54,307 bases of DNA from Rhodobacterales bacterium (lineage in GTDB: Bacteria > Pseudomonadota > Alphaproteobacteria > Rhodobacterales > Rhodobacteraceae). A program made the translations under genes and the position numbers. Shown in pieces: positions 1-54,307 of this stretch. Position 1 is the stretch's first letter, and the number at the start of each line of letters is the position of its first letter. The notes under the pieces were generated by a model. The model saw only the letters and a list, made by a program, of their open reading frames with translations, made no database searches and was not told the DNA's origin. The stretch is from assembly GCA_025362795.1 (NCBI GenBank), contig JANYFE010000019.1:1-54307 (forward strand). Direction: 5' to 3'.

Positions 1-141
1 CGAAACCGCCAAGCTCAACGGCGTCGATCCCCAAGCGTGGCTTGCCAATACCCTGGCCCGCATTGCGGACCACAAGATCAACCGGATCGACGAGTTGCTG
101 CCCTGGAATGCGAAGTAACGGCGGTCAGGCCGGACGCTTAC
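1..141 (+). mobile_element. Right end of an IS66-family insertion sequence
   Basis: The window opens inside the last codons of an IS66-type transposase. About 20 bp after its stop comes GGCCGGACGCTTAC, which reads as a terminal inverted repeat (GTAAGCG... on the other strand) of the type that closes IS66 elements. The element therefore seems to end at about position 141. IS66 elements duplicate 8 bp of target; the flanking copy here would be 142-149, but the other side is outside the window. Confidence 0.75.
2..118 (+). CDS. IS66 family transposase, C-terminal fragment
   Basis: Only the last 38 residues are present, running from the window edge to TAA at 116-118. The fragment contains [16 protein letters not shown] and ends [10 protein letters not shown], which is the characteristic C-terminus of IS66 TnpC transposases, the DDE enzyme that moves the element. 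The rest of the gene lies left of the window, so completeness cannot be judged. Nothing downstream belongs to the element except the terminal repeat. Confidence 0.8.
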
Positions 142-142
142 T

Positions 143-175
143 TTCAAGACGCGTTCAAGACGCGTTCAAGACAGC
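143..175 (-). repeat. 11-bp tandem repeat, three units
   Basis: Three head-to-tail 11-bp units read CGCGTCTTGAA on the minus strand (the outermost differs in two bases). They lie between the IS66 end and the stop of the extensin-like gene. A second array with the same CGCGTCTTG core is at 4509-4552. Confidence 0.8.
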
Positions 176-187
176 CGTTTTCGCGCG

Positions 188-928
188 TTAGCGGCAGTAA
201 GGATGCCCCCTATACGGTGCCACATCAAAGTGCAGATGGTTTTCGTGATAGCCATCCGACCCCGGCCCAAGGACGGTGTGAAAGATGCCGCACCCGAATT
301 TTTGCGCCGCGCGGATCATGCTGTTATAGTTTTCGGCAACCGTGTAGGCCCTGCCAGAGTTTGTAATAAACCCTGCAATATCAATGGCATTGCCCGAACC
401 GTGTTCGCTGATCTTTGCCCCGCGAACATTGTTGCGCGGGCGGCAAGAGTAACTGTCTGCAACGTTCATCCGCACGACCGTGTTGTGAAACGCCGGCTGC
501 ACACCCTTGACAACCCATGTGGAAAGCGCTTCTGCCGCGTCGCAATTGATCGTGGCAGGCGGGTTCAGCGCAACACCAGACACCGAAGATACCAAAACCG
601 GCGCTTTCAAACTGCACCCCTTAATCCGCGAAGTGACCGCCCTCAACGACTGCCCCTTGATCTGCGGATTGCGACAAACCGCGCCTTTCATCGAGGCGGG
701 AAGTTGCTTGGCAGGCAAGCCAGTTGTATTTAATTCCAGAGGGTTAGCCGTAACTTCTCCCAACCCTACAGGCCGCGATCTCGGACGAACCGAGTAAGGT
801 TGCACCCGTGCCGCAAGCATTGGTTCAGGCCTCGGCATCGGTCGCGGCGAAGTCGTCGGCACATCGGCAAACGCCAGATTAGCCAGTAGTGCCGGCAGCA
901 GTGCGTAGCCAACACCCCGCACAGTCAC
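188..928 (-). CDS. Extensin-like C-terminal domain protein (putative peptidoglycan peptidase)
   Basis: This is a 246-residue protein with a hydrophobic N-terminus (GYALLPALLANLAFA) that looks like a signal peptide, then a proline-rich linker, then an extensin-like C-terminal domain. The domain shows SEHGSGNAIDIAGF near residue 170 and HENHLHFDVAP near the end, with paired cysteines. In this family the His/Asp residues resemble the zinc site of M15/LAS D,D-peptidases, so a periplasmic cell-wall role is inferred, not shown. The start is GTG at 928, overlapping the TGA of the upstream dehydrogenase by 4 bp, so translation is probably coupled in a hisC-dehydrogenase-extensin operon. The gene is intact despite IS66 sitting 47 bp beyond its stop. 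Confidence 0.8.
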   Translation of the reverse strand: MTVRGVGYALLPALLANLAFADVPTTSPRPMPRPEPMLAARVQPYSVRPRSRPVGLGEVTANPLELNTTGLPAKQLPASMKGAVCRNPQIKGQSLRAVTSRIKGCSLKAPVLVSSVSGVALNPPATINCDAAEALSTWVVKGVQPAFHNTVVRMNVADSYSCRPRNNVRGAKISEHGSGNAIDIAGFITNSGRAYTVAENYNSMIRAAQKFGCGIFHTVLGPGSDGYHENHLHFDVAPYRGHPYCR

Positions 929-1860
929 TCTCCCGCAGGTTTTTGGGCCGCCGCAACCCGACCAAAATCCGGAGCAGAAGTGTCTTGCCCCGCTTCAATA
1001 ATTCCCCTGCGAATCTCACGGGTTCTGGTGAAGTATTCATGCAAAAGCGGCCCGTCCCCCATGCGAATGGCGCGCTGCAAGGCAAAAAGTTCCTCGGTAA
1101 AGCGGCCCAAAACATCCAGAACGGCTTCCCGGTTGGTCAGAAAAACGTCACGCCACATGGTCGGATCAGACGCAGCAATCCGAGTGAAGTCCCTGAAACC
1201 AGTGGCAGAATACTGAATAACCTCGCTGTTGGACACCTGCGCCAAATGATCAGCAACACCGACCATCGTATATGCAATTAGGTGTGGCGTGTGGCTGACG
1301 ACGGCAAGAACCAGGTCATGGTGCGCCGCATCCATCGTATCAACTTTGGCACCCAGCCCCTCAAGAAAACTGCGCAAACTGGCCAAAGCCGCCAGGTCAG
1401 TTTCGGCATTCGGTGTCAAAAGCCACCAGCGGTTGCGATACAGAGTGGCAAATCCAGCGCGTGGGCCAGAATACTCGGTGCCCGCCATCGGATGGCCCGG
1501 GATAAAATTTACATCCGCCGGGATGTGAGGTGCCACGGCTGCAATCACCGCCTGCTTCACCGACCCGACATCGGTGACGGTTGCACCCGACTTCAAATGC
1601 GGTCCGATTTCGGCCGCGACGGAAGACATTGCCCCCACTGGAACCGCAAGAACCACTAGGTCGGCCCCTTGGACCGCCTCAGCCGCTGTGGCAAAAACTT
1701 GATCGCAAAAGCCAATCTCGAACGCAATATCACGCGTTTCCGCTGACTTGGCATGGCCTACAATCTCGCCCGAAAATCCACCCGCCCGCATCGCATGCGC
1801 CATAGAAGATGCAATGAGACCAAGCCCAATCAAGGCGACCCGATTGTAAGTGACAGTCAT
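925..1860 (-). CDS. Prephenate/arogenate dehydrogenase family protein
   Basis: This 311-residue cytosolic enzyme belongs to the TyrA/TyrC family, which oxidatively decarboxylates prephenate or arogenate in tyrosine synthesis using NAD(P). The N-terminal Rossmann motif GLGLIASSM is at residues 12-20, [12 protein letters not shown] follows near residue 120, and [14 protein letters not shown] lies in the helical C-terminal domain, as in the family. There is no fused chorismate mutase and no ACT domain. It overlaps hisC by 4 bp (ATGA) and the extensin-like gene by 4 bp. The pairing with hisC is common in alphaproteobacteria, where HisC may also transaminate aromatic precursors. Whether prephenate or arogenate is preferred cannot be told from sequence. 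Confidence 0.88.
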
Positions 1861-2942
1861 CTAACACCTTTGAACTGCGCAATCGCATGGGCCACGCGGC
1901 GGCATGAACTTTCATCGCCAATCGTGATTCGCAGACAATGCGGCAGCTTATAACTGCTGACCCTGCGCACAATAAGCCCTTGTTTTTGCAAGAACAGATC
2001 GCAGGCATCAGCCTCCTCAGGCGAGGCAAAGCGGGCCAGAATGAAGTTCGCCGTGGAAGTATCAGACGGTATGCCAAGCTCCGCCAAGGCCATCGCGAGC
2101 CAATGCCGCATCCGCGTATTTTCAGCACGACACCGCGCCACATGGTCCTGATCCCGCATCGCGGCTTCTGCGGTATCCAGCTGAGTGGTCGACAAGTTGA
2201 ACGGCCCGCGAATGCGGTTCAGCACATCGATAATCCCTTTCGGCCCATAACCCCACCCGATCCGCAAGCCGCCCAGTCCGTAGATTTTCGAGAAGGTCCG
2301 CGTCATCACCACATTGTCGCGTGACTCGACCAAAGACAGGCCACCATCAAATCCGTCGACAAACTCGGCATACGCGCCGTCCAGCACCAGAATGGCTTGC
2401 GACGGCAGACCCGCGGCCAGACGCGCGACTTCGGCGGCAGATATCATAGTTCCGGTAGGGTTGTTGGGGTTGGCAATAAAAACAAGCTTGGTCCGGCGGT
2501 TACAAGCCCGCAAGATTGCATCGACGTCGGTGGTACGATCGCGTTCCGGCACTTCGATTGGGGTCGCCCCCACCGCCAAGCTCGCAATGCGATACATCAG
2601 GAAACCGTGTTCTGTAAACACAACCTCGTCTTTTGAACCCGCATAAGCCTGACACAAAAAGGTTATGATCTCGTCGGAGCCAACACCACAAATGATCCTT
2701 CCGGCATCAAGTGCGTGCACTTCGGCAATCGCTTGGCGCAAACCAACATGGTCCGTCGTGGGGTAGCGGTGCATTTGATGAACTGATCGCTGAAACGCCT
2801 CTTTCGCCCGATCAGAGGGCCCAAACGGGTTCTCGTTGGATGAAAGTTTGACAATGTTGCTGACCCCGGCGACCGAGGCTTTGCCACCCTCGTAAAGCGC
2901 AATCTCCAGAATACCCGGTTGTGGTCGGATGGTGTCGTTCAT
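1857..2942 (-). CDS. hisC: Histidinol-phosphate aminotransferase
   Basis: A 361-residue fold-type I PLP aminotransferase that converts imidazole acetol-phosphate to histidinol-phosphate in histidine synthesis. Visible family marks are [10 protein letters not shown] (34-43), ANPNNPTGT (157-165), the PLP-binding D188 and Y191, and the Schiff-base lysine K219 in [15 protein letters not shown]. The ATG at 2942 is preferred because the product then begins like other alphaproteobacterial HisC proteins; a TTG nine codons upstream is possible but has no family support. It is first of a tightly overlapping three-gene operon. The other his genes in the window (hisS, hisZ, hisG) are 8 kb away, so the pathway is dispersed. 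A role in aromatic amino-acid transamination is also possible given its neighbour. Confidence 0.92.
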
Positions 2943-3017
2943 CTTGTGTTCCCAAACTTCCACGCGCAAACCGTCGCTTCGGTATTAGCGAGGGGAACTT
3001 GGCAATGCCAGCAGCTT

Positions 3018-3035
3018 TTGACCCGGACGGGTCAA
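3018..3035. other. Short perfect hairpin at the yqhA stop codon
   Basis: TTGACCCG (3018-3025) and CGGGTCAA (3028-3035) pair perfectly around a 2-nt loop (4 nt if the closing pair opens). The stem covers the yqhA stop. There is no T-run on either side, so it is a doubtful terminator; it may only protect the mRNA 3' end. Confidence 0.4.
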
Positions 3036-3586
3036 TGCTTGTCGGTCTTGGCGGTCAGCCAGTCCATCAAAGCCAGCAAAACGCCGGAGGTCACAAATGT
3101 CAGGTGAATGATCACCATCCATTTCAGAGTTTCGACTGACACCGCATGGTCAGCGTCTGCGCCCTTGCCAAGTGCCATGAAAACCTTGAGCAGATGGATC
3201 CCCGAGATCGCCACGATGGACGCAATCAGTTTCATCTTCAGGCCAGAAAAGTCAACCTTTCCCATCCAGTCAGGCCGGTCACCACCATGGTCAATATCCA
3301 GTTTTGAAACGAAATTTTCATAACCGGAAAACATCACGATCAACAGTAAATTGCCTGCCAAAGTCATGTCGATCAGGGTCAGAATCGACAGAATGCCCTG
3401 ATCCGCAGTCATGGTCAGGACTTGCGGCGCGTAATAGGCAAGCTCTTTTACGAAAATTACTGTCAGCATGGCCAGGCTGACCACGAGGCCAAGATACATC
3501 GGAGCCATCAGCCAGCGCGAGGAAAACAAGCCCTGTTCGAAACGGCTTTCTATAGTTGGCTTTCTCGTAGCCCGTTGATTTTCCAT
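3032..3586 (-). CDS. yqhA: YqhA/UPF0114 family inner-membrane protein
   Basis: This 184-residue membrane protein of unknown function matches the UPF0114 (YqhA) family over its length. It has SRWLMAPMYLGLVVSLAML, the highly conserved MFSGYENFVSKLDID, and IHLTFVTSGVLLALMDWLT near the C-terminus. About four hydrophobic segments are visible. An ATG four codons upstream (3598) directly abuts a GGAG and would be badly spaced, so the ATG at 3586 is preferred. It stands alone between the rpsD terminator and hisC. No function is assigned for the family that I could defend here. Confidence 0.85.
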   Translation of the reverse strand: MENQRATRKPTIESRFEQGLFSSRWLMAPMYLGLVVSLAMLTVIFVKELAYYAPQVLTMTADQGILSILTLIDMTLAGNLLLIVMFSGYENFVSKLDIDHGGDRPDWMGKVDFSGLKMKLIASIVAISGIHLLKVFMALGKGADADHAVSVETLKWMVIIHLTFVTSGVLLALMDWLTAKTDKH

Positions 3587-3615
3587 TATAATGCACATCT
3601 CCGCCGCCAGGAATC

Positions 3616-3649
3616 AAAAAAAGGCCCGCCGTTTGACGGGCCTTTTTTG
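3616..3649 (-). terminator. Rho-independent terminator of rpsD (bidirectional form)
   Basis: AAGGCCCG (3621-3628) pairs with CGGGCCTT (3637-3644) around an 8-nt loop, flanked by an A-run on the left and a T-run on the right. It therefore reads as a classical intrinsic terminator from either strand. It lies 15 bp after the rpsD stop and just upstream of yqhA, separating the two transcription units. Confidence 0.85.
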
Positions 3650-3664
3650 CAATTGGATTACCGA

Positions 3665-4285
3665 TCAATTTTTGGCGTAGTATTCGACCACCAAGTTCGG
3701 CTCCATTTGAACCGGATAGGGGACGTCGCCCAGCGTGGGGGTTCGCACGAATTTTACGATCAGTTTGTGGCTGTCAACTTCGATGTAGTCAGGAACATCG
3801 CGTTCGGTCAGCTGGGTGGCTTCAAGGATCATCGCCATCTGCTTGGATTTCTGGCGAACCTCGATCAGGTCGCCTTCCTTGACGCGGTAAGAGGCGATGT
3901 TGACGCGCGAACCGTTAACCATCACGTGGCCGTGGTTAACGAATTGGCGGGCGGCAAAGACGGTCGGCACAAGTTTGGCGCGGTAGACCACTGCATCTAG
4001 ACGCCGTTCCAGCAAACCTACCAGTGCTTCGCCAGTGTCGCCGCGTTGGCGTTCGGCGTCGGCGTAGATTTTGCGGAATTGTTTTTCGGTCAGATCGCCG
4101 TAGTAGCCCTTCAACTTTTGCTTTGCGCGCAGTTGGGTGCCGAAGTCGGACAGTTTGTTCTTGCGGCGCTGGCCGTGCTGGCCGGGGCCGTATTCGCGCT
4201 TGTTCACCGGGGATTTCGGACGGCCCCAGATGTTTTCGCCCATGCGGCGGTCAATTTTATACTTGGCAGACGTGCGTTTGGTCAC
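3665..4285 (-). CDS. rpsD: 30S ribosomal protein S4
   Basis: This 206-residue ribosomal protein binds 16S rRNA early in 30S assembly. The N-terminus [20 protein letters not shown] and the S4 domain ([20 protein letters not shown], then [14 protein letters not shown]) are those of alphaproteobacterial S4, and it ends VEYYAKN as is usual. The start codon is GTG, not ATG. It is fixed by a perfect AAGGAG at 4293-4298 seven bases upstream and by the family N-terminus. It is monocistronic here, with its own terminator, and not in the alpha operon; this is usual for the group. S4 is a translational repressor in some bacteria, but I see no recognisable leader structure. Confidence 0.97.
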
Positions 4286-4614
4286 GGCTGATCTCCTTCA
4301 AATTGCTGGCTTTTTCGGAAATCCGATGAGCCCGGAAGGGCGTTGTCCTCTGGTCCGAAGACCCGACAGGTTATCCCTTGCGGGAGCCACCAACACCAAT
4401 GAAAAGCCCCAGGCTTTCATCCGGGACTGCGCGGCTTATACAGGGGAGGCGGGCGGTGTCAACTCTTGAGAACGCAGTGTTAATGGCGGACCGGGGGCAA
4501 AATCAGTTGTCTTGCCGGCGTCTTGCCCGCGTCTTGCCGGCGTCTCTACGCGTCAGAGAGACGGTTCCGCGCAATTTCCATTAACCACGTTCTGCGAATC
4601 ACCGGATATCACCG
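4286..4614. other. Gene-free region upstream of rpsD
   Basis: This 329-bp stretch has no convincing gene. It must hold the rpsD promoter and leader. Visible structure is a small hairpin (AAAGCC at 4403-4408 with GGCTTT at 4412-4417) and the 11-bp tandem array at 4509-4552. No tRNA, riboswitch or clear -35/-10 pair was recognised. Confidence 0.6.
4509..4552 (+). repeat. 11-bp tandem repeat, three units plus a degenerate fourth
   Basis: Three consecutive 11-bp units (GTCTTGCCGGC, GTCTTGCCCGC, GTCTTGCCGGC) are followed by a diverged fourth, GTCTCTACGCG. The shared core CGCGTCTTG is the same as in the array at 143-175, where it lies on the minus strand. Confidence 0.8.
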
Positions 4615-5685
4615 TCACTCTGCCATGTCGTGACGCAGGATCGCCGCCTCTGATGCCGACAGGTTGCGGCGGGCATAGTCGCCATAGGCATGGGGGTTGG
4701 CGGCCAGATCGGGATAGAGGCCCAGCAAGCCTTCGCGCTGCACCGGGTCCACCATGTCGAGCGAGGTGTTGGCGGGGTGAAAACTTTCGGTTTCCAGCCC
4801 ATTGGCCCAGATGATGTTATGATGTTCCAGAAGGACATGCACATAGGTCACTTCGCGCAGGGTATGATCAACCGTGATCGAGTGATCGTTGATGAGGTTT
4901 TCAGCGGCGACCAGAACCTCGGGCACATTGAACAGCGCTTGCGCCGCCGCGCCGCGCACCAGCATCCGGTGTTGCGGGCTAACCAGCAAATCCTGATCGG
5001 GGCGGTGCAGGCCCATCGCATTCGCGCGAAACCGGATCGGACGCAGACGCGGCATGGCGTAAAGCCGTGCGCCTGACATGCGGCGATGACCGGTCCACAG
5101 CACCGGTTGCGCACCATTGTCACGGGTGTGCACCAGGTCGCCGGGCCGCAAATCCTGAATCTGGCGCGGACCACCCGGAGTGGTAAGTCTGGTTCCGGGG
5201 GCAAAGCAGATCACCCCACCCGCCACCCGACCGTCGCCGCCCACCAGCGCACCACCCGTCGCGACCCGCATGACCCACAGATCCTGATCCGGTGCCGGAA
5301 TGTCCCCCGCCAGCATCAACAGCAGCGCACCGGTGTCGGGCACCGTGATCAGCGTAACGCAGTAGGTCTGGTGACCATCCGTCACGGTAAAGGAATGGTC
5401 AGGCGGATCCTGCGCCGTATCGTCGTCGAAAGACCGCGTCTGATCGGTGCCGATGGCACTTCCGATCATACGCCGCACTTTGCGTGCCGCATGTCTGCGC
5501 AATTCCGTGATGCCCTCGGCCCCATTCAGAACCAGAACAGCCTGCGGTCCATCCACGCGCACAGGCACCCCGGTCCAGCGCCAGGTGGCACCGACCGCGA
5601 GGGCATTCAGGGGCGCGGCTTTGAAGCCGTCTGTTTCTGTCTGTGACCAGGATATGACGAACGTGCCCTGTGAGCCCGTTTTCAT
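4615..5685 (-). CDS. Hint domain-containing protein
   Basis: This 356-residue protein carries a Hint (hedgehog/intein) domain from about residue 158. VICFAPGTRLTTP places the nucleophile-position cysteine at C160, RPGDLVHTRDNG follows, and LLVSPQHRML is at 233-242. The N-terminal ~150 residues are not a domain I recognise. Stand-alone Hint_2 proteins of this type are frequent in Rhodobacterales. The fold is associated with protein self-cleavage, but the biological role of these proteins is not established. There is no signal peptide by eye. It is transcribed alone towards rpsD. The start rests on the only well-placed ATG; the ribosome site is weak (CAGG). Confidence 0.75.
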   Translation of the reverse strand: MKTGSQGTFVISWSQTETDGFKAAPLNALAVGATWRWTGVPVRVDGPQAVLVLNGAEGITELRRHAARKVRRMIGSAIGTDQTRSFDDDTAQDPPDHSFTVTDGHQTYCVTLITVPDTGALLLMLAGDIPAPDQDLWVMRVATGGALVGGDGRVAGGVICFAPGTRLTTPGGPRQIQDLRPGDLVHTRDNGAQPVLWTGHRRMSGARLYAMPRLRPIRFRANAMGLHRPDQDLLVSPQHRMLVRGAAAQALFNVPEVLVAAENLINDHSITVDHTLREVTYVHVLLEHHNIIWANGLETESFHPANTSLDMVDPVQREGLLGLYPDLAANPHAYGDYARRNLSASEAAILRHDMAE

Positions 5686-5799
5686 GCCTGTTTACGCCTG
5701 CTCGTTTTTGCTCGGTTTGTTTCTTATTATGGCAAAGGTTAACAACTTGCTGCGCCGCTGCCTATTGCAAATCGGCAACATTCGAGTTGTATTAATGCC

Positions 5800-6708
5800 T
5801 TAGAACCGTAAGTTAACGTTAAGTGAGCCGACCAACTGACCTTCGGTCTGGCTGTCGAACTCTGGGCTCAGGTAGGTGATGCCGTAAAACGCCGAGGCGC
5901 GCTGGCCCTGCCACTGGACCCCGGCCCTGATGCGGGTGCGCGTATCGCTGGCAACCGCCACCCCGCCAGCCGGCAGATAGGCTGAGCCAAAGACCTTTGC
6001 GATGTCGCCGCCAAGGGTAAAGCTCATCGCGGGCGTGAGTTCGCCATTGACCGCGCGGTAGCGTTGCCCCGTCACGTCATCGCGCAGCATCAGGGAACCC
6101 TTGCCAAAGCCGCCGACCACCAGATCGCCGCCGGCACGCACATAGGTTTCAACCCCGGCCTGTGCCGCGAGGAAGGGCCGCATCGTCACGGTGTCGGACA
6201 AGGCAAAAGTGCGGCCGATTTCAGCTTGCAGCGTTGGAAAGGCCGCGTTGCCGAGCTGATTGGACAAATCCGGCTTTGGCACGCCCAAGGCACCATGCAG
6301 CCAGCGTTGGAACCGGCCGATGCCGGTCTGGGGCCCGGTCAGCACCAGATCGGCACCGACGCTGGTTTCAAACCCGTGCCAATCGAGATGGGTGTGCAGG
6401 CCAAGGCTGAGCGGCGCAACATAGCGGCGGTCATCTGGTGCCGGTGTTTCCAGATTGGCGGGGGTCAGGGTGCCGCCCCAAAAGCGATATTCCAGAATCT
6501 CGCCGAATTTGGACGGCAGGACGCCTGCCCAGTCCGGGCCGCGCATCACCGAGATTGTATAAGAGCCGGAATGCCAGCGGTCTTTCAGATCGCCGACCGC
6601 GTCGTTGTCGAAGATCCGGCCCCAGCCAAGCGTCTGGCGCGGTTCGGCCAAAGCAGCGGCAGGCAGCGAGGTTGCAAGAAGAAGTCCGGCCAGGAGCCAC
6701 TTTGCCAT
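5800..6708 (-). CDS. LpxR-family outer-membrane lipid A deacylase
   Basis: This 302-residue outer-membrane protein is related to LpxR (DUF2219), the beta-barrel enzyme that removes the 3'-acyloxyacyl group of lipid A. A signal peptide ends ...LPAAALA near residue 21, followed by LGWGRIFDNDAVGDLKDRW; the early N-D-G/D-R-ordered segment is typical of LpxR. The chain ends in alternating hydrophobic strands closing in NVNLRF, a beta-barrel C-terminal phenylalanine. The ATG at 6708 is chosen over upstream ATGs because it gives a clean signal peptide and has GGAG eight bases upstream. Substrate specificity is inferred from family only. Confidence 0.8.
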   Translation of the reverse strand: MAKWLLAGLLLATSLPAAALAEPRQTLGWGRIFDNDAVGDLKDRWHSGSYTISVMRGPDWAGVLPSKFGEILEYRFWGGTLTPANLETPAPDDRRYVAPLSLGLHTHLDWHGFETSVGADLVLTGPQTGIGRFQRWLHGALGVPKPDLSNQLGNAAFPTLQAEIGRTFALSDTVTMRPFLAAQAGVETYVRAGGDLVVGGFGKGSLMLRDDVTGQRYRAVNGELTPAMSFTLGGDIAKVFGSAYLPAGGVAVASDTRTRIRAGVQWQGQRASAFYGITYLSPEFDSQTEGQLVGSLNVNLRF

Positions 6709-6832
6709 CAATTCATCTCCAGATCGGCCCCATCCGTTCAAAAACCATACGCAGGATTTTGCCGGTGCGCCATAAGGTCGCGCAAAGTCACTTGGAAGTG
6801 TGTTTTTGCGGTCGCGCATTGCAGCGCAGGGT

Positions 6833-9103
6833 TCAGCCGCATTTGGAATGGCCGCAGGATCCACAGGTCATGCACCCCTCGACCCTGCGCAGATCGTAAC
6901 TGCCGCAGTTCGGGCAGGCGGCGCGACGCAGGGTTTCGCCAATCGCGATCTGTTCGGCCTTGGGATCGGATTTCAGGCCCAGCCCCTCGCCCGCGATGAA
7001 GCCGATGGCGACCAGATGGCGTTCGATGACACCGCCGATGGCGGCCAGGATCGAAGGGATATAGCGGCCCTCCATCCAGGCACCGCCGCGCGGGTCAAAG
7101 ACCGCCTTCAACTCTTCGACCACGAAGGAAATATCGCCGCCGCGCCGGAAAACCGCGCTGATCATGCGGGTCAGGGCCACGGTCCAGGCGAAATGTTCCA
7201 TGTTTTTCGAGTTGATGAAAACCTCGAACGGGCGGCGATGGCCGGCGATGACGATGTCGTTGATGGTGATGTACAGCGCGTGTTCGCTGCCGGGCCATTT
7301 GACCTTGTAGGTCTGACCCTCCAGTGCGGCGGGGCGGTCCAGCGGGTCGGACAGATAAACCACTTCGCCCCCGGTCGGCGGCGCGGTCTGGGCGGGTTTG
7401 TCGGCGGTTTCCGTGACGGTCAGGACCGACCCGGTGACGGCATTGGGCCGGTAGGTCGTGCAGCCTTTGCAGCCCTGGTCCCAGGCGGCCATGTAAACTT
7501 CGGCGAAGGCGTCAAAGCTGATGTCGGCAGGGCAGTTGATGGTTTTGGAAATGGAGCTGTCGACCCATTTCTGGGCGGCGGCCTGCATGCGGACATGGTC
7601 CAGGGGCGGCAGGGTCTGGGCGTTGACAAAATGGTCGGGCAACGGGGTATCGCCATGGGTTTCGCGCCACAGGCGGACGGCGTAATCGACAACTTCTTCC
7701 TCGCTGCGGGAGCCGTCCTTTTGCAGCACCTTGCGGCTGTAGGCATAGGCAAAGACCGGCTCGATGCCGGATGACACATTGCCGGCATACAGGCTGATGG
7801 TGCCGGTGGGGGCGATCGAGGTCAGGAGGGCGTTGCGGATGCCGTGCTGGCGGATGGCGTCGCGGACATCGGCATCCATGCCGCGCATCGTGCCGGAGGA
7901 AAGGTAGGGTTCGGCGTCAAACAGCGGAAACGCGCCCTTTTCGCGGGCGAGATCGACCGAGGCGAGATAGGCGGCGCGGGCGATGGCGTGCATCCAGTCT
8001 TCGGTCTGCTGCGCCGCCGGTTCGGAGCCATAGCGCAGGCCCAGCATCAGCAAAGCATCGGCCAGTCCGGTCACGCCAAGGCCGATCCGGCGTTTCGCGC
8101 GGGCCTCGGCGGCCTGTTGCGGCAGAGGGAACTGGCTGGCATCCACCGTGTTGTCCATCATGCGGATGGCGGTGCGGACGAGGTCATCCAGGGCGCTGCT
8201 GTCCAGTTTCGCCTTTTTCGTGAAAGCCCCGGTCACAAGGGTGGGCAGGTTGATCGAGCCCAGCAGGCACGCGCCATAGGGCGGCAGGGGCTGTTCGCCG
8301 CAGGGGTTGGTCGCCGAGATATTCTCGACATAATTCAAGTTGTTGGCCGCGTTGATCCGGTCGATGAAGATCACGCCCGGTTCGGCGAAATCATAGGTGT
8401 TCCGCATGATCCGGTTCCACAGATCGCGGGCGGGCAGGGTTTTGTAGACCTTGTCCCCAAACTGCAATTCCCACGGACCATCGGCCTTGACGGCAGCCAT
8501 GAACGGGTCTGTCACCAGCACCGACAGGTTGAACATCCGCAGGCGGGCCGGGTCTTTCTTGGCTTCGATGAACGCCTCGATATCGGGATGATCGCAGCGC
8601 ATCGTGGCCATCATCGCCCCCCGGCGTGACCCGGCAGACATGATGGTGCGGCACATTGCGTCCCAGACATCCATGAAGCTGAGCGGGCCAGACGCATCCG
8701 CCGCGACACCCTTGACCTCTGCCCCTTTGGGCCGGATCGTCGAGAAATCATAGCCGATGCCGCCGCCCTGCTGCATGGTGAGCGCGGCCTCTTTCAGCCC
8801 GTCAAATATGCCGCCCATGTCGTCGGGGATGGTGCCCATCACGAAGCAATTGAACAATGTGACCGAGCGGCCGGTGCCAGCGCCGGCGGTGATGCGACCG
8901 GCGGGCAGGAATTTGAAGCCTTCCAGCGCGGCATAAAACCGCGGCTCCCAATGGGCGGGATCGGTTTCTGGGGCGGCCAAGGCACGGGCGATGCGGGTCC
9001 AGGTGTCTTCGACCGTGGCGTCAATCGGCGTGCCGTTTGCGGCCTTGAGGCGATACTTCATGTCCCAGATCTGTTCGGCAATCGGAGTGGAAAAGCGCGA
9101 CAT
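6833..9103 (-). CDS. nrdJ: Adenosylcobalamin-dependent (class II) ribonucleotide reductase
   Basis: A 756-residue class II enzyme that reduces ribonucleoside diphosphates to deoxyribonucleotides using adenosylcobalamin, so it needs neither oxygen nor a small subunit. The ten-stranded barrel carries the first redox cysteine in LFNCFV (C86) and the active-site NPCGE at 266-270. The C-terminus has a cysteine-rich zinc-ribbon-like tail (CPNCG ... CMTCGSCGHSKC) that also serves re-reduction of the active site. It is transcribed alone. The upstream gap of about 120 bp is too short for, and shows no sign of, a cobalamin riboswitch. The length is normal for Rhodobacteraceae NrdJ. Confidence 0.93.
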   Translation of the reverse strand: MSRFSTPIAEQIWDMKYRLKAANGTPIDATVEDTWTRIARALAAPETDPAHWEPRFYAALEGFKFLPAGRITAGAGTGRSVTLFNCFVMGTIPDDMGGIFDGLKEAALTMQQGGGIGYDFSTIRPKGAEVKGVAADASGPLSFMDVWDAMCRTIMSAGSRRGAMMATMRCDHPDIEAFIEAKKDPARLRMFNLSVLVTDPFMAAVKADGPWELQFGDKVYKTLPARDLWNRIMRNTYDFAEPGVIFIDRINAANNLNYVENISATNPCGEQPLPPYGACLLGSINLPTLVTGAFTKKAKLDSSALDDLVRTAIRMMDNTVDASQFPLPQQAAEARAKRRIGLGVTGLADALLMLGLRYGSEPAAQQTEDWMHAIARAAYLASVDLAREKGAFPLFDAEPYLSSGTMRGMDADVRDAIRQHGIRNALLTSIAPTGTISLYAGNVSSGIEPVFAYAYSRKVLQKDGSRSEEEVVDYAVRLWRETHGDTPLPDHFVNAQTLPPLDHVRMQAAAQKWVDSSISKTINCPADISFDAFAEVYMAAWDQGCKGCTTYRPNAVTGSVLTVTETADKPAQTAPPTGGEVVYLSDPLDRPAALEGQTYKVKWPGSEHALYITINDIVIAGHRRPFEVFINSKNMEHFAWTVALTRMISAVFRRGGDISFVVEELKAVFDPRGGAWMEGRYIPSILAAIGGVIERHLVAIGFIAGEGLGLKSDPKAEQIAIGETLRRAACPNCGSYDLRRVEGCMTCGSCGHSKCG

Positions 9104-9221
9104 GGGACAAGCCTTAGATTGGATTGAAGCGGAAGGCCCAAGATACGCCCCTGTGCGCCGAGGGTCAACTTGAACTCGTGTCGCAGCGGCCTATGATGTG
9201 ACGGGTAGATTCGGGGCAATC

Positions 9222-9647
9222 GTGGCGCTTAATATCCTCAAGCTGTGTGTCGGCGCGGAATCGGTCGAGGATTTGCTGAATTGGCAGCAAACCCATCCGT
9301 CACCGTTTGCGGGCGGTGAGCGGCGTCATGTCACACGGATGTGGCCCAAGCGCGAGGCGGAGATCGTGGCCGGCGGGTCGCTGTATTGGGTAATCAAGGG
9401 TTCCATCCTGTGCCGTCAGCTCATCTTGCGGCTGGAGCGGGTGGAGGGCGCGGATGGCATTCTGCGCTGTGGTCTGATCATGGACCCCGAGGTGATCCGC
9501 ACCGAAGCGGTGTTGCGCCGCCCGTTTCAGGGCTGGCGGTATCTTGACCCCGCCGACAGCCCGCCCGATCTGGGCCGGGCGCGGGCGTTTGATGACGTGC
9601 TGCCCGCCGCCTTGGCCCTGGCACTGGCCGAGATCGGCCTGCGGTAG
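9222..9647 (+). CDS. DUF1489 family protein
   Basis: A 141-residue cytosolic protein of unknown function matching the alphaproteobacterial DUF1489 family. It has LNILKLCVGAESVEDLLNWQ at the start, RHVTRMWPKR, GSLYWVIKG and CGLIMDPEVI. The GTG at 9222 is chosen because family members start just before the LIKLCVG-like motif and a GGGGC lies about ten bases upstream; a GTG eight codons earlier (9198) is possible. It is divergent from nrdJ and followed 53 bp later by the DMT transporter in the same direction. No function can be inferred. Confidence 0.82.
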   Translation: MALNILKLCVGAESVEDLLNWQQTHPSPFAGGERRHVTRMWPKREAEIVAGGSLYWVIKGSILCRQLILRLERVEGADGILRCGLIMDPEVIRTEAVLRRPFQGWRYLDPADSPPDLGRARAFDDVLPAALALALAEIGLR

Positions 9648-9700
9648 GGCCCGGCGCATGCGGGGTTTCCTTTCCCGCAATGGCAGGCCAGAAAGACTGC

Positions 9701-10582
9701 ATGTCGCGCCCGATCTGGCTGATTGCCGCCCCCATCCTATTTCTGGTCCTGTGGTCGGCGGGCTTTGCCATCGCCAAACTGGGGTTGCAGCATGCGCCAC
9801 CCTTGACGCTGCTGGCACTGCGGTATTGCCTGGTGCTGGCGGTTTTGCTGCCGGTTGCCGCCGTGGTGCGCCCGCCATTGCCCAAGACGGCGCGGGCCTG
9901 GCTGGACGTGGCGGTGGTCGGGTTTCTGATACAGGTCGTCTATTTCGGCCTGTGTTACATCGCCTTCAAATCCGGGGTCTCGGCGGGGGCGGTTGCCATC
10001 ATCGTCTGCCTGCAACCGATCCTTGTTGCGCTGATTGCGCCGCGTCTGGTGGACGAGGTGATCAGTGCGCGGGGCTGGGCCGGACTGATGCTGGGGCTGG
10101 GTGGCGCAGCACTGGTTATCCTCTCTCGACAAGGGGTTAGCGCGGAGAGCGGCTTTGGGATTGCCTGCGCGTTTCTGGCGCTGCTGGGCATCACCGCCGG
10201 CACGTTGTGGGAAAAACGCTTTGGTGTCAGCCATCATCCGGTGACGTCGAACCTGATCCAATATGCCGTGGGGGCGGCTTTTACCCTGCCGCTGGCGCTG
10301 GCCACCGAGCGGGTCCAGATCAACTGGGACTGGCAGTTTGGGCTGGTACTGTTTTATCTGGTTGTTGCCAATTCGCTGCTGGCGATGAGCCTGCTTTTGG
10401 CGATGATCCGGGTAGGCGAAGTGTCGCGGGTGTCGGCGCTGTTTTATCTGGTGCCGCCGCTGACCGCGCTGTGTGCTTGGCCGTTGTTGGGCGAGGCGAT
10501 GCCGGTTCTGGGCTGGGTGGGCATGGCTTTGGCAGCGGTCGGCGTGGCGCTGGTCAGCCGGAAGCAGCACCTAGCCGATTGA
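9701..10582 (+). CDS. EamA/DMT superfamily transporter
   Basis: This 293-residue inner-membrane protein has ten hydrophobic helices in two EamA repeats, the architecture of drug/metabolite exporters (RhaT/YdcZ type). The first helix follows SRPIWLIAAPILFLVLWSAG and the second repeat begins near GIACAFLALLGITAGTLWEKR. The substrate cannot be predicted. The ATG at 9701 gives the usual short N-tail; an ATG at 9680 would add seven residues. Its 3' end overlaps the 3' end of hisG (opposite strand) by 29 bp, so the two transcripts are convergent and partly complementary. Confidence 0.85.
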   Translation: MSRPIWLIAAPILFLVLWSAGFAIAKLGLQHAPPLTLLALRYCLVLAVLLPVAAVVRPPLPKTARAWLDVAVVGFLIQVVYFGLCYIAFKSGVSAGAVAIIVCLQPILVALIAPRLVDEVISARGWAGLMLGLGGAALVILSRQGVSAESGFGIACAFLALLGITAGTLWEKRFGVSHHPVTSNLIQYAVGAAFTLPLALATERVQINWDWQFGLVLFYLVVANSLLAMSLLLAMIRVGEVSRVSALFYLVPPLTALCAWPLLGEAMPVLGWVGMALAAVGVALVSRKQHLAD

Positions 10583-11237
10583 GCAGCGCCTGCACCGCGC
10601 GACTTTGGGACAAGGCAGAGCGGAACAGGGTCGCCTGCGATTGCAGAATCAGGGAATCGCTGAGCGGTTTCAGGTGGTTGGCCTTGAGCGTTTCACCAGA
10701 GGAGGTGATGTCGGCAATGGCCTCGGCGGTCAGGTTCTTGACCGTCGCCTCTGTGGCACCCTGACTGTCGACCAACTGGTAATCGGCCACGCCATGCAGC
10801 GTCAGGAAATCGCGGACAAGGCGGTGGTATTTGGTGGCGATGCGCAAGCGGTGGCGGTGGCGGATGCGAAAGGCGGCCGCGGCGGCGTCGAGGTCGTCGA
10901 TGGTGTCCACGTCGATCCAGGCGACGGGGACCGCGATGATCAGATCGGCTTGGCCGAAGCCCAAGGCGGCGACTTCGACGACCTGATGCGACCAGTCGGC
11001 CAGCTTGTCGCGCACAAGGTCGGACCCGGTCACACCAAGGTCGATGCGGCCGGATGCGAGTTCCTGCGGAATCTCGCCCGCAGACAGCAGGACGATTTCG
11101 ACGCCATCGGCGCCGTCCACCGCGCCCGCATATTCCCGCTCTGCGCCGGATTTGCGCATTTTAAGGCCGCGGGCCGAGAACCAATCGAAGGATTGCTCCA
11201 TCAGGCGACCTTTGGAGGGCAGGCCGATCTTGATCAT
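10554..11237 (-). CDS. hisG: ATP phosphoribosyltransferase, short form
   Basis: A 227-residue catalytic subunit that condenses ATP with PRPP, the first step of histidine synthesis. It is the short HisG_S form lacking the C-terminal regulatory domain, which fits the presence of hisZ just upstream. Family motifs are IGLPSKGRLMEQ at the N-terminus, GRIDLGVTGSDLV near residue 63 and the PRPP-loop-like DSQGATEATVKN near residue 160. The ATG overlaps the hisZ stop by 4 bp. It is last of the hisS-hisZ-hisG operon and runs 29 bp into the end of the convergent DMT gene. Confidence 0.94.
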   Translation of the reverse strand: MIKIGLPSKGRLMEQSFDWFSARGLKMRKSGAEREYAGAVDGADGVEIVLLSAGEIPQELASGRIDLGVTGSDLVRDKLADWSHQVVEVAALGFGQADLIIAVPVAWIDVDTIDDLDAAAAAFRIRHRHRLRIATKYHRLVRDFLTLHGVADYQLVDSQGATEATVKNLTAEAIADITSSGETLKANHLKPLSDSLILQSQATLFRSALSQSRAVQALLNRLGAASG

Positions 11238-12328
11238 GGCCGGCCTTTCAGCTGTGCCACCAAAGCCGGGCGGATCACGCCACCAACGGCGGGGATCGAG
11301 CGGCCCTGCCCCAGCACGGCGGTCAATGCATCATAGCGGCCGCCGGTGCCGATGGCTGGCAGATCGCCCGCGAGAAAGCTGAAGGTGAAGCCGTCGTAAT
11401 ACTCCATCGAGGTGCGGCCAAGGCTGGCCTCGAACGGCAAAGTGGCGGTGTCGATGCCGCGCGATTGCAGCGCGGCAAGGCGGGCGGCAAAGCGGTCAAC
11501 GGCGGGGGCGATGGCGGGGAGCAGGAAGGTGATGCCCTTGAGATGCGCCAAAGCGGCGTCTGCCGGGGCTTGCAGGGTCAAAAGGTCATACAAGAGCGCG
11601 GCTTCGGGGGCGGCAATGGGTTTGGCTTTGGCGTCATCGATCAGGGCGGCGGCGCGTTCGGCGATGTCAGCGGCGGCGCGCAGGCCGATCAGCGGACCGG
11701 CAGCCTGCATCAGGGTTTCCGGCGCACCCGACGCAAGCTTGTCGAGCAGCGCGATGCGGGCGGCGGGCATCGGGGCGCGGCCGGAAAAGCGGTCGAGCAG
11801 GGCGCGGAACCGGGTGGGTCGCCAGATGTGACGCAAGAGGGCGGCCTTGCGTCTGTCGGTGGTTTCAACCCCGTTGACCGCAGCCATCAGGATCCCGATA
11901 TCGCCGGTGACGGGTTTCAGGTTCAGGGGGGCCAGCAGATTGGCGAACAGCGCAAAAACCTCGGCATCGGCCTGTTCGGGAGCGGTTCGGTCAAAGATTT
12001 CAAAGCCAACTTGCAGGTATTCCGACGCCTTGTTGCCCAGATGCTGCTGGGCGCGAAACACCTCGCCCAGATAGCAATAGCGGGCGGGGTCGGCACCGTG
12101 GGCCATATGGGCCTGCACGACGGGCACGGTGAAATCGGGGCGCAGCATCATCTCGCCGCGCAAGGGATCGGTGGTGGTGTAGGCGCGGGCGCGGATGTCC
12201 TCGCCATAGAGGTCCAGCAGGGTTTCGGCGGGCAGCAGGATGTCGGCATCAACCGGCACCGCGCCCGCAGCCTGGAAGGCGGCAAACAGGCGTTCGGCCT
12301 CGGCCCGGATGGCGGCTTTGGTGGTCAT
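11234..12328 (-). CDS. hisZ: ATP phosphoribosyltransferase regulatory subunit
   Basis: This 364-residue paralogue of the histidyl-tRNA synthetase catalytic core forms a hetero-octamer with short HisG and confers histidine feedback inhibition. Class II synthetase-like segments are visible: [26 protein letters not shown], and near the C-terminus [22 protein letters not shown]. There is no anticodon-binding domain, as expected. It overlaps both hisS and hisG by 4 bp, so the three are translationally coupled. Confidence 0.92.
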
Positions 12329-13833
12329 TGCGCCAGCATTTTACGGACCTGGTCCACAAAGTCGGCACGCGGAATTTCGACCTGAGCGGGGCGATCTTTC
12401 CATTCCTCCAGCGTGGCGCTTTGCGCGATTTTGGCACCGAGGATCAGGTCTTTGAGGATCACCGTTTGGGTGGCGGCCTCGTTACCGCCCTGGATTACGG
12501 CGATGGGCGATTGGCGTTTGTCGGCGTATTTCAACTGGTTGCCGAAGTTTTTCGGGTTGCCGAGATAGACTTCGGCGCGGATGCCTGCGGTCCGCAGATC
12601 GCTGGCCATGCCCATGTAATCGGCCATCCGGTCACGGTCCATCACCGTGATCACAACCGGCCCGGCGGTGTCAGCGGTGCTGCGGCCCTTGGCTTTCAGT
12701 GCGGCCAGCAGGCGGTCCACGCCGATGGAAACGCCGGTGGCGGGGACGGACTGGCCGGTGAACCGTTTGACCAGATCGTCATAGCGGCCACCGCCCGCGA
12801 CAGAGCCGAACTGCCGTTTGCGGCCTTTTTCGTCGAGGATTTCGAAAGTCAGTTCAGCCTCGAATACCGGGCCGGTGTAGTAGCCGAGGCCACGGACGAC
12901 GGAGGGGTCGATGACTATGCGGTCGGGGCCGTAGCCTTGGGCGGCTAGTAAAGATGCGATCTGTTCCAACTCGTTGACACCACTAAAGCCAATTTCGGAG
13001 CTGCCAACCGCATTCCTTAGATTTTCCAATGTAGTCGCGATATCATCGCCCTTCGAAGTTAGAAATGAAATTACTGGTTCAATTTGGGCTTCGCTAAGTC
13101 CGATCCCTTCAATGAATGCCCCAGATTCGTCCAGCCTGCCTTTGCCAAGCAACGCGCGTACACCCTTTTCCCCAACCTTATCAAATTTGTCGATTGTTCT
13201 AAGGATACTGGCTTCCCATTCACCCATATCTTCGTAGTGAGCAGGCGGACCATCAGGTGAGGATAGATTGGCCGCAACGACGGCTTCAATCACGCCGTTC
13301 AAAACCTTGCGGTTGTTGACCTTGATCACATAGTCGCCGCGATCAATCCCCACCGCCTCCAGCGCATCTGCCAGCATCGCGCAAATCTCGGCATCCGCTG
13401 CCACCGACGCTGATCCAACGGTATCCGCATCACATTGATAAAACTGGCGAAACCGCCCCGGCCCCGGTTTTTCATTGCGCCAGACCGGGCCCATCGCGTA
13501 GCGGCGATAGGGGCTGGGCAGGTCGTTGCGATACTGTGCCGCAACCCGCGCCAGAGGGGCGGTCAGGTCGTAGCGGAGCGCGAGCCAGTCGGCGTCTTCG
13601 TCCTGCCAGCCGAACACGCCTGCATTGGGGCGGTCGACGTCGGGCAGGAATTTGCCCAGTGCCTCGACGGTTTCAACGGCGCTGGTTTCCAGGGGATCAA
13701 AGCCGTAGCGGGTGTAAACCTCGGCAATCTTGTCCAGCATCGCCTTGCGCTCGGTCACTTCCGCGCCGAAATAATCACGAAAGCCCTTGGGCGGTTCGGC
13801 TTTCGGGCGGCGGGGGGATTTGTCGATGGCCAT
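12325..13833 (-). CDS. hisS: Histidine--tRNA ligase
   Basis: This 502-residue class II aminoacyl-tRNA synthetase charges tRNA-His. Motif 1 region [18 protein letters not shown], motif 2 [10 protein letters not shown], the histidine-binding [11 protein letters not shown] and motif 3 [14 protein letters not shown] near [13 protein letters not shown] are all present, followed by an anticodon-binding domain (residues ~400-490). The ATG at 13833 has GGAAGG about eight bases upstream; an upstream ATG would add 19 unrelated residues. The segment at about 12945-13260 (residues ~192-296, the insertion domain) is strikingly poorer in GC than the rest of the gene, although the frame is intact. It is first in the hisS-hisZ-hisG operon and divergent from slyX. 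Confidence 0.95.
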
Positions 13834-13903
13834 GACGGACCCTTCCTTGGATGACGGAATTGCCTTATCGGAAGGGGCGGAATTGGGCAAGCGGGGGTGG
13901 TGG

Positions 13904-14098
13904 ATGGGCGATCAGAGTATGGAAGAACGGATCGCTCATCTGACGCGGGCGGTCGATGACCTGTCGGACGTGGTGACGCGGCAGGGTCGGGAAGTGGACC
14001 GGCTGACACGGTTGGTGAACCTGCTGGCAGAACGCGAGGCGGAGCGCGAGGGGATGGGCGGGGCCGCGGAGGTCGACGTCAAGCCGCCGCACTGGTGA
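13904..14098 (+). CDS. slyX: SlyX family protein
   Basis: This 64-residue protein is almost entirely a predicted coiled coil ([20 protein letters not shown], then [20 protein letters not shown]) ending in the family hallmark KPPHW. SlyX proteins are small, function unknown. The ATG at 13904 follows GGGGGTGG; an internal ATG five codons later is an alternative. It is divergent from hisS with about 70 bp between them and is followed immediately by a hairpin element shared with other intergenic regions here. Confidence 0.8.
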
Positions 14099-14102
14099 GA
14101 CA

Positions 14103-14157
14103 GGCCGGGCGCTAGCCCCCGGACCCCGGCGATGTTTGGCGCAGAAAATATCCGTTA
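14103..14157. repeat. Rhodobacteraceae-type GC-rich hairpin element (copy 1)
   Basis: A GCCGGG...CCCCCGGACCCC hairpin is followed by a GATGTTTGGCGCAGAAAATA tail, resembling the copies at 34092-34148 and 51967-52020. It fills the gap between the convergent slyX and dnaE and ends at the dnaE stop. It may serve as a shared terminator. Confidence 0.55.
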
Positions 14158-17100
14158 CATATCTTCGATCAGAACGACGCCCTGCATCGCCTTGATGGCA
14201 CCCCTGATCTGCGGGGTGACGGGATAGGGTTGCGGCAGGATCAGATCGATTTCACGGCCAAGATCGTCCGGCACGCAGAGGGTTATCTGGGCGCGAGTCT
14301 TACCCTGAACCTTGTCCAGAAGGGCAGCGATGGAGGTCGCGGCCTCTGACCGGTTCAGGTGGATGCGCAGGGCCTGAGCGCCGGCCTCTGCGGCGACCTG
14401 ATCAATCGGAGTGGCCCCGCGGGCGAGGAGTTTCAGGGTGTCGCCGTCCAGATTGGCTTCGACTGTCAGCACCACGTTCATGCCGGGGTCGAGGAAGTCA
14501 CGGGCGGCTTCGAGCGTGTCGGAGAATACGGTGACTTCATAAAGGCCGGTGGGATCGGACAGTTGCACAAAGGCGAAGCGGTTGCCTTTGGCGGATTTGC
14601 GTTCCTGACGAGAGGAGACCGAGCCTGCGATCTTGGCCACCAGCGGCCCGCGTTCGGCAAGCTGGATGATTTCGGTCAGGGTTTTGACATCGCGGCGACG
14701 GAGGGCGGACATGTAATCATCCAGCGGATGGCCGGACAGGTAGAAGCCGATGGCCTGATGTTCCTGCGCCAGCCGTTCAATTGGCAGCCAGTCGTCGCGG
14801 TAAGGCAGGCGCGGTTCGGGAATGTCGGCCCCGGCCTCGCCGAACAGGGACACCTGGCTGGAGGATTTCGCCTCGTGGATCGCGGCGGAATAGGCGACGA
14901 GGGGATCAAGGCCTTCGAACACGCGGGCGCGGTTGGGGTCGAATTGGTCAAAGCAACCCGCGCGGGCCAGCATTTCCAAAGGCCGCTTGCCGATACGCTT
15001 CAGATCGACGCGGCGGGCGAGGTCGAAAAGATTAACGAACATCTGGTCGGCGCGTTGCTGAACGATCATTCTCATTGCTTCGGTGCCGACGTTCTTGAGG
15101 GCCCCCAAGGCGTAGATGATCTGGCCATCCTGCACGGTAAAGGTGGCGAGGGAGCGGTTGATGGACGGGGCGACTGTGGTTAACCCGAGTTTATCTACCT
15201 CGCGTTTGTAAACGGCCAGTTTATCGGTCAGATGGATGTCGCAGTTCATCACGGCGGCCATGAATTCAACCGGGTGGTTGGCCTTGAGATAGGCGGTCTG
15301 ATAGCTGACCACGGCATAGGCGGCGGCGTGGGACTTGTTGAAGCCATAGTTGGCGAATTTCTCTAGCAGGTCAAAGACTTCGCCGGATTTCTCTTTGCCG
15401 ATGTTGTGGGTGAGGGCGGCGCCTTCGATGAATTTGGGGCGTTCCTTGGCCATTTCCTCGGCGATCTTTTTGCCCATCGCGCGGCGCAGAAGGTCGGCAC
15501 CGCCCAGCGAGTAGCCGGCCATGACCTGCGCGATCTGCATGACCTGTTCCTGATAGACGATAATGCCCTGGGTTTCGGCCAATATGTGGTCGATGGTGGG
15601 GTGCAGACTTTCGCGGTCGCGCAGGCCGTTCTTGACCTCGCAATAGGCCGGGATGTTTTCCATCGGGCCGGGGCGATAGAGGGCGACAAGTGCCACGATA
15701 TCCTCGATGCAGGTCGGCTTCATGCGGCGCAGGGCGTCCATCATGCCGGAGGATTCGACCTGGAACACCGCGACGGTCTTGGCGGCGGCGTAAAGGTCGT
15801 AACTGGGTTTGTCATCCAGCGGGATCAGGTTAATATCAAAACGAATGTTCCGTAACGCCAGAAGTTCCATCGCGTTCTGGATCACGGTCAGCGTTTTCAG
15901 GCCGAGAAAGTCGAATTTCACCAGCCCCGCCGCCTCGACCCATTTCATGTTGAACTGGGTGGCGGGCATGTCGGAGCGGGGATCCTGATAAAGCGGCACC
16001 AGTTCGTCCAGCGGGCGGTCGCCGATCACGACACCTGCGGCATGGGTCGAGGCGTTGCGGTACAGCCCTTCGATTTCCTGCGCAAAGCCCAACATCCGCC
16101 CGACGATTTCCTCTTTGGCGGCCTCGCGCAGGCGGGGTTCGTCGGCCAGAGCCTTGGTGATCGAGACGGGTTTGACGCCTTCCACCGGGATCATTTTTGA
16201 CAGGCGGTCAACCTGGCCGTAGGACATTTGCAAAACGCGGCCCACGTCGCGGACGGCGGCTTTGGACAACAGGGCACCGAAGGTGATGATCTGGCCGACC
16301 TTGTCGCGGCCATATTTGGTCTGGACATATTGGATCACCTCTTCGCGGCGGTCCATGCAGAAGTCGATGTCGAAGTCGGGCATGGAGACCCGTTCGGGGT
16401 TGAGGAACCGTTCGAACAGCAGGGCATAGCGGAGGGGGTCAAGGTCGGTAATAGTCAGGGCGAAGGCGACGAGCGAACCGGCACCTGAACCGCGACCGGG
16501 GCCGACGGGGATACCGTGATCCTTGGCCCAGCGGATGAAATCGGCGACGATCAGGAAATAGCCGGGGAAGCCCATGCCTTCGATGACGTTCAGTTCAAAA
16601 TCAAGGCGGGCCTGATAGTCTGCGGGCGTCGCGGAATGGGGGATGATTTTCAGCCGGGCTTGCAAACCTTCGTTGGCCTGACGGCGCAGTTCGTTGACCT
16701 CGTCATCGGCAAATTTGGGCAGGATCGGTTTGCGTTTGTAGGCGGCGAAGGCACAGCGACGGGCGATTTCTACCGTGTTCTCAATCGCTTCGGGCAGATC
16801 CGCGAACAGGGTTGCCATTTCGGCTTCGGATTTGAAATAGTGCTGTGGCGTCAGGCGGCGGCGAGGTTGTTGCTGATCGACATAGGCACCATCGGCGATG
16901 CAGATCAGCGCGTCGTGGGCCTGATACATCGTGGTTTTGGGAAAATAGACGTCGTTGGTGGCGACGAGGGGCAGGTTCAGTTCGTAAGCCATTTCGACGA
17001 AATGCCTTTCGGTTTTCGCCTCGCCCTCGGTGCCGTGCCGTTGCAGTTCAACGTACAGGCGATCCTGGTAGGCTTTGCCAAGGCGTTCGATCAGCACGCG

Positions 17101-17565
17101 GGCTTTGGGCAGCTGATTGGTCTGGATCAGACGGCCGATCGGGCCTTCGGCACCGCCGGTCAGGCAGATCAGGCCCGCGGCGAAGCGCTCCAGTTCGGCG
17201 AGGGTGACTTGCGGCAACTGGCCACCCTTGTCGATGTAGAGACAGGAGTTGAGCTTCATCAGGTTCAGATAGCCCTGCTCGTTCTGAGCCAAAAGGACGA
17301 CTGGCGCGGTGGCGCGGGGCTTTTCACCCGGGGCGGCGGGGTCATGGGCGACGGAAATCTGGCAGCCGACAAGGGGTTGCAGGCCGGCATCCCGGGCCGT
17401 CACGGAGAATTCCAAGGCGGCGAACATGTTGTTGGTGTCGGTCACGGCGACGGCAGGAATTTTCGCGTCCGCGCAAAGTTTGACGAGTTTTTTGACCGGG
17501 ACCGCGCCTTCCAGAAGGGAATGTTCGGTGTGGACGCGCAGGTGGATGAATCGGGTTTGGGTCAT
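14155..17565 (-). CDS. dnaE: DNA polymerase III subunit alpha
   Basis: The 1136-residue replicative polymerase. The N-terminal PHP domain starts with HLRVHTEHSLLEG. The Pol C palm holds GPGRGSGAGSLVAF (356-369) and the metal-binding aspartates D399 and D401 in PDFDIDF. A helix-hairpin-helix region and an OB-fold (KIAGSVSSRQERKSAKGNRF) follow near the C-terminus. The length fits DnaE1 of alphaproteobacteria, not the shorter error-prone DnaE2. It is monocistronic by spacing, with nothing within 150 bp upstream on the same strand. Confidence 0.96.
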   Translation of the reverse strand: MTQTRFIHLRVHTEHSLLEGAVPVKKLVKLCADAKIPAVAVTDTNNMFAALEFSVTARDAGLQPLVGCQISVAHDPAAPGEKPRATAPVVLLAQNEQGYLNLMKLNSCLYIDKGGQLPQVTLAELERFAAGLICLTGGAEGPIGRLIQTNQLPKARVLIERLGKAYQDRLYVELQRHGTEGEAKTERHFVEMAYELNLPLVATNDVYFPKTTMYQAHDALICIADGAYVDQQQPRRRLTPQHYFKSEAEMATLFADLPEAIENTVEIARRCAFAAYKRKPILPKFADDEVNELRRQANEGLQARLKIIPHSATPADYQARLDFELNVIEGMGFPGYFLIVADFIRWAKDHGIPVGPGRGSGAGSLVAFALTITDLDPLRYALLFERFLNPERVSMPDFDIDFCMDRREEVIQYVQTKYGRDKVGQIITFGALLSKAAVRDVGRVLQMSYGQVDRLSKMIPVEGVKPVSITKALADEPRLREAAKEEIVGRMLGFAQEIEGLYRNASTHAAGVVIGDRPLDELVPLYQDPRSDMPATQFNMKWVEAAGLVKFDFLGLKTLTVIQNAMELLALRNIRFDINLIPLDDKPSYDLYAAAKTVAVFQVESSGMMDALRRMKPTCIEDIVALVALYRPGPMENIPAYCEVKNGLRDRESLHPTIDHILAETQGIIVYQEQVMQIAQVMAGYSLGGADLLRRAMGKKIAEEMAKERPKFIEGAALTHNIGKEKSGEVFDLLEKFANYGFNKSHAAAYAVVSYQTAYLKANHPVEFMAAVMNCDIHLTDKLAVYKREVDKLGLTTVAPSINRSLATFTVQDGQIIYALGALKNVGTEAMRMIVQQRADQMFVNLFDLARRVDLKRIGKRPLEMLARAGCFDQFDPNRARVFEGLDPLVAYSAAIHEAKSSSQVSLFGEAGADIPEPRLPYRDDWLPIERLAQEHQAIGFYLSGHPLDDYMSALRRRDVKTLTEIIQLAERGPLVAKIAGSVSSRQERKSAKGNRFAFVQLSDPTGLYEVTVFSDTLEAARDFLDPGMNVVLTVEANLDGDTLKLLARGATPIDQVAAEAGAQALRIHLNRSEAATSIAALLDKVQGKTRAQITLCVPDDLGREIDLILPQPYPVTPQIRGAIKAMQGVVLIEDM

Positions 17566-17739
17566 GGCGGAAGTCTAGCGAATGGACTGCCGGCGCGAAA
17601 GGGCGCGTGGTTTGAAAGGTAGGGCTGGACAGGGGCGGGTCGGGCAGGTTCAATTGACCCTGGCCGCGCAGGTTGCTTTACGCCGCATCGGGGAGCTTGT
17701 GCCAAGGGCCGGAATGCAGAGAACGCGGCGGGATTTGAC

Positions 17740-19128
17740 ATGGAAGTTGCGTTTCTTTTGAATGGAACGCCCGTCCAGGTGAGCGGTCCGCCAACGCGGA
17801 CGCTGTTGGACTATCTGCGCGATATCAAGGGGTTGAAGGGCACCAAAGAGGGCTGCAACGAAGGCGATTGCGGCGCCTGCACGGTGATGGTGACGGATGC
17901 GGATGGGGCGCGGGCGCTGAATGCCTGCATCCTGTTCGTGGGGCAACTTGAGGGTAAGGCAGTTCGGACGGTGGAGGGGCTGACCGGCCCCAAGGGCGAG
18001 GCGCATCCGGTGCAGGAGGCGATGGTCGCGCATCACGGGTCGCAATGCGGGTTTTGTACGCCGGGGTTCGTGGTGTCGATGGCGGTCGGGCATCTGAACG
18101 GAGCGAAAGATCACGACGATGTGCTGGCAGGGAACCTTTGCCGCTGCACCGGCTATGCGCCGATTATCCGGGCGGCGGTTGCGGTGGAGGCGGACGCGGT
18201 GCCGGAGTGGATGGGGGCGGATGCTTTCATTTTGGCGCAATTATCCTCGGGGGTCCGGGGGCAGACAGCCCCCGGCGCTTTCCGTCCCGCGAACGGAGAC
18301 GAACTGGCGGAGTGGTATCTGGCGAACCCTGATGGGGTTTTGATTGCGGGCGCGACGGATGTGGGCCTGTGGGTGACCAAGCAGTTGCGCGAGTTGGCTC
18401 CGGTGGCGTTTCTGAATGGCGTCAAGGAGTTGCAGGGGGTGGAGCGGGTCGGCGATACCTTGCGGATTGGCGCGGGGGTGACGATCACCGACCTGATGGC
18501 GGCGGTGAAGGGGATGCATCCGTCTTTTGCGGAGCTTTTGCGGCGGTATGCGAGCGTGCAGGTGCGCAACGCGGCGACGATTGGCGGGAATATCGCCAAC
18601 GGGTCGCCGATCGGGGATGGGCCGCCTGCCCTGATCGCACTGGGGGCGCGGTTGCATCTGCGGCGGGGAAGCGAGCGGCGAGAGATGGCGCTGGAGGATT
18701 TCTTTGTTGAATACCGCAAACAGGACCGCCAGCGGGGCGAGTTTGTCGAAGGCGTGACGATCCCGGCCAGCGCCCCGGCCTTACGCTGTTACAAGATTTC
18801 CAAGCGGTTCGATCAGGACATTTCAGCCGTCTGCGGCTGTTTCAATGTGACGGTTGCGGGCGGCGTGGTGACGGCGGCGCGGATTGCGTTCGGCGGGATG
18901 GCGGGGATACCGAAGCGGGCGGCTGGGGTGGAGGCCGCGCTGGTGGGGCGGGAATGGTCGATGGCGACGATGGAGGCTGCGATTCCGGCATTTGCCACGG
19001 ATTTCCAGCCTTTGACGGATATGCGGGCGTCGGCGGAGTATCGGCTTTTGGCGGCGCAGAACCTGTTGCGGCGGTATTTCCATGACCTTGCGGGTGTCGC
19101 GGTGAATGTGCTGGAGGTGCAGTCATGA
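17740..19128 (+). CDS. xdhA: Xanthine dehydrogenase small subunit (2Fe-2S and FAD)
   Basis: The 462-residue electron-transfer subunit of xanthine dehydrogenase, which oxidises hypoxanthine and xanthine to urate. The plant-type 2Fe-2S domain has C39, C44, C47 and C63; the second cluster domain has C103, C106, C134 and C136. The FAD domain begins near residue 195 with [20 protein letters not shown], then [20 protein letters not shown] and [14 protein letters not shown] linker of about 12 residues (~169-180) is encoded by a perfect GC-rich hairpin (18255-18275). The start at 17740 has only a weak GGCGGG upstream. The gene overlaps xdhB by 4 bp. Confidence 0.95.
18249..18276 (+). repeat. GC-rich hairpin element inside xdhA coding sequence (copy 2)
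   Basis: CCGGGGGC (18255-18262) and GCCCCCGG (18268-18275) pair perfectly around a 5-nt loop. They are preceded by CGGGGGTC, as in the intergenic copies. The element is read in frame as part of the linker between the iron-sulfur and FAD domains of XdhA. Confidence 0.6.
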
Positions 19129-21473
19129 GCATGGGAAAAGCACTGCCGCATGACAGCTCACCCCTGCAAGTGACGGGTGAGGCGCGGTATGTCGATGATG
19201 TGCCGCTGCCCGAGGGGGCCCTGCATCTGGCGTTCGGGCTGAGCACTTGTGCGCATGGCGAGATTGTCTCGGTGGATTTGAGCGCGGTCAGGGCAGCTGA
19301 GGGGGTGGTGCGGGTGTACGCGGCAGAGGATTTCGCCGAGATGCCGGATTGCTCGCCTTCGACCCATGACGAGCCGCTTTTGGCCGTGGGGACTGTGCAT
19401 CATGTCGGGCAGCAGGTGTTTCTGGTGGTGGCGGACAGTCATCTGGCAGCGCGCAAGGCCGCGCGGTTGGGGAAGATTGTGTATCGGGAGTTGCCCGCTT
19501 TGTTGACGGTGGAGGAGGCGCTGGCGGCGAACAGCCGGTTTGAGGCGGGGCCGATTGTCTGGGCCAAAGGCGATGCGGCGGCGGCGATTGCTGCGGCGCC
19601 GCACAGGATCGAGGCGGATTTGGAGGTTGGCGGGCAGGAGCATTTCTATCTGGAGGGGCAGATAGCGGCAGCGTTGCCGCAGGAGGGCGGCGATATGGTG
19701 ATCCTGTCGTCCACCCAGCATCCGACCGAAATTCAGCACAAGGTCGCGCATGCCCTGCACCTGCCCATGGCGAATGTGCGTGTGGAAATGCGGCGGATGG
19801 GCGGCGGGTTCGGCGGCAAGGAAAGCCAAGGCAATGCGCTGGCCATTGCCTGTGCGATTGCGGCGCGGGATACCGGCAAGCCCTGCAAGATGCGCTATGA
19901 CCGCGATGATGACATGATGATCACCGGCAAGCGGCATGACCTGAAAATCCGCTATCGGGTGGGGTTTGACGATGCGGGGCGGATCAAGGGCATTGAGTTT
20001 CTGCATTTGATGCGCTGTGGCTGGGCGCAGGATTTGTCGCTGGCGGTGGCCGACCGGGCGATGCTGCATTCGGACAATTGCTATCACCTGCCGGATATCC
20101 GGATCGAAAGCCACCGGTTGAAGACCAACACCCAGAGCGCCACCGCCTATCGCGGCTTTGGCGGGCCGCAGGGGATGATCGGGATCGAGCGGGTGATGGA
20201 CCATATCGCCTTTGCGGTGAAGAAAGACCCGGTGGAGGTGCGGCGCGCGAATTTTTATCGCGGGGTGGCACCTACTGGTGCGGGGACTGGAAGGCGGATT
20301 GGTGGGGCTTATTCGCCGCATCCCGAACAATTCGCGGCGCAGACCACGCCATTTCATATGCCGGTGGAGGATTTCATTGGCGATGTTATGGTGGCGGAGC
20401 TGGAGAAGCGGTCAGATTATGCGGGGCGCAAAGCGGCGATTGCAGAATGGAACCGCGCCAGTCCGATCCTGAAGCGCGGGATTGCGCTGACACCGGTGAA
20501 GTTCGGGATTTCGTTCACGCTGACCTGGCTCAATCAGGCCGGGGCGCTGGTGCATGTCTATCAGGATGGCTCGATCCATCTGAACCACGGCGGAACCGAG
20601 ATGGGTCAGGGGCTGAACCAGAAGGTCGCGCAGGTGGCGGCGTCGGTGTTCGGGGTGGACACTTCGGTGGTGAAGATTACCGCGACCGATACGGCGAAAG
20701 TGCCGAATACCAGCGCCACGGCGGCATCGTCGGGGTCGGATATGAACGGAATGGCGGCGCAGCAGGCCTGCGAGATCATTCGTGGACGGATGGCGGAGTA
20801 TCTGGCGACGAAGCATCAGGCGCGGGCCGAAACTGTGATGTTCGAAGGCGGGCGGGTGCGGGTGGCGGGCGCGGACTACGCCTTTGCCGAGGTGGCGCTG
20901 ATGACTTATCAGGCGCGGATATCGCTGTCGTCGACCGGGTTTTATGCCACGCCCAAGATCGTCTGGGACCGGATCAAGGGCGAGGGGCGGCCGTTTTTGT
21001 ACTTCGCTTATGGCGCGGCGGTGACGGAGGTGGTGATTGACACCTTGACCGGCGAGAACCGGATTTTGCGGGTGGATATCCTGCATGACACGGGCACCAG
21101 CCTGAACCCGGCTTTGGACATTGGCCAGATCGAGGGGGCTTATGTGCAGGGCGCGGGCTGGCTGACGACGGAGGAATTGGTGTGGGATGGCCGCGGGCGG
21201 CTTTTGACGCATGCGCCGTCGACCTATAAAATCCCGGCTTGTTCGGATCGGCCTCGGATTTTCAACGTCGATCTGTGGGATCAGCCGAACCGCGAGGATA
21301 CGGTGGGCAAATCCAAGGCAGTGGGGGAGCCGCCGTTCATGCTGGGGATATCGGCGTTTTTGGCATTGAGCGATGCGGTGGCGGCCTGTGGCGACGGGTC
21401 GGTTTATCCGGCCTTGGACGCACCAGCGACGGCGGAGCGGGTGTTGATGGCGGTGCGGCGGCAGCATGTTTGA
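19125..21473 (+). CDS. xdhB: Xanthine dehydrogenase molybdopterin-binding subunit
   Basis: The 782-residue catalytic subunit carrying the molybdenum cofactor. Visible family features are [20 protein letters not shown] at the N-terminus, [11 protein letters not shown] near residue 225, [12 protein letters not shown] near 343, [12 protein letters not shown], and the active-site glutamate E735 in VGEPPFMLG. It forms an (alpha-beta)2 enzyme with XdhA. It overlaps xdhA by 4 bp and xdhC by 8 bp, so the order and coupling xdhA-xdhB-xdhC are intact. The length is normal for the Rhodobacter-type split enzyme. Confidence 0.95.
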
Positions 21474-22404
21474 CATTGGCGCATTGCAAGAGGCGTTGCA
21501 GTTTGGCCGGGTCGCCCGCGTGGTGATCGCCGGGTTCGACGGACATTCGCCGCGTGAGGTCGGGGCGGCGATGCTGGTCTGGGGTGCGGGTCAGTCGGGA
21601 ACGATTGGCGGCGGGGCGCTGGAGTTTCAGGCGGTTGCGCGGGCAAGGGCGATGCTGGTGGCGGGCGGTTCGCGGTGGGATCGGGAGGCGTTGGGGCCAT
21701 CGCTGGGTCAATGCTGTGGCGGCGTGGTGACGCTGTTGACCGAGGTTTACGACGCCGTGCCGGAGGGGCCGGTTGTGGCGCGGGGGCCCGGAGAGATGCC
21801 TCTGGCGGTCAGCCGGATGCTGGCGGCGGCGCGGGGGCAAGGGGTGATGCCTGCGGTCGGGATGGTGCAGGGGTGGATGGTGGAGCCCGTTGCTGTCCCG
21901 CTGCGGCAAGTCTGGGTCTGGGGTGCGGGGCATGTCGGGCGGGCGTTGGTTTCTGTGTTCACCCCCCTGCCCGGGCTGGCGATCACCTGGGTGGATTTTG
22001 CGGTGGAGCGGTTTCCCGAGGTGTCGGGGATCAGGGTTCTGCCGGTGCCGGAGCCGGAGCGGGCGGTGGCGCTGGCTCCGCTGGATGCAGAGCATTTGAT
22101 CGTGACCTTCAGCCATGCGCTGGATTTGGAGCTGTGTCACCGGCTGCTGGGGCATGGGTTTTCGCGATGTGGGCTGATTGGCTCGGCAACGAAATGGGCG
22201 CGGTTCAGGGCTCGGCTGGCGGCGCTGGGGCATGGGACGGCGGAGATCGGGCGGATTGAATGCCCGATTGGCGACCCCAGTTTGGGCAAGCATCCGCAAG
22301 AGATTGCGATCGGGGTGGCGGCGGGGATGCTGCGGCCACCTGTGGTTTCGGCCCTGCGTCCACATGTGGACACGAGACGAAACCTATCTGAATCAATGGG
22401 TTAA
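21466..22404 (+). CDS. xdhC: Xanthine dehydrogenase accessory protein XdhC
   Basis: This 312-residue chaperone binds molybdopterin, promotes its sulfuration and inserts it into XdhB. The N-terminal XdhC/CoxI domain has GHSPREVGAAMLV and GTIGGGALE; the two adjacent cysteines in GQCCGGVV are the conserved pair. The C-terminal Rossmann-like domain has WVWGAGHVGRALV and later CGLIGSATKWARFRARL. It starts 8 bp inside xdhB. The last codons overlap a perfect palindrome, GTCCACATGTGGAC (22358-22371). It is convergent with the SRPBCC gene, with only 28 bp between them. Confidence 0.92.
   Translation: MFDIGALQEALQFGRVARVVIAGFDGHSPREVGAAMLVWGAGQSGTIGGGALEFQAVARARAMLVAGGSRWDREALGPSLGQCCGGVVTLLTEVYDAVPEGPVVARGPGEMPLAVSRMLAAARGQGVMPAVGMVQGWMVEPVAVPLRQVWVWGAGHVGRALVSVFTPLPGLAITWVDFAVERFPEVSGIRVLPVPEPERAVALAPLDAEHLIVTFSHALDLELCHRLLGHGFSRCGLIGSATKWARFRARLAALGHGTAEIGRIECPIGDPSLGKHPQEIAIGVAAGMLRPPVVSALRPHVDTRRNLSESMG
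22358..22371. other. 14-bp perfect palindrome GTCCACATGTGGAC
   Basis: The palindrome lies within the last codons of xdhC. A close relative, TGTCCACATATGGACA, lies at 24467-24482 or very near, just after the FAD oxidoreductase gene. The two flank the ArsR/SRPBCC/oxidoreductase block. Function unknown. Confidence 0.5.
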
Positions 22405-22432
22405 TTGTCAGGATTTGCCTGATATTAAGACT

Positions 22433-22936
22433 TTACCCGACCAGCGGCAGGATCGCCGCCAGCTTGCCCAACTCGCCTTCCCAACCCATGCGCTGCCGTT
22501 CGCTCCATTCCGCGTCGCGCATGCGCTGGAAGGTCAGGCGCATTTCGGCCTCGGCACCCTCGGCAGAAAAATCGACGGCGAGCGCGGTGCTGTAAGGCGC
22601 TGTGCCGGGGATGAAATCGACCAGATGGGCATAGGCGAGGCGTCGCAGCGGGGTGACTTCGCTGTAGGTGATATGGGCCTTGGTGGCGGTGGGCATTGCG
22701 TGGGTCTTCATATACGCGACCATTTCGGGGGCCATCGCGGTCATCGTATAGGCAACCGTCCCCCCTGCCCTGAGGTCGATGTGTTGGACGGTGACGGCGA
22801 AACCGGGCGGGCCCCACCAGCTTTCGATGCCCGCTTTGGTCGTCCACAGATCCCAGAGGTCTTGCAGATTGGCGCGGAAGCGGCGGGTCATGGTGAAGGT
22901 TTCACCGGGCGGCAGGGTGGAGACATCGGGGATCAT
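22433..22936 (-). CDS. SRPBCC domain protein (AHSA1-like)
   Basis: This 167-residue protein has a START/Bet v1-like ligand-binding fold of the AHSA1 (activator of Hsp90 ATPase homologue 1-like) type. It has RRFRANLQDLWDLWTTKAGI and WWGPPGFAVTVQHIDLRAGG, then a C-terminal helix ending RMGWEGELGKLAAIL. Such proteins often sit next to an ArsR regulator, as here, where the ATG overlaps the arsR stop by 4 bp. The ligand is unknown. An upstream in-frame start would extend it into the arsR gene and is rejected. Confidence 0.83.
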   Translation of the reverse strand: MIPDVSTLPPGETFTMTRRFRANLQDLWDLWTTKAGIESWWGPPGFAVTVQHIDLRAGGTVAYTMTAMAPEMVAYMKTHAMPTATKAHITYSEVTPLRRLAYAHLVDFIPGTAPYSTALAVDFSAEGAEAEMRLTFQRMRDAEWSERQRMGWEGELGKLAAILPLVG

Positions 22937-23274
22937 GATTGGTCCTTGTTCCTGCGGCCCATTTGTACGGCGGTCAGCGCGCCGGCAAAGAGGTCCAAGC
23001 GGTCTGACCACAGGGCGCGGTAGCTGGAAATCCAGTCGTCAAGATCGCGGAAAGGTTCGGGGCACAGCGCATACAGGCGGCGCTGGCCGTCGGCGCGGAC
23101 TTTGACCACGCCCGCCTGATGCAAGAGGCGCAGGTGGCGCGAGACGCCGGATTGCTGGATGCCAACCTTCTGAACGATCTGACCCACCGGGCATTCGCCG
23201 TCGCGCAGGATGGCGAGGATTTCCAACCTTGTGGGATCGGACAGGAGTTGCAGAAGGGCCGAAGTGTTACTCAT
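22933..23274 (-). CDS. ArsR-family transcriptional regulator
   Basis: This 113-residue winged-helix repressor has LLQLLSDPTRLEILAILRDG, then the recognition helix region VGIQQSGVSRHLRLLHQAGV and the wing VKVRADGQRRLYAL. It lacks the cysteine pair (ELCVCDL) of metal-sensing ArsR proteins, so a metal-independent signal is likely. This type is often paired with an SRPBCC protein, as here. The ATG at 23274 is chosen over upstream ATGs because those would run through the AT-rich operator-like palindrome just upstream. Confidence 0.87.
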   Translation of the reverse strand: MSNTSALLQLLSDPTRLEILAILRDGECPVGQIVQKVGIQQSGVSRHLRLLHQAGVVKVRADGQRRLYALCPEPFRDLDDWISSYRALWSDRLDLFAGALTAVQMGRRNKDQS

Positions 23275-23275
23275 G

Positions 23276-23324
23276 TGTATATACATGCAAGTATATTCTT
23301 TGTAAGTCAAGTGGGGTGACTTGA
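23276..23324. promoter_or_regulatory. Probable ArsR operator/promoter region with two dyads
   Basis: TGTATATACA (23276-23285) is a perfect palindrome, and ATATAC (23279-23284) also pairs with GTATAT (23291-23296). A second dyad, TCAAGT (23307-23312) with ACTTGA (23319-23324), follows. Both lie between the divergent arsR and FAD oxidoreductase genes, immediately before the arsR start, where autorepression would act. Confidence 0.5.
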
Positions 23325-23376
23325 GAGTTCTTTGCCGGGCGGGCTAAGGTAGTCGCAGGTTAGGCAGGGGACGGAT

Positions 23377-24453
23377 ATGGACGCGGATTTTCTGATCATT
23401 GGCGGCGGGATTGCCGGCATTTCTGCAGCGGCGCGGTTGTCGAACCTGGGGTCGGTGCTGCTGCTGGAGGCGGAGGATAACCTGGCCTACCACACCTCTG
23501 GTCGGTCGGCGGCGATGTACGAGCCGCAGTATGGCAAGCCTGCGGTGGTCGGGCTGTCGCTGGCCTCGGGGGAGTATCTGCGCGGGATTGCAGGAATGTT
23601 GACGCCGCGCGGCATGTTGGTGGTCGCGCGGGCCGGCGATGAGGCGGCGCTGGCGGTGGATGCTGCGGCGATGTCGATGGATTTGATTTCGCCAGACGCG
23701 GCTGTGGCGCAGTTTCCGCTGTTGAACCGGGCCGTGGTGGTGGCGGCGGCCCACAGTTCGCAAGCCTGGGACATTGATACCGACCGGCTGTTGCAGGGGT
23801 TTGCGAAGGCCGCGCGGGGCAATGGAGCACGGATTGTCACCAAGGCGCGGGTTTCGGGGATCGCGAAGATTGCCGGGGGGTGGAAGGTCATGTCGGCTGC
23901 CGGGGAGTTTACGGCGCGGACCTTGGTGAATGCGGCGGGGGCCTGGGTGGATGAGGTGGCGGCGCTGGCAGGTGTGCAGCCTTTGGGGTTTCAGCCGATG
24001 CGGCGGTCGATGGCGCGGATTGCGCTAACTTCGGGCGATGATGTTTCGGGCTGGCCGATGATGTTTGGCGTGGGCGAAAGCTGGTATTGCAAGCCGGATG
24101 CCGGGGCGTTGCTGGTGTCACCGGCGGAGGAGCATCCGATGGCGCCGCATGATGCGTTTGCTGACGACATGGTGCTGGCAGAGGGACTGGCGCGGTACGA
24201 GGAGATGGTGACGGAACCCGTGACGCGGCTGTTGTCGAACTGGGCGGGCTTGCGGACGTTTTCGCCCGACCGGGTTCTGGTGATCGGGCGGGACCGGCGG
24301 GAGTCGGATTTCTTCTGGCTGGCGGGTCAGGGCGGCTATGGGTTCCAGACCTCGGCTGCGGCAAGTAAGCTGGCGGCGGATTTGATCGCGGGGCGGCAGC
24401 CGGACTTGTCCGGCGATCTGGTGGCCCAACTGGACCCGGCGCGGTTTGAGTGA
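23377..24453 (+). CDS. FAD-dependent oxidoreductase, D-amino-acid oxidase family
   Basis: This 358-residue flavoenzyme is of the DAO superfamily. The FAD-binding motif FLIIGGGIAGISAAARL is at residues 5-21, EAED follows at the end of beta-2, and YHTSGRSAAMYEPQYG is near residue 46. The C-terminal nucleotide segment is WLAGQGGYGFQTSAAASKLA. The pattern resembles DauA/DadA-type D-amino-acid or amine dehydrogenases, but the substrate cannot be fixed from sequence. There is no signal peptide. It is divergent from arsR, 102 bp away, across the operator-like dyads, so it may be under the same regulator. A TGTCCA...TGGACA dyad follows its stop. Confidence 0.82.
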   Translation: MDADFLIIGGGIAGISAAARLSNLGSVLLLEAEDNLAYHTSGRSAAMYEPQYGKPAVVGLSLASGEYLRGIAGMLTPRGMLVVARAGDEAALAVDAAAMSMDLISPDAAVAQFPLLNRAVVVAAAHSSQAWDIDTDRLLQGFAKAARGNGARIVTKARVSGIAKIAGGWKVMSAAGEFTARTLVNAAGAWVDEVAALAGVQPLGFQPMRRSMARIALTSGDDVSGWPMMFGVGESWYCKPDAGALLVSPAEEHPMAPHDAFADDMVLAEGLARYEEMVTEPVTRLLSNWAGLRTFSPDRVLVIGRDRRESDFFWLAGQGGYGFQTSAAASKLAADLIAGRQPDLSGDLVAQLDPARFE

Positions 24454-24566
24454 TGCTGTCCACATATGGACACCGGGGGATTTTGTTTGATTTCAGTGGC
24501 TTGATTATTCTAATTAAGTGCTTTTAAACATTTGTGGGAGGCTTAGCCCTTCCCACAACCACAGCT

Positions 24567-25226
24567 TTAGTTGCCGAATGCCGTGCGGAGATTGGCTGTG
24601 GCCACATCCATAGCCTGAGCGGCCTGTGGCACCACGGCACCCATCCCGAAGAACTCGTGGGTCACGCCGTTATAGGTCTTCATTTCGACTGTGCGGCCAG
24701 CGGCCTGCGATGCAGCGCCAAACGCCTCGCCCTCCGAACGCAGCGGGTCGATTTGCGCGATCGGCTTTGTGATCTTGCTGTCGTGCGCCATGATCGCGAC
24801 ATAGGCCGCCAAATTGGCACCGGCGCTGTCGCAGACCACGGCCATGCGCTTGGCGTCGCCAATGAGATTGCCGGAATGCTCGACCGCCCAGATATAGGCG
24901 GCATTTGCATCATCATGGGCGGCAGGGAACATAGTTACGGGGTCTTGACGGTAATGCGACGACAGGACAACCGCTTTCGCCCCAAGCGCCAGTGACCGTG
25001 CCGAAGCGTCGTAGGTGTCGATATCTGCGATGACCCAACCGCCGCGATGAAAATAAACTATCACCGGGAAAGGGCCTTTGCCCGTGGGGGTATGGATGCG
25101 CACCGCAATTTCACACGCAGCGCCGGGACTCATGATGTCACGGGTGGCAATCTGGCAAGCCGGGCCCGATTTGATGTCTTTGCCGATCATCACGGCAGCG
25201 ACGGCGTCGGCGGGGGCAGAAGACAA
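24567..25226 (-). pseudogene. Degenerate alpha/beta hydrolase (HSL/lipase family) with internal deletion
   Basis: About 219 residues of an HSL-type alpha/beta hydrolase are readable but the gene looks broken. The oxyanion motif HGGGW reads HRGGW, the nucleophile motif GDSAGG reads CDSAGA, and the usual DYRLAPE reads HYRQDPV. The segment between the nucleophile region (AAYVAIMAHD) and the acid motif (IDPLRSEG) should be about 80-90 residues but is only about seven, an in-frame loss of roughly 240 bp. The serine, aspartate and histidine (THEFFGM) of the triad remain. There is no ATG near the expected start, only TTG. It is an isolated gene between unrelated units, most likely a relic. Confidence 0.7.
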
Positions 25227-25372
25227 TGCGACCGACCGAAGGGGAGTTTGCGACTTAAAGACACCCTTTTACGTGACCGGCGCGATAGTCCGTCAACAGT
25301 GACACAATGACGATTGCGGTGAAGTGGTTCCCGACGTGCGGCCGTATTGCCGGGCCTGCGCAGCGTTTTGCG

Positions 25373-25407
25373 CCGTCGATCCGCCGGTTACGGGCCCGGA
25401 TCGACGG
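25373..25407 (-). terminator. Hairpin downstream of the LysR gene
   Basis: CCGTCGATCCG (25373-25383) pairs perfectly with CGGATCGACGG (25397-25407) around a 13-nt loop. It begins 15 bp beyond the LysR stop. No U-tract follows on the minus strand, so it may be a Rho-independent-like or mRNA-end structure. The remaining gap to the pseudogene holds nothing else I recognise. Confidence 0.5.
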
Positions 25408-25421
25408 TTTGAAGCCGACGC

Positions 25422-26372
25422 TTATCTGCCCGGCATTGCCTGCCGTATCAGGTCGCACAGGCGTTGCGAGGTGGGGGGCAGAGAGACGCGGGCGCGGGTG
25501 ATCATGCCATAGGGTTCGACGATCACGCCCAGGTCGATGGGCAGCAGGTCGAATCCGGCTTCGGCACCGCTGGTGAACTGTTTGGCGGAGGCCAGCGAAA
25601 CGGCGGCGATGGCGTCGGACTGCTGCAACAGCGCGAGCGTCAGCAGAAAGGAGGCGGTCAACACCCGCTGGGTGGGTCGCGGCAGTCCAAGACCTTGCAA
25701 CCGGGCCAGGACGGTGCGGGTCAGCAGGTTGTCCGGCCCGGGCATGACCCAGTCATAGGCCAGCAGTTGGGCGGCGTGCAGCGGGTCGGGTTTGCGCAAC
25801 AGCGGATGGCCGTGGCGGGCGATCAGGGCGACCGGTTCGGATTCCATTGCGGCAAAGGCCAGCACTTCGGATTGCAATCCGTCTGGCAGGCGGCCGACGG
25901 CGAAATCCAGCCGCCCGGCGAGAAGCTGTTCGCACAGCAGGTCGGAGGGGCTGACCACCACCTCGACCGTGACATTCGGGTGGCGCAGGTTTTCGCTGTG
26001 CAAAGCCGGCAGCACGCGGTCCAGCGCCGGGCCGGTCACGGCACCGATCCTGACATGGCCAACGCCGCCGCTGGCGATTTCCGCAAGGTCACGCGCGGCG
26101 TCGTCCAGTTCCATCCGCACCCGCGCGGCCCGGGTGGCCAGGGCGCGGCCAATGGCCGTCAGACCGACGCCGCGCCCGGTGCGTTCGTGGACCGGATGAC
26201 CGATGATCCGCTCGATTTCCGCCACCTGCCGCGAGGCGGCGGGCTGGGTCACACCGATGGCGGCGGCGGCCTGGGTCAGCTGCCCGGCCTCGCCCAAAGC
26301 GGCCAGAAGGCGCAGGTGGCTAAGCTTTAACCCCCGGCGCAGCAGGGTGTCGGATGAGCGCGGGCCAATCAT
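25422..26372 (-). CDS. gbpR: LysR-family regulator of the sugar locus (GbpR-like)
   Basis: This 316-residue LysR-type regulator has an N-terminal helix-turn-helix LSHLRLLAALGEAGQLTQAA followed by AIGVTQPAASRQVAEIERI. The C-terminal half is a periplasmic-binding-like effector domain (LRIGAVTG-like segment, then LPDGLQSEVLAF). It is divergent from chvE, exactly as gbpR is from chvE in Agrobacterium, where GbpR responds to L-arabinose, D-fucose and D-galactose. That position and family are why the symbol is given. A 20-bp palindrome lies between the two genes. The effector here is inferred, not shown. Confidence 0.8.
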   Translation of the reverse strand: MIGPRSSDTLLRRGLKLSHLRLLAALGEAGQLTQAAAAIGVTQPAASRQVAEIERIIGHPVHERTGRGVGLTAIGRALATRAARVRMELDDAARDLAEIASGGVGHVRIGAVTGPALDRVLPALHSENLRHPNVTVEVVVSPSDLLCEQLLAGRLDFAVGRLPDGLQSEVLAFAAMESEPVALIARHGHPLLRKPDPLHAAQLLAYDWVMPGPDNLLTRTVLARLQGLGLPRPTQRVLTASFLLTLALLQQSDAIAAVSLASAKQFTSGAEAGFDLLPIDLGVIVEPYGMITRARVSLPPTSQRLCDLIRQAMPGR

Positions 26373-26384
26373 ATTATTTTCGCC

Positions 26385-26413
26385 ATGTTTTCATTACAAA
26401 ACATCATTTGACC
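26385..26413. promoter_or_regulatory. Candidate GbpR operator and -35 element
   Basis: ATGTTTT (26385-26391) and AAAACAT (26398-26404) form a 20-bp dyad with a 6-nt spacer, the size and T...A layout of LysR-type sites. It is 13 bp upstream of gbpR. TTGACC, a good -35 hexamer towards chvE, follows at 26408-26413; I see no clear -10. Confidence 0.5.
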
Positions 26414-26522
26414 GATATGCGGCGACGTTGCAATGGTCCCGGCACGGATCGATCGCGACGAAAGTTCGCAGCGAACCGTCGGGCTTAAGCTGCACCCGAC
26501 GTGCGGCAGGGGAGGATATCCT

Positions 26523-27599
26523 ATGAAGGTTTCAAGAAGGGCGCTTTTGGCGCTTACCGGTGCTGCAACCGCGTCGTCGATGTTCGGTTTCCGTGCCATG
26601 GCTGCCAGCAAGGGCACCATCGGCATTGCGATGCCGACCAAATCTTCTGCACGCTGGATTGCTGACGGCGACAACATGGTCAAGCAGTTCGAGGCGGCAG
26701 GCTATGCCACCGACCTGCAATATGCTGAAAATGACATCCCGAACCAGCTGGCCCAGATCGAGAACATGATCACCAAGGGCGTCAAGGCTTTGATCATCGC
26801 GGCTATCGACGGCACCACGCTGTCGAACGCACTGGACAACGCTGCGGCTGCGGGGATCAAGGTCATCGCTTATGACCGTCTGATCCGTGACACCGGCTCG
26901 GTCGACTTCTACACGACGTTTGACAACTTCAAAGTCGGCGTGCAGCAGGCGAATTCGCTGGTGGCCGGTCTGAAAGAGCGTTTCGGCGATGTGAAGCCGT
27001 GGAATGTCGAACTGTTCGGCGGCTCGCCGGACGACAACAACGCCGGTTTCTTCTACAACGGCGCGATGTCGGTTCTGCAGCCGATGATCGACAGCAAGGA
27101 CATCGTCATCCCGTCGGGTCAGATGGGCATGGACGTGGTCGGCACGCTGCGTTGGGATGGTGCCGTGGCACAGGCCCGCATGGACAACCTGTTGTCCTCG
27201 AACTACGCCGACAAGAAGCTGAACGGCGCTTTGTCGCCCTATGATGGTCTGTCGATCGGCATTCTGTCGTCGTGCAAAGGCGTCGGCTATGGCTCTGGCG
27301 ATCTGAAGATGCCGATCGTCACCGGTCAGGACTGCGAAATTCCGTCGATCAAGTCGATCATCGCGGGAGAGCAGTATTCGTCGATCTTCAAGGACACCCG
27401 CAATCTGGCCAAAGTCACCGTGGCGCTGGTGGATGCGGCCCTGTCGGGCGGCACCCCGGAGATCAACGACACCACCACCTACAACAACGGCGTCAAGGTC
27501 GTGCCGTCCTATCTGCTTGAAAGCGAGCCGGTGGATGTGACCAATTACGAAGCCATTCTTGTGACCGGTGGCTATTATACCGCTGACCAGCTGAAATAA
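26523..27599 (+). CDS. chvE: Multiple-monosaccharide ABC transporter substrate-binding protein ChvE
   Basis: This 358-residue periplasmic sugar-binding protein is of the ChvE/XylF type (type I fold). The Tat-like leader [17 protein letters not shown] is followed by a cleavage-like AMAAS. The mature part has [48 protein letters not shown] and [14 protein letters not shown], all typical of ChvE. Known members bind L-arabinose, galactose, glucose, xylose or fucose. The start at 26523 has a strong GGGGAGGA upstream. It is first gene of chvE-gguA-gguB-gguC plus catabolic genes. A long hairpin after it may keep its mRNA more abundant than that of the ATPase. Confidence 0.93.
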
Positions 27600-27623
27600 T
27601 CAGCTAGACTGAAACGGCACGGG

Positions 27624-27659
27624 CCATAGCCGCCGCCCTGACAGGTGCGGCGGCTATGG
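27624..27659 (+). other. Long hairpin between chvE and gguA
   Basis: CCATAGCCGCCGC (27624-27636) pairs perfectly with GCGGCGGCTATGG (27647-27659), and a weaker outer GAAAC/GTTTC pairing extends it. There is no T-run. It fits a partial terminator or 3'-end stabiliser, which would raise expression of the binding protein over the ATPase. Confidence 0.65.
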
Positions 27660-27676
27660 TGTTTCGGGGGGAACGA

Positions 27677-29224
27677 ATGACAACACTTCTGGAAATGCGC
27701 GGGATCAGCAAGGTGTTCCCGGGCGTGCGGGCCTTGGACAATGTGAACCTGACCGTCGAAGCCGGCGAGATTCATGCGATCTGCGGAGAAAACGGCGCGG
27801 GAAAATCGACGCTGATGAAGGTGCTGTCGGGGGTTTACCCGCATGGCAGTTATGAGGGCGAGATTGTCTATGACGGGGCGACGCTGGCCTGCCGAAACAT
27901 CCGCGATTCGGAAGAAAAAGGCATCATCATCATTCATCAGGAGCTGGCGCTGGTGCCGCTGCTGTCGATTGCCGAGAACCTGTTTCTGGGCAACGAGATC
28001 GCCAAAGGCGGTGTGATCAACTGGCCGGAGGCCTATCAGAAAACCGAGGCGCTGCTGAAAAAGGTCGGGCTGTCCGAACCGCCGGCGACCAAGGTGGAAA
28101 AGCTGGGCGTCGGCAAGCAGCAATTGATCGAGATTGCCAAGGCGCTGGCCAAAGACGTGCGGTTGCTGATTCTGGATGAGCCAACGGCGGCCTTGCAGGA
28201 AAACGACAGCCAGAAGCTCTTGGACCTGATGCTGGAGCTGCAAAACCAGGGGGTGACGCAGATCATCATCAGCCACAAGCTAAACGAGATTTCGCGGGTT
28301 GCCGACCGGATCACCATCATCCGCGACGGCGGCACCGTGTCGACCTTGAAGGCCAGCGAGATTTCTGAAGAACGCATCATCCGCGACATGGTGGGCCGCG
28401 ATATGGCGCACCGTTATCCCGAACGGGTGCCAAAGATTGGCGAAGTGCTGCTGGAGGTGCGCGACTGGAACGTCTGGCACCCCGAACAGAAGCAGCGCCA
28501 GATGATCAAGGGCGCCGCATTCAACGTGCGGCGGGGCGAAATTGTGGGCATTGCCGGGCTGATGGGGGCCGGGCGCACCGAACTGGCGATGAGCATTTTC
28601 GGACACAGTTATGGGCGCGATGTTTCGGGGTCGGTGACGATTGGCGGCAAGCCTGCCGATACATCAACCGTGGCCCGAGCGATTGACGCGGGGCTGGCCT
28701 ATGTGACCGAGGATCGCAAGTCGCTGGGGCTTATCCTGGAAGAACCGATTGTACGGAACATCACGCTGGCAAACCTGTTCGGGGTGTCGAAGAACGGGGT
28801 TCTGAACCATCACCGCGAGCAGAAGGTGGCAGAGGATTACCGCCGCGCGCTGGCGATACGGACGCCGAGCGTGTTCCAGAAGGCGGTCAACCTGTCGGGC
28901 GGCAACCAGCAGAAGGTTGTGCTGTCGAAGTGGTTGTTTGCCGACCCGCAGGTTCTGATTCTGGATGAACCGACGCGGGGCATCGACGTGGGTGCGAAGT
29001 TTGAAATTTACGGAATCATGAACGACCTGGCGGCCCAGGGGCGCGGGGTCGTGATGATCTCGTCCGAAATGCCCGAGCTTCTGGGCATGTGTGACCGGAT
29101 CTACGTGATGAACGAGGGGCGGATCGTCGGCGAACTTTCCAAAGCCGAGGCGTCGCAGGAAAAGATCATGGCGCTGATCCTGAAGGGCAGCGAAGTTAAG
29201 GTCGAACAAGGAATGGTGGCATGA
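27677..29224 (+). CDS. gguA: Multiple-monosaccharide ABC transporter ATP-binding protein
   Basis: This 515-residue ATPase has two fused ABC domains, as in RbsA/MglA/GguA. The first has Walker [10 protein letters not shown] near residue 37, a diverged signature ([18 protein letters not shown]) and Walker [12 protein letters not shown]. The second has the expected degenerate Walker A ([11 protein letters not shown]) and a good signature ([16 protein letters not shown]) with [13 protein letters not shown]. The start at 27677 follows GGGGGG; an upstream in-frame codon is less well placed. It overlaps gguB by 4 bp. It energises sugar uptake by GguB with ChvE. Confidence 0.93.
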
Positions 29225-30426
29225 CGGCAGAAACCAGCGGAACCCCGGCGGTCGGCGGCAAGAGCCTGGGCGCCCATATCGGCGGGCACTTGCGGGAAAA
29301 CGGGATGCTGATGGCGCTGGTTGCCATCGTCGCGTTCTTCACGGTTGTCGTGCGGGTGGCGGACAACGTCGATTTCCTGTCAGCGCAGAATATCACCAAC
29401 CTGTTCTTGCAAAACTCTTACGTCATCATCATGGCGCTGGGGATGCTGCTGGTGATCGTCGCCGGGCATATTGACCTGTCGGTCGGATCGGTTGTCGGCC
29501 TGACCGGATCGATTGCGGCGGTGCTGACGGTGAAACTGGGCTGGCCCGCGCTGGCCGTGGTGCCGACGGTTTTGCTGACCGGGTTGCTGTTTGGGGCAGC
29601 GCAGGGTTATTGGGTCGCGTTCTGGCGGGTGCCTTCGTTCATCGTGACTCTGTCGGGGATGCTGGTGTTTCGCGGCCTGACCCGCTGGATTCTGAATGGC
29701 CAAAACATCGGCCCCTTCCCCAAATCGTTCCAGTCACTGTCGACCGGGTTCATTCCGGATGCGTTCGGAATCAACCAGCCCAACATCACCGCCATCGTGC
29801 TGGTCGCGCTGTCGGCGGCGCTGATGGTCTGGCTGGGCTGGCGGGCCCGGGCGCGCGGGGCGGAGTTTGGCATCGTGCAAGAGCCGCTGGGCGTTTTCTG
29901 GGCGCGCAGCCTGATCATTTCGGCGGCGGTGATCTTTGTCGGTTACAAGCTGGCGTCTTTTCGTGGCCTGCCGAATGTGCTGATCATTCTGGCGGTCCTG
30001 ACCTCTGTCTTTGTGTTTTTCACCGAGAACATGACGCCGGGACGCCGGATTTATGCACTGGGCGGCAATGAGAAGGCGGCCAAGCTGTCGGGGATCAAGA
30101 CCAACTGGCTGGTATTTTTCACCTTCTGCAACATGGGTGTGCTGGCGGCGCTGGCGGGCATGATCGTGGCGGCCCGGTTGAATTCGGCCACACCGGGGGC
30201 GGGCACCGGGTTCGAGTTGGACGTGATCGCCGCTGTGTTCATTGGCGGCGCGTCGATGTCGGGCGGGGTCGGCAAGATCCTGGGGGCCGTGGTTGGCGCG
30301 CTGATCCTGGGTGTCATGAACAACGGCATGTCGATCATGGGTATTGGCATCGATTATCAACAGGTGATCAAGGGGCTGGTTTTGCTGCTTGCCGTCATCT
30401 TCGACGTTTACAACAAATCACGCTGA
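29221..30426 (+). CDS. gguB: Multiple-monosaccharide ABC transporter permease
   Basis: This 401-residue inner-membrane permease of the RbsC/XylH family has around ten hydrophobic segments. [40 protein letters not shown] and the C-terminal [17 protein letters not shown] match the family. It is translationally coupled to gguA by a 4-bp overlap and followed 10 bp later by gguC, so the transporter and the catabolic genes share one transcript. Confidence 0.93.
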
Positions 30427-30436
30427 GGACTTACGC

Positions 30437-31426
30437 ATGCACCTATCCCAAATTACCGACGGCGCCGGCAAGATTGCCGTTGTGGCGCGCGAAGGCGATC
30501 GCGCTGCCATCGTCCGGGGGGCCGCCAGCACCTATTCGCTGGCCCAAGAGGCGGTCGCCGGGCATGGTCTGGCTGCCGTGGTCGCAGCACATGGTCTGGG
30601 CGAGGTGGTCGATCTGACGGCGCTGGCCGCGGCGGGGCGGCTGGCTTTGCCGATCACCCATCCGGACCCCGCGCATCTGCATCTGACGGGGACCGGGCTG
30701 ACCCACCTTGGGTCGGCCTCGACGCGGGATGCGATGCACGCCAAGCTGGACGGGACCGAGACGCTGACGGATTCGATGAAGATGTTCCGGATGGGGCTGG
30801 CGGACGGGCGACCTGCTGCCGGGGCCGTCGGGGTGCAGCCGGAGTGGTTCTACAAGGGCAATGGCTTTACCGCCGTGGCTCCGGGTCAGCCTTTGACCTC
30901 GCCGGGGTTTGCTTTGGATGGTGGTGAAGAACCGGAACTGGCGGGGATTTATCTGGTGGCTCCTGACGGCACGCCGTGCCGCGTGGGCTGGGCGCTGGCG
31001 AACGAGTTTTCCGACCATGTGACCGAACGGATCAACTATCTGTTCCTCGCCCATTCCAAGCTGCGCGTGGCGTCTTACGGGCCGGAAATTCTGGTGGGTG
31101 ACTTGCCTGCCGATATTCGCGGCACCTCGCGTATTCGTCGTAACGGCGTGTTGATCCATGACAAGCCGTTCCTGTCGGGCGAGGCGAACATGTCGCATAC
31201 TTTCGCCAATCTGGAACATCACCACTTCAAGTACGACCTGTTCCGTCAGCCCGGCGATCTGCATGTGCATATGTTCGGCACCGCCACTTTGTCGTTTGCG
31301 GACGGGATCAAGCCCGAGGTTGGCGATATCTTTGAAATCGAGGCCGCCGCGTTTGGCCTGCCCTTGAAAAACCCATTGGCCCAGGCCCCGGCACTTGCTG
31401 GCGCTGTGACCGTCAAAGCCTTGTGA
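30437..31426 (+). CDS. gguC: GguC/AraD1 family protein, FAH-fold sugar-acid enzyme
   Basis: This 329-residue protein belongs to the GguC (AraD1) family within the fumarylacetoacetate-hydrolase superfamily. It has QPEWFYKGNG and the metal-site-like GYLVAPDGTP equivalent (IYLVAPDGTP), then GWALANEFSDHV and YGPEILVGDLPADIRGTSRI. In FAH-fold sugar-acid dehydratases this region holds the acidic metal ligands. The cluster has a sugar dehydrogenase, an aldonate dehydratase and a ketoglutarate-semialdehyde dehydrogenase but no DapA-like 2-keto-3-deoxypentonate dehydratase; GguC is the best candidate for that step. This assignment is inference. The start at 30437 has GAGGA eight bases upstream. Confidence 0.85.
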   Translation: MHLSQITDGAGKIAVVAREGDRAAIVRGAASTYSLAQEAVAGHGLAAVVAAHGLGEVVDLTALAAAGRLALPITHPDPAHLHLTGTGLTHLGSASTRDAMHAKLDGTETLTDSMKMFRMGLADGRPAAGAVGVQPEWFYKGNGFTAVAPGQPLTSPGFALDGGEEPELAGIYLVAPDGTPCRVGWALANEFSDHVTERINYLFLAHSKLRVASYGPEILVGDLPADIRGTSRIRRNGVLIHDKPFLSGEANMSHTFANLEHHHFKYDLFRQPGDLHVHMFGTATLSFADGIKPEVGDIFEIEAAAFGLPLKNPLAQAPALAGAVTVKAL

Positions 31427-31433
31427 GGACATT

Positions 31434-33176
31434 ATGACATTCAAACCCGCCGCTTGGCCCCGCAAACTCCGCTCGCAAGAGTGGTTTGGTGGAACGTCCA
31501 AGGACAATATCTATCACCGCGGCTGGATGAAGAATCAGGGCTTTCCGCCGGACCTGTTCGATGGGCGGCCAGTGATTGGCATCCTGAACACCTGGTCGGA
31601 ACTGACGCCGTGCAACGCGCATCTGAATGATCTGGCTCAGCGGGTCCGCAACGGGATCTACGAGGCGGGCGGCTTTCCGGTGGAAGTGCCGGTGTTCTCG
31701 ACCTCCGAATCCGCGTTCCGCCCGACCGCGATGATGTTCCGCAATCTGGCGTCGATGGCGGTCGAGGAGCAGATGCGCGGGCAGCCGATGGATGGCTGCG
31801 TTTTGCTTGTGGGCTGCGACAAGACCACGCCATCGCTGCTGATGGCGGCGGCGTCCACCGACATGCCGTCGATCATCGTGACGGGCGGGCCGATGCTGAA
31901 CGGCTATTACAAGAACGAACGGGTGGGGTCGGGCACCCATCTGTGGAAATTCTCGGAGGCCGTGAAGGCGGGCACGATGACGGCGGCAGAGTTTGTCGAT
32001 GCGGAAGCGTCGATGAGCCGTTCGCCGGGGTCGTGCAACACGATGGGGACGGCTTCGACGATGGCGTCGATGGCGGAGGCTTTGGGGATGGCTCTGTCGG
32101 GCAATGCGGCTATTCCGGCGGTGGACTCGCGCCGCCGGGTGATGGCGCAACTGACCGGGCGGCGGATCGTGCAGATGGTCAAGGATGACCTGAAACCGTC
32201 CGACATCCTGAAGAAGGAAGCATTCGAGAATGCCATTCGCACCAACGCGGCGATTGGCGGGTCCACCAATGCCGTGATCCATCTGCTGGCGATTGCGGGT
32301 CGCGTGGGGATTGATCTGACGCTGGAGGATTGGGATCGCTGTGGCCGCGACGTGCCGACGATCGTGAACCTGATGCCGTCGGGCAAATACCTGATGGAGG
32401 AATTCTTCTACGCAGGTGGTCTGCCGGTGGTGATCAAGCGTTTGGGCGAGGCCGGGTTGCTGCACAAGGACGCGCTGACCGTGTCGGGGCAGACCGCGTG
32501 GGAGCAGGTCAAGGACGTGGTGAACCACAACGAGGACGTGATCTTGCCGGCTGACAAGGCGCTGACCCAGTCGGGCGGCGTGGTCGTGGTCAAGGGCAAT
32601 CTGGCACCCAAGGGGGCTGTGTTGAAACCCTCTGCCGCGACCCCTGCCCTGATGACACACCGGGGCCGTGCCGTGGTGTTCGAGGATATCGACGACTACA
32701 AGGCCAAGATAAACGACGAGGCTTTGGACATTGACGAAACCTGCATCATGGTCCTGAAAAACTGCGGTCCCAAGGGCTATCCCGGCATGGCAGAGGTCGG
32801 CAACATGGGCCTGCCGCCGAAGGTGCTGCGCAAGGGCATCACCGATATGGTCCGCATTTCCGACGCACGGATGTCGGGCACGGCTTATGGCACGGTGGTG
32901 CTGCACACCTCGCCGGAGGCTGCGGCCGGCGGGCCGCTGGCGGTGGTGCAGAACGGCGATTTCATCGAGTTGGACGTGCCGAAGCGGCGGCTGCATCTGG
33001 ATATTTCCGATGCCGAACTGGCGGCGAGGCTGGCGGCCTGGCAGTCGCATGTCGTCGTGCCGGCATCAGGGTATGCGTTCATTCACCACGCGCATGTGAT
33101 GGGGGCGGATACCGGGGCCGATCTCGACTTCTTGCAGGGTCATCGCGGCAATGCGGTGGGCAAGGATTCGCATTGA
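31434..33176 (+). CDS. IlvD/Edd-family sugar-acid dehydratase (L-arabonate dehydratase-like)
   Basis: This 580-residue iron-sulfur dehydratase matches L-arabonate/D-xylonate dehydratases more than dihydroxyacid dehydratase. The cluster ligands are C60 (ELTPCNAH), C128 (VGCDKTTPS, with the metal-binding K130) and C201 (PGSCNTMGT). The N-terminal RSQEWFGGTSKDNIYHRGWM is typical of the arabonate group. It would dehydrate L-arabonate (or D-fuconate, D-galactonate-like acids) to the 2-keto-3-deoxy acid. It lies 7 bp after gguC, and its TGA overlaps the next ATG. Confidence 0.88.
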   Translation: MTFKPAAWPRKLRSQEWFGGTSKDNIYHRGWMKNQGFPPDLFDGRPVIGILNTWSELTPCNAHLNDLAQRVRNGIYEAGGFPVEVPVFSTSESAFRPTAMMFRNLASMAVEEQMRGQPMDGCVLLVGCDKTTPSLLMAAASTDMPSIIVTGGPMLNGYYKNERVGSGTHLWKFSEAVKAGTMTAAEFVDAEASMSRSPGSCNTMGTASTMASMAEALGMALSGNAAIPAVDSRRRVMAQLTGRRIVQMVKDDLKPSDILKKEAFENAIRTNAAIGGSTNAVIHLLAIAGRVGIDLTLEDWDRCGRDVPTIVNLMPSGKYLMEEFFYAGGLPVVIKRLGEAGLLHKDALTVSGQTAWEQVKDVVNHNEDVILPADKALTQSGGVVVVKGNLAPKGAVLKPSAATPALMTHRGRAVVFEDIDDYKAKINDEALDIDETCIMVLKNCGPKGYPGMAEVGNMGLPPKVLRKGITDMVRISDARMSGTAYGTVVLHTSPEAAAGGPLAVVQNGDFIELDVPKRRLHLDISDAELAARLAAWQSHVVVPASGYAFIHHAHVMGADTGADLDFLQGHRGNAVGKDSH

Positions 33177-34087
33177 TGAAGATTGCACTGGTCGGCATCG
33201 GCAAGATCGCGGTGGATCAGCATGTGCCTGCCATCGCGGCAAGCCCGGATTGGGAACTGGCGGCGACGGTGTCACGCAAAGGGTCGGTGGAGGGTGTCGA
33301 AGCCTTCACCGATTTCGCGGCGTTCCTGACCGCGCGTCCCGATGTGCCGGTGGTGTCTTTGTGCATGCCCCCCGTGCCGCGCTATGCCTATGCCGAGGCG
33401 GCACTCAAAGCCGGGCGTCATGTGATGCTGGAAAAGCCGCCGGGTGCAACTTTGGCAGAGGTTCATGCGCTGACGGCCTTGGCTGCCGCCAAAGGCCTCA
33501 CGCTATATGCGACATGGCACAGCCGGATGGCCTATGCGGTCGCTCCGGCGAAGGCGTGGCTCAAGGGTAAGCGCATTGTGAAGGCGCATATCACCTGGCG
33601 CGAGGATGTGCGGCGCTGGCATCCGGGTCAGGACTGGGTGTTCGAACCCGGTGGCATGGGGGTGTTCGACCCCGGCATCAACGCCCTGTCGATCCTGACC
33701 GAGATCCTGCCGGCAGCGGTGCATCTGACCGGGGCCGAGCTGACCTATCCCGAAAACTGCCAGACGCCGATAGCGGCGGACCTCACATTCTCGGGCAATG
33801 TCACTGCCGATTTCGACTGGCGGCAGACCGGGCCGCAGACCTGGGACATCGACGTTGCGACCGACAAGGGCACGCTGGCCCTGCGGATGGGCGGCAACCG
33901 GCTGGAGATTGACGGCGCCCTCATGGCGGGCGAAAACTCGATCATGGGCGAATATCCCGCGCTCTATGCAGCCATGGCAAAGCTGGTAGCTGCGGGGCGA
34001 AGCGATGTTGACCTTGCCCCGGCAGTGCATGTGGCAGATGCTTACGCGCTGGGCCGTCGCGTGATCGTGGAAGCCTTCCACCTGTGA
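33176..34087 (+). CDS. D-galactose/L-arabinose 1-dehydrogenase, Gfo/Idh/MocA family
   Basis: This 303-residue NAD(P)-dependent oxidoreductase has a Rossmann motif KIALVGIGKIAVDQHVPAI at the N-terminus, then LEKPPGATLAEVHAL with the conserved lysine and FDPGINALSILTEILP in the C-terminal domain. The overall pattern follows galactose 1-dehydrogenase of Pseudomonas and L-arabinose 1-dehydrogenase of Azospirillum, which make the aldonolactone. The ATG at 33176 overlaps the dehydratase stop (TGATG). No lactonase gene follows, so the lactone may open spontaneously or by an enzyme elsewhere. Confidence 0.85.
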   Translation: MKIALVGIGKIAVDQHVPAIAASPDWELAATVSRKGSVEGVEAFTDFAAFLTARPDVPVVSLCMPPVPRYAYAEAALKAGRHVMLEKPPGATLAEVHALTALAAAKGLTLYATWHSRMAYAVAPAKAWLKGKRIVKAHITWREDVRRWHPGQDWVFEPGGMGVFDPGINALSILTEILPAAVHLTGAELTYPENCQTPIAADLTFSGNVTADFDWRQTGPQTWDIDVATDKGTLALRMGGNRLEIDGALMAGENSIMGEYPALYAAMAKLVAAGRSDVDLAPAVHVADAYALGRRVIVEAFHL

Positions 34088-34091
34088 ATTT

Positions 34092-34148
34092 CATCTGTCC
34101 ATAAATATCCCACGGGGGTCTGGGGGTGTGAAACCCCCAGCCTTTTTG
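34092..34148 (+). terminator. GC-rich hairpin element (copy 3) with T-run
   Basis: CTGGGGGT (34120-34127) pairs with ACCCCCAG (34133-34140) and is followed by CCTTTTTGG, a terminator-like end. It is preceded by CATCTGTCCATAAATATCCC, the tail also found inverted at 51967-52020. It separates the 1-dehydrogenase from the aldehyde dehydrogenase and could lower expression of the latter. Confidence 0.65.
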
Positions 34149-34163
34149 GTCAAGGAGACTGAC

Positions 34164-35669
34164 ATGCTAAGCGGAAAACACCTGATCGCGGGCCAATGGG
34201 TGGCGGGCGATGCGACGTTCCTGTCCTCCCCCGCCACGGGCGAGGCTTTGGCTTTTGCCGTAGGGTCGCCTGCGCATGTTGATGCTGCGGTAAAGGGTGC
34301 CGAGGCTGCGTTTCCAAGTTATGCAGCGCTGAGCCGGGAAAAGCGGGCGGCATTCCTTGAAAAGATCGCGGATGAGATCGAGGCGCGCGGGGCGGAGATT
34401 ACCGCCATCGGCACCTCGGAAACCGGGCTGCCCGCAGGGCGGCTGGAAGGCGAGCGGGGGCGGACCACGGGGCAGTTGCGGCTGTTCGCAAGCCATATCC
34501 GCAAGGGCGATTATCTCGACCGCCGCACCGATGCGGCGCAGCCGGACCGCAAGCCTGCGGCGCGGCCGGAACTCAGGATGATGCAGCGCCCGATCGGGCC
34601 GGTGGCGGTGTTTGGCGCGTCGAACTTCCCCTTGGCATTCTCAACAGCGGGGGGCGACACGGCTTCGGCTCTGGCGGCGGGCTGTCCGGTGGTGGTGAAG
34701 GGGCATTCCGCGCATCCGGGTACAGGCGAGATCGTGGCCCAGGCGGTGGATGCGGCGATCAAGGCTTTGGGGCTGCATCCGGGGGTGTTCAGCCTGGTTC
34801 AGGGCGGGCGGCGCGACGTGGGCGAGGCTTTGGTCAAGCACCCCCTGATCCGCGCGGTGGGTTTTACCGGGTCACTCGGCGGCGGGCGGGCGTTGTTCGA
34901 TCTGTGCGCGCAACGGCCGGAGCCGATCCCGTTCTTTGGCGAATTGGGCTCGGTCAATCCGATGTTCCTGCTGCCCCATGCGGTGGCGACCCGTGGGGCT
35001 GCGATTGCGGCGGGCTGGTCGGGGTCGCTGACGATGGGTGCCGGGCAGTTCTGCACCAATCCGGGCATCGCGGTGGTGGTCGACGGGCCAGAGGCGCAGG
35101 CGTTCATTGCGGCGGCCAAAGCCGCCGTCGCGCAAGTGGGGGCGCAGACCATGCTGACCGACGGCATTGCGCAGGCCTACCGGCAGGGGCGCGACCGGAT
35201 CGCAGCGGGCACCGGCGTGCAGGCGGTTTTGACCTCGGTCTGCGATATGCGGCAGGCGACGCCCTATCTGTTCGAGGTGTCGGGGGCTGATTTCCTTGCC
35301 AATCACGCGCTGGCGGAAGAAGTGTTCGGGCCGTTGGGGTTGATCGTGCTGGTCCGTGATCTGGCCGAGATGGCGGCGGTGGCGGCGGCTATGGCGGGGC
35401 AGTTGACCACGACGCTGCATCTGGACCCGGAGGATTACGGGGTTGCCCAAACGTTGATGCCGGTGTTGGAGCGCCGCGCGGGGCGGGTGTTGATCAACGG
35501 CTTCCCGACCGGGGTGGAAGTGGTCGATGCGCAGGTGCATGGCGGGCCTTATCCGGCGAGCACCAACTTCGGTGCGACTTCGGTGGGCACCATGGCGATC
35601 CGGCGCTGGCTGCGGCCGGTGGCCTATCAGAATTTCCCGGTGGAACTGTTGCCGGTGGATTTGCGCTGA
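34164..35669 (+). CDS. 2,5-dioxovalerate (ketoglutarate semialdehyde) dehydrogenase
   Basis: This 501-residue NAD(P)-dependent aldehyde dehydrogenase matches the alpha-ketoglutaric semialdehyde dehydrogenase group. N154 lies in GASNFPLAFS, the general base E260 in FFGELGSVNPM and the nucleophile C297 in GAGQFCTNPG. The GELGSVNP form of the glutamate motif is characteristic of this group. It would oxidise the semialdehyde to 2-oxoglutarate, the last step of non-phosphorylative pentose oxidation. The start has an ideal AAGGAG seven bases upstream. It is last gene of the sugar locus. Confidence 0.9.
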   Translation: MLSGKHLIAGQWVAGDATFLSSPATGEALAFAVGSPAHVDAAVKGAEAAFPSYAALSREKRAAFLEKIADEIEARGAEITAIGTSETGLPAGRLEGERGRTTGQLRLFASHIRKGDYLDRRTDAAQPDRKPAARPELRMMQRPIGPVAVFGASNFPLAFSTAGGDTASALAAGCPVVVKGHSAHPGTGEIVAQAVDAAIKALGLHPGVFSLVQGGRRDVGEALVKHPLIRAVGFTGSLGGGRALFDLCAQRPEPIPFFGELGSVNPMFLLPHAVATRGAAIAAGWSGSLTMGAGQFCTNPGIAVVVDGPEAQAFIAAAKAAVAQVGAQTMLTDGIAQAYRQGRDRIAAGTGVQAVLTSVCDMRQATPYLFEVSGADFLANHALAEEVFGPLGLIVLVRDLAEMAAVAAAMAGQLTTTLHLDPEDYGVAQTLMPVLERRAGRVLINGFPTGVEVVDAQVHGGPYPASTNFGATSVGTMAIRRWLRPVAYQNFPVELLPVDLR

Positions 35670-35684
35670 GGCAAAAGATCCTCA

Positions 35685-35718
35685 CCCTGCCCTCTTCCCG
35701 AAGCGGGAGGGGGTAGGG
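35685..35718. terminator. Long imperfect hairpin between convergent genes
   Basis: CCCTGCCCTCTTCCCG (35685-35700) pairs, with wobbles and one mismatched bubble, with CGGGAGGGGGTAGGG (35704-35718) around AAG. It fills the gap between the convergent aldehyde dehydrogenase and lrp genes, so a shared transcription end is likely, although there is no T-run. Confidence 0.5.
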
Positions 35719-35732
35719 CGCGCGTTACAGCG

Positions 35733-36254
35733 TCAGTAAAAATCCTGCAACGGCAGGCTGGCCTTGGCATGCAGCTTTTCCATGACGAATTTCGACACCA
35801 CCGACCGCAGCGGCACCGCCGTCGTCAGGCGGGTGTAGAAAGCGTCGTAGCTTTGGGTATTGGCGACCTGCACCCGCAGCAGGTAATCCGATGCGCCGCC
35901 AAGCCGCAACACTTCCATCACTTCGGGCAGGCTTTTGACGGCTGCCAGAAAGCGGGCGCGCCATTCCGGCGTGTGATCCAGCGCCTCGATCTCGACCAGC
36001 ACGGACAGGCCCAGACCAACGCGGGCAGCATCGACAACCGCCACGCGGCCAGTGATCACGCCCGACTTTTCCAGCTTCTGCACCCGTTTCCAGCAGGGTG
36101 AGGTGGACAGACCGACCCGGTCGGCCAGCGTTGCAATCGCGATGGTCGCGTCGCGCTGCAATTCCGTCAGGATCTTGGCATCGGTGCGGTCCAGATGTTT
36201 GCGGTCCGGGGATGGGGCGTCAACATGCAGGCGTTCCGGGTGGGGGCGGTCCAT
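35733..36254 (-). CDS. Lrp/AsnC-family transcriptional regulator
   Basis: This 173-residue regulator has a 20-residue hydrophilic N-tail, then the helix-turn-helix LDRTDAKILTELQRDATIAI and LADRVGLSTSPCWKRVQKLE, then an AsnC/RAM effector domain (EWRARFLAAVKSLPEVMEVL, GGASDYLLRVQV). Members usually sense an amino acid. It starts 32 bp after cysA in the same direction with AGGAG upstream, so it is probably co-transcribed with the sulfate importer and might link uptake to cysteine or methionine supply. This link is inference from position only. Confidence 0.88.
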   Translation of the reverse strand: MDRPHPERLHVDAPSPDRKHLDRTDAKILTELQRDATIAIATLADRVGLSTSPCWKRVQKLEKSGVITGRVAVVDAARVGLGLSVLVEIEALDHTPEWRARFLAAVKSLPEVMEVLRLGGASDYLLRVQVANTQSYDAFYTRLTTAVPLRSVVSKFVMEKLHAKASLPLQDFY

Positions 36255-36286
36255 GGTGGTCGGCTCCTGTTATCGTGGTTTCCGAC

Positions 36287-37006
36287 TTAGACTGTGATGA
36301 ATTCGCGGACGAAGGGCGTGGCGGGGCGGGCGCGAATGTCAACCGGGCGGTCGATCTGTTCGATCCGGCCCATTGACATGACGACCACGAGGTCGGCGAG
36401 TTCCATCGCCTCGTCCTGATCATGGGTCACAAAGATCGTGGTCAGGCCGGTGGTGTCGTGAATCTCGCGTAGGCCCTGACGCAGTTCGCGCCGCACGCGG
36501 GCATCCAACGCACCAAAGGGTTCGTCCAAAAGCAGCATGCGGGGTTCGATGGCAAGCGCACGGGCGAGGGCGACGCGCTGGCGCTGGCCGCCGGACAACT
36601 GGCTGGGGTAGCGGCTGCCGATGTCGGGCAGCTGGATCAGATCCAGCAATTTTGTGACGCGGCGGGTGATTTCGGCCTCGTTCGGGCGTTCGTTGCGCGG
36701 GCGGGCGCGCAGGCCGTAGGCAACGTTTTCAAAGACGGTCATGTGTTTGAACAGGGCGTAATTCTGGAACACGAACCCGGCGCGACGGTCTTGCACCGAC
36801 AGACCTGTGGCATCCTGACCGTCATACAGCACCCGCCCGGTGGAGGGACATTCCAGCCCGCCAAGAATGCGCAGCAAGGTGGTTTTGCCGGAACCTGACG
36901 GGCCAAGCAGGGCGACCAGCGCGCCTGAAGGGATCGCCAGCTTGACCGGGTGCAGCGCAGCGGTGCGGCCGAATTCTTTGGAAATCTCGTCGATCTCGAT
37001 GTGCAT
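36287..37006 (-). CDS. cysA: Sulfate/thiosulfate ABC transporter ATP-binding protein, short form
   Basis: This 239-residue ATPase has Walker [10 protein letters not shown] (35-43), signature [14 protein letters not shown], Walker [14 protein letters not shown] and the H-loop [11 protein letters not shown]. It ends right after the ABC domain (PFVREFITV), so it lacks the C-terminal TOBE/regulatory domain of usual CysA proteins (about 340-365 residues). The region after the stop is only 32 bp before lrp and holds no leftover domain in another frame, so this is a short gene and not a local frameshift. Assignment as CysA rests on the operon with cysT, cysW and sbp. Confidence 0.88.
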
Positions 37007-37017
37007 TCAGCGTCCTT

Positions 37018-37884
37018 TCAGTGGCGGTGGGTTGCGGCAAGCTGGTCGGCGTAGCGCCATTCCAAGGCCGTCTTGAGCGTCAGGGTGACAAGCGCCAGGA
37101 GCGCCAGAACAGCAGCAAGCGTGAAGGCGGCGACCGAGAGATATTCGTTGTAGAGCATCTCGATCGTGATCGGCATGGTGGCAGTTTGCCCGCGGATTTT
37201 GCCGGACACGACCGCGACCGCACCGAATTCACCCATCGCCCGGGCGTTGCACAAAAGCGTGCCATAGAGCAGCGCCCAGCGGATTTTGGGCAGTGTGACG
37301 GTCCGGAACACCCGCCAGCCGCCTGCGCCAAGGGTCAGCGCGGCCTCTTCCTCGGCGCGGCCCTGTTCGATCATGACCGGGATCAGTTCGCGGGCAACAA
37401 AGGGGAAGGTCACGAACAGGCTGGCGAGGATGATGCCGGGCAGCGCGAAGATGACCGGGTGGCCGGAGGCAACAAGCCAACCGCCAAGGGTGGAGTTAGC
37501 CCCAAACAGCAGCACCAGGCACAGGCCCGCGACGACGGGCGAGACCGAGAATGGCAGGTCGATCAGGGTGATCAGGAACGCCTTGCCCCTGAAGTCGAAT
37601 TTGGTGATGGCCCAGGCAGCAGCCACGCCAAAACCGGCATTCAGCGGCAGCACCACGGCAGCGACGGTCAGGGTCAGACGGATGGCGGACGATGCTTCGG
37701 ACTTTGTCAGGGATTTGAGCGCGGCCCCGGCGCCTTTGGCCAAGGCTTCGGTAAAGACCACCGCCAAAGGGGCGTAAAGCAGGATGCACAGCAGGGCGAT
37801 GACGCCGATGGTCAGCGACCAGCGGGCCAAAGGGGCCTCATCGGTTGGGCTGCGGAAGGGTTTGACGCGGGAAATGTCAGACAA
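37018..37884 (-). CDS. cysW: Sulfate ABC transporter permease CysW
   Basis: This 288-residue permease has about six hydrophobic segments and the coupling loop EEEAALTLGAGGWRVFRTVT, followed by NARAMGEFGAVAVVSGKIRG, a CysW-typical motif. The start is taken as TTG at 37884, because GGAGGA lies six bases upstream and the first residues then read SDISRVKPF; it overlaps the end of cysT by 8 bp. A longer reading starting inside cysT would add a proline/serine-rich stretch unlike the family. It pairs with CysT to form the membrane channel. Confidence 0.88.
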   Translation of the reverse strand: MSDISRVKPFRSPTDEAPLARWSLTIGVIALLCILLYAPLAVVFTEALAKGAGAALKSLTKSEASSAIRLTLTVAAVVLPLNAGFGVAAAWAITKFDFRGKAFLITLIDLPFSVSPVVAGLCLVLLFGANSTLGGWLVASGHPVIFALPGIILASLFVTFPFVARELIPVMIEQGRAEEEAALTLGAGGWRVFRTVTLPKIRWALLYGTLLCNARAMGEFGAVAVVSGKIRGQTATMPITIEMLYNEYLSVAAFTLAAVLALLALVTLTLKTALEWRYADQLAATHRH

Positions 37885-38713
37885 GACCAATCCTCCGGCG
37901 GCTGAAGATTTGCACGATGTTGATGACCAGAAGCATGGTGAAGGCGATGACCAGCATGGCGATGCCGATGGCGGCGGCAGCGTTGTAATCAAACTCTTCC
38001 AGCCGGATCACGATCAGTAGCGGGGCGATTTCGGTTTTCAAGGGCAGGTTGCCCGCGATGAAGATCACCGAGCCGTATTCGCCGACCGACCGTGCCAAAG
38101 CCAGCGCGAACCCGGTCAGTGCGGCGGGAGCGAGCATCGGCAGGATGACACGCCGCAGGGTCATCAGGCGATGTGCGCCCAGAGTTGCGGAGGCTTCTTC
38201 GACCTCTTGCTCGATCTCTTCGATCACCGGCTGAACGGTGCGAGTGACGAAGGGCAGGCCGACAAAGATCAGGGCTATCAGGATGCCCCATTGGGTATAG
38301 GCGATTTTCGTGCCCAGCGTTTGGGCCAGATGCCCGAACACACCGTTGGGGGCATAAAGCGTGGTCAGGGCGATGCCGGCCACGGCGGTGGGCAACGCGA
38401 AGGGCAGATCGACAGAGGCGTCGATCAGCTTTTTGCCGGGGAAGTCATAGCGCACAAGCACCCAGGCCAGAGCCACCCCGAAGACAAGGTTGATCAGCGC
38501 GGCCAGCAGCGACAGGCGGAACGACAAAAACAGCGCCGTCCAGACCCGCTGGCTGTTGACCACCTGCCAGATGTTTGCGACGCCAAATTCGGCACCCTTG
38601 AACAGCAGGGCACCGATCGGCAGGATGACGACCAGCGACAGCATCGTCAGGGTGATCCCCATGCTTAGGCCAAAGCCCGGCATGGGAGAGCGCTGAAGCA
38701 GCGGACGGGTCAT
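37877..38713 (-). CDS. cysT: Sulfate ABC transporter permease CysT
   Basis: This 278-residue permease has about six membrane helices. Family features are [20 protein letters not shown], the coupling loop [20 protein letters not shown] and [18 protein letters not shown]. The ATG overlaps the sbp stop by 4 bp and its end overlaps cysW by 8 bp, so sbp-cysT-cysW are tightly coupled. It is also called cysU. Confidence 0.92.
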
Positions 38714-39825
38714 TTGGCCACGTAGATCTGATCAAACACGCCGCCGTCGCCGAAGTGTTCCTTCTGCACTTTGGCCCAGCCGCCAAAGTGGGCGATGTCG
38801 ACCAGTTCCAGTTTCGGAAAGCGCGCCACGTCTGCCGGGTCAGCCTTGGACGTATCCCAGCCGCGGTAGAAATTCTTGAAGATGATCGCCTGACCTTCAG
38901 GGGTATACAGGAAATCGAGATAGGCCTTGGCCAGCGCCTTTTGGTCATCATTGGTGATGTTGGCGTCGACGATCGCAACAGGGGGTTCGGCCAGAACCGA
39001 AATGCTGGGCACCACGATTTCGAAATTGTCGGCACCCAGTTCGCGTTGTGCCAGATAGGCCTCGTTTTCCCAAGCCAGCAGCACATCACCAATGCCGCGC
39101 TGGGCGAAAGTGGTGGTTGACCCGCGCGCCCCGGAATCCAGCACCGGCACGTGGGAATACAGCGCCTTTTCAAATTCGACCGGGTCTTTGCCGTTCTTTT
39201 CGGCCCATGCCCAGGCACCCAGATAGTTCCACCGCGCCCCGCCAGAGGTTTTCGGATTGGGCGTGATGACCTCTACCCCGCCCTTGATCAGATCGCCCCA
39301 ATCTTTGATGGCCTTGGGGTTGCCCTTGCGGACGAGGAACACGATGGTCGAGGTATAGGGGGACGAATTGTGCGGCAGCAGCGATTGCCAGTCTTTCGGC
39401 AGTTTACCCGCCCCGGCGATCTTGTCGATGTCTGACGCCAGCGCCAGCGTCACCACCTGCGCCGCCAGCCCGTCAATCACCGCACGGGCCTGTGCGCCCG
39501 AGCCGCCGTGCGAAGTTTCGATGGTGGGGGCCTCATGGCCCTGCCCCACCCACCAGGCCGAGAAGCCTTCGTCGATGGCGGCATAAAGTTCGCGCGTCGG
39601 GTCATAGCTGACGTTCAAAATGCTTTCGGCTTGCACGGTTTGCGGCTGACCGAGGCCAAAGACCGCAAGGGCAAGCGCGGCGAGTGCGCCCCTGACAAAG
39701 CGGGCCACGGGCCAGCCGGTGAACAGTTGCGACCCGGTCGAGATGGTGACGCGGCCATCATTATGGTCGCGCACATGAGTGCCCTGCGCCGTGATCTGTC
39801 CGGCAATGGTGATGGTCTTGAACAT
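38710..39825 (-). CDS. sbp: Sulfate ABC transporter substrate-binding protein
   Basis: This 371-residue periplasmic sulfate-binding protein has the mature region [63 protein letters not shown] and [17 protein letters not shown], all typical of Sbp/CysP. The signal-peptide core ([16 protein letters not shown]) starts only near residue 44, after about 40 polar residues. The ATG at 39825 nevertheless has a clear AGGAG upstream, so the extended N-terminus seems real at the DNA level. It is first gene of the importer operon. Confidence 0.9.
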
Positions 39826-39865
39826 CGTCTTCTCCTGCGATTCCTGACGCGGCCGTGGCGTTTGC

Positions 39866-39945
39866 CTTATCTCTATATCACGACAGACTTTGTAGAGATT
39901 ATCAATAGAAAAATATCGCCTGATTTAATCGTGATTATAGAATGG
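39866..39945 (-). promoter_or_regulatory. AT-rich promoter region of the sulfate operon
   Basis: This is the most AT-rich stretch nearby, directly upstream of sbp. On the minus strand it contains a perfect TATAAT (39939-39934). TCTCTA (39870-39875) and TAGAGA (39893-39898) form a dyad with a 17-nt spacer. The exact promoter and any CysB-like site cannot be fixed by eye. Confidence 0.4.
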
Positions 39946-40018
39946 GATTCTGCCTGGATCGCCACAGCGGCGAAAAATGGCTAAGGGCTGCGCCGGTGGT
40001 CGATTGGGCGGGTGGAAC

Positions 40019-40037
40019 CCGGCGCAAGCCGCGCCGG
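40019..40037 (-). terminator. Hairpin after the panB-like gene
   Basis: CCGGCGC (40019-40025) pairs with GCGCCGG (40031-40037) around a 5-nt loop, 2 bp beyond the stop of the last gene of the ten-gene operon. It has no U-tract. Confidence 0.4.
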
Positions 40038-40039
40038 AC

Positions 40040-40840
40040 TTAGCCCTGCACCATCAGGCTGCGGAAGCGGGCCAGTTCGCTGGGGTCCATCGCCACCACA
40101 TGCTGCGCCTGCGGATAGGCGCCGCTGGCGACATCGGCGATGAATTCACCAAAGGCCGCGATGCGTTCGGATTGCAACCGGTCATATTCGGCGGCGAAAT
40201 TGCGGTAGACTTTGGAATGGCGCGGCATGTGGCCGCGGTTTTCGCCCAGAATATCCTCGGCGAACAGGTACTGCGCGTCGCAGCCGGGACCAGCACCCAT
40301 CGACCACAGCAACAGCTTCAGTTTGGCGCTGATGGTGGTGGCGACCTCGACCGGGACAACTTCGATTTCGACGGCGAAAGCACCGGCGTCTTCGTAGGCC
40401 TTGCATTCATTGTACAGCGCCAGCGCGGTTTCCGCCGTCTTACCGACGGCCTTGAAGCCACCGGTCCAAGTGCTGCGCGACGGCACAAGACCGACATGGC
40501 CGACCACAGGGATATGTTCATCGGCCAGGAATTGCACAGTGCCCAGCCCGCCCGAACAATACAGCGCATCGGCCCCGGCTGCCAACATTTGCCCGGCAAA
40601 GCGCAGGTAATCCTCGCGCGTGCCGGCAGAGCGATGGTCAACGCCGGTCATCGAAAACAGGGTAGGTGCGACGTCGCGGTAGCGCGGATGGGTCACAAGG
40701 TCGGCGGGAACCGAGACGATGTCGATGCCAGCCTGTTCGGCGGCAGCGGCCTCGTCCAGCGTAAAGACGCGCAGCATGGTCAGCTGACCTTTGCCTTTCA
40801 GCGCACGCAGGTCGGCGACGGTCGGTTTCTTGCGGGCCAT
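40040..40840 (-). CDS. Divergent PanB-like (ketopantoate hydroxymethyltransferase superfamily) protein
   Basis: This 266-residue TIM-barrel protein aligns to PanB by VVGHVGLVPSR (PanB VxGHLGLTPQ, with the conserved His), VEIEVVPVEVA (catalytic-Glu segment LECVPxELA) and SMGAGPGCDAQYLFAEDILG (GAGxxCDGQxLVxHDxLG). However, the Mg-binding GDSLGM motif reads SVPADL, the second aspartate motif (xxDMPF) is absent, and KLEGG reads YCSGG. Canonical PanB binds Mg through these acidic residues, so the reaction is probably different, perhaps a C-C lyase on a sugar-derived keto acid (inference). It lies 11 bp after the desaturase gene, with AAGGAC upstream, at the end of a sugar operon with no panC nearby. 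Confidence 0.75.
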   Translation of the reverse strand: MARKKPTVADLRALKGKGQLTMLRVFTLDEAAAAEQAGIDIVSVPADLVTHPRYRDVAPTLFSMTGVDHRSAGTREDYLRFAGQMLAAGADALYCSGGLGTVQFLADEHIPVVGHVGLVPSRSTWTGGFKAVGKTAETALALYNECKAYEDAGAFAVEIEVVPVEVATTISAKLKLLLWSMGAGPGCDAQYLFAEDILGENRGHMPRHSKVYRNFAAEYDRLQSERIAAFGEFIADVASGAYPQAQHVVAMDPSELARFRSLMVQG

Positions 40841-40851
40841 TTTTTTGTCCT

Positions 40852-41955
40852 TCACAGCTGGCGGGACGGGACGGAATTGTCGGTATGGAATTCCTCGCGG
40901 TAGGGCCGTGCCGTTGGTGGCAGGGTGCGGCGCAGGTAGTAATCCGGTTCGTGGCGCTGACGGTTGACGGCTGTGACCATCTCGACCAACGCGTTGAAGA
41001 TGGAGGGATTGGGGGTCGGCAAATCGTCCTTGATCAGCGCATGCAGGCGCGGCAGGGCGTGATAGGGCACCATCGGGAACATGTGATGTTCGACATGATA
41101 GTTCATGTTCCAGTACAGGAAACGGCTGACGGGGTTCATATAGACGGTGCGTGAATTCAGGCGATGGTCGGTCACATTTTCGGCAAGACCACCGTGTTGC
41201 AGCAGGCCACACATCAGCATGTGCCAGCAGCCGTAGATGCGCGGCAAGCCGATGACCATCAGGGGCAGCCATGACCGCAGGACCAAGGCGAGGATGATCG
41301 TCGCCGCGTAGATGGCCATATGAACGCGGGCGGCGAAGATCGCCTTGGGCCATTCGCTGGCGGGGATGTAGTCCTTTTCAGAGGCAGAAAGAGTGCCTGC
41401 CGCATTGCGGGCGAGGATTTTCAGCGAGTCCCACACATCAACAACGCCAATGAACGACAGCGCCTTGCGCAGCATCAGAGGTGGCCGCATGAACGCAATC
41501 TCGGCATCGCGGCCCACGATGATCGTGTCGGTGTGGTGGCGGGCATGGCTCCAGCGCCAGCTGACCGGATTGCGCATGACCTGAAAGCTGGCGATCTCGT
41601 AAACCGCATTGTTCATCCACAGTGTCTTGAACGCAGTGCCGTGGCCGCATTCGTGCCAGCGGCTGTCGCAGGCGGACCCGTACAGCACGCCGTAGACAAA
41701 GAAGAACGGCACGCAGGCCCAGCTGCCCCAGAACGCGATGCCGCCCAAAGCCATCAGCACCAGCAGGCCCAGCCAGATCACCGTATCGCGGATGGCGGGG
41801 CCGTCGGTGCGCTGCATCAATTCCTTCATCACCTTGCGCGGCACGTCGGAATGATACCATTCGGCGCCCGCCAGCCCGGTTTCCAAGGCGCGGCGGGTGC
41901 TTTCGCCGGTCAGGGAATAGTCGCGTTTCGCAGTCGGGGGGACGGTCATGTCCAT
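40852..41955 (-). CDS. Membrane fatty-acid-desaturase-family di-iron enzyme
   Basis: This 367-residue integral membrane protein has the three histidine boxes of the desaturase/hydroxylase family: HECGH (101-105), HARHH (137-141) and HVEHH near residue 290. These bind the di-iron centre. Hydrophobic segments surround residues 60-95 and 210-240. Family members introduce double bonds or hydroxyl groups into acyl chains or small molecules; the substrate here is unknown. The start has GAGG seven bases upstream. It lies 12 bp after the DUF4432 gene and 11 bp before the panB-like gene, an unexpected place for a lipid enzyme. Confidence 0.85.
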   Translation of the reverse strand: MDMTVPPTAKRDYSLTGESTRRALETGLAGAEWYHSDVPRKVMKELMQRTDGPAIRDTVIWLGLLVLMALGGIAFWGSWACVPFFFVYGVLYGSACDSRWHECGHGTAFKTLWMNNAVYEIASFQVMRNPVSWRWSHARHHTDTIIVGRDAEIAFMRPPLMLRKALSFIGVVDVWDSLKILARNAAGTLSASEKDYIPASEWPKAIFAARVHMAIYAATIILALVLRSWLPLMVIGLPRIYGCWHMLMCGLLQHGGLAENVTDHRLNSRTVYMNPVSRFLYWNMNYHVEHHMFPMVPYHALPRLHALIKDDLPTPNPSIFNALVEMVTAVNRQRHEPDYYLRRTLPPTARPYREEFHTDNSVPSRQL

Positions 41956-41967
41956 GATAGTGCCTCG

Positions 41968-43158
41968 TCAGGTCTGTTCGGAATTGCGGTCGGCCAAGGA
42001 CGGGAAATGGTCGGAGAGTGGGGGGTAGGGATCGGCGGGCTGGGGGCCAGCCGCACGGATGCGGGCTTCGCAGGCGGCGATTTCTGACGCGCCGTCGAGG
42101 ACGGTAAAACGGGCGTCGTAATGGCGGGTGTCGTCATGGTTCAGCCAGATCATCTCGCCCCGGTCGCGCGCGGCCTGATTGCCGAGGACGTGGTGGGTCG
42201 AGGGTTCGAGGCCCATGACATAATTGCCGGACTGAAAGTTCTGCCACTGATAGGCGCAGGGCATCTGATCCTTGCGGGTCGTCACGCACAGGCCAAGGCC
42301 AAGGCGGTCGTTGATCAGCGCCATCGGCACCTCACCCCGGGCATCGGTGGCCATTTCGTGCTGCCAGACCTGTTCGACAAATCCGTTCGTCGGCGGCGGC
42401 ACGTCGCTGTAGCCGACATTCTGGGCGCGGTAGGTGGCGGCATGGGCGGCCCAAGGGCTGTCCTTGATAGGGGCGAGATAGCGGGAACCAGCGTCCAGCA
42501 ACGGGTAGCCGAGGTTGACGTGGTAGAAAAACATGTGCGGCGTCTTCAGGAAGCCGTGGTTGACCACGCGGTCGGACAGGCGAATTTCGCGGCCCCCCAC
42601 ATCGCATTCGATCCGCCGCAACAGGTGCAGATCCTCGCCAAACACGGTGCTTTGCTGCACCACGCCCTCCGCCCACAGGATGCAGCGGTCGCCGTCCCAT
42701 GTCTCGCCGTAACCGGTCAGCCGGGCCGGGATGGTGCTGATGCGGCCATGCTGGGTCTGGCGCACCAGCTTGCGGCCCGGATAGTTGTAGTGGCTGGCGT
42801 CCACATCGGCGGGACCAAGGATATGGTCCAGCCCGCAGGTGACAAGGAAGCCCGAAAAGCTGCGGACCCAGGCAAGGCCAAACTCGCCCTCGCTGTTGTG
42901 CAGGCCGGGGTGGCGGAAACCGGATGGCGAATGCCAGCCGATCGCCTGCCCCTTGTAGTCCAGATCGGCGATGTCCAAAGCCCGGTCCACCAGCACGGTA
43001 AACCGCAAGCCGCTGCCGGCCCGAAACTCCAGCATCCGCACACCACGTTCCACCCCGTCGCCCAAAGTCATCAGGCGAACTCCGGCGAATTGGCCGAGTG
43101 ACCCGGTCCGTTCGGCGAGGTCGCGTTTCGTATGGGAGGAACCGTATAACTCGACCAT
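41968..43158 (-). CDS. DUF4432 aldose-1-epimerase-like protein
   Basis: This 396-residue protein matches the DUF4432 family, a relative of galactose mutarotase. It has RFTVLVDRALDIADLDYKGQ, IGWHSPSGFRHPG, FFYHVNLGYPLLDAGSRYL and MGLEPSTHHVLG, with a histidine-rich active-site-like core. Aldose epimerases interconvert sugar anomers, and a sugar-binding role is inferred. The ATG at 43158 starts MVELYGSSHTKRDL, a usual family N-terminus; upstream in-frame codons run into low-complexity alanine/glycine sequence. It is fourth from the end of the ten-gene operon. Confidence 0.82.
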   Translation of the reverse strand: MVELYGSSHTKRDLAERTGSLGQFAGVRLMTLGDGVERGVRMLEFRAGSGLRFTVLVDRALDIADLDYKGQAIGWHSPSGFRHPGLHNSEGEFGLAWVRSFSGFLVTCGLDHILGPADVDASHYNYPGRKLVRQTQHGRISTIPARLTGYGETWDGDRCILWAEGVVQQSTVFGEDLHLLRRIECDVGGREIRLSDRVVNHGFLKTPHMFFYHVNLGYPLLDAGSRYLAPIKDSPWAAHAATYRAQNVGYSDVPPPTNGFVEQVWQHEMATDARGEVPMALINDRLGLGLCVTTRKDQMPCAYQWQNFQSGNYVMGLEPSTHHVLGNQAARDRGEMIWLNHDDTRHYDARFTVLDGASEIAACEARIRAAGPQPADPYPPLSDHFPSLADRNSEQT

Positions 43159-43211
43159 GTCTGCCTCTGCTGCCGAAGATGCGGCGCCGGAACCCCCGGC
43201 GCCACACCTTA

Positions 43212-44123
43212 TCAAAGCCCGTTCGCCACGAACTTGCCATCCAGAAACTTTTTGGACCGGGGCACATCCGCCTCGTCCAGATGTTCGATGATCACCGGGA
43301 TGTTCGGATGCTTTTCGGCGAGGCGTTGCAGATACAGGTCATAATTCAGCACCCCCATCCCCGGCGCATCCAGCGCAATCGCGCCAACGCCCCGGAACGT
43401 ATGGCTGGCCAAGGCATCATCATCGCCGATGTCGGCGTGCTTTTCCGACGTGTCCTTGGCGCGGGCCACATCTTTGGCATGGGCAATTTTCACTTTGTCG
43501 GCCAAAGTGTCGAACACCTGATTCAGGATCAGGTCCATCTTGTCGATGTTGTGATCCTCGAAATAATTGGTCGGGTCCATCAGCAGGCCCAAACCGGGAT
43601 GATCGACCTGCGCGAACATCTTCACGGTTTCCTCAACCGAACCGACCACATTGTTCACATAGGTTTCCAACAGGAATGTCGCCCCATGGTCGTAAGCTTC
43701 CTGAGACAGTTCAGCGATGACCTTGCGGCACATCTCGAACCCCTCCTCCGACTTGTTCTTCGGGTCCGACATCCATTCGGACTCAGTATTGTAGGTGCCG
43801 GTTTCCGAGATGACATAGGGGGTGCCGAAGGCGCGGGCGTTGCGGATCAGTTCTTTCAGGCGGTCGACATTGGCTTTGCGGTGGGCCAGGTCGGGATGGA
43901 TGATGTTGGTATAGCCTGACAGGCAGCAGATCGGCAGGTCATGGGCGCGGAACGTGTCGCGCACCCGTCTGGCCTTGCCGGCGGTGATCTGGCCCGCCGA
44001 CAGGTCGATGTCCTTGAAATGCAGGTCCAACTGCACGGTGTTGAAGCCGTGGCTGCGGATGCGCTTGGCAGTTTCCTCCAGCCCATAGGGAAAATAGCCT
44101 GTGAAAATCCCGGATTGCATCAT
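43212..44123 (-). CDS. Sugar phosphate isomerase/epimerase family TIM-barrel protein
   Basis: This 303-residue xylose-isomerase-like TIM barrel (AP endonuclease 2 family) has TVQLDLHFKD near the N-terminus, TFLLETYVNNVVGSVEET and GLLMDPTNYFED, with metal-site-like E, D and H residues, and AHAKDVARAKDT near residue 215. Relatives are ketose 3-epimerases, inosose dehydratases and similar enzymes, so the exact reaction is open. It starts with two adjacent ATGs preceded by AGAGGA. It lies 14 bp after the oxidoreductase gene in the operon. Confidence 0.8.
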   Translation of the reverse strand: MMQSGIFTGYFPYGLEETAKRIRSHGFNTVQLDLHFKDIDLSAGQITAGKARRVRDTFRAHDLPICCLSGYTNIIHPDLAHRKANVDRLKELIRNARAFGTPYVISETGTYNTESEWMSDPKNKSEEGFEMCRKVIAELSQEAYDHGATFLLETYVNNVVGSVEETVKMFAQVDHPGLGLLMDPTNYFEDHNIDKMDLILNQVFDTLADKVKIAHAKDVARAKDTSEKHADIGDDDALASHTFRGVGAIALDAPGMGVLNYDLYLQRLAEKHPNIPVIIEHLDEADVPRSKKFLDGKFVANGL

Positions 44124-44137
44124 GGTGGTATCCTCTC

Positions 44138-45220
44138 TCAGTGCGTTGAAATTTCGGACAGTTTGACGGTGCGGCCTTCAGCGATGGATTTATACCCCGC
44201 CTCGATCAGCGCCACGGTTTTCACATTGTCGGCGACGGTCAGCGCCGGGGGCGTGCCGGTGGCAACAGCATGTTGCAACTGCTCCATGACCCCGATGAAC
44301 GCATGCGGGAACCACATCGTGTCCCACGTCGGCGTGACCCATTTTCCGCCGGTGGTTTTCTGCGACGCATAGGTCAGGGTCGATGCCGCCCCGGTGGGCC
44401 AGCCGATGGTGCCCTTGGCAACACCGTGGGTGCCATCGACACGGAAGCTGATGTGCTGGTCATTGTCATAGCCTTCGGCGCGGGGGCCGGACCAGACGTC
44501 TTCCAGCGACAGGGCAAGCACACCAGACGGAAAGCGCAGGGTCGACACGGTGATACCATCGGTATGGTCGAACGTGGTGCGCGGGTCTTTGCGGGTTTGG
44601 GTGGTGATCTCGGTGGGATCGCCGAACAGGAAGCGCAGCACGTCAAGGTGGTGGACCGACATGTTGGCAAGTGTCAGGCGGTCATAGCCCGCCAGAAAGC
44701 CCTGCCAGTGCGGGATGGCGTGCATGTCGATCTGGGCAAAGACCACCTCGCCCAGATCGCCCGCATCCAGCAACTGCTTCAACACCCGCATCGACTGGTC
44801 ATAGCGCATGTTCTGGTTGACGCTGAGCAGTTTGCCCGCCGCTTTGGCCTCATCCCGCAGGGCGACAGCTTCGGACAGGCTGAGCGCAAGTGGCTTTTGT
44901 GCCAGAATCGCCTTGATGTGCGGTTGCTTCAGCGCTGCCCGGATTAGGGCCGGTTGCAGGTCTGGCGGATAGGCGATGTCGAGAATTTCGATGCTGGGAT
45001 CGGCAATCAGGGCATCGGGTGTGGCATGGACCTTGGGGATTTTCCAACGGTCCGCAACAGCCTGCGCCCTGGATTCAGTCCGCGACGCAATGGCGACCAC
45101 CGGAAAGTCCGCCTGCGCATAGGCGGCCAGATGGCATTCCGCCATGATCATGCCCGCACCGATGCAACCGATGCGAAGAGAGCGGGTTCTGATTTCGGGG
45201 TCGGGTGCGAATGTCGTCAT
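44138..45220 (-). CDS. Gfo/Idh/MocA family oxidoreductase
   Basis: This 360-residue NAD(P)-dependent oxidoreductase has the Rossmann motif RIGCIGAGMIMAECHLAAY near residue 20, then ILAQKPLALSLSEAV with the conserved lysine after an unusual glutamine (QKP for EKP) and NQNMRYDQSM. Typical substrates are sugars or inositols. The ATG at 45220 follows GAGGGAACC; an upstream ATG would add eight residues into the spacer. It lies 13 bp after the second ATPase gene, so uptake and oxidation are co-expressed. Confidence 0.83.
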   Translation of the reverse strand: MTTFAPDPEIRTRSLRIGCIGAGMIMAECHLAAYAQADFPVVAIASRTESRAQAVADRWKIPKVHATPDALIADPSIEILDIAYPPDLQPALIRAALKQPHIKAILAQKPLALSLSEAVALRDEAKAAGKLLSVNQNMRYDQSMRVLKQLLDAGDLGEVVFAQIDMHAIPHWQGFLAGYDRLTLANMSVHHLDVLRFLFGDPTEITTQTRKDPRTTFDHTDGITVSTLRFPSGVLALSLEDVWSGPRAEGYDNDQHISFRVDGTHGVAKGTIGWPTGAASTLTYASQKTTGGKWVTPTWDTMWFPHAFIGVMEQLQHAVATGTPPALTVADNVKTVALIEAGYKSIAEGRTVKLSEISTH

Positions 45221-45233
45221 GGTTCCCTCGGGT

Positions 45234-46247
45234 TCAAGCGGCAATTGCCGCGCCGGTTCGGTCGAAAAGATGCAGGCGGGCGGGGTCGACCGACAGGCCG
45301 ACCTGTTCGCCCAACGTATAATCCGGCTGACCGCGCAGCGCCGATTTCAGCGCGCTGCCGCCAGCCTGCACGGTCAGAATAGTGGTTGCGCCCATCGGTT
45401 CAATGGCGGTGACTTGGGCCGCCCCGCCCCGGCTGACCCGCAGGTCTTCGGGGCGGATGCCGAGGGTCTGGGTCGCGGCGGGCAGGTCGCGGCCCGTGTG
45501 AAGTACAGCGCCCTGCGCGGGCAGAAGGTTGATGGCGGGGGCACCCAGCATTCCCGCGACATATGTGCTGGCGGGGTGATCATACAGATCATGTGGGGCA
45601 CCGATCTGGGCTATTTTGCCATGGTCAAGAATGGCCATCTGGTCACTGACCGACATCGCCTCTTCCTGATCATGGGTGACATAAACCAGCGTGTGACCCA
45701 GTTCGCGCTGGATGCGTTTGAGTTCGACCCTCGTTTCCTCGCGCAGACGGGCATCCAGCGCCGAAATCGGATCGTCCATCAGATAGGCGACCGGATCGCG
45801 CACCAAAGCGCGGGCGATGGCGACGCGCTGCCGTTCGCCACCTGACAGCTGGCTGGGCGGCTTGTGCAGGATGTGGGTCATGTGCAGCTTTTCGGTGACG
45901 GCGTCGACCCGGGCACGGATGATATCTTCGGCAATGCCACGCTCGACCGGCGGGAAGCGGACGTTCTGCAGGGCCGTCATATGCGGGAACAGCGCGAGGT
46001 TCTGGAACACCATCGCCACGTTGCGTTTGGCGGGCGAGATGCCAACTACGGGGCGATTGTCGATGTAGACCGCGCCGGAGTCGGGGGTTTCGAGGCCGAG
46101 GATGATTTTCAGGATCGTGGATTTGCCGCTGAGCGGCGGCCCGAACAGGCAGAAAAAGGCGTTGTCGCGGACCTCGAAGCTGACATCATCCAAGGCGAGC
46201 GTGTCGCCAAACCGCTTGCTCACGCCTTGAAACCGGATGCTGGCCAT
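45234..46247 (-). CDS. Carbohydrate ABC transporter ATP-binding protein A (catalytic Glu replaced)
   Basis: This 337-residue MalK/UgpC-like ATPase has an ABC domain and a C-terminal TOBE region. Walker A is GPPLSGKST (36-44), unusual in its PPLS. The signature LSGGERQ (134-140) is canonical. Walker B reads AYLMDDP (154-160), so the catalytic glutamate after the Walker B aspartate is Asp (D159). The H-loop YVTHDQEEAMS is intact. Its partner (46247-47323) has the mirror defect. The Walker A form resembles GlpS of the rhizobial glycerol importer, as I recall it. The start overlaps the stop of the partner by 1 bp (TGATG). Confidence 0.88.
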   Translation of the reverse strand: MASIRFQGVSKRFGDTLALDDVSFEVRDNAFFCLFGPPLSGKSTILKIILGLETPDSGAVYIDNRPVVGISPAKRNVAMVFQNLALFPHMTALQNVRFPPVERGIAEDIIRARVDAVTEKLHMTHILHKPPSQLSGGERQRVAIARALVRDPVAYLMDDPISALDARLREETRVELKRIQRELGHTLVYVTHDQEEAMSVSDQMAILDHGKIAQIGAPHDLYDHPASTYVAGMLGAPAINLLPAQGAVLHTGRDLPAATQTLGIRPEDLRVSRGGAAQVTAIEPMGATTILTVQAGGSALKSALRGQPDYTLGEQVGLSVDPARLHLFDRTGAAIAA

Positions 46248-47323
46248 CAGGTCGACCCTCCGATGGCGTTGCCGGTGGCAGGGTCGAACAGGCGGATGGC
46301 TTGGGGGTCTACACTGAAGCGCAAGGTTTCACCGGGCTTCGGCGGCGTGGTGTCGTTGTCCAGCACGGCCTTGGCCTGCGCGGCCCCCGCCCCTAGGTGA
46401 AGGATGCTGCGGGCACCGATGCGTTCGACAAAGCTGACAGGCAGGGTCAAGGCACCATGGCTGTCGGGGGTGACCTGTTCCGGGCGGAAGCCGAACAGCA
46501 CCGGGCCGGGCCGCGCGGCCACCGCAGGCACCGCCGCCCGGCCCATCGACCCCAGATCAACCACCATGCCACGGTCGGACTGGGCCAGCGTGCCCGGCAG
46601 GATGTTCATGCCCGGCGCGCCAATGAAACGGGCGACGAATGTGTTCTGCGGGTTGTTGTAGATGTCGAGCGGCGTGCCGGTCTGCAACAGCTTGCCCTGA
46701 TCCATCACGGCGATGCGGTCGGCCATCGTCATCGCCTCCAACTGGTCATGCGTGACGTAAACCATCGTCTGACGGAACTGCCGCTGCAACGCCTTCAACT
46801 CACCCCGCATCACGGCGCGGAAGGCCGCATCGACATTGGAGAGGGGCTCATCCAAGAGGAAAATCGCAGGCTCCACCACGGCGGACCGGCCAATGGCGAT
46901 GCGTTGCAGGATGTTGACGGACAGACCCGCCGAGGGGCGATCCAGCAACGGCGTCAGTTGCAACAATTCCGCAATCGCCGCCGTGCGCCGTTCCCGCTCC
47001 GCCCGCGCCACGCCTTGCGCCCGCAGGCCATAGGCCAAATTCTCGCGCACCGACATATGGGTGAAAATGGCGTAGTTCTGAAACACGAACCCCACGCCAC
47101 GCCGCGCCATCGGCAGGTTCACCACGTTGCGGCCGTCGAACAGGATTTCCCCCTCTGACGGCTGTAGCATCCCGGCTATCATGTTCATCGTGGTCGATTT
47201 GCCGCAGCCAGAGGGCCCCAGCAGCGCCACGAACTCGCCATCGGCAATCGTCAGGTTCATCGCCGACAGCGCGGTAAACGGCCCGAAACTCTTGCCCAGA
47301 TTGTTCAGCGCAATCTCGGTCAT
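46247..47323 (-). CDS. Carbohydrate ABC transporter ATP-binding protein B (degenerate signature)
   Basis: This 358-residue MalK/UgpC-like ATPase has a good Walker A GPSGCGKST (36-44) and Walker B IFLLDEP (154-160) with the catalytic glutamate, and H-loop YVTHDQLEAMT. The signature, however, reads LSVNILQR (134-141) where LSGGQQQR is usual. A C-terminal TOBE region is present. Together with protein A it would form a heterodimer with one complete and one degenerate ATP site. GlpT of the rhizobial glycerol importer shows a comparable loss of signature (from memory). The ATG overlaps the permease stop by 4 bp. Confidence 0.88.
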   Translation of the reverse strand: MTEIALNNLGKSFGPFTALSAMNLTIADGEFVALLGPSGCGKSTTMNMIAGMLQPSEGEILFDGRNVVNLPMARRGVGFVFQNYAIFTHMSVRENLAYGLRAQGVARAERERRTAAIAELLQLTPLLDRPSAGLSVNILQRIAIGRSAVVEPAIFLLDEPLSNVDAAFRAVMRGELKALQRQFRQTMVYVTHDQLEAMTMADRIAVMDQGKLLQTGTPLDIYNNPQNTFVARFIGAPGMNILPGTLAQSDRGMVVDLGSMGRAAVPAVAARPGPVLFGFRPEQVTPDSHGALTLPVSFVERIGARSILHLGAGAAQAKAVLDNDTTPPKPGETLRFSVDPQAIRLFDPATGNAIGGST

Positions 47324-48215
47324 TTCGCCACCTTCATCCGGCGCAGCGCGAACACCGACACCACCGACATGACGATCAGGATCGACAGGGCAATCGCCGC
47401 GACATAGCCCCAGATCAGGTCGTTCTGGGTGACTTTGTAGATATAGACACTGATGGTTTCCGTAGCCACACCCGGCCCGCCGCCGGTCATGATGTACAAA
47501 GTGTCGAAGATCTTGAAGATCTCGATGATGCGGATGGCCAGCGCTATGATTATGATGGTCTTCATCCGCGGCAGCACGATGGTAAAGAAGCGTCTGGGCC
47601 AGGACGCGCCCAGCAAGACCGCCGCCATCTGCTGATCCTGCGGCACCGACACCATGCCAGCAGGATCAGGAACATCAGCGGCGACCATTGCCAGATATCG
47701 GCGACCATGACCGCAAACAGCGCAAGGTTCGGGTCGGAAAGCCAGGCGATCTGCACCGGCGAGGTGGTGAAGAAGGACAGGATGTCATTCACCGGACCGC
47801 CGGACTGAAACAGCAGGAAGAACATGTAACCGGCGACGGCGGGCACCACCATCATGGGGATCAGCAAGGTGGAATAGAACCAGCGCTTGCCGGGAAACTC
47901 ATCGACGAACAGCACCGCCAACCCCAGCCCGATCAGAAACTGCACCGGCACGCAGACCACCATCACCACCAGCGTCCGCCACATCGCGGCCCAGAACCGG
48001 TGATCGCTGGCCAGATCGGTGTAGTTGATCAGCCCGATCCACAACTCATAGGCGCGGTACCACGGGATCCCCTCCAGCGGCGTCCAGTCGGTCAGCGAGA
48101 TATAGATCTGCATCAGGATCGGGAACAGCGAGATGAATAGCACCAGCAGTTGCGCGGGCAGGGTCAGCCGGAAGCCCAGCTTTTGTTCCTCGGTCTTGGC
48201 GGAAACGTCACTCAT
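47320..48215 (-). pseudogene. Carbohydrate ABC transporter permease (MalF type), frameshifted
   Basis: The N-terminal part (48215 down to about 47657) reads [20 protein letters not shown] with helices up to WQWSPLMFLILLA. The frame then shifts at about 47653-47658; the second half continues in another frame as MVSVPQDQQMAAVLLGAS to the stop at 47320. The shift needs one extra base, or an extra four: an expected ...LLAGMVSVP is compatible with loss of 4 bp from a GCCGGC. The break is about ten codons before the EAA coupling loop (AAVLLGASWPRRFFTIVLP), so a truncated product could not contact the ATPases. The joined length, about 298 residues, is normal. A sequencing or assembly error is the main alternative. 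Confidence 0.85.
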
Positions 48216-49072
48216 TCCTTCAGCGCCCCAAAGGTCAGCCCGCGCACCAGATGTTTCTGGATTGCGATGCCGAGGATGACGGGCGGAATGGCGGCGATCA
48301 GGCCCAACGCCGCCTTGGCGCCATACAATTGTCCGGTCATCGAGGAGGACAACGATGCCATATAGACCGGGATCGTGACCCAGCTGCGCGTGGTCAGCAG
48401 AAGGGCGATCAGGTAATCCGACCAGTTCAGGATGAACACGAACAGCGCGGACGATGCCAGCGCGGGGCGCATCATCGGCAGGGTGATCTTCAGGAATACC
48501 CGCAGGCGGGTGCAGCCTTCGACCAGTGCGGCATCTTCAATCTCACGCGGCATGTCATCGAAGAAGGTCTTCATCAGCCAGAAGGCAAAGGGCAAAGTGA
48601 CGATGCCGTAATTCACCGAAAGGCCGACCCAATTGTCGATCAGACCCAGAAACGACCACATGATCATCACCGGGATCATCACCGCCATCGGCGGAAACAG
48701 GCGCAACTGGATCAAGGCGAGGGGCAGGTTGCCACCCTTGCCGAACCGAGACAGGCCATAGGCGGCGGCGGTGCCGGCACTCATCGCAATCAGGGTGCCA
48801 AAGATGGCGGACAACAGCGAGGACAGGATCGGGCGGACGGCGGTGCGGTCCAAGGACACGATCAGATCGGATGACGACTGGCCAAAGATGAAGCGAAAGT
48901 TATCCAGGGTCGGCTTTTGTGGCCACCATGTCAGGTCGGGGCCGGTGGCCGACCATTCCGCGATGGGTTTGAACGCCATCGACAGCATCCACAGTGTCGG
49001 CACCAACGAGATCGCGACGATCAGCAGGATCATCGCATACCTGAACATTTCAAATGGTAGTGAGCGGCGCAT
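48212..49072 (-). CDS. Carbohydrate ABC transporter permease (MalG type)
   Basis: This 286-residue inner-membrane permease of the CUT1 family has about six hydrophobic segments and the coupling loop [20 protein letters not shown] with [10 protein letters not shown]. The N-terminal [20 protein letters not shown] is the first helix. The ATG at 49072 has GGAGG six bases upstream; longer readings run back into the binding-protein gene and are rejected. Its end overlaps the start of the frameshifted permease by 4 bp. Confidence 0.9.
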
Positions 49073-49143
49073 GCCACCTCCGGCAGGGTCAAAAAGGCAC
49101 CGGGGGGCAGGCACCGCCCACCCCCCGGCAGTTCGGGAAGTCG

Positions 49144-50745
49144 TCAGACCGGGTCGATAACCGAGGGCCAGGCCGCTTTGTTGGCCTTGATCGCCTCGAC
49201 CAGTTTGTCTTCGCCAATCCGCCGCGCGATTTTCTTCCACTCGGATTCGGTGTCGGCCATGGCCTGTTCGGCGGTCTTGGTCTTGGTCAGCGCCGCCACC
49301 AGGTTTTCGTCCAGCGCGTTGTGGAACGCCGTCGCACCGGGGTAGTTGATTGTCGGCACCGTGCGTTTGACCGTCTCGCGCACCACATCCATGTGGTAAT
49401 CGTGATAGGTCTGCCGCACCAGTGGATCGGCGAAGTTCGACAGTTGGAACGGGTCGAAATAGCCACCCGGATTGGCCGTCATCCAGGAATAGATCCGGCT
49501 TGACCCCAGCCATTGCAGCAGCAGATAGGCGGCTTCGGGATGGGCCGATTGCGTCGAAACGCTGGCCGACAGGTTCAGCCACAGCACCGACCGGCTGATC
49601 AGCCCGCCGTCAATCTCCCGCCCCGGCGGCAGGTGCGACCCGATCTTGCCGGTGACTTTCGACCCTTCGTTGCCCGCATTGTCGAGGAATTTCGGCAGGT
49701 TGGAAAAGGCGCAGGTCATGGCGGCCCCTGCGCCTGCAAAGTTGCCATATTGCTCTGGCCAGCTCCACGAAATCGCATCCGGTGAATGATGGGCCAGCGA
49801 GGCGATATATTCGTTGGTCGCCGCAACGCCATTGTCGGAATTGATCAGCGAGGTGCCATCGTCATTGAACAGGAACTGGTTCGGCGAGGCCATCGAGACA
49901 TAGCGCTGATACCAGTTGGTATAGCCCCAGCCCTGATTGCGCAGATCGGTGGACCCGAACAGGCCCTGATCCGGGCGGTGGAAGAAGCCGGCAATCTCGT
50001 CATGCTGTTTCCAGGTTTTCGGCGGGGCCAAGGCATAGCCGAACTTGTCAGCGAACGCCTTTTGCTCGTTCGGATCGCCGAACAGGTCGGTGCGGTGGTT
50101 CCAGGTCTGGAAGTCGCCGTCCAGCGACACGCCATAGGTTGACCCGCGATAGTTGTTCATCAGGTTGACGCCATTGGCACCCCCGACATAGCCGCGCTCC
50201 GCATCGTCCCATTCGGGTTTATGGGCGGCGACATATTCGTCAAGGTTCACGATGCCGCCGGTTTCCGCCAGATCGCCCAGACGGTTCCACTCGACGGCAT
50301 AAATGTCGAACGCGCCGCCCTTGGTCGAGATATCCTGCATGACCTTGGTGAATTCCTGACCGTTCGGCACCCCAACGATGTCCAGGATAATGCCCGTCTC
50401 GGCCTCCCACAGATCCTTGATCGACGGGGCACCTGCCGGGAAGGGCTGGGTGATCTGGCCGATGGACCCGTCCGACAGGCCCAGCACGATCCGCTCCAGT
50501 GCCTTTCCAGCGGCCTTCAAAGCCTTGGCCGCCTCAATCGCGCGGCCCTCTGGCGTGTCGGGGCCATACTGATACCGCTCCGCCCCGTCAAAACCAACCG
50601 GGCCGCCGATCATGCCATCGGCAAGACCCGTCGCCGCGCGGGCACGACCGGGCCGCAGATACAATGGCAGGCCAAGGCCAACCACCCCGGCGCTGGTCGC
50701 GGAAGACAGAAACGCCCTGCGCGAGACCGCGTTTTTCTTATCCAT
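49144..50745 (-). CDS. Tat-exported family 1 extracellular solute-binding protein
   Basis: This 533-residue periplasmic binding protein has a twin-arginine leader ([22 protein letters not shown] at 9-10, cleavage-like ARAA). It is longer than most sugar-binding proteins (about 400-450 residues), close to the large GlpV type. Features include [51 protein letters not shown] and [14 protein letters not shown]. The substrate is unknown; neighbours point to a sugar or polyol. The start at 50745 has GGGGGGAG upstream. It is first gene of the operon, divergent from the LacI regulator. Confidence 0.88.
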
Positions 50746-50799
50746 CGTTTTCTCCCCCCAGATGGCGTTTCTGCTACCATTGCCGGCCAGATTTGATGT

Positions 50800-50847
50800 A
50801 AAATGACAGGATAACAATCTTCATTAACCAGCATATTCCGTCATTTT
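50800..50847. promoter_or_regulatory. Spaced inverted repeat in the lacI/transport-operon intergenic region
   Basis: AAAATGAC (50800-50807) and GTCATTTT (50840-50847) are perfect inverted copies whose starts are 40 bp apart, in the AT-richest part of the 203-bp divergent region. Candidate regulator site; the rest of the gap shows no gene. Confidence 0.45.
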
Positions 50848-50948
50848 CCGCCAAAGCGCCCACAAATTCGCCATCTCCCGCTTGCCAGAGGATGACAAGT
50901 TGGCAAGGATGGCGGGGTGGGCGCACACCCACAGGACCGGGGGGAGCC

Positions 50949-51956
50949 TTGAAGACAACCGTAAGCCAGATCGCGCAAGAGGTTGGCCTGTCGCCCACAA
51001 CGGTGGACCGGGTGCTGAACGGGCGCGAGGGCGTCAAACCGCGCACCCATGACATCGTCATGCAGGCCGCCCGCAGGCTTGGCTACTTCGGCCCGGTCAG
51101 CTTGCAGGAACATGCCGACCTGCGAATGGATTTCATCCTGCCCGGCGGAAGCAACACTTTCATGGCCAACCTGCGCAAATATCTGCTGGAAGAAGCGCAG
51201 GCCTATGGCGGCGTGCAGCCCAATCTGCATGTGATCGACGGCTTCGACCCCGACCGCCTTGCCGCCCGCCTGCGCGAATTACACGGCAAGACCGATGCGG
51301 TGGGCGTGGTGGCGCTGGATCACCCCACGGTGCGCGAGGCGATCAATCAGCTGGCGGCAACCGGCGTGCGGATCGCGACCTTGGTGTCCGACATCCGCTC
51401 TGTCACCAAGGTCGGCTACATCGGCATCGACAACCGCGCGGCGGGGCGGCTGGCGGGCCTGTTGATGGGCCGCTTCCTGCACCCCGACAACCAGCATTAC
51501 ATCGTGGTCTTCATCGGCTCGCCGTCGTATCGCGGCCATGAGGAGCGCGAAATGGGCTTTCGCGCCGTGATCGGCCAGGATTTCCGCAACCTGCGGATTT
51601 CGGCGCTGGTGCAGGTGAACGAGGACCGCGACCGCGCCTATGAGGAGACGCGGGCGATATTGGCGGCGGGGCGGCCGTCGGCGTTCTACAACATCGGGTC
51701 GGGGACACAGGGGATTGCGCAAGCGCTGAAGGAAGCCGGGATGGAGCGGCAGGTGGTGGTGATCTGTCACGAACTGACCGACGCATCCAAGGCGCTGCTC
51801 TTGGACCGCACGCTGGACGCGGTGATCGACCAGAACCCGAGGGTCGAGGCGCGGGAGATCGTGAAGCTGCTGGCGGCCGCAGTGCGTGGGACCAAGGAGC
51901 CGGAATATCCGCCACGCTTGCAGGTGATGTTCAGCGAGAATATCCCGCAGGCGTGA
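50949..51956 (+). CDS. LacI-family transcriptional regulator
   Basis: This 335-residue repressor has the helix-turn-helix TVSQIAQEVGLSPTTVDRVL, NGREGVKPRTHDIVMQAARR and a periplasmic-binding-type effector domain (FILPGGSNTFMANLRKYL, GVVALDHPTVREAI, VGYIGIDNRAAGRLAG). The start is taken as TTG at 50949, preceded by GGGGGGAGCC, because the HTH then sits at the usual distance from the N-terminus. It is divergent from the binding-protein gene and is the likely regulator of the ten-gene operon, with an imported sugar as inducer (inference). Confidence 0.88.
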   Translation: MKTTVSQIAQEVGLSPTTVDRVLNGREGVKPRTHDIVMQAARRLGYFGPVSLQEHADLRMDFILPGGSNTFMANLRKYLLEEAQAYGGVQPNLHVIDGFDPDRLAARLRELHGKTDAVGVVALDHPTVREAINQLAATGVRIATLVSDIRSVTKVGYIGIDNRAAGRLAGLLMGRFLHPDNQHYIVVFIGSPSYRGHEEREMGFRAVIGQDFRNLRISALVQVNEDRDRAYEETRAILAAGRPSAFYNIGSGTQGIAQALKEAGMERQVVVICHELTDASKALLLDRTLDAVIDQNPRVEAREIVKLLAAAVRGTKEPEYPPRLQVMFSENIPQA

Positions 51957-51966
51957 GCGCTGACAG

Positions 51967-52020
51967 GCCGGGGATTTCACATCCCCCGGACCCCCTGTGG
52001 GATATTTGGGGACAGATGAA
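51967..52020. repeat. GC-rich hairpin element (copy 4)
   Basis: CCGGGGAT and ATCCCCCGG pair around TTCAC, followed by ACCCCCTGTGGGATATTTGG and GGACAGATGAA. The whole is an inverted relative of the copy at 34092-34148. It lies between the convergent lacI and aldo/keto reductase genes and may act as their common terminator. Confidence 0.65.
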
Positions 52021-52025
52021 TGGGT

Positions 52026-53009
52026 TTAGCGCAGCGCGTGCGGTTCAGTTTGCGACCAGACTTCAGGGGGGACGGGCTGGCGCAGCGCCGCAAGATTTCG
52101 GTGCAGGCTTTCCGGGTCGGCGGCCCCCAGCAGGACCGAGGCTGTCTCGGGCACTTGCAGCGGAAATTGCAGGGCGGCGGCGATCACGCTGGTGCCAGCC
52201 GCACGGGCGATCCCCTCCATCGCGGCAACTCTGGCGAGGATTTCGGTGCTGGCGGGCTGGTAGTCGAACATGGCCCCATGCACTGGCCCGGTGGCAAGGA
52301 TGCCGGAGTTGAAGACGCCACCGATCACCAATGCGGTGCCGTCGCGCCTTGCCTGCGGCAACAGCACCTCGGCGCGGCGGTCCAGCAGGGTATAGCGCCC
52401 CGCCATCAGGATCACATCAACCGGCCCCCGCGCCATCAGTTCCTGACACACTGCAACCTCGTTGACGCCAAGACCCCAGCCCTTGATGGTGCCTTCGGAT
52501 TTCAAACGCTCCAGTGCCGCAATGCCGGTGACGGTAAGGTCGACCATGTGGCGGGGCGCGTCCGCTCCGTGGGCATAAGGGCCGATGTCGTGGACATACA
52601 GAATGTCGATACGGTCAAGACCCAACCGCTTCAGACTACCTTCCACCGACCGCAGGATGCCGTTACCGGTGTAGTCGAACGTGACCTCATGCGGGATGGC
52701 ACCAACAAAACCGTAATCGGGCGCACTCTCAGGCGCGACAGGATGCAGCAGCCGCCCGACCTTGGTGGAAATCACCACGTCGTCACGCGGCTTGCCGCGC
52801 AGAAACTGCCCCAGCCGCTGTTCCGACAATCCGGTTCCGTAGAAGGGCGCGGTGTCGAAATAGCGGATGCCTGCGGCCCAGGCCGCGTCAAGCGTGGCCT
52901 GGGCCTGATCTTCCGGGCAGGCGCGGTAGAGGCCCGCGATGGCGGCGCAGCCGAAGCCGATTTCAGTCAGGTTCAGCTTGGCACGGGGCACCGGGCGGGT
53001 GGCGATCAT
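52026..53009 (-). CDS. Aldo/keto reductase, L-fucose/D-threo-aldose 1-dehydrogenase-like
   Basis: This 327-residue NAD(P)-dependent TIM-barrel oxidoreductase has the AKR tetrad: D52 and Y57 in YFDTAPFYGTG, K83 in STKVGRLL and the histidine in ILYVHDIG. The YGTGLSEQRLG form and the sequence after it are typical of the L-fucose / D-threo-aldose / pyridoxal dehydrogenase group. The ATG at 53009 overlaps the mutarotase stop by 4 bp, so the two are coupled; together they suit oxidation of L-fucose or a related deoxy sugar. Substrate choice is inference. Confidence 0.83.
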   Translation of the reverse strand: MIATRPVPRAKLNLTEIGFGCAAIAGLYRACPEDQAQATLDAAWAAGIRYFDTAPFYGTGLSEQRLGQFLRGKPRDDVVISTKVGRLLHPVAPESAPDYGFVGAIPHEVTFDYTGNGILRSVEGSLKRLGLDRIDILYVHDIGPYAHGADAPRHMVDLTVTGIAALERLKSEGTIKGWGLGVNEVAVCQELMARGPVDVILMAGRYTLLDRRAEVLLPQARRDGTALVIGGVFNSGILATGPVHGAMFDYQPASTEILARVAAMEGIARAAGTSVIAAALQFPLQVPETASVLLGAADPESLHRNLAALRQPVPPEVWSQTEPHALR

Positions 53010-53335
53010 GGCAGCAGGTAGACCTGCGGCAGCATGCTCCACCAGTCGCCGGGCGCGGCACTGGGCAACGGTTGCTGGCAGGGGTCGGTCAGCGCGAGCC
53101 AGCGTTTGGTCACAGGCAACGCCCCCAAAGCCGCCATATCCGCCGCATAATCGCTACCGGAATACTCACAATAGCCGAACAGCAGGTTTTCCGGCTCGCG
53201 CAGGAAGATCGAATAGTTCCCGATGTTTGCGCCCCTAAGCGCCGCGTCCATCTCGGGCCACGGCGTGGCGTGCAGGGCTTTGTAGTCTGCCACCTGGTCG
53301 GCTTTCAGGCCGATCACCATGCCCATCCGCTGCAT
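53006..53335 (-). CDS. rhaM: L-rhamnose/L-fucose mutarotase family protein
   Basis: This 109-residue small dimeric alpha/beta-barrel protein matches L-rhamnose mutarotase. It has MGMVIGLKADQVADYKALHA with Y18 and H22 at the positions of the catalytic pair in E. coli RhaM, then WPEMDAALRGANIGNYSIFL, LFGYCEYSG and the end DPCQQPLPSA. It interconverts anomers of L-rhamnose or, given its coupled dehydrogenase, L-fucose. Its ATG is 1 bp from the TAG of the broken ATPase gene upstream. Confidence 0.88.
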   Translation of the reverse strand: MQRMGMVIGLKADQVADYKALHATPWPEMDAALRGANIGNYSIFLREPENLLFGYCEYSGSDYAADMAALGALPVTKRWLALTDPCQQPLPSAAPGDWWSMLPQVYLLP

Positions 53336-54154
53336 CTAGCGCAGCCTTTGGCCGGTGGCGTCGAAGAGGCGGGCGCGGGCGATGTCGAAATGCAGGGTGA
53401 TCTGCTGCCCCGGTGCCGCGCGGGTTTCGCGCTGTTCGGCGACGAGGGTTGCGCCAGAGGCGAGACGACCGTGGATATAGGCGGTGGCCCCGAGATGTTA
53501 GACGACCTCGACGGTCGCGGGTAATGCGACGCAGCCGGTCTGATCCAGATGTTCAGGGCGGAGGCCAAGTGACAGATCATCGCTGGGGCGCAGGGGGGTG
53601 GTCAGGTTCGGCAGGGCCGCGGTGACGTGGCCGATCTGCAAGCCCCCCTGCCCCACCAGCGCTTTCAGAAAGTTCATGCGGGGCGAGCCGATGAAACCCG
53701 CCACGAAGATGTTGTCAGGGTCGTCATACAACTGCATCGGCGGGCCGACCTGTTCGATGCGGCCTGCCCGCAGCACCACGATTTTCTGCGCCAGCGTCAT
53801 CGCCTCGGTCTGGTCATGGGTCACATAGATGATCGTGTTGCCAAGGGTCTGGTGTAGTTTGGCGATTTCCACCCGGGTCTGGACGCGGAGTTCAGCGTCG
53901 AGGTTCGACAGGGGTTCGTCGAACAGGAACACGTCAGGGTCACGCACGATGGCGCGACCGATGGCGACGCGCTGGCGCTGGCCACCGGACAGGGCGGCGG
54001 GTTTGCGCTCCAGCAGTTGATCCAGTTGCAGGATGCCCGCCGCCTTCGCAACCTTGGCGTCGATTTCAGCCTTGGGCTTGTGCGCCATCCGCAGGCCGAA
54101 ACTCATATTCTCCGCCACGGTCATGTGGGGATACAAGGCGTAAGACTGGAACAC
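53336..54154 (-). pseudogene. UgpC/MalK-type ABC ATPase, broken by nonsense codon and IS insertion
   Basis: Readable from [13 protein letters not shown] (Q-loop) through [27 protein letters not shown] and [11 protein letters not shown] to a TOBE region. A TAA at 53498-53500 interrupts VEVV|HLGATAYIHG where GAA would give the usual VEVVEHLG; the same frame then continues to GQRLR and TAG at 53336. The N-terminus including Walker A is missing: similarity stops at about 54154, where sequence of the terminal insertion element begins. So the gene has two independent lesions. It was probably the ATPase of an importer for the sugar handled by the two genes after it. Confidence 0.85.
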
Positions 54155-54307
54155 AGAGGTGGTTCGGGAAAACTGAACAGTTGGGATAAGTGGATTTTCC
54201 GCGCAACAACGGCATGATTGCCGCATGCGAGGAGATGACCATGACGAGACGACCGCGCCGGAACCACAGCCCGGCTTTCAAGGTGTGAGGAGGATCAGAA
54301 AACGATC
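54155..54307 (+). mobile_element. Left end of an IS3-like insertion sequence with transposase orfA start
   Basis: From about 54155 the sequence no longer belongs to the ATPase. At 54235/54241 an ORF begins with [14 protein letters not shown], the N-terminus of an IS3-family OrfA transposase group (more usually continuing AFKAKVALA). Here it reads AFKV and stops at 54286-54288, so either the copy is broken or the last ~20 bp are not collinear. AGGAG lies just upstream of the ATG. The window ends before the element does. Confidence 0.65.

Follow-up and report, generated by a model that had tools for sequence, protein, structure and literature searches.

A sugar-uptake operon pairing a MocD-family oxygenase with a PanB-like protein in a Rhodobacterales bacterium: a possible route for O-methylated sugars or cyclitols

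The window, by which we mean the whole analysed stretch of 54,307 nucleotides from a Rhodobacterales bacterium, holds an operon that joins an ABC transporter and sugar enzymes to a MocD-family oxygenase and a PanB-like protein, two genes that also lie together in other genomes. We give about even odds (roughly 0.5) that this operon serves the uptake and oxidation of an O-methylated sugar or cyclitol, with MocD-type O-demethylation and with handling of the C1 unit by the PanB-like protein, most likely to tetrahydrofolate (THF). Its features are as follows.

About 50949 to 51956, plus strand: LacI-family regulator, divergent from the operon; start codon set by eye, longest ORF 50892-51956
50792 to 50855, no strand assigned: imperfect inverted repeat in the gap between regulator and operon, two 22-nt arms, 77% complementary
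49144 to 50745, minus strand: substrate-binding protein (PF01547, E 8.5e-16); twin-arginine-like N-terminus, judged by eye
48212 to 49072, minus strand: MalG-type permease (PF00528)
47320 to 48215, minus strand: MalF-type permease, frame broken near 47655 (ORFs 47562-48215 and 47320-47688)
46247 to 47323, minus strand: UgpC/MalK-type ATPase (PF00005, PF08402)
45234 to 46247, minus strand: second UgpC/MalK-type ATPase (PF00005, PF08402)
44138 to 45220, minus strand: Gfo/Idh/MocA-family dehydrogenase (PF01408, PF02894)
43212 to 44123, minus strand: xylose-isomerase-like TIM barrel (AP_endonuc_2, PF01261)
41968 to 43158, minus strand: DUF4432 protein, aldose-1-epimerase-like (PF14486, E 1.7e-92; 3ty1, E 4.5e-29)
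40852 to 41955, minus strand: MocD-family membrane di-iron oxygenase (FA_desaturase, PF00487)
40040 to 40840, minus strand: PanB-like TIM barrel (PF02548, partial match)

The preliminary description had presented a ten-gene operon facing a LacI regulator; sequence and Pfam bear out the gene order and the divergent regulator, and the spacing is as given there (gaps of 71, 53 and 11-14 bp, overlaps of 4 and 1 bp), but the reading frame of the second permease is interrupted. In-frame stops divide the gene into two overlapping ORFs, whereas all six relatives inspected, out of ten with a similar transporter, have it uninterrupted; the 5′ piece in the window matches no Pfam family and NCBIfam permease models only weakly. 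By Pfam the importer has features of the CUT1 type, namely SBP_bac_1, one BPD_transp_1 permease and two MalK-type ATPases. NCBIfam gives weak LacI-type matches alone for the regulator, none above cut-off, and the inverted repeat is, from its sequence, a possible operator. No terminator-like site was found on the minus strand at the junctions of the DUF4432, desaturase and PanB-like genes, and a strong hairpin (49130-49098) lies 3′ of the binding-protein gene. Promoter-like matches fall within the DUF4432 (42845) and PanB-like (40585) genes, and since their count is about twice that of shuffles (7 observed against a mean of 3.4, sd 2.2) an internal promoter is conceivable; the scan of the operon gave no usable promoter call.

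The sugar enzymes leave a range of substrates. By sequence, neither the binding protein (at E 0.01) nor the xylose-isomerase-like barrel matches a PDB entry, and the nearest solved structure to the Gfo/Idh enzyme is 5uhw; an apiose-type pathway drawn from it was dropped, the match being distant (E 1.1e-27), and no substrate is taken from 5uhw here. The AlphaFold2 model of the barrel (pLDDT 74, with a poor stretch at residues 220-258) retrieves in Foldseek keto-sugar 3-epimerases, YcjR, a 2-hydroxy-3-keto-glucal hydratase and DgpB-C with similar scores, and a substrate assignment from this partly poor model was abandoned because no single answer stood out.

The desaturase is 68.6% identical over 353 aa to the MocD of a rhizopine cluster (L083) whose regulator scores above the NCBIfam cut-off for rhizopine MocR (765 against 650 bits), and its histidines H101/H105, H137/H140/H141, H254 and H287/H290/H291 are invariant across the 14 rows compared; on this sequence evidence it is a MocD-family di-iron oxygenase. 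The earlier statement that no described pathway matches the gene set is thus superseded, as such identity places the module with the described MocDEF kind of rhizopine clusters. Neither the Rieske-type ferredoxin MocE (best E 0.78) nor the ferredoxin reductase MocF (best E 0.90) has a match in the window, from which purU and folD are also absent; elsewhere in the same genome lie a MocE-like gene (C61:7429, 68%) and a MocF-like gene (C6:29486, 42%).

That the desaturase and PanB-like genes belong with the transporter and oxidation set, and that they should be linked consistently in other genomes, had both been proposed, and both find support among the nearest PanB-like loci, the best 80 of at least 516 confirmed, in which Mesorhizobium predominates. 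In these 80, MocD lies beside the PanB-like gene in 80/80 and MocE is present in 71 (69 at another threshold), purU is near 7, and the core of Gfo/Idh, TIM barrel, DUF4432, desaturase and PanB-like genes is found together in 41, more often than chance would give, and 10 of these 41 also have a permease that shares 60% identity or more with that of the window. An alternative in which a lipid desaturase and a pantothenate synthesis gene merely hitch-hike was rejected in light of the 80/80 linkage (again the best 80 of 516) and of the separate canonical PanB that the genome keeps (311 bits).

A sample of 398 genomes extends the linkage to other oxygenases. MocD, FA_hydroxylase or MocE lies within about 8 kb of 20 of the 23 PanB-like loci against 0 of the 20 canonical panB loci, and purU is near one of the 23. 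PanB-like copies without a close MocD are near another oxygenase or a MocE ferredoxin in 11 of 13 cases (one of the 13, L191, has a distant MocD), again against 0/20 for canonical panB; the searched partners were found near none of the copies L186, L196, L230 (a contig-edge match), L237 and L240 (a partial match). The partner may be MocD, an FA_hydroxylase (PF04116) or an oxygenase of Rieske type, and a constant PanB-like protein beside changing oxygenases agrees with a shared C1 product. The FA_hydroxylase queries came from L182, L189, L190 and L079, so that the first three match themselves. The pairing has exceptions in both directions: no PanB-like gene lies within 3 kb in 15 of the 44 MocD rows, of which some are cut off by the end of a contig, and MocD is missing from 14 of the 52 PanB-like rows. 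The 38 PanB-like search rows comprised 2 from the genome itself, 2 from G087, 24 taken in and 10 weak ones (~1e-36) left out; L239 was left out of the count as PanB-type. Two PanB-type proteins that adjoin VanA-like oxygenases (L193, L194) fall with canonical PanB and still have both K112 and the GDS motif; we therefore do not take them as evidence for the moc-type family.

In all 14 rhizopine loci with a MocR of at least 80% identity, which represent few lineages (Sinorhizobium, Rhizobium and Phyllobacterium), mocD, mocE, mocF, the PanB-like gene and then purU follow each other on one strand, with folD next in six and paired moc-boxes upstream of mocD in every locus. Some tblastn matches in these loci are split (the PanB-like gene in L168, L170 and L180, mocD in L173, purU and mocR in L180, folD in L177-L179). 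For each of three loci tested, 0/60 simulated sequences gave a moc-box pair; single boxes in L083 (22 against a mean of 15.9, reached by 10/100 shuffles) are not above chance, and only the 11-13-11 pairs exceed it. At the window operon MocR is replaced by the LacI regulator, and 39001-52000 holds no moc-box pair. The rhizopine compound bears the name 3-O-methyl-scyllo-inosamine in the part of PMC3538637 that we cite, and its only obvious C1 group is the O-methyl.

The PanB-like protein scores about half of the PanB cut-off in TIGR00222 (101.4 against 207.55 bits) and 126.4 against 272 bits in NF001452. Counterparts of PanB D45, S46, D84, K112 and E114, which we take to be residues of the metal and ketoacid site, are kept in none of 145 distinct PanB-like sequences, whereas that of H136 is present in 145/145 and that of E181 in 144/145. 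The numbering of D84, K112, E114, H136 and E181 follows the 1m3u alignment; matches shorter than 220 aa or with stops were left out, and the canonical rows are 19 of 20 controls (L199 dropped) plus L193, L194, L195 and L239. The family forms a clade separate from canonical PanB (100/100), and the structure model (pLDDT 91.9) has 1m3u as its best PDB match (Foldseek E 5e-19, TM 0.68). Judged from its sequence, the protein is not a ketopantoate hydroxymethyltransferase.

Taken together, we propose the following route. The ABC transporter would import an O-methylated sugar or cyclitol, the Gfo/Idh, TIM barrel and DUF4432 enzymes would oxidise and isomerise the ring, and the MocD-type membrane monooxygenase would strip the O-methyl with electrons from the Rieske-type MocE ferredoxin, in this genome presumably supplied from elsewhere. 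The methyl ether would be oxidised to a hemiacetal that releases formaldehyde, and the PanB-like barrel would take over the C1 unit, most likely passing it to THF as 5,10-methylene-THF; PanB itself uses methylene-THF. Where folD and purU follow downstream, the C1 unit would be burnt to formate. What the sequences establish is the gene families, their linkage and the loss of the PanB residues; demethylation, the substrate and the folate step are proposals. Against the route speak the missing mocE, mocF, purU and folD of the window, the lack of a PurU above cut-off in the genome, the scarcity of purU near PanB-like loci, the rows in which MocD and the PanB-like gene occur apart, and the unchanged formaldehyde-dependent growth of an E. 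coli panB deletion (PMC7073904). In the abstract of the porphyran study, a dehydrogenase beside the O-demethylase proved not to detoxify formaldehyde (PMC10033563), a case in which gene neighbourhood alone can mislead.

The PanB-like protein might instead have no folate role, either helping an O-hydroxymethyl intermediate to collapse or passing formaldehyde to a keto sugar, glutathione or another acceptor. The genome has no PurU above cut-off, its class III alcohol dehydrogenase could handle formaldehyde, and most PanB-like loci, in the best 80 of 516 and in the 398-genome sample alike, have no folate gene nearby; yet the constant purU and occasional folD of the rhizopine loci, a purU that overlaps the PanB-like stop in L124, and folD plus purU with the PanB-like gene in L080, L082 and L187 make this unlikely.

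Unlikelier still is a lyase that cuts a hydroxymethyl branch beside a keto group, as a reverse PanB or retro-aldol reaction after ring hydroxylation by MocD. The modelled fold is nearest to PanB and then to isocitrate-lyase/PEP-mutase lyases, and a keto group could come from the Gfo/Idh enzyme; against it stand the missing counterparts of D45, D84, K112 and E114 in 145/145, the pairing with differing sugar enzymes and the place of the PanB-like gene after mocDEF in all 14 rhizopine loci, since the rhizopine substrate has no hydroxymethyl branch. Given those lost residues and the position beside purU, at times folD, after mocDEF, the original suggestion, in which C-C cleavage comes after a desaturation or hydroxylation, is less likely than O-demethylation and C1 transfer. 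Least probable is that MocD hydroxylates the ring or side chain of an imported compound other than a methyl ether, with no demethylation here, as GntB does on arginine: this L-arginine hydroxylase appears as a weak NCBIfam match for both the window desaturase and the L083 MocD, and a distant relative (L081) adjoins a guanidino-acid enzyme, but the desaturase, at 22 bits against the GntB cut-off of 380, resembles rhizopine MocD much more closely and shares its PanB-like partner.

Going beyond this operon, we tentatively suggest, with the odds against us, that proteins of the moc-type PanB-like family are enzymes dedicated to passing formaldehyde or an O-hydroxymethyl group from ferredoxin-fed oxygenases to THF, a folate counterpart of Fae that would have arisen from PanB by loss of the metal and keto-acid site, and would act in the rhizopine operon and many methyl-ether operons, including that of the window. 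The genome itself has no match to Fae. The cited part of PMC7073904 describes the spontaneous reaction of formaldehyde with THF as too slow for an effective route, leaves an uncharacterised enzyme possible, and reports that deletion of panB in E. coli left formaldehyde-dependent growth unchanged. If true, the family would be a concrete, expressible candidate for that enzyme, the family's annotation as a vitamin B5 enzyme would hide a different job, the rhizopine operon would gain two members, PanB-like and PurU, that go unmentioned in the portions of its literature cited here, and there would be a clue to how O-methylated sugars and cyclitols are used by soil and freshwater bacteria.

Among the closest known systems, rhizopine mocDEF (with mocCABR), known from Sinorhizobium meliloti L5-30 and Rhizobium leguminosarum, shares with the window the MocD-family oxygenase, a downstream PanB-like gene, ABC uptake and partners of Gfo/Idh and TIM type. 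The window differs by its LacI regulator, a CUT1-like rather than rhizopine-type transporter, DUF4432 and the missing mocE and mocF, and its Gfo has no significant match to that of L083 at E 1e-5. In the LacI(fixV-like)-mocDEF clusters of rhizobia (PMC3538637) a LacI-type regulator is divergent from the mocD operon as in the window. Among the loci analysed here, the PanB-like gene follows mocF in L074, L075, L078, L080 and L082; unlike the window, these operons have no window-type transporter and contain mocE and usually mocF. PanB (TIGR00222; 1m3u) has in common with the PanB-like protein the fold and the H136/E181 counterparts, and is set apart by the score below cut-off, the five lost counterparts and the separate clade. 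Demethylation of 6-O-methyl-D-galactose from porphyran likewise removes a sugar O-methyl oxidatively and gives formaldehyde, through a cytochrome P450 in place of the membrane di-iron oxygenase proposed here, with no PanB-like enzyme named in the abstract (PMC10033563). Finally, Fae catalyses the joining of formaldehyde to a C1 carrier (PMC7073904, in the part cited), the very job that we propose for the PanB-like protein, with tetrahydromethanopterin in the place of THF and from an unrelated family.

The ten-gene minus-strand operon at 40040-50745 has the layout given in the preliminary description, except that its second permease gene is broken in frame. The features used below are as follows:

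40040-40840, minus strand, PanB-like gene
40852-41955, minus strand, desaturase gene
47320-48215, minus strand, second permease gene, frame broken near 47655
49098-49130, minus strand, strong hairpin and accompanying T-run in the gap that separates the substrate-binding protein gene from the permease gene
37877-39825, same strand, immediately 3' of the operon, genes of a sulfate ABC transporter (its CysT permease and its substrate-binding protein, each above its NCBIfam cut-off)

The permease frame is open in all six relatives examined, and its break reflects either a sequencing error or a real loss; the genome is a draft in 108 contigs, one of which (C2, 54307 bases) is the entire window. The hairpin is possibly an attenuator or mRNA stabiliser. 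Because the operon combines a Gfo/Idh oxidoreductase, a keto-sugar-type TIM barrel and DUF4432, we suggest a keto-sugar or keto-cyclitol route for its substrate.

The PanB-like protein scores 101 bits against a PanB cut-off of 207.55, whereas the canonical PanB of the same genome reaches 311 bits. Its predicted model (pLDDT 91.9) has the PanB fold (1m3u, E 5e-19). Among 145 distinct PanB-like sequences including that of the window, none of the positions equivalent to PanB D45, S46, D84, K112 and E114 ever carries the PanB residue; position 112 is Y in 144 and position 84 is G in 141, while H136 is kept in all 145 and E181 in 144. In a tree of 105 rows, one branch (100/100) separates 23 canonical or PanB-type sequences from 82 PanB-like ones. 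Another PanB-type subfamily, retaining the GDS motif and K112, adjoins a VanA_C Rieske oxygenase at two loci (L193:7383-9316 and L194:6041-9261), the latter also with a GcvT-type folate protein.

Homologues of the window desaturase are called mocD in plasmid records, where the next genes are either mocE and mocF or one labelled "MocE family 2Fe-2S type ferredoxin". The MocE proteins of two relatives (L037 and L034) exceed the TIGR02377 cut-off. No mocE or mocF was found in the window. Elsewhere in the same genome, contig C61 (locus L034) carries a further set of MocD, MocE and PanB-like genes, in which the MocD copy (L034:6337-7410) carries an in-frame TAG at about L034:6890 and the adjoining MocE and PanB-like genes are intact, and a MocF-like gene lies on a third contig, C6.

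Among the best 80 of 516 confirmed PanB-like relatives in named genomes, MocD occurs at 80 loci, MocE at 71, Gfo at 58, TIM at 55, DUF4432 at 50, and MocF and PurU at seven each. When identity thresholds are applied to these 80, the five-gene core is present in 41, in 10 of them together with window-type permeases, and in 79 the PanB-like gene follows MocD on the same strand. Across 101 relatives, a MocD row lies within 3 kb of 38/52 stronger PanB-like rows and 0/66 weaker, mostly canonical-type rows; counted from the MocD side, 29/44 have a PanB-like row nearby. In a 398-genome phylum sample, MocD, FA_hydroxylase or MocE stands within about 8 kb of 20/23 PanB-like loci, against 0/20 canonical panB control loci. 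Such a partner also accompanies 11 of 13 PanB-like copies lacking an adjoining close MocD, seven being FA_hydroxylase (PF04116; Pfam check on three proteins) and one a Rieske oxygenase. A parallel operon type (L181-L185, L187, L233 and L234) mostly joins FA_hydroxylase (PF04116), MocE, a Hyi-like TIM barrel, PanB-like and Gfo, with MocF, FolD and PurU added in L187; it appears to be another oxygenase system that shares the PanB-like partner.

MocDEF-type ferredoxin-fed oxygenases serve methyl-ether catabolism, according to PMC10107442, PMC5789663 and PMC3538637. Since the PanB-like partner is constant while the oxygenase type varies, and FolD and PurU, where present, would lead from methylene-THF to formate, a C1 role of the PanB-like protein is the best single reading. 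From PanB chemistry, plus purU and folD, we infer THF as the acceptor. Against this reading, folate genes are absent from the surroundings of most PanB-like loci, and the window's own genome gave no Fae match and no PurU over the cut-off; it does encode a class III alcohol dehydrogenase. Gene neighbourhood can also mislead, because in the porphyran system the dehydrogenase adjoining the O-demethylase is no formaldehyde detoxifier (PMC10033563 abstract). Deletion of E. coli panB and ltaE is reported to have made no difference (PMC7073904), a result bearing on canonical PanB and not on the moc-type PanB-like family. A literature search, with most subscription papers outside its reach, yielded no paper recognised as linking a PanB-like protein with MocD, rhizopine or O-demethylation, which is no proof of novelty; the main texts of PMC10107442, PMC3538637 and PMC5789663 do not contain the word "hydroxymethyltransferase".

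The known system for comparison is rhizopine catabolism. A Phyllobacterium zundukense locus (L083) encodes a substrate-binding protein, Gfo/Idh, desaturase, ferredoxin, reductase and a MocR-type regulator that, at 765 bits, exceeds the 650-bit cut-off of the NCBIfam equivalog model named "rhizopine catabolism transcriptional regulator MocR"; the MocD of this locus is 68.6% identical to the window desaturase over 353 aa. Paired 11-bp moc-boxes, whose motif and 13-bp spacing come from PMC10107442, precede both mocD and mocB, at both promoters of the cluster:

L083:7548-7582, paired moc-boxes, 13-bp spacing
L083:9152-9186, paired moc-boxes, 13-bp spacing

No such pair arose in 60 trials with simulated sequences for each of three loci. 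A Rhizobium leguminosarum plasmid (L079:10792-19984) carries Gfo, TIM, a sterol desaturase, a MocD-like protein and iolE/iolD, with no PanB-like gene seen there. Mesorhizobium huakuii and Agrobacterium plasmid loci read LacI, mocD, mocE, mocF, PanB-like, purU and folD, and at one locus (L124) purU starts inside the final codons of the PanB-like gene. In all 14 plasmid records with MocR of at least 80% identity, the moc-box pair precedes mocD, and mocD, mocE, mocF, the PanB-like gene and purU stand in line, with folD following in six; MocDEF is probably the enzyme set responsible for demethylating the methyl ether.
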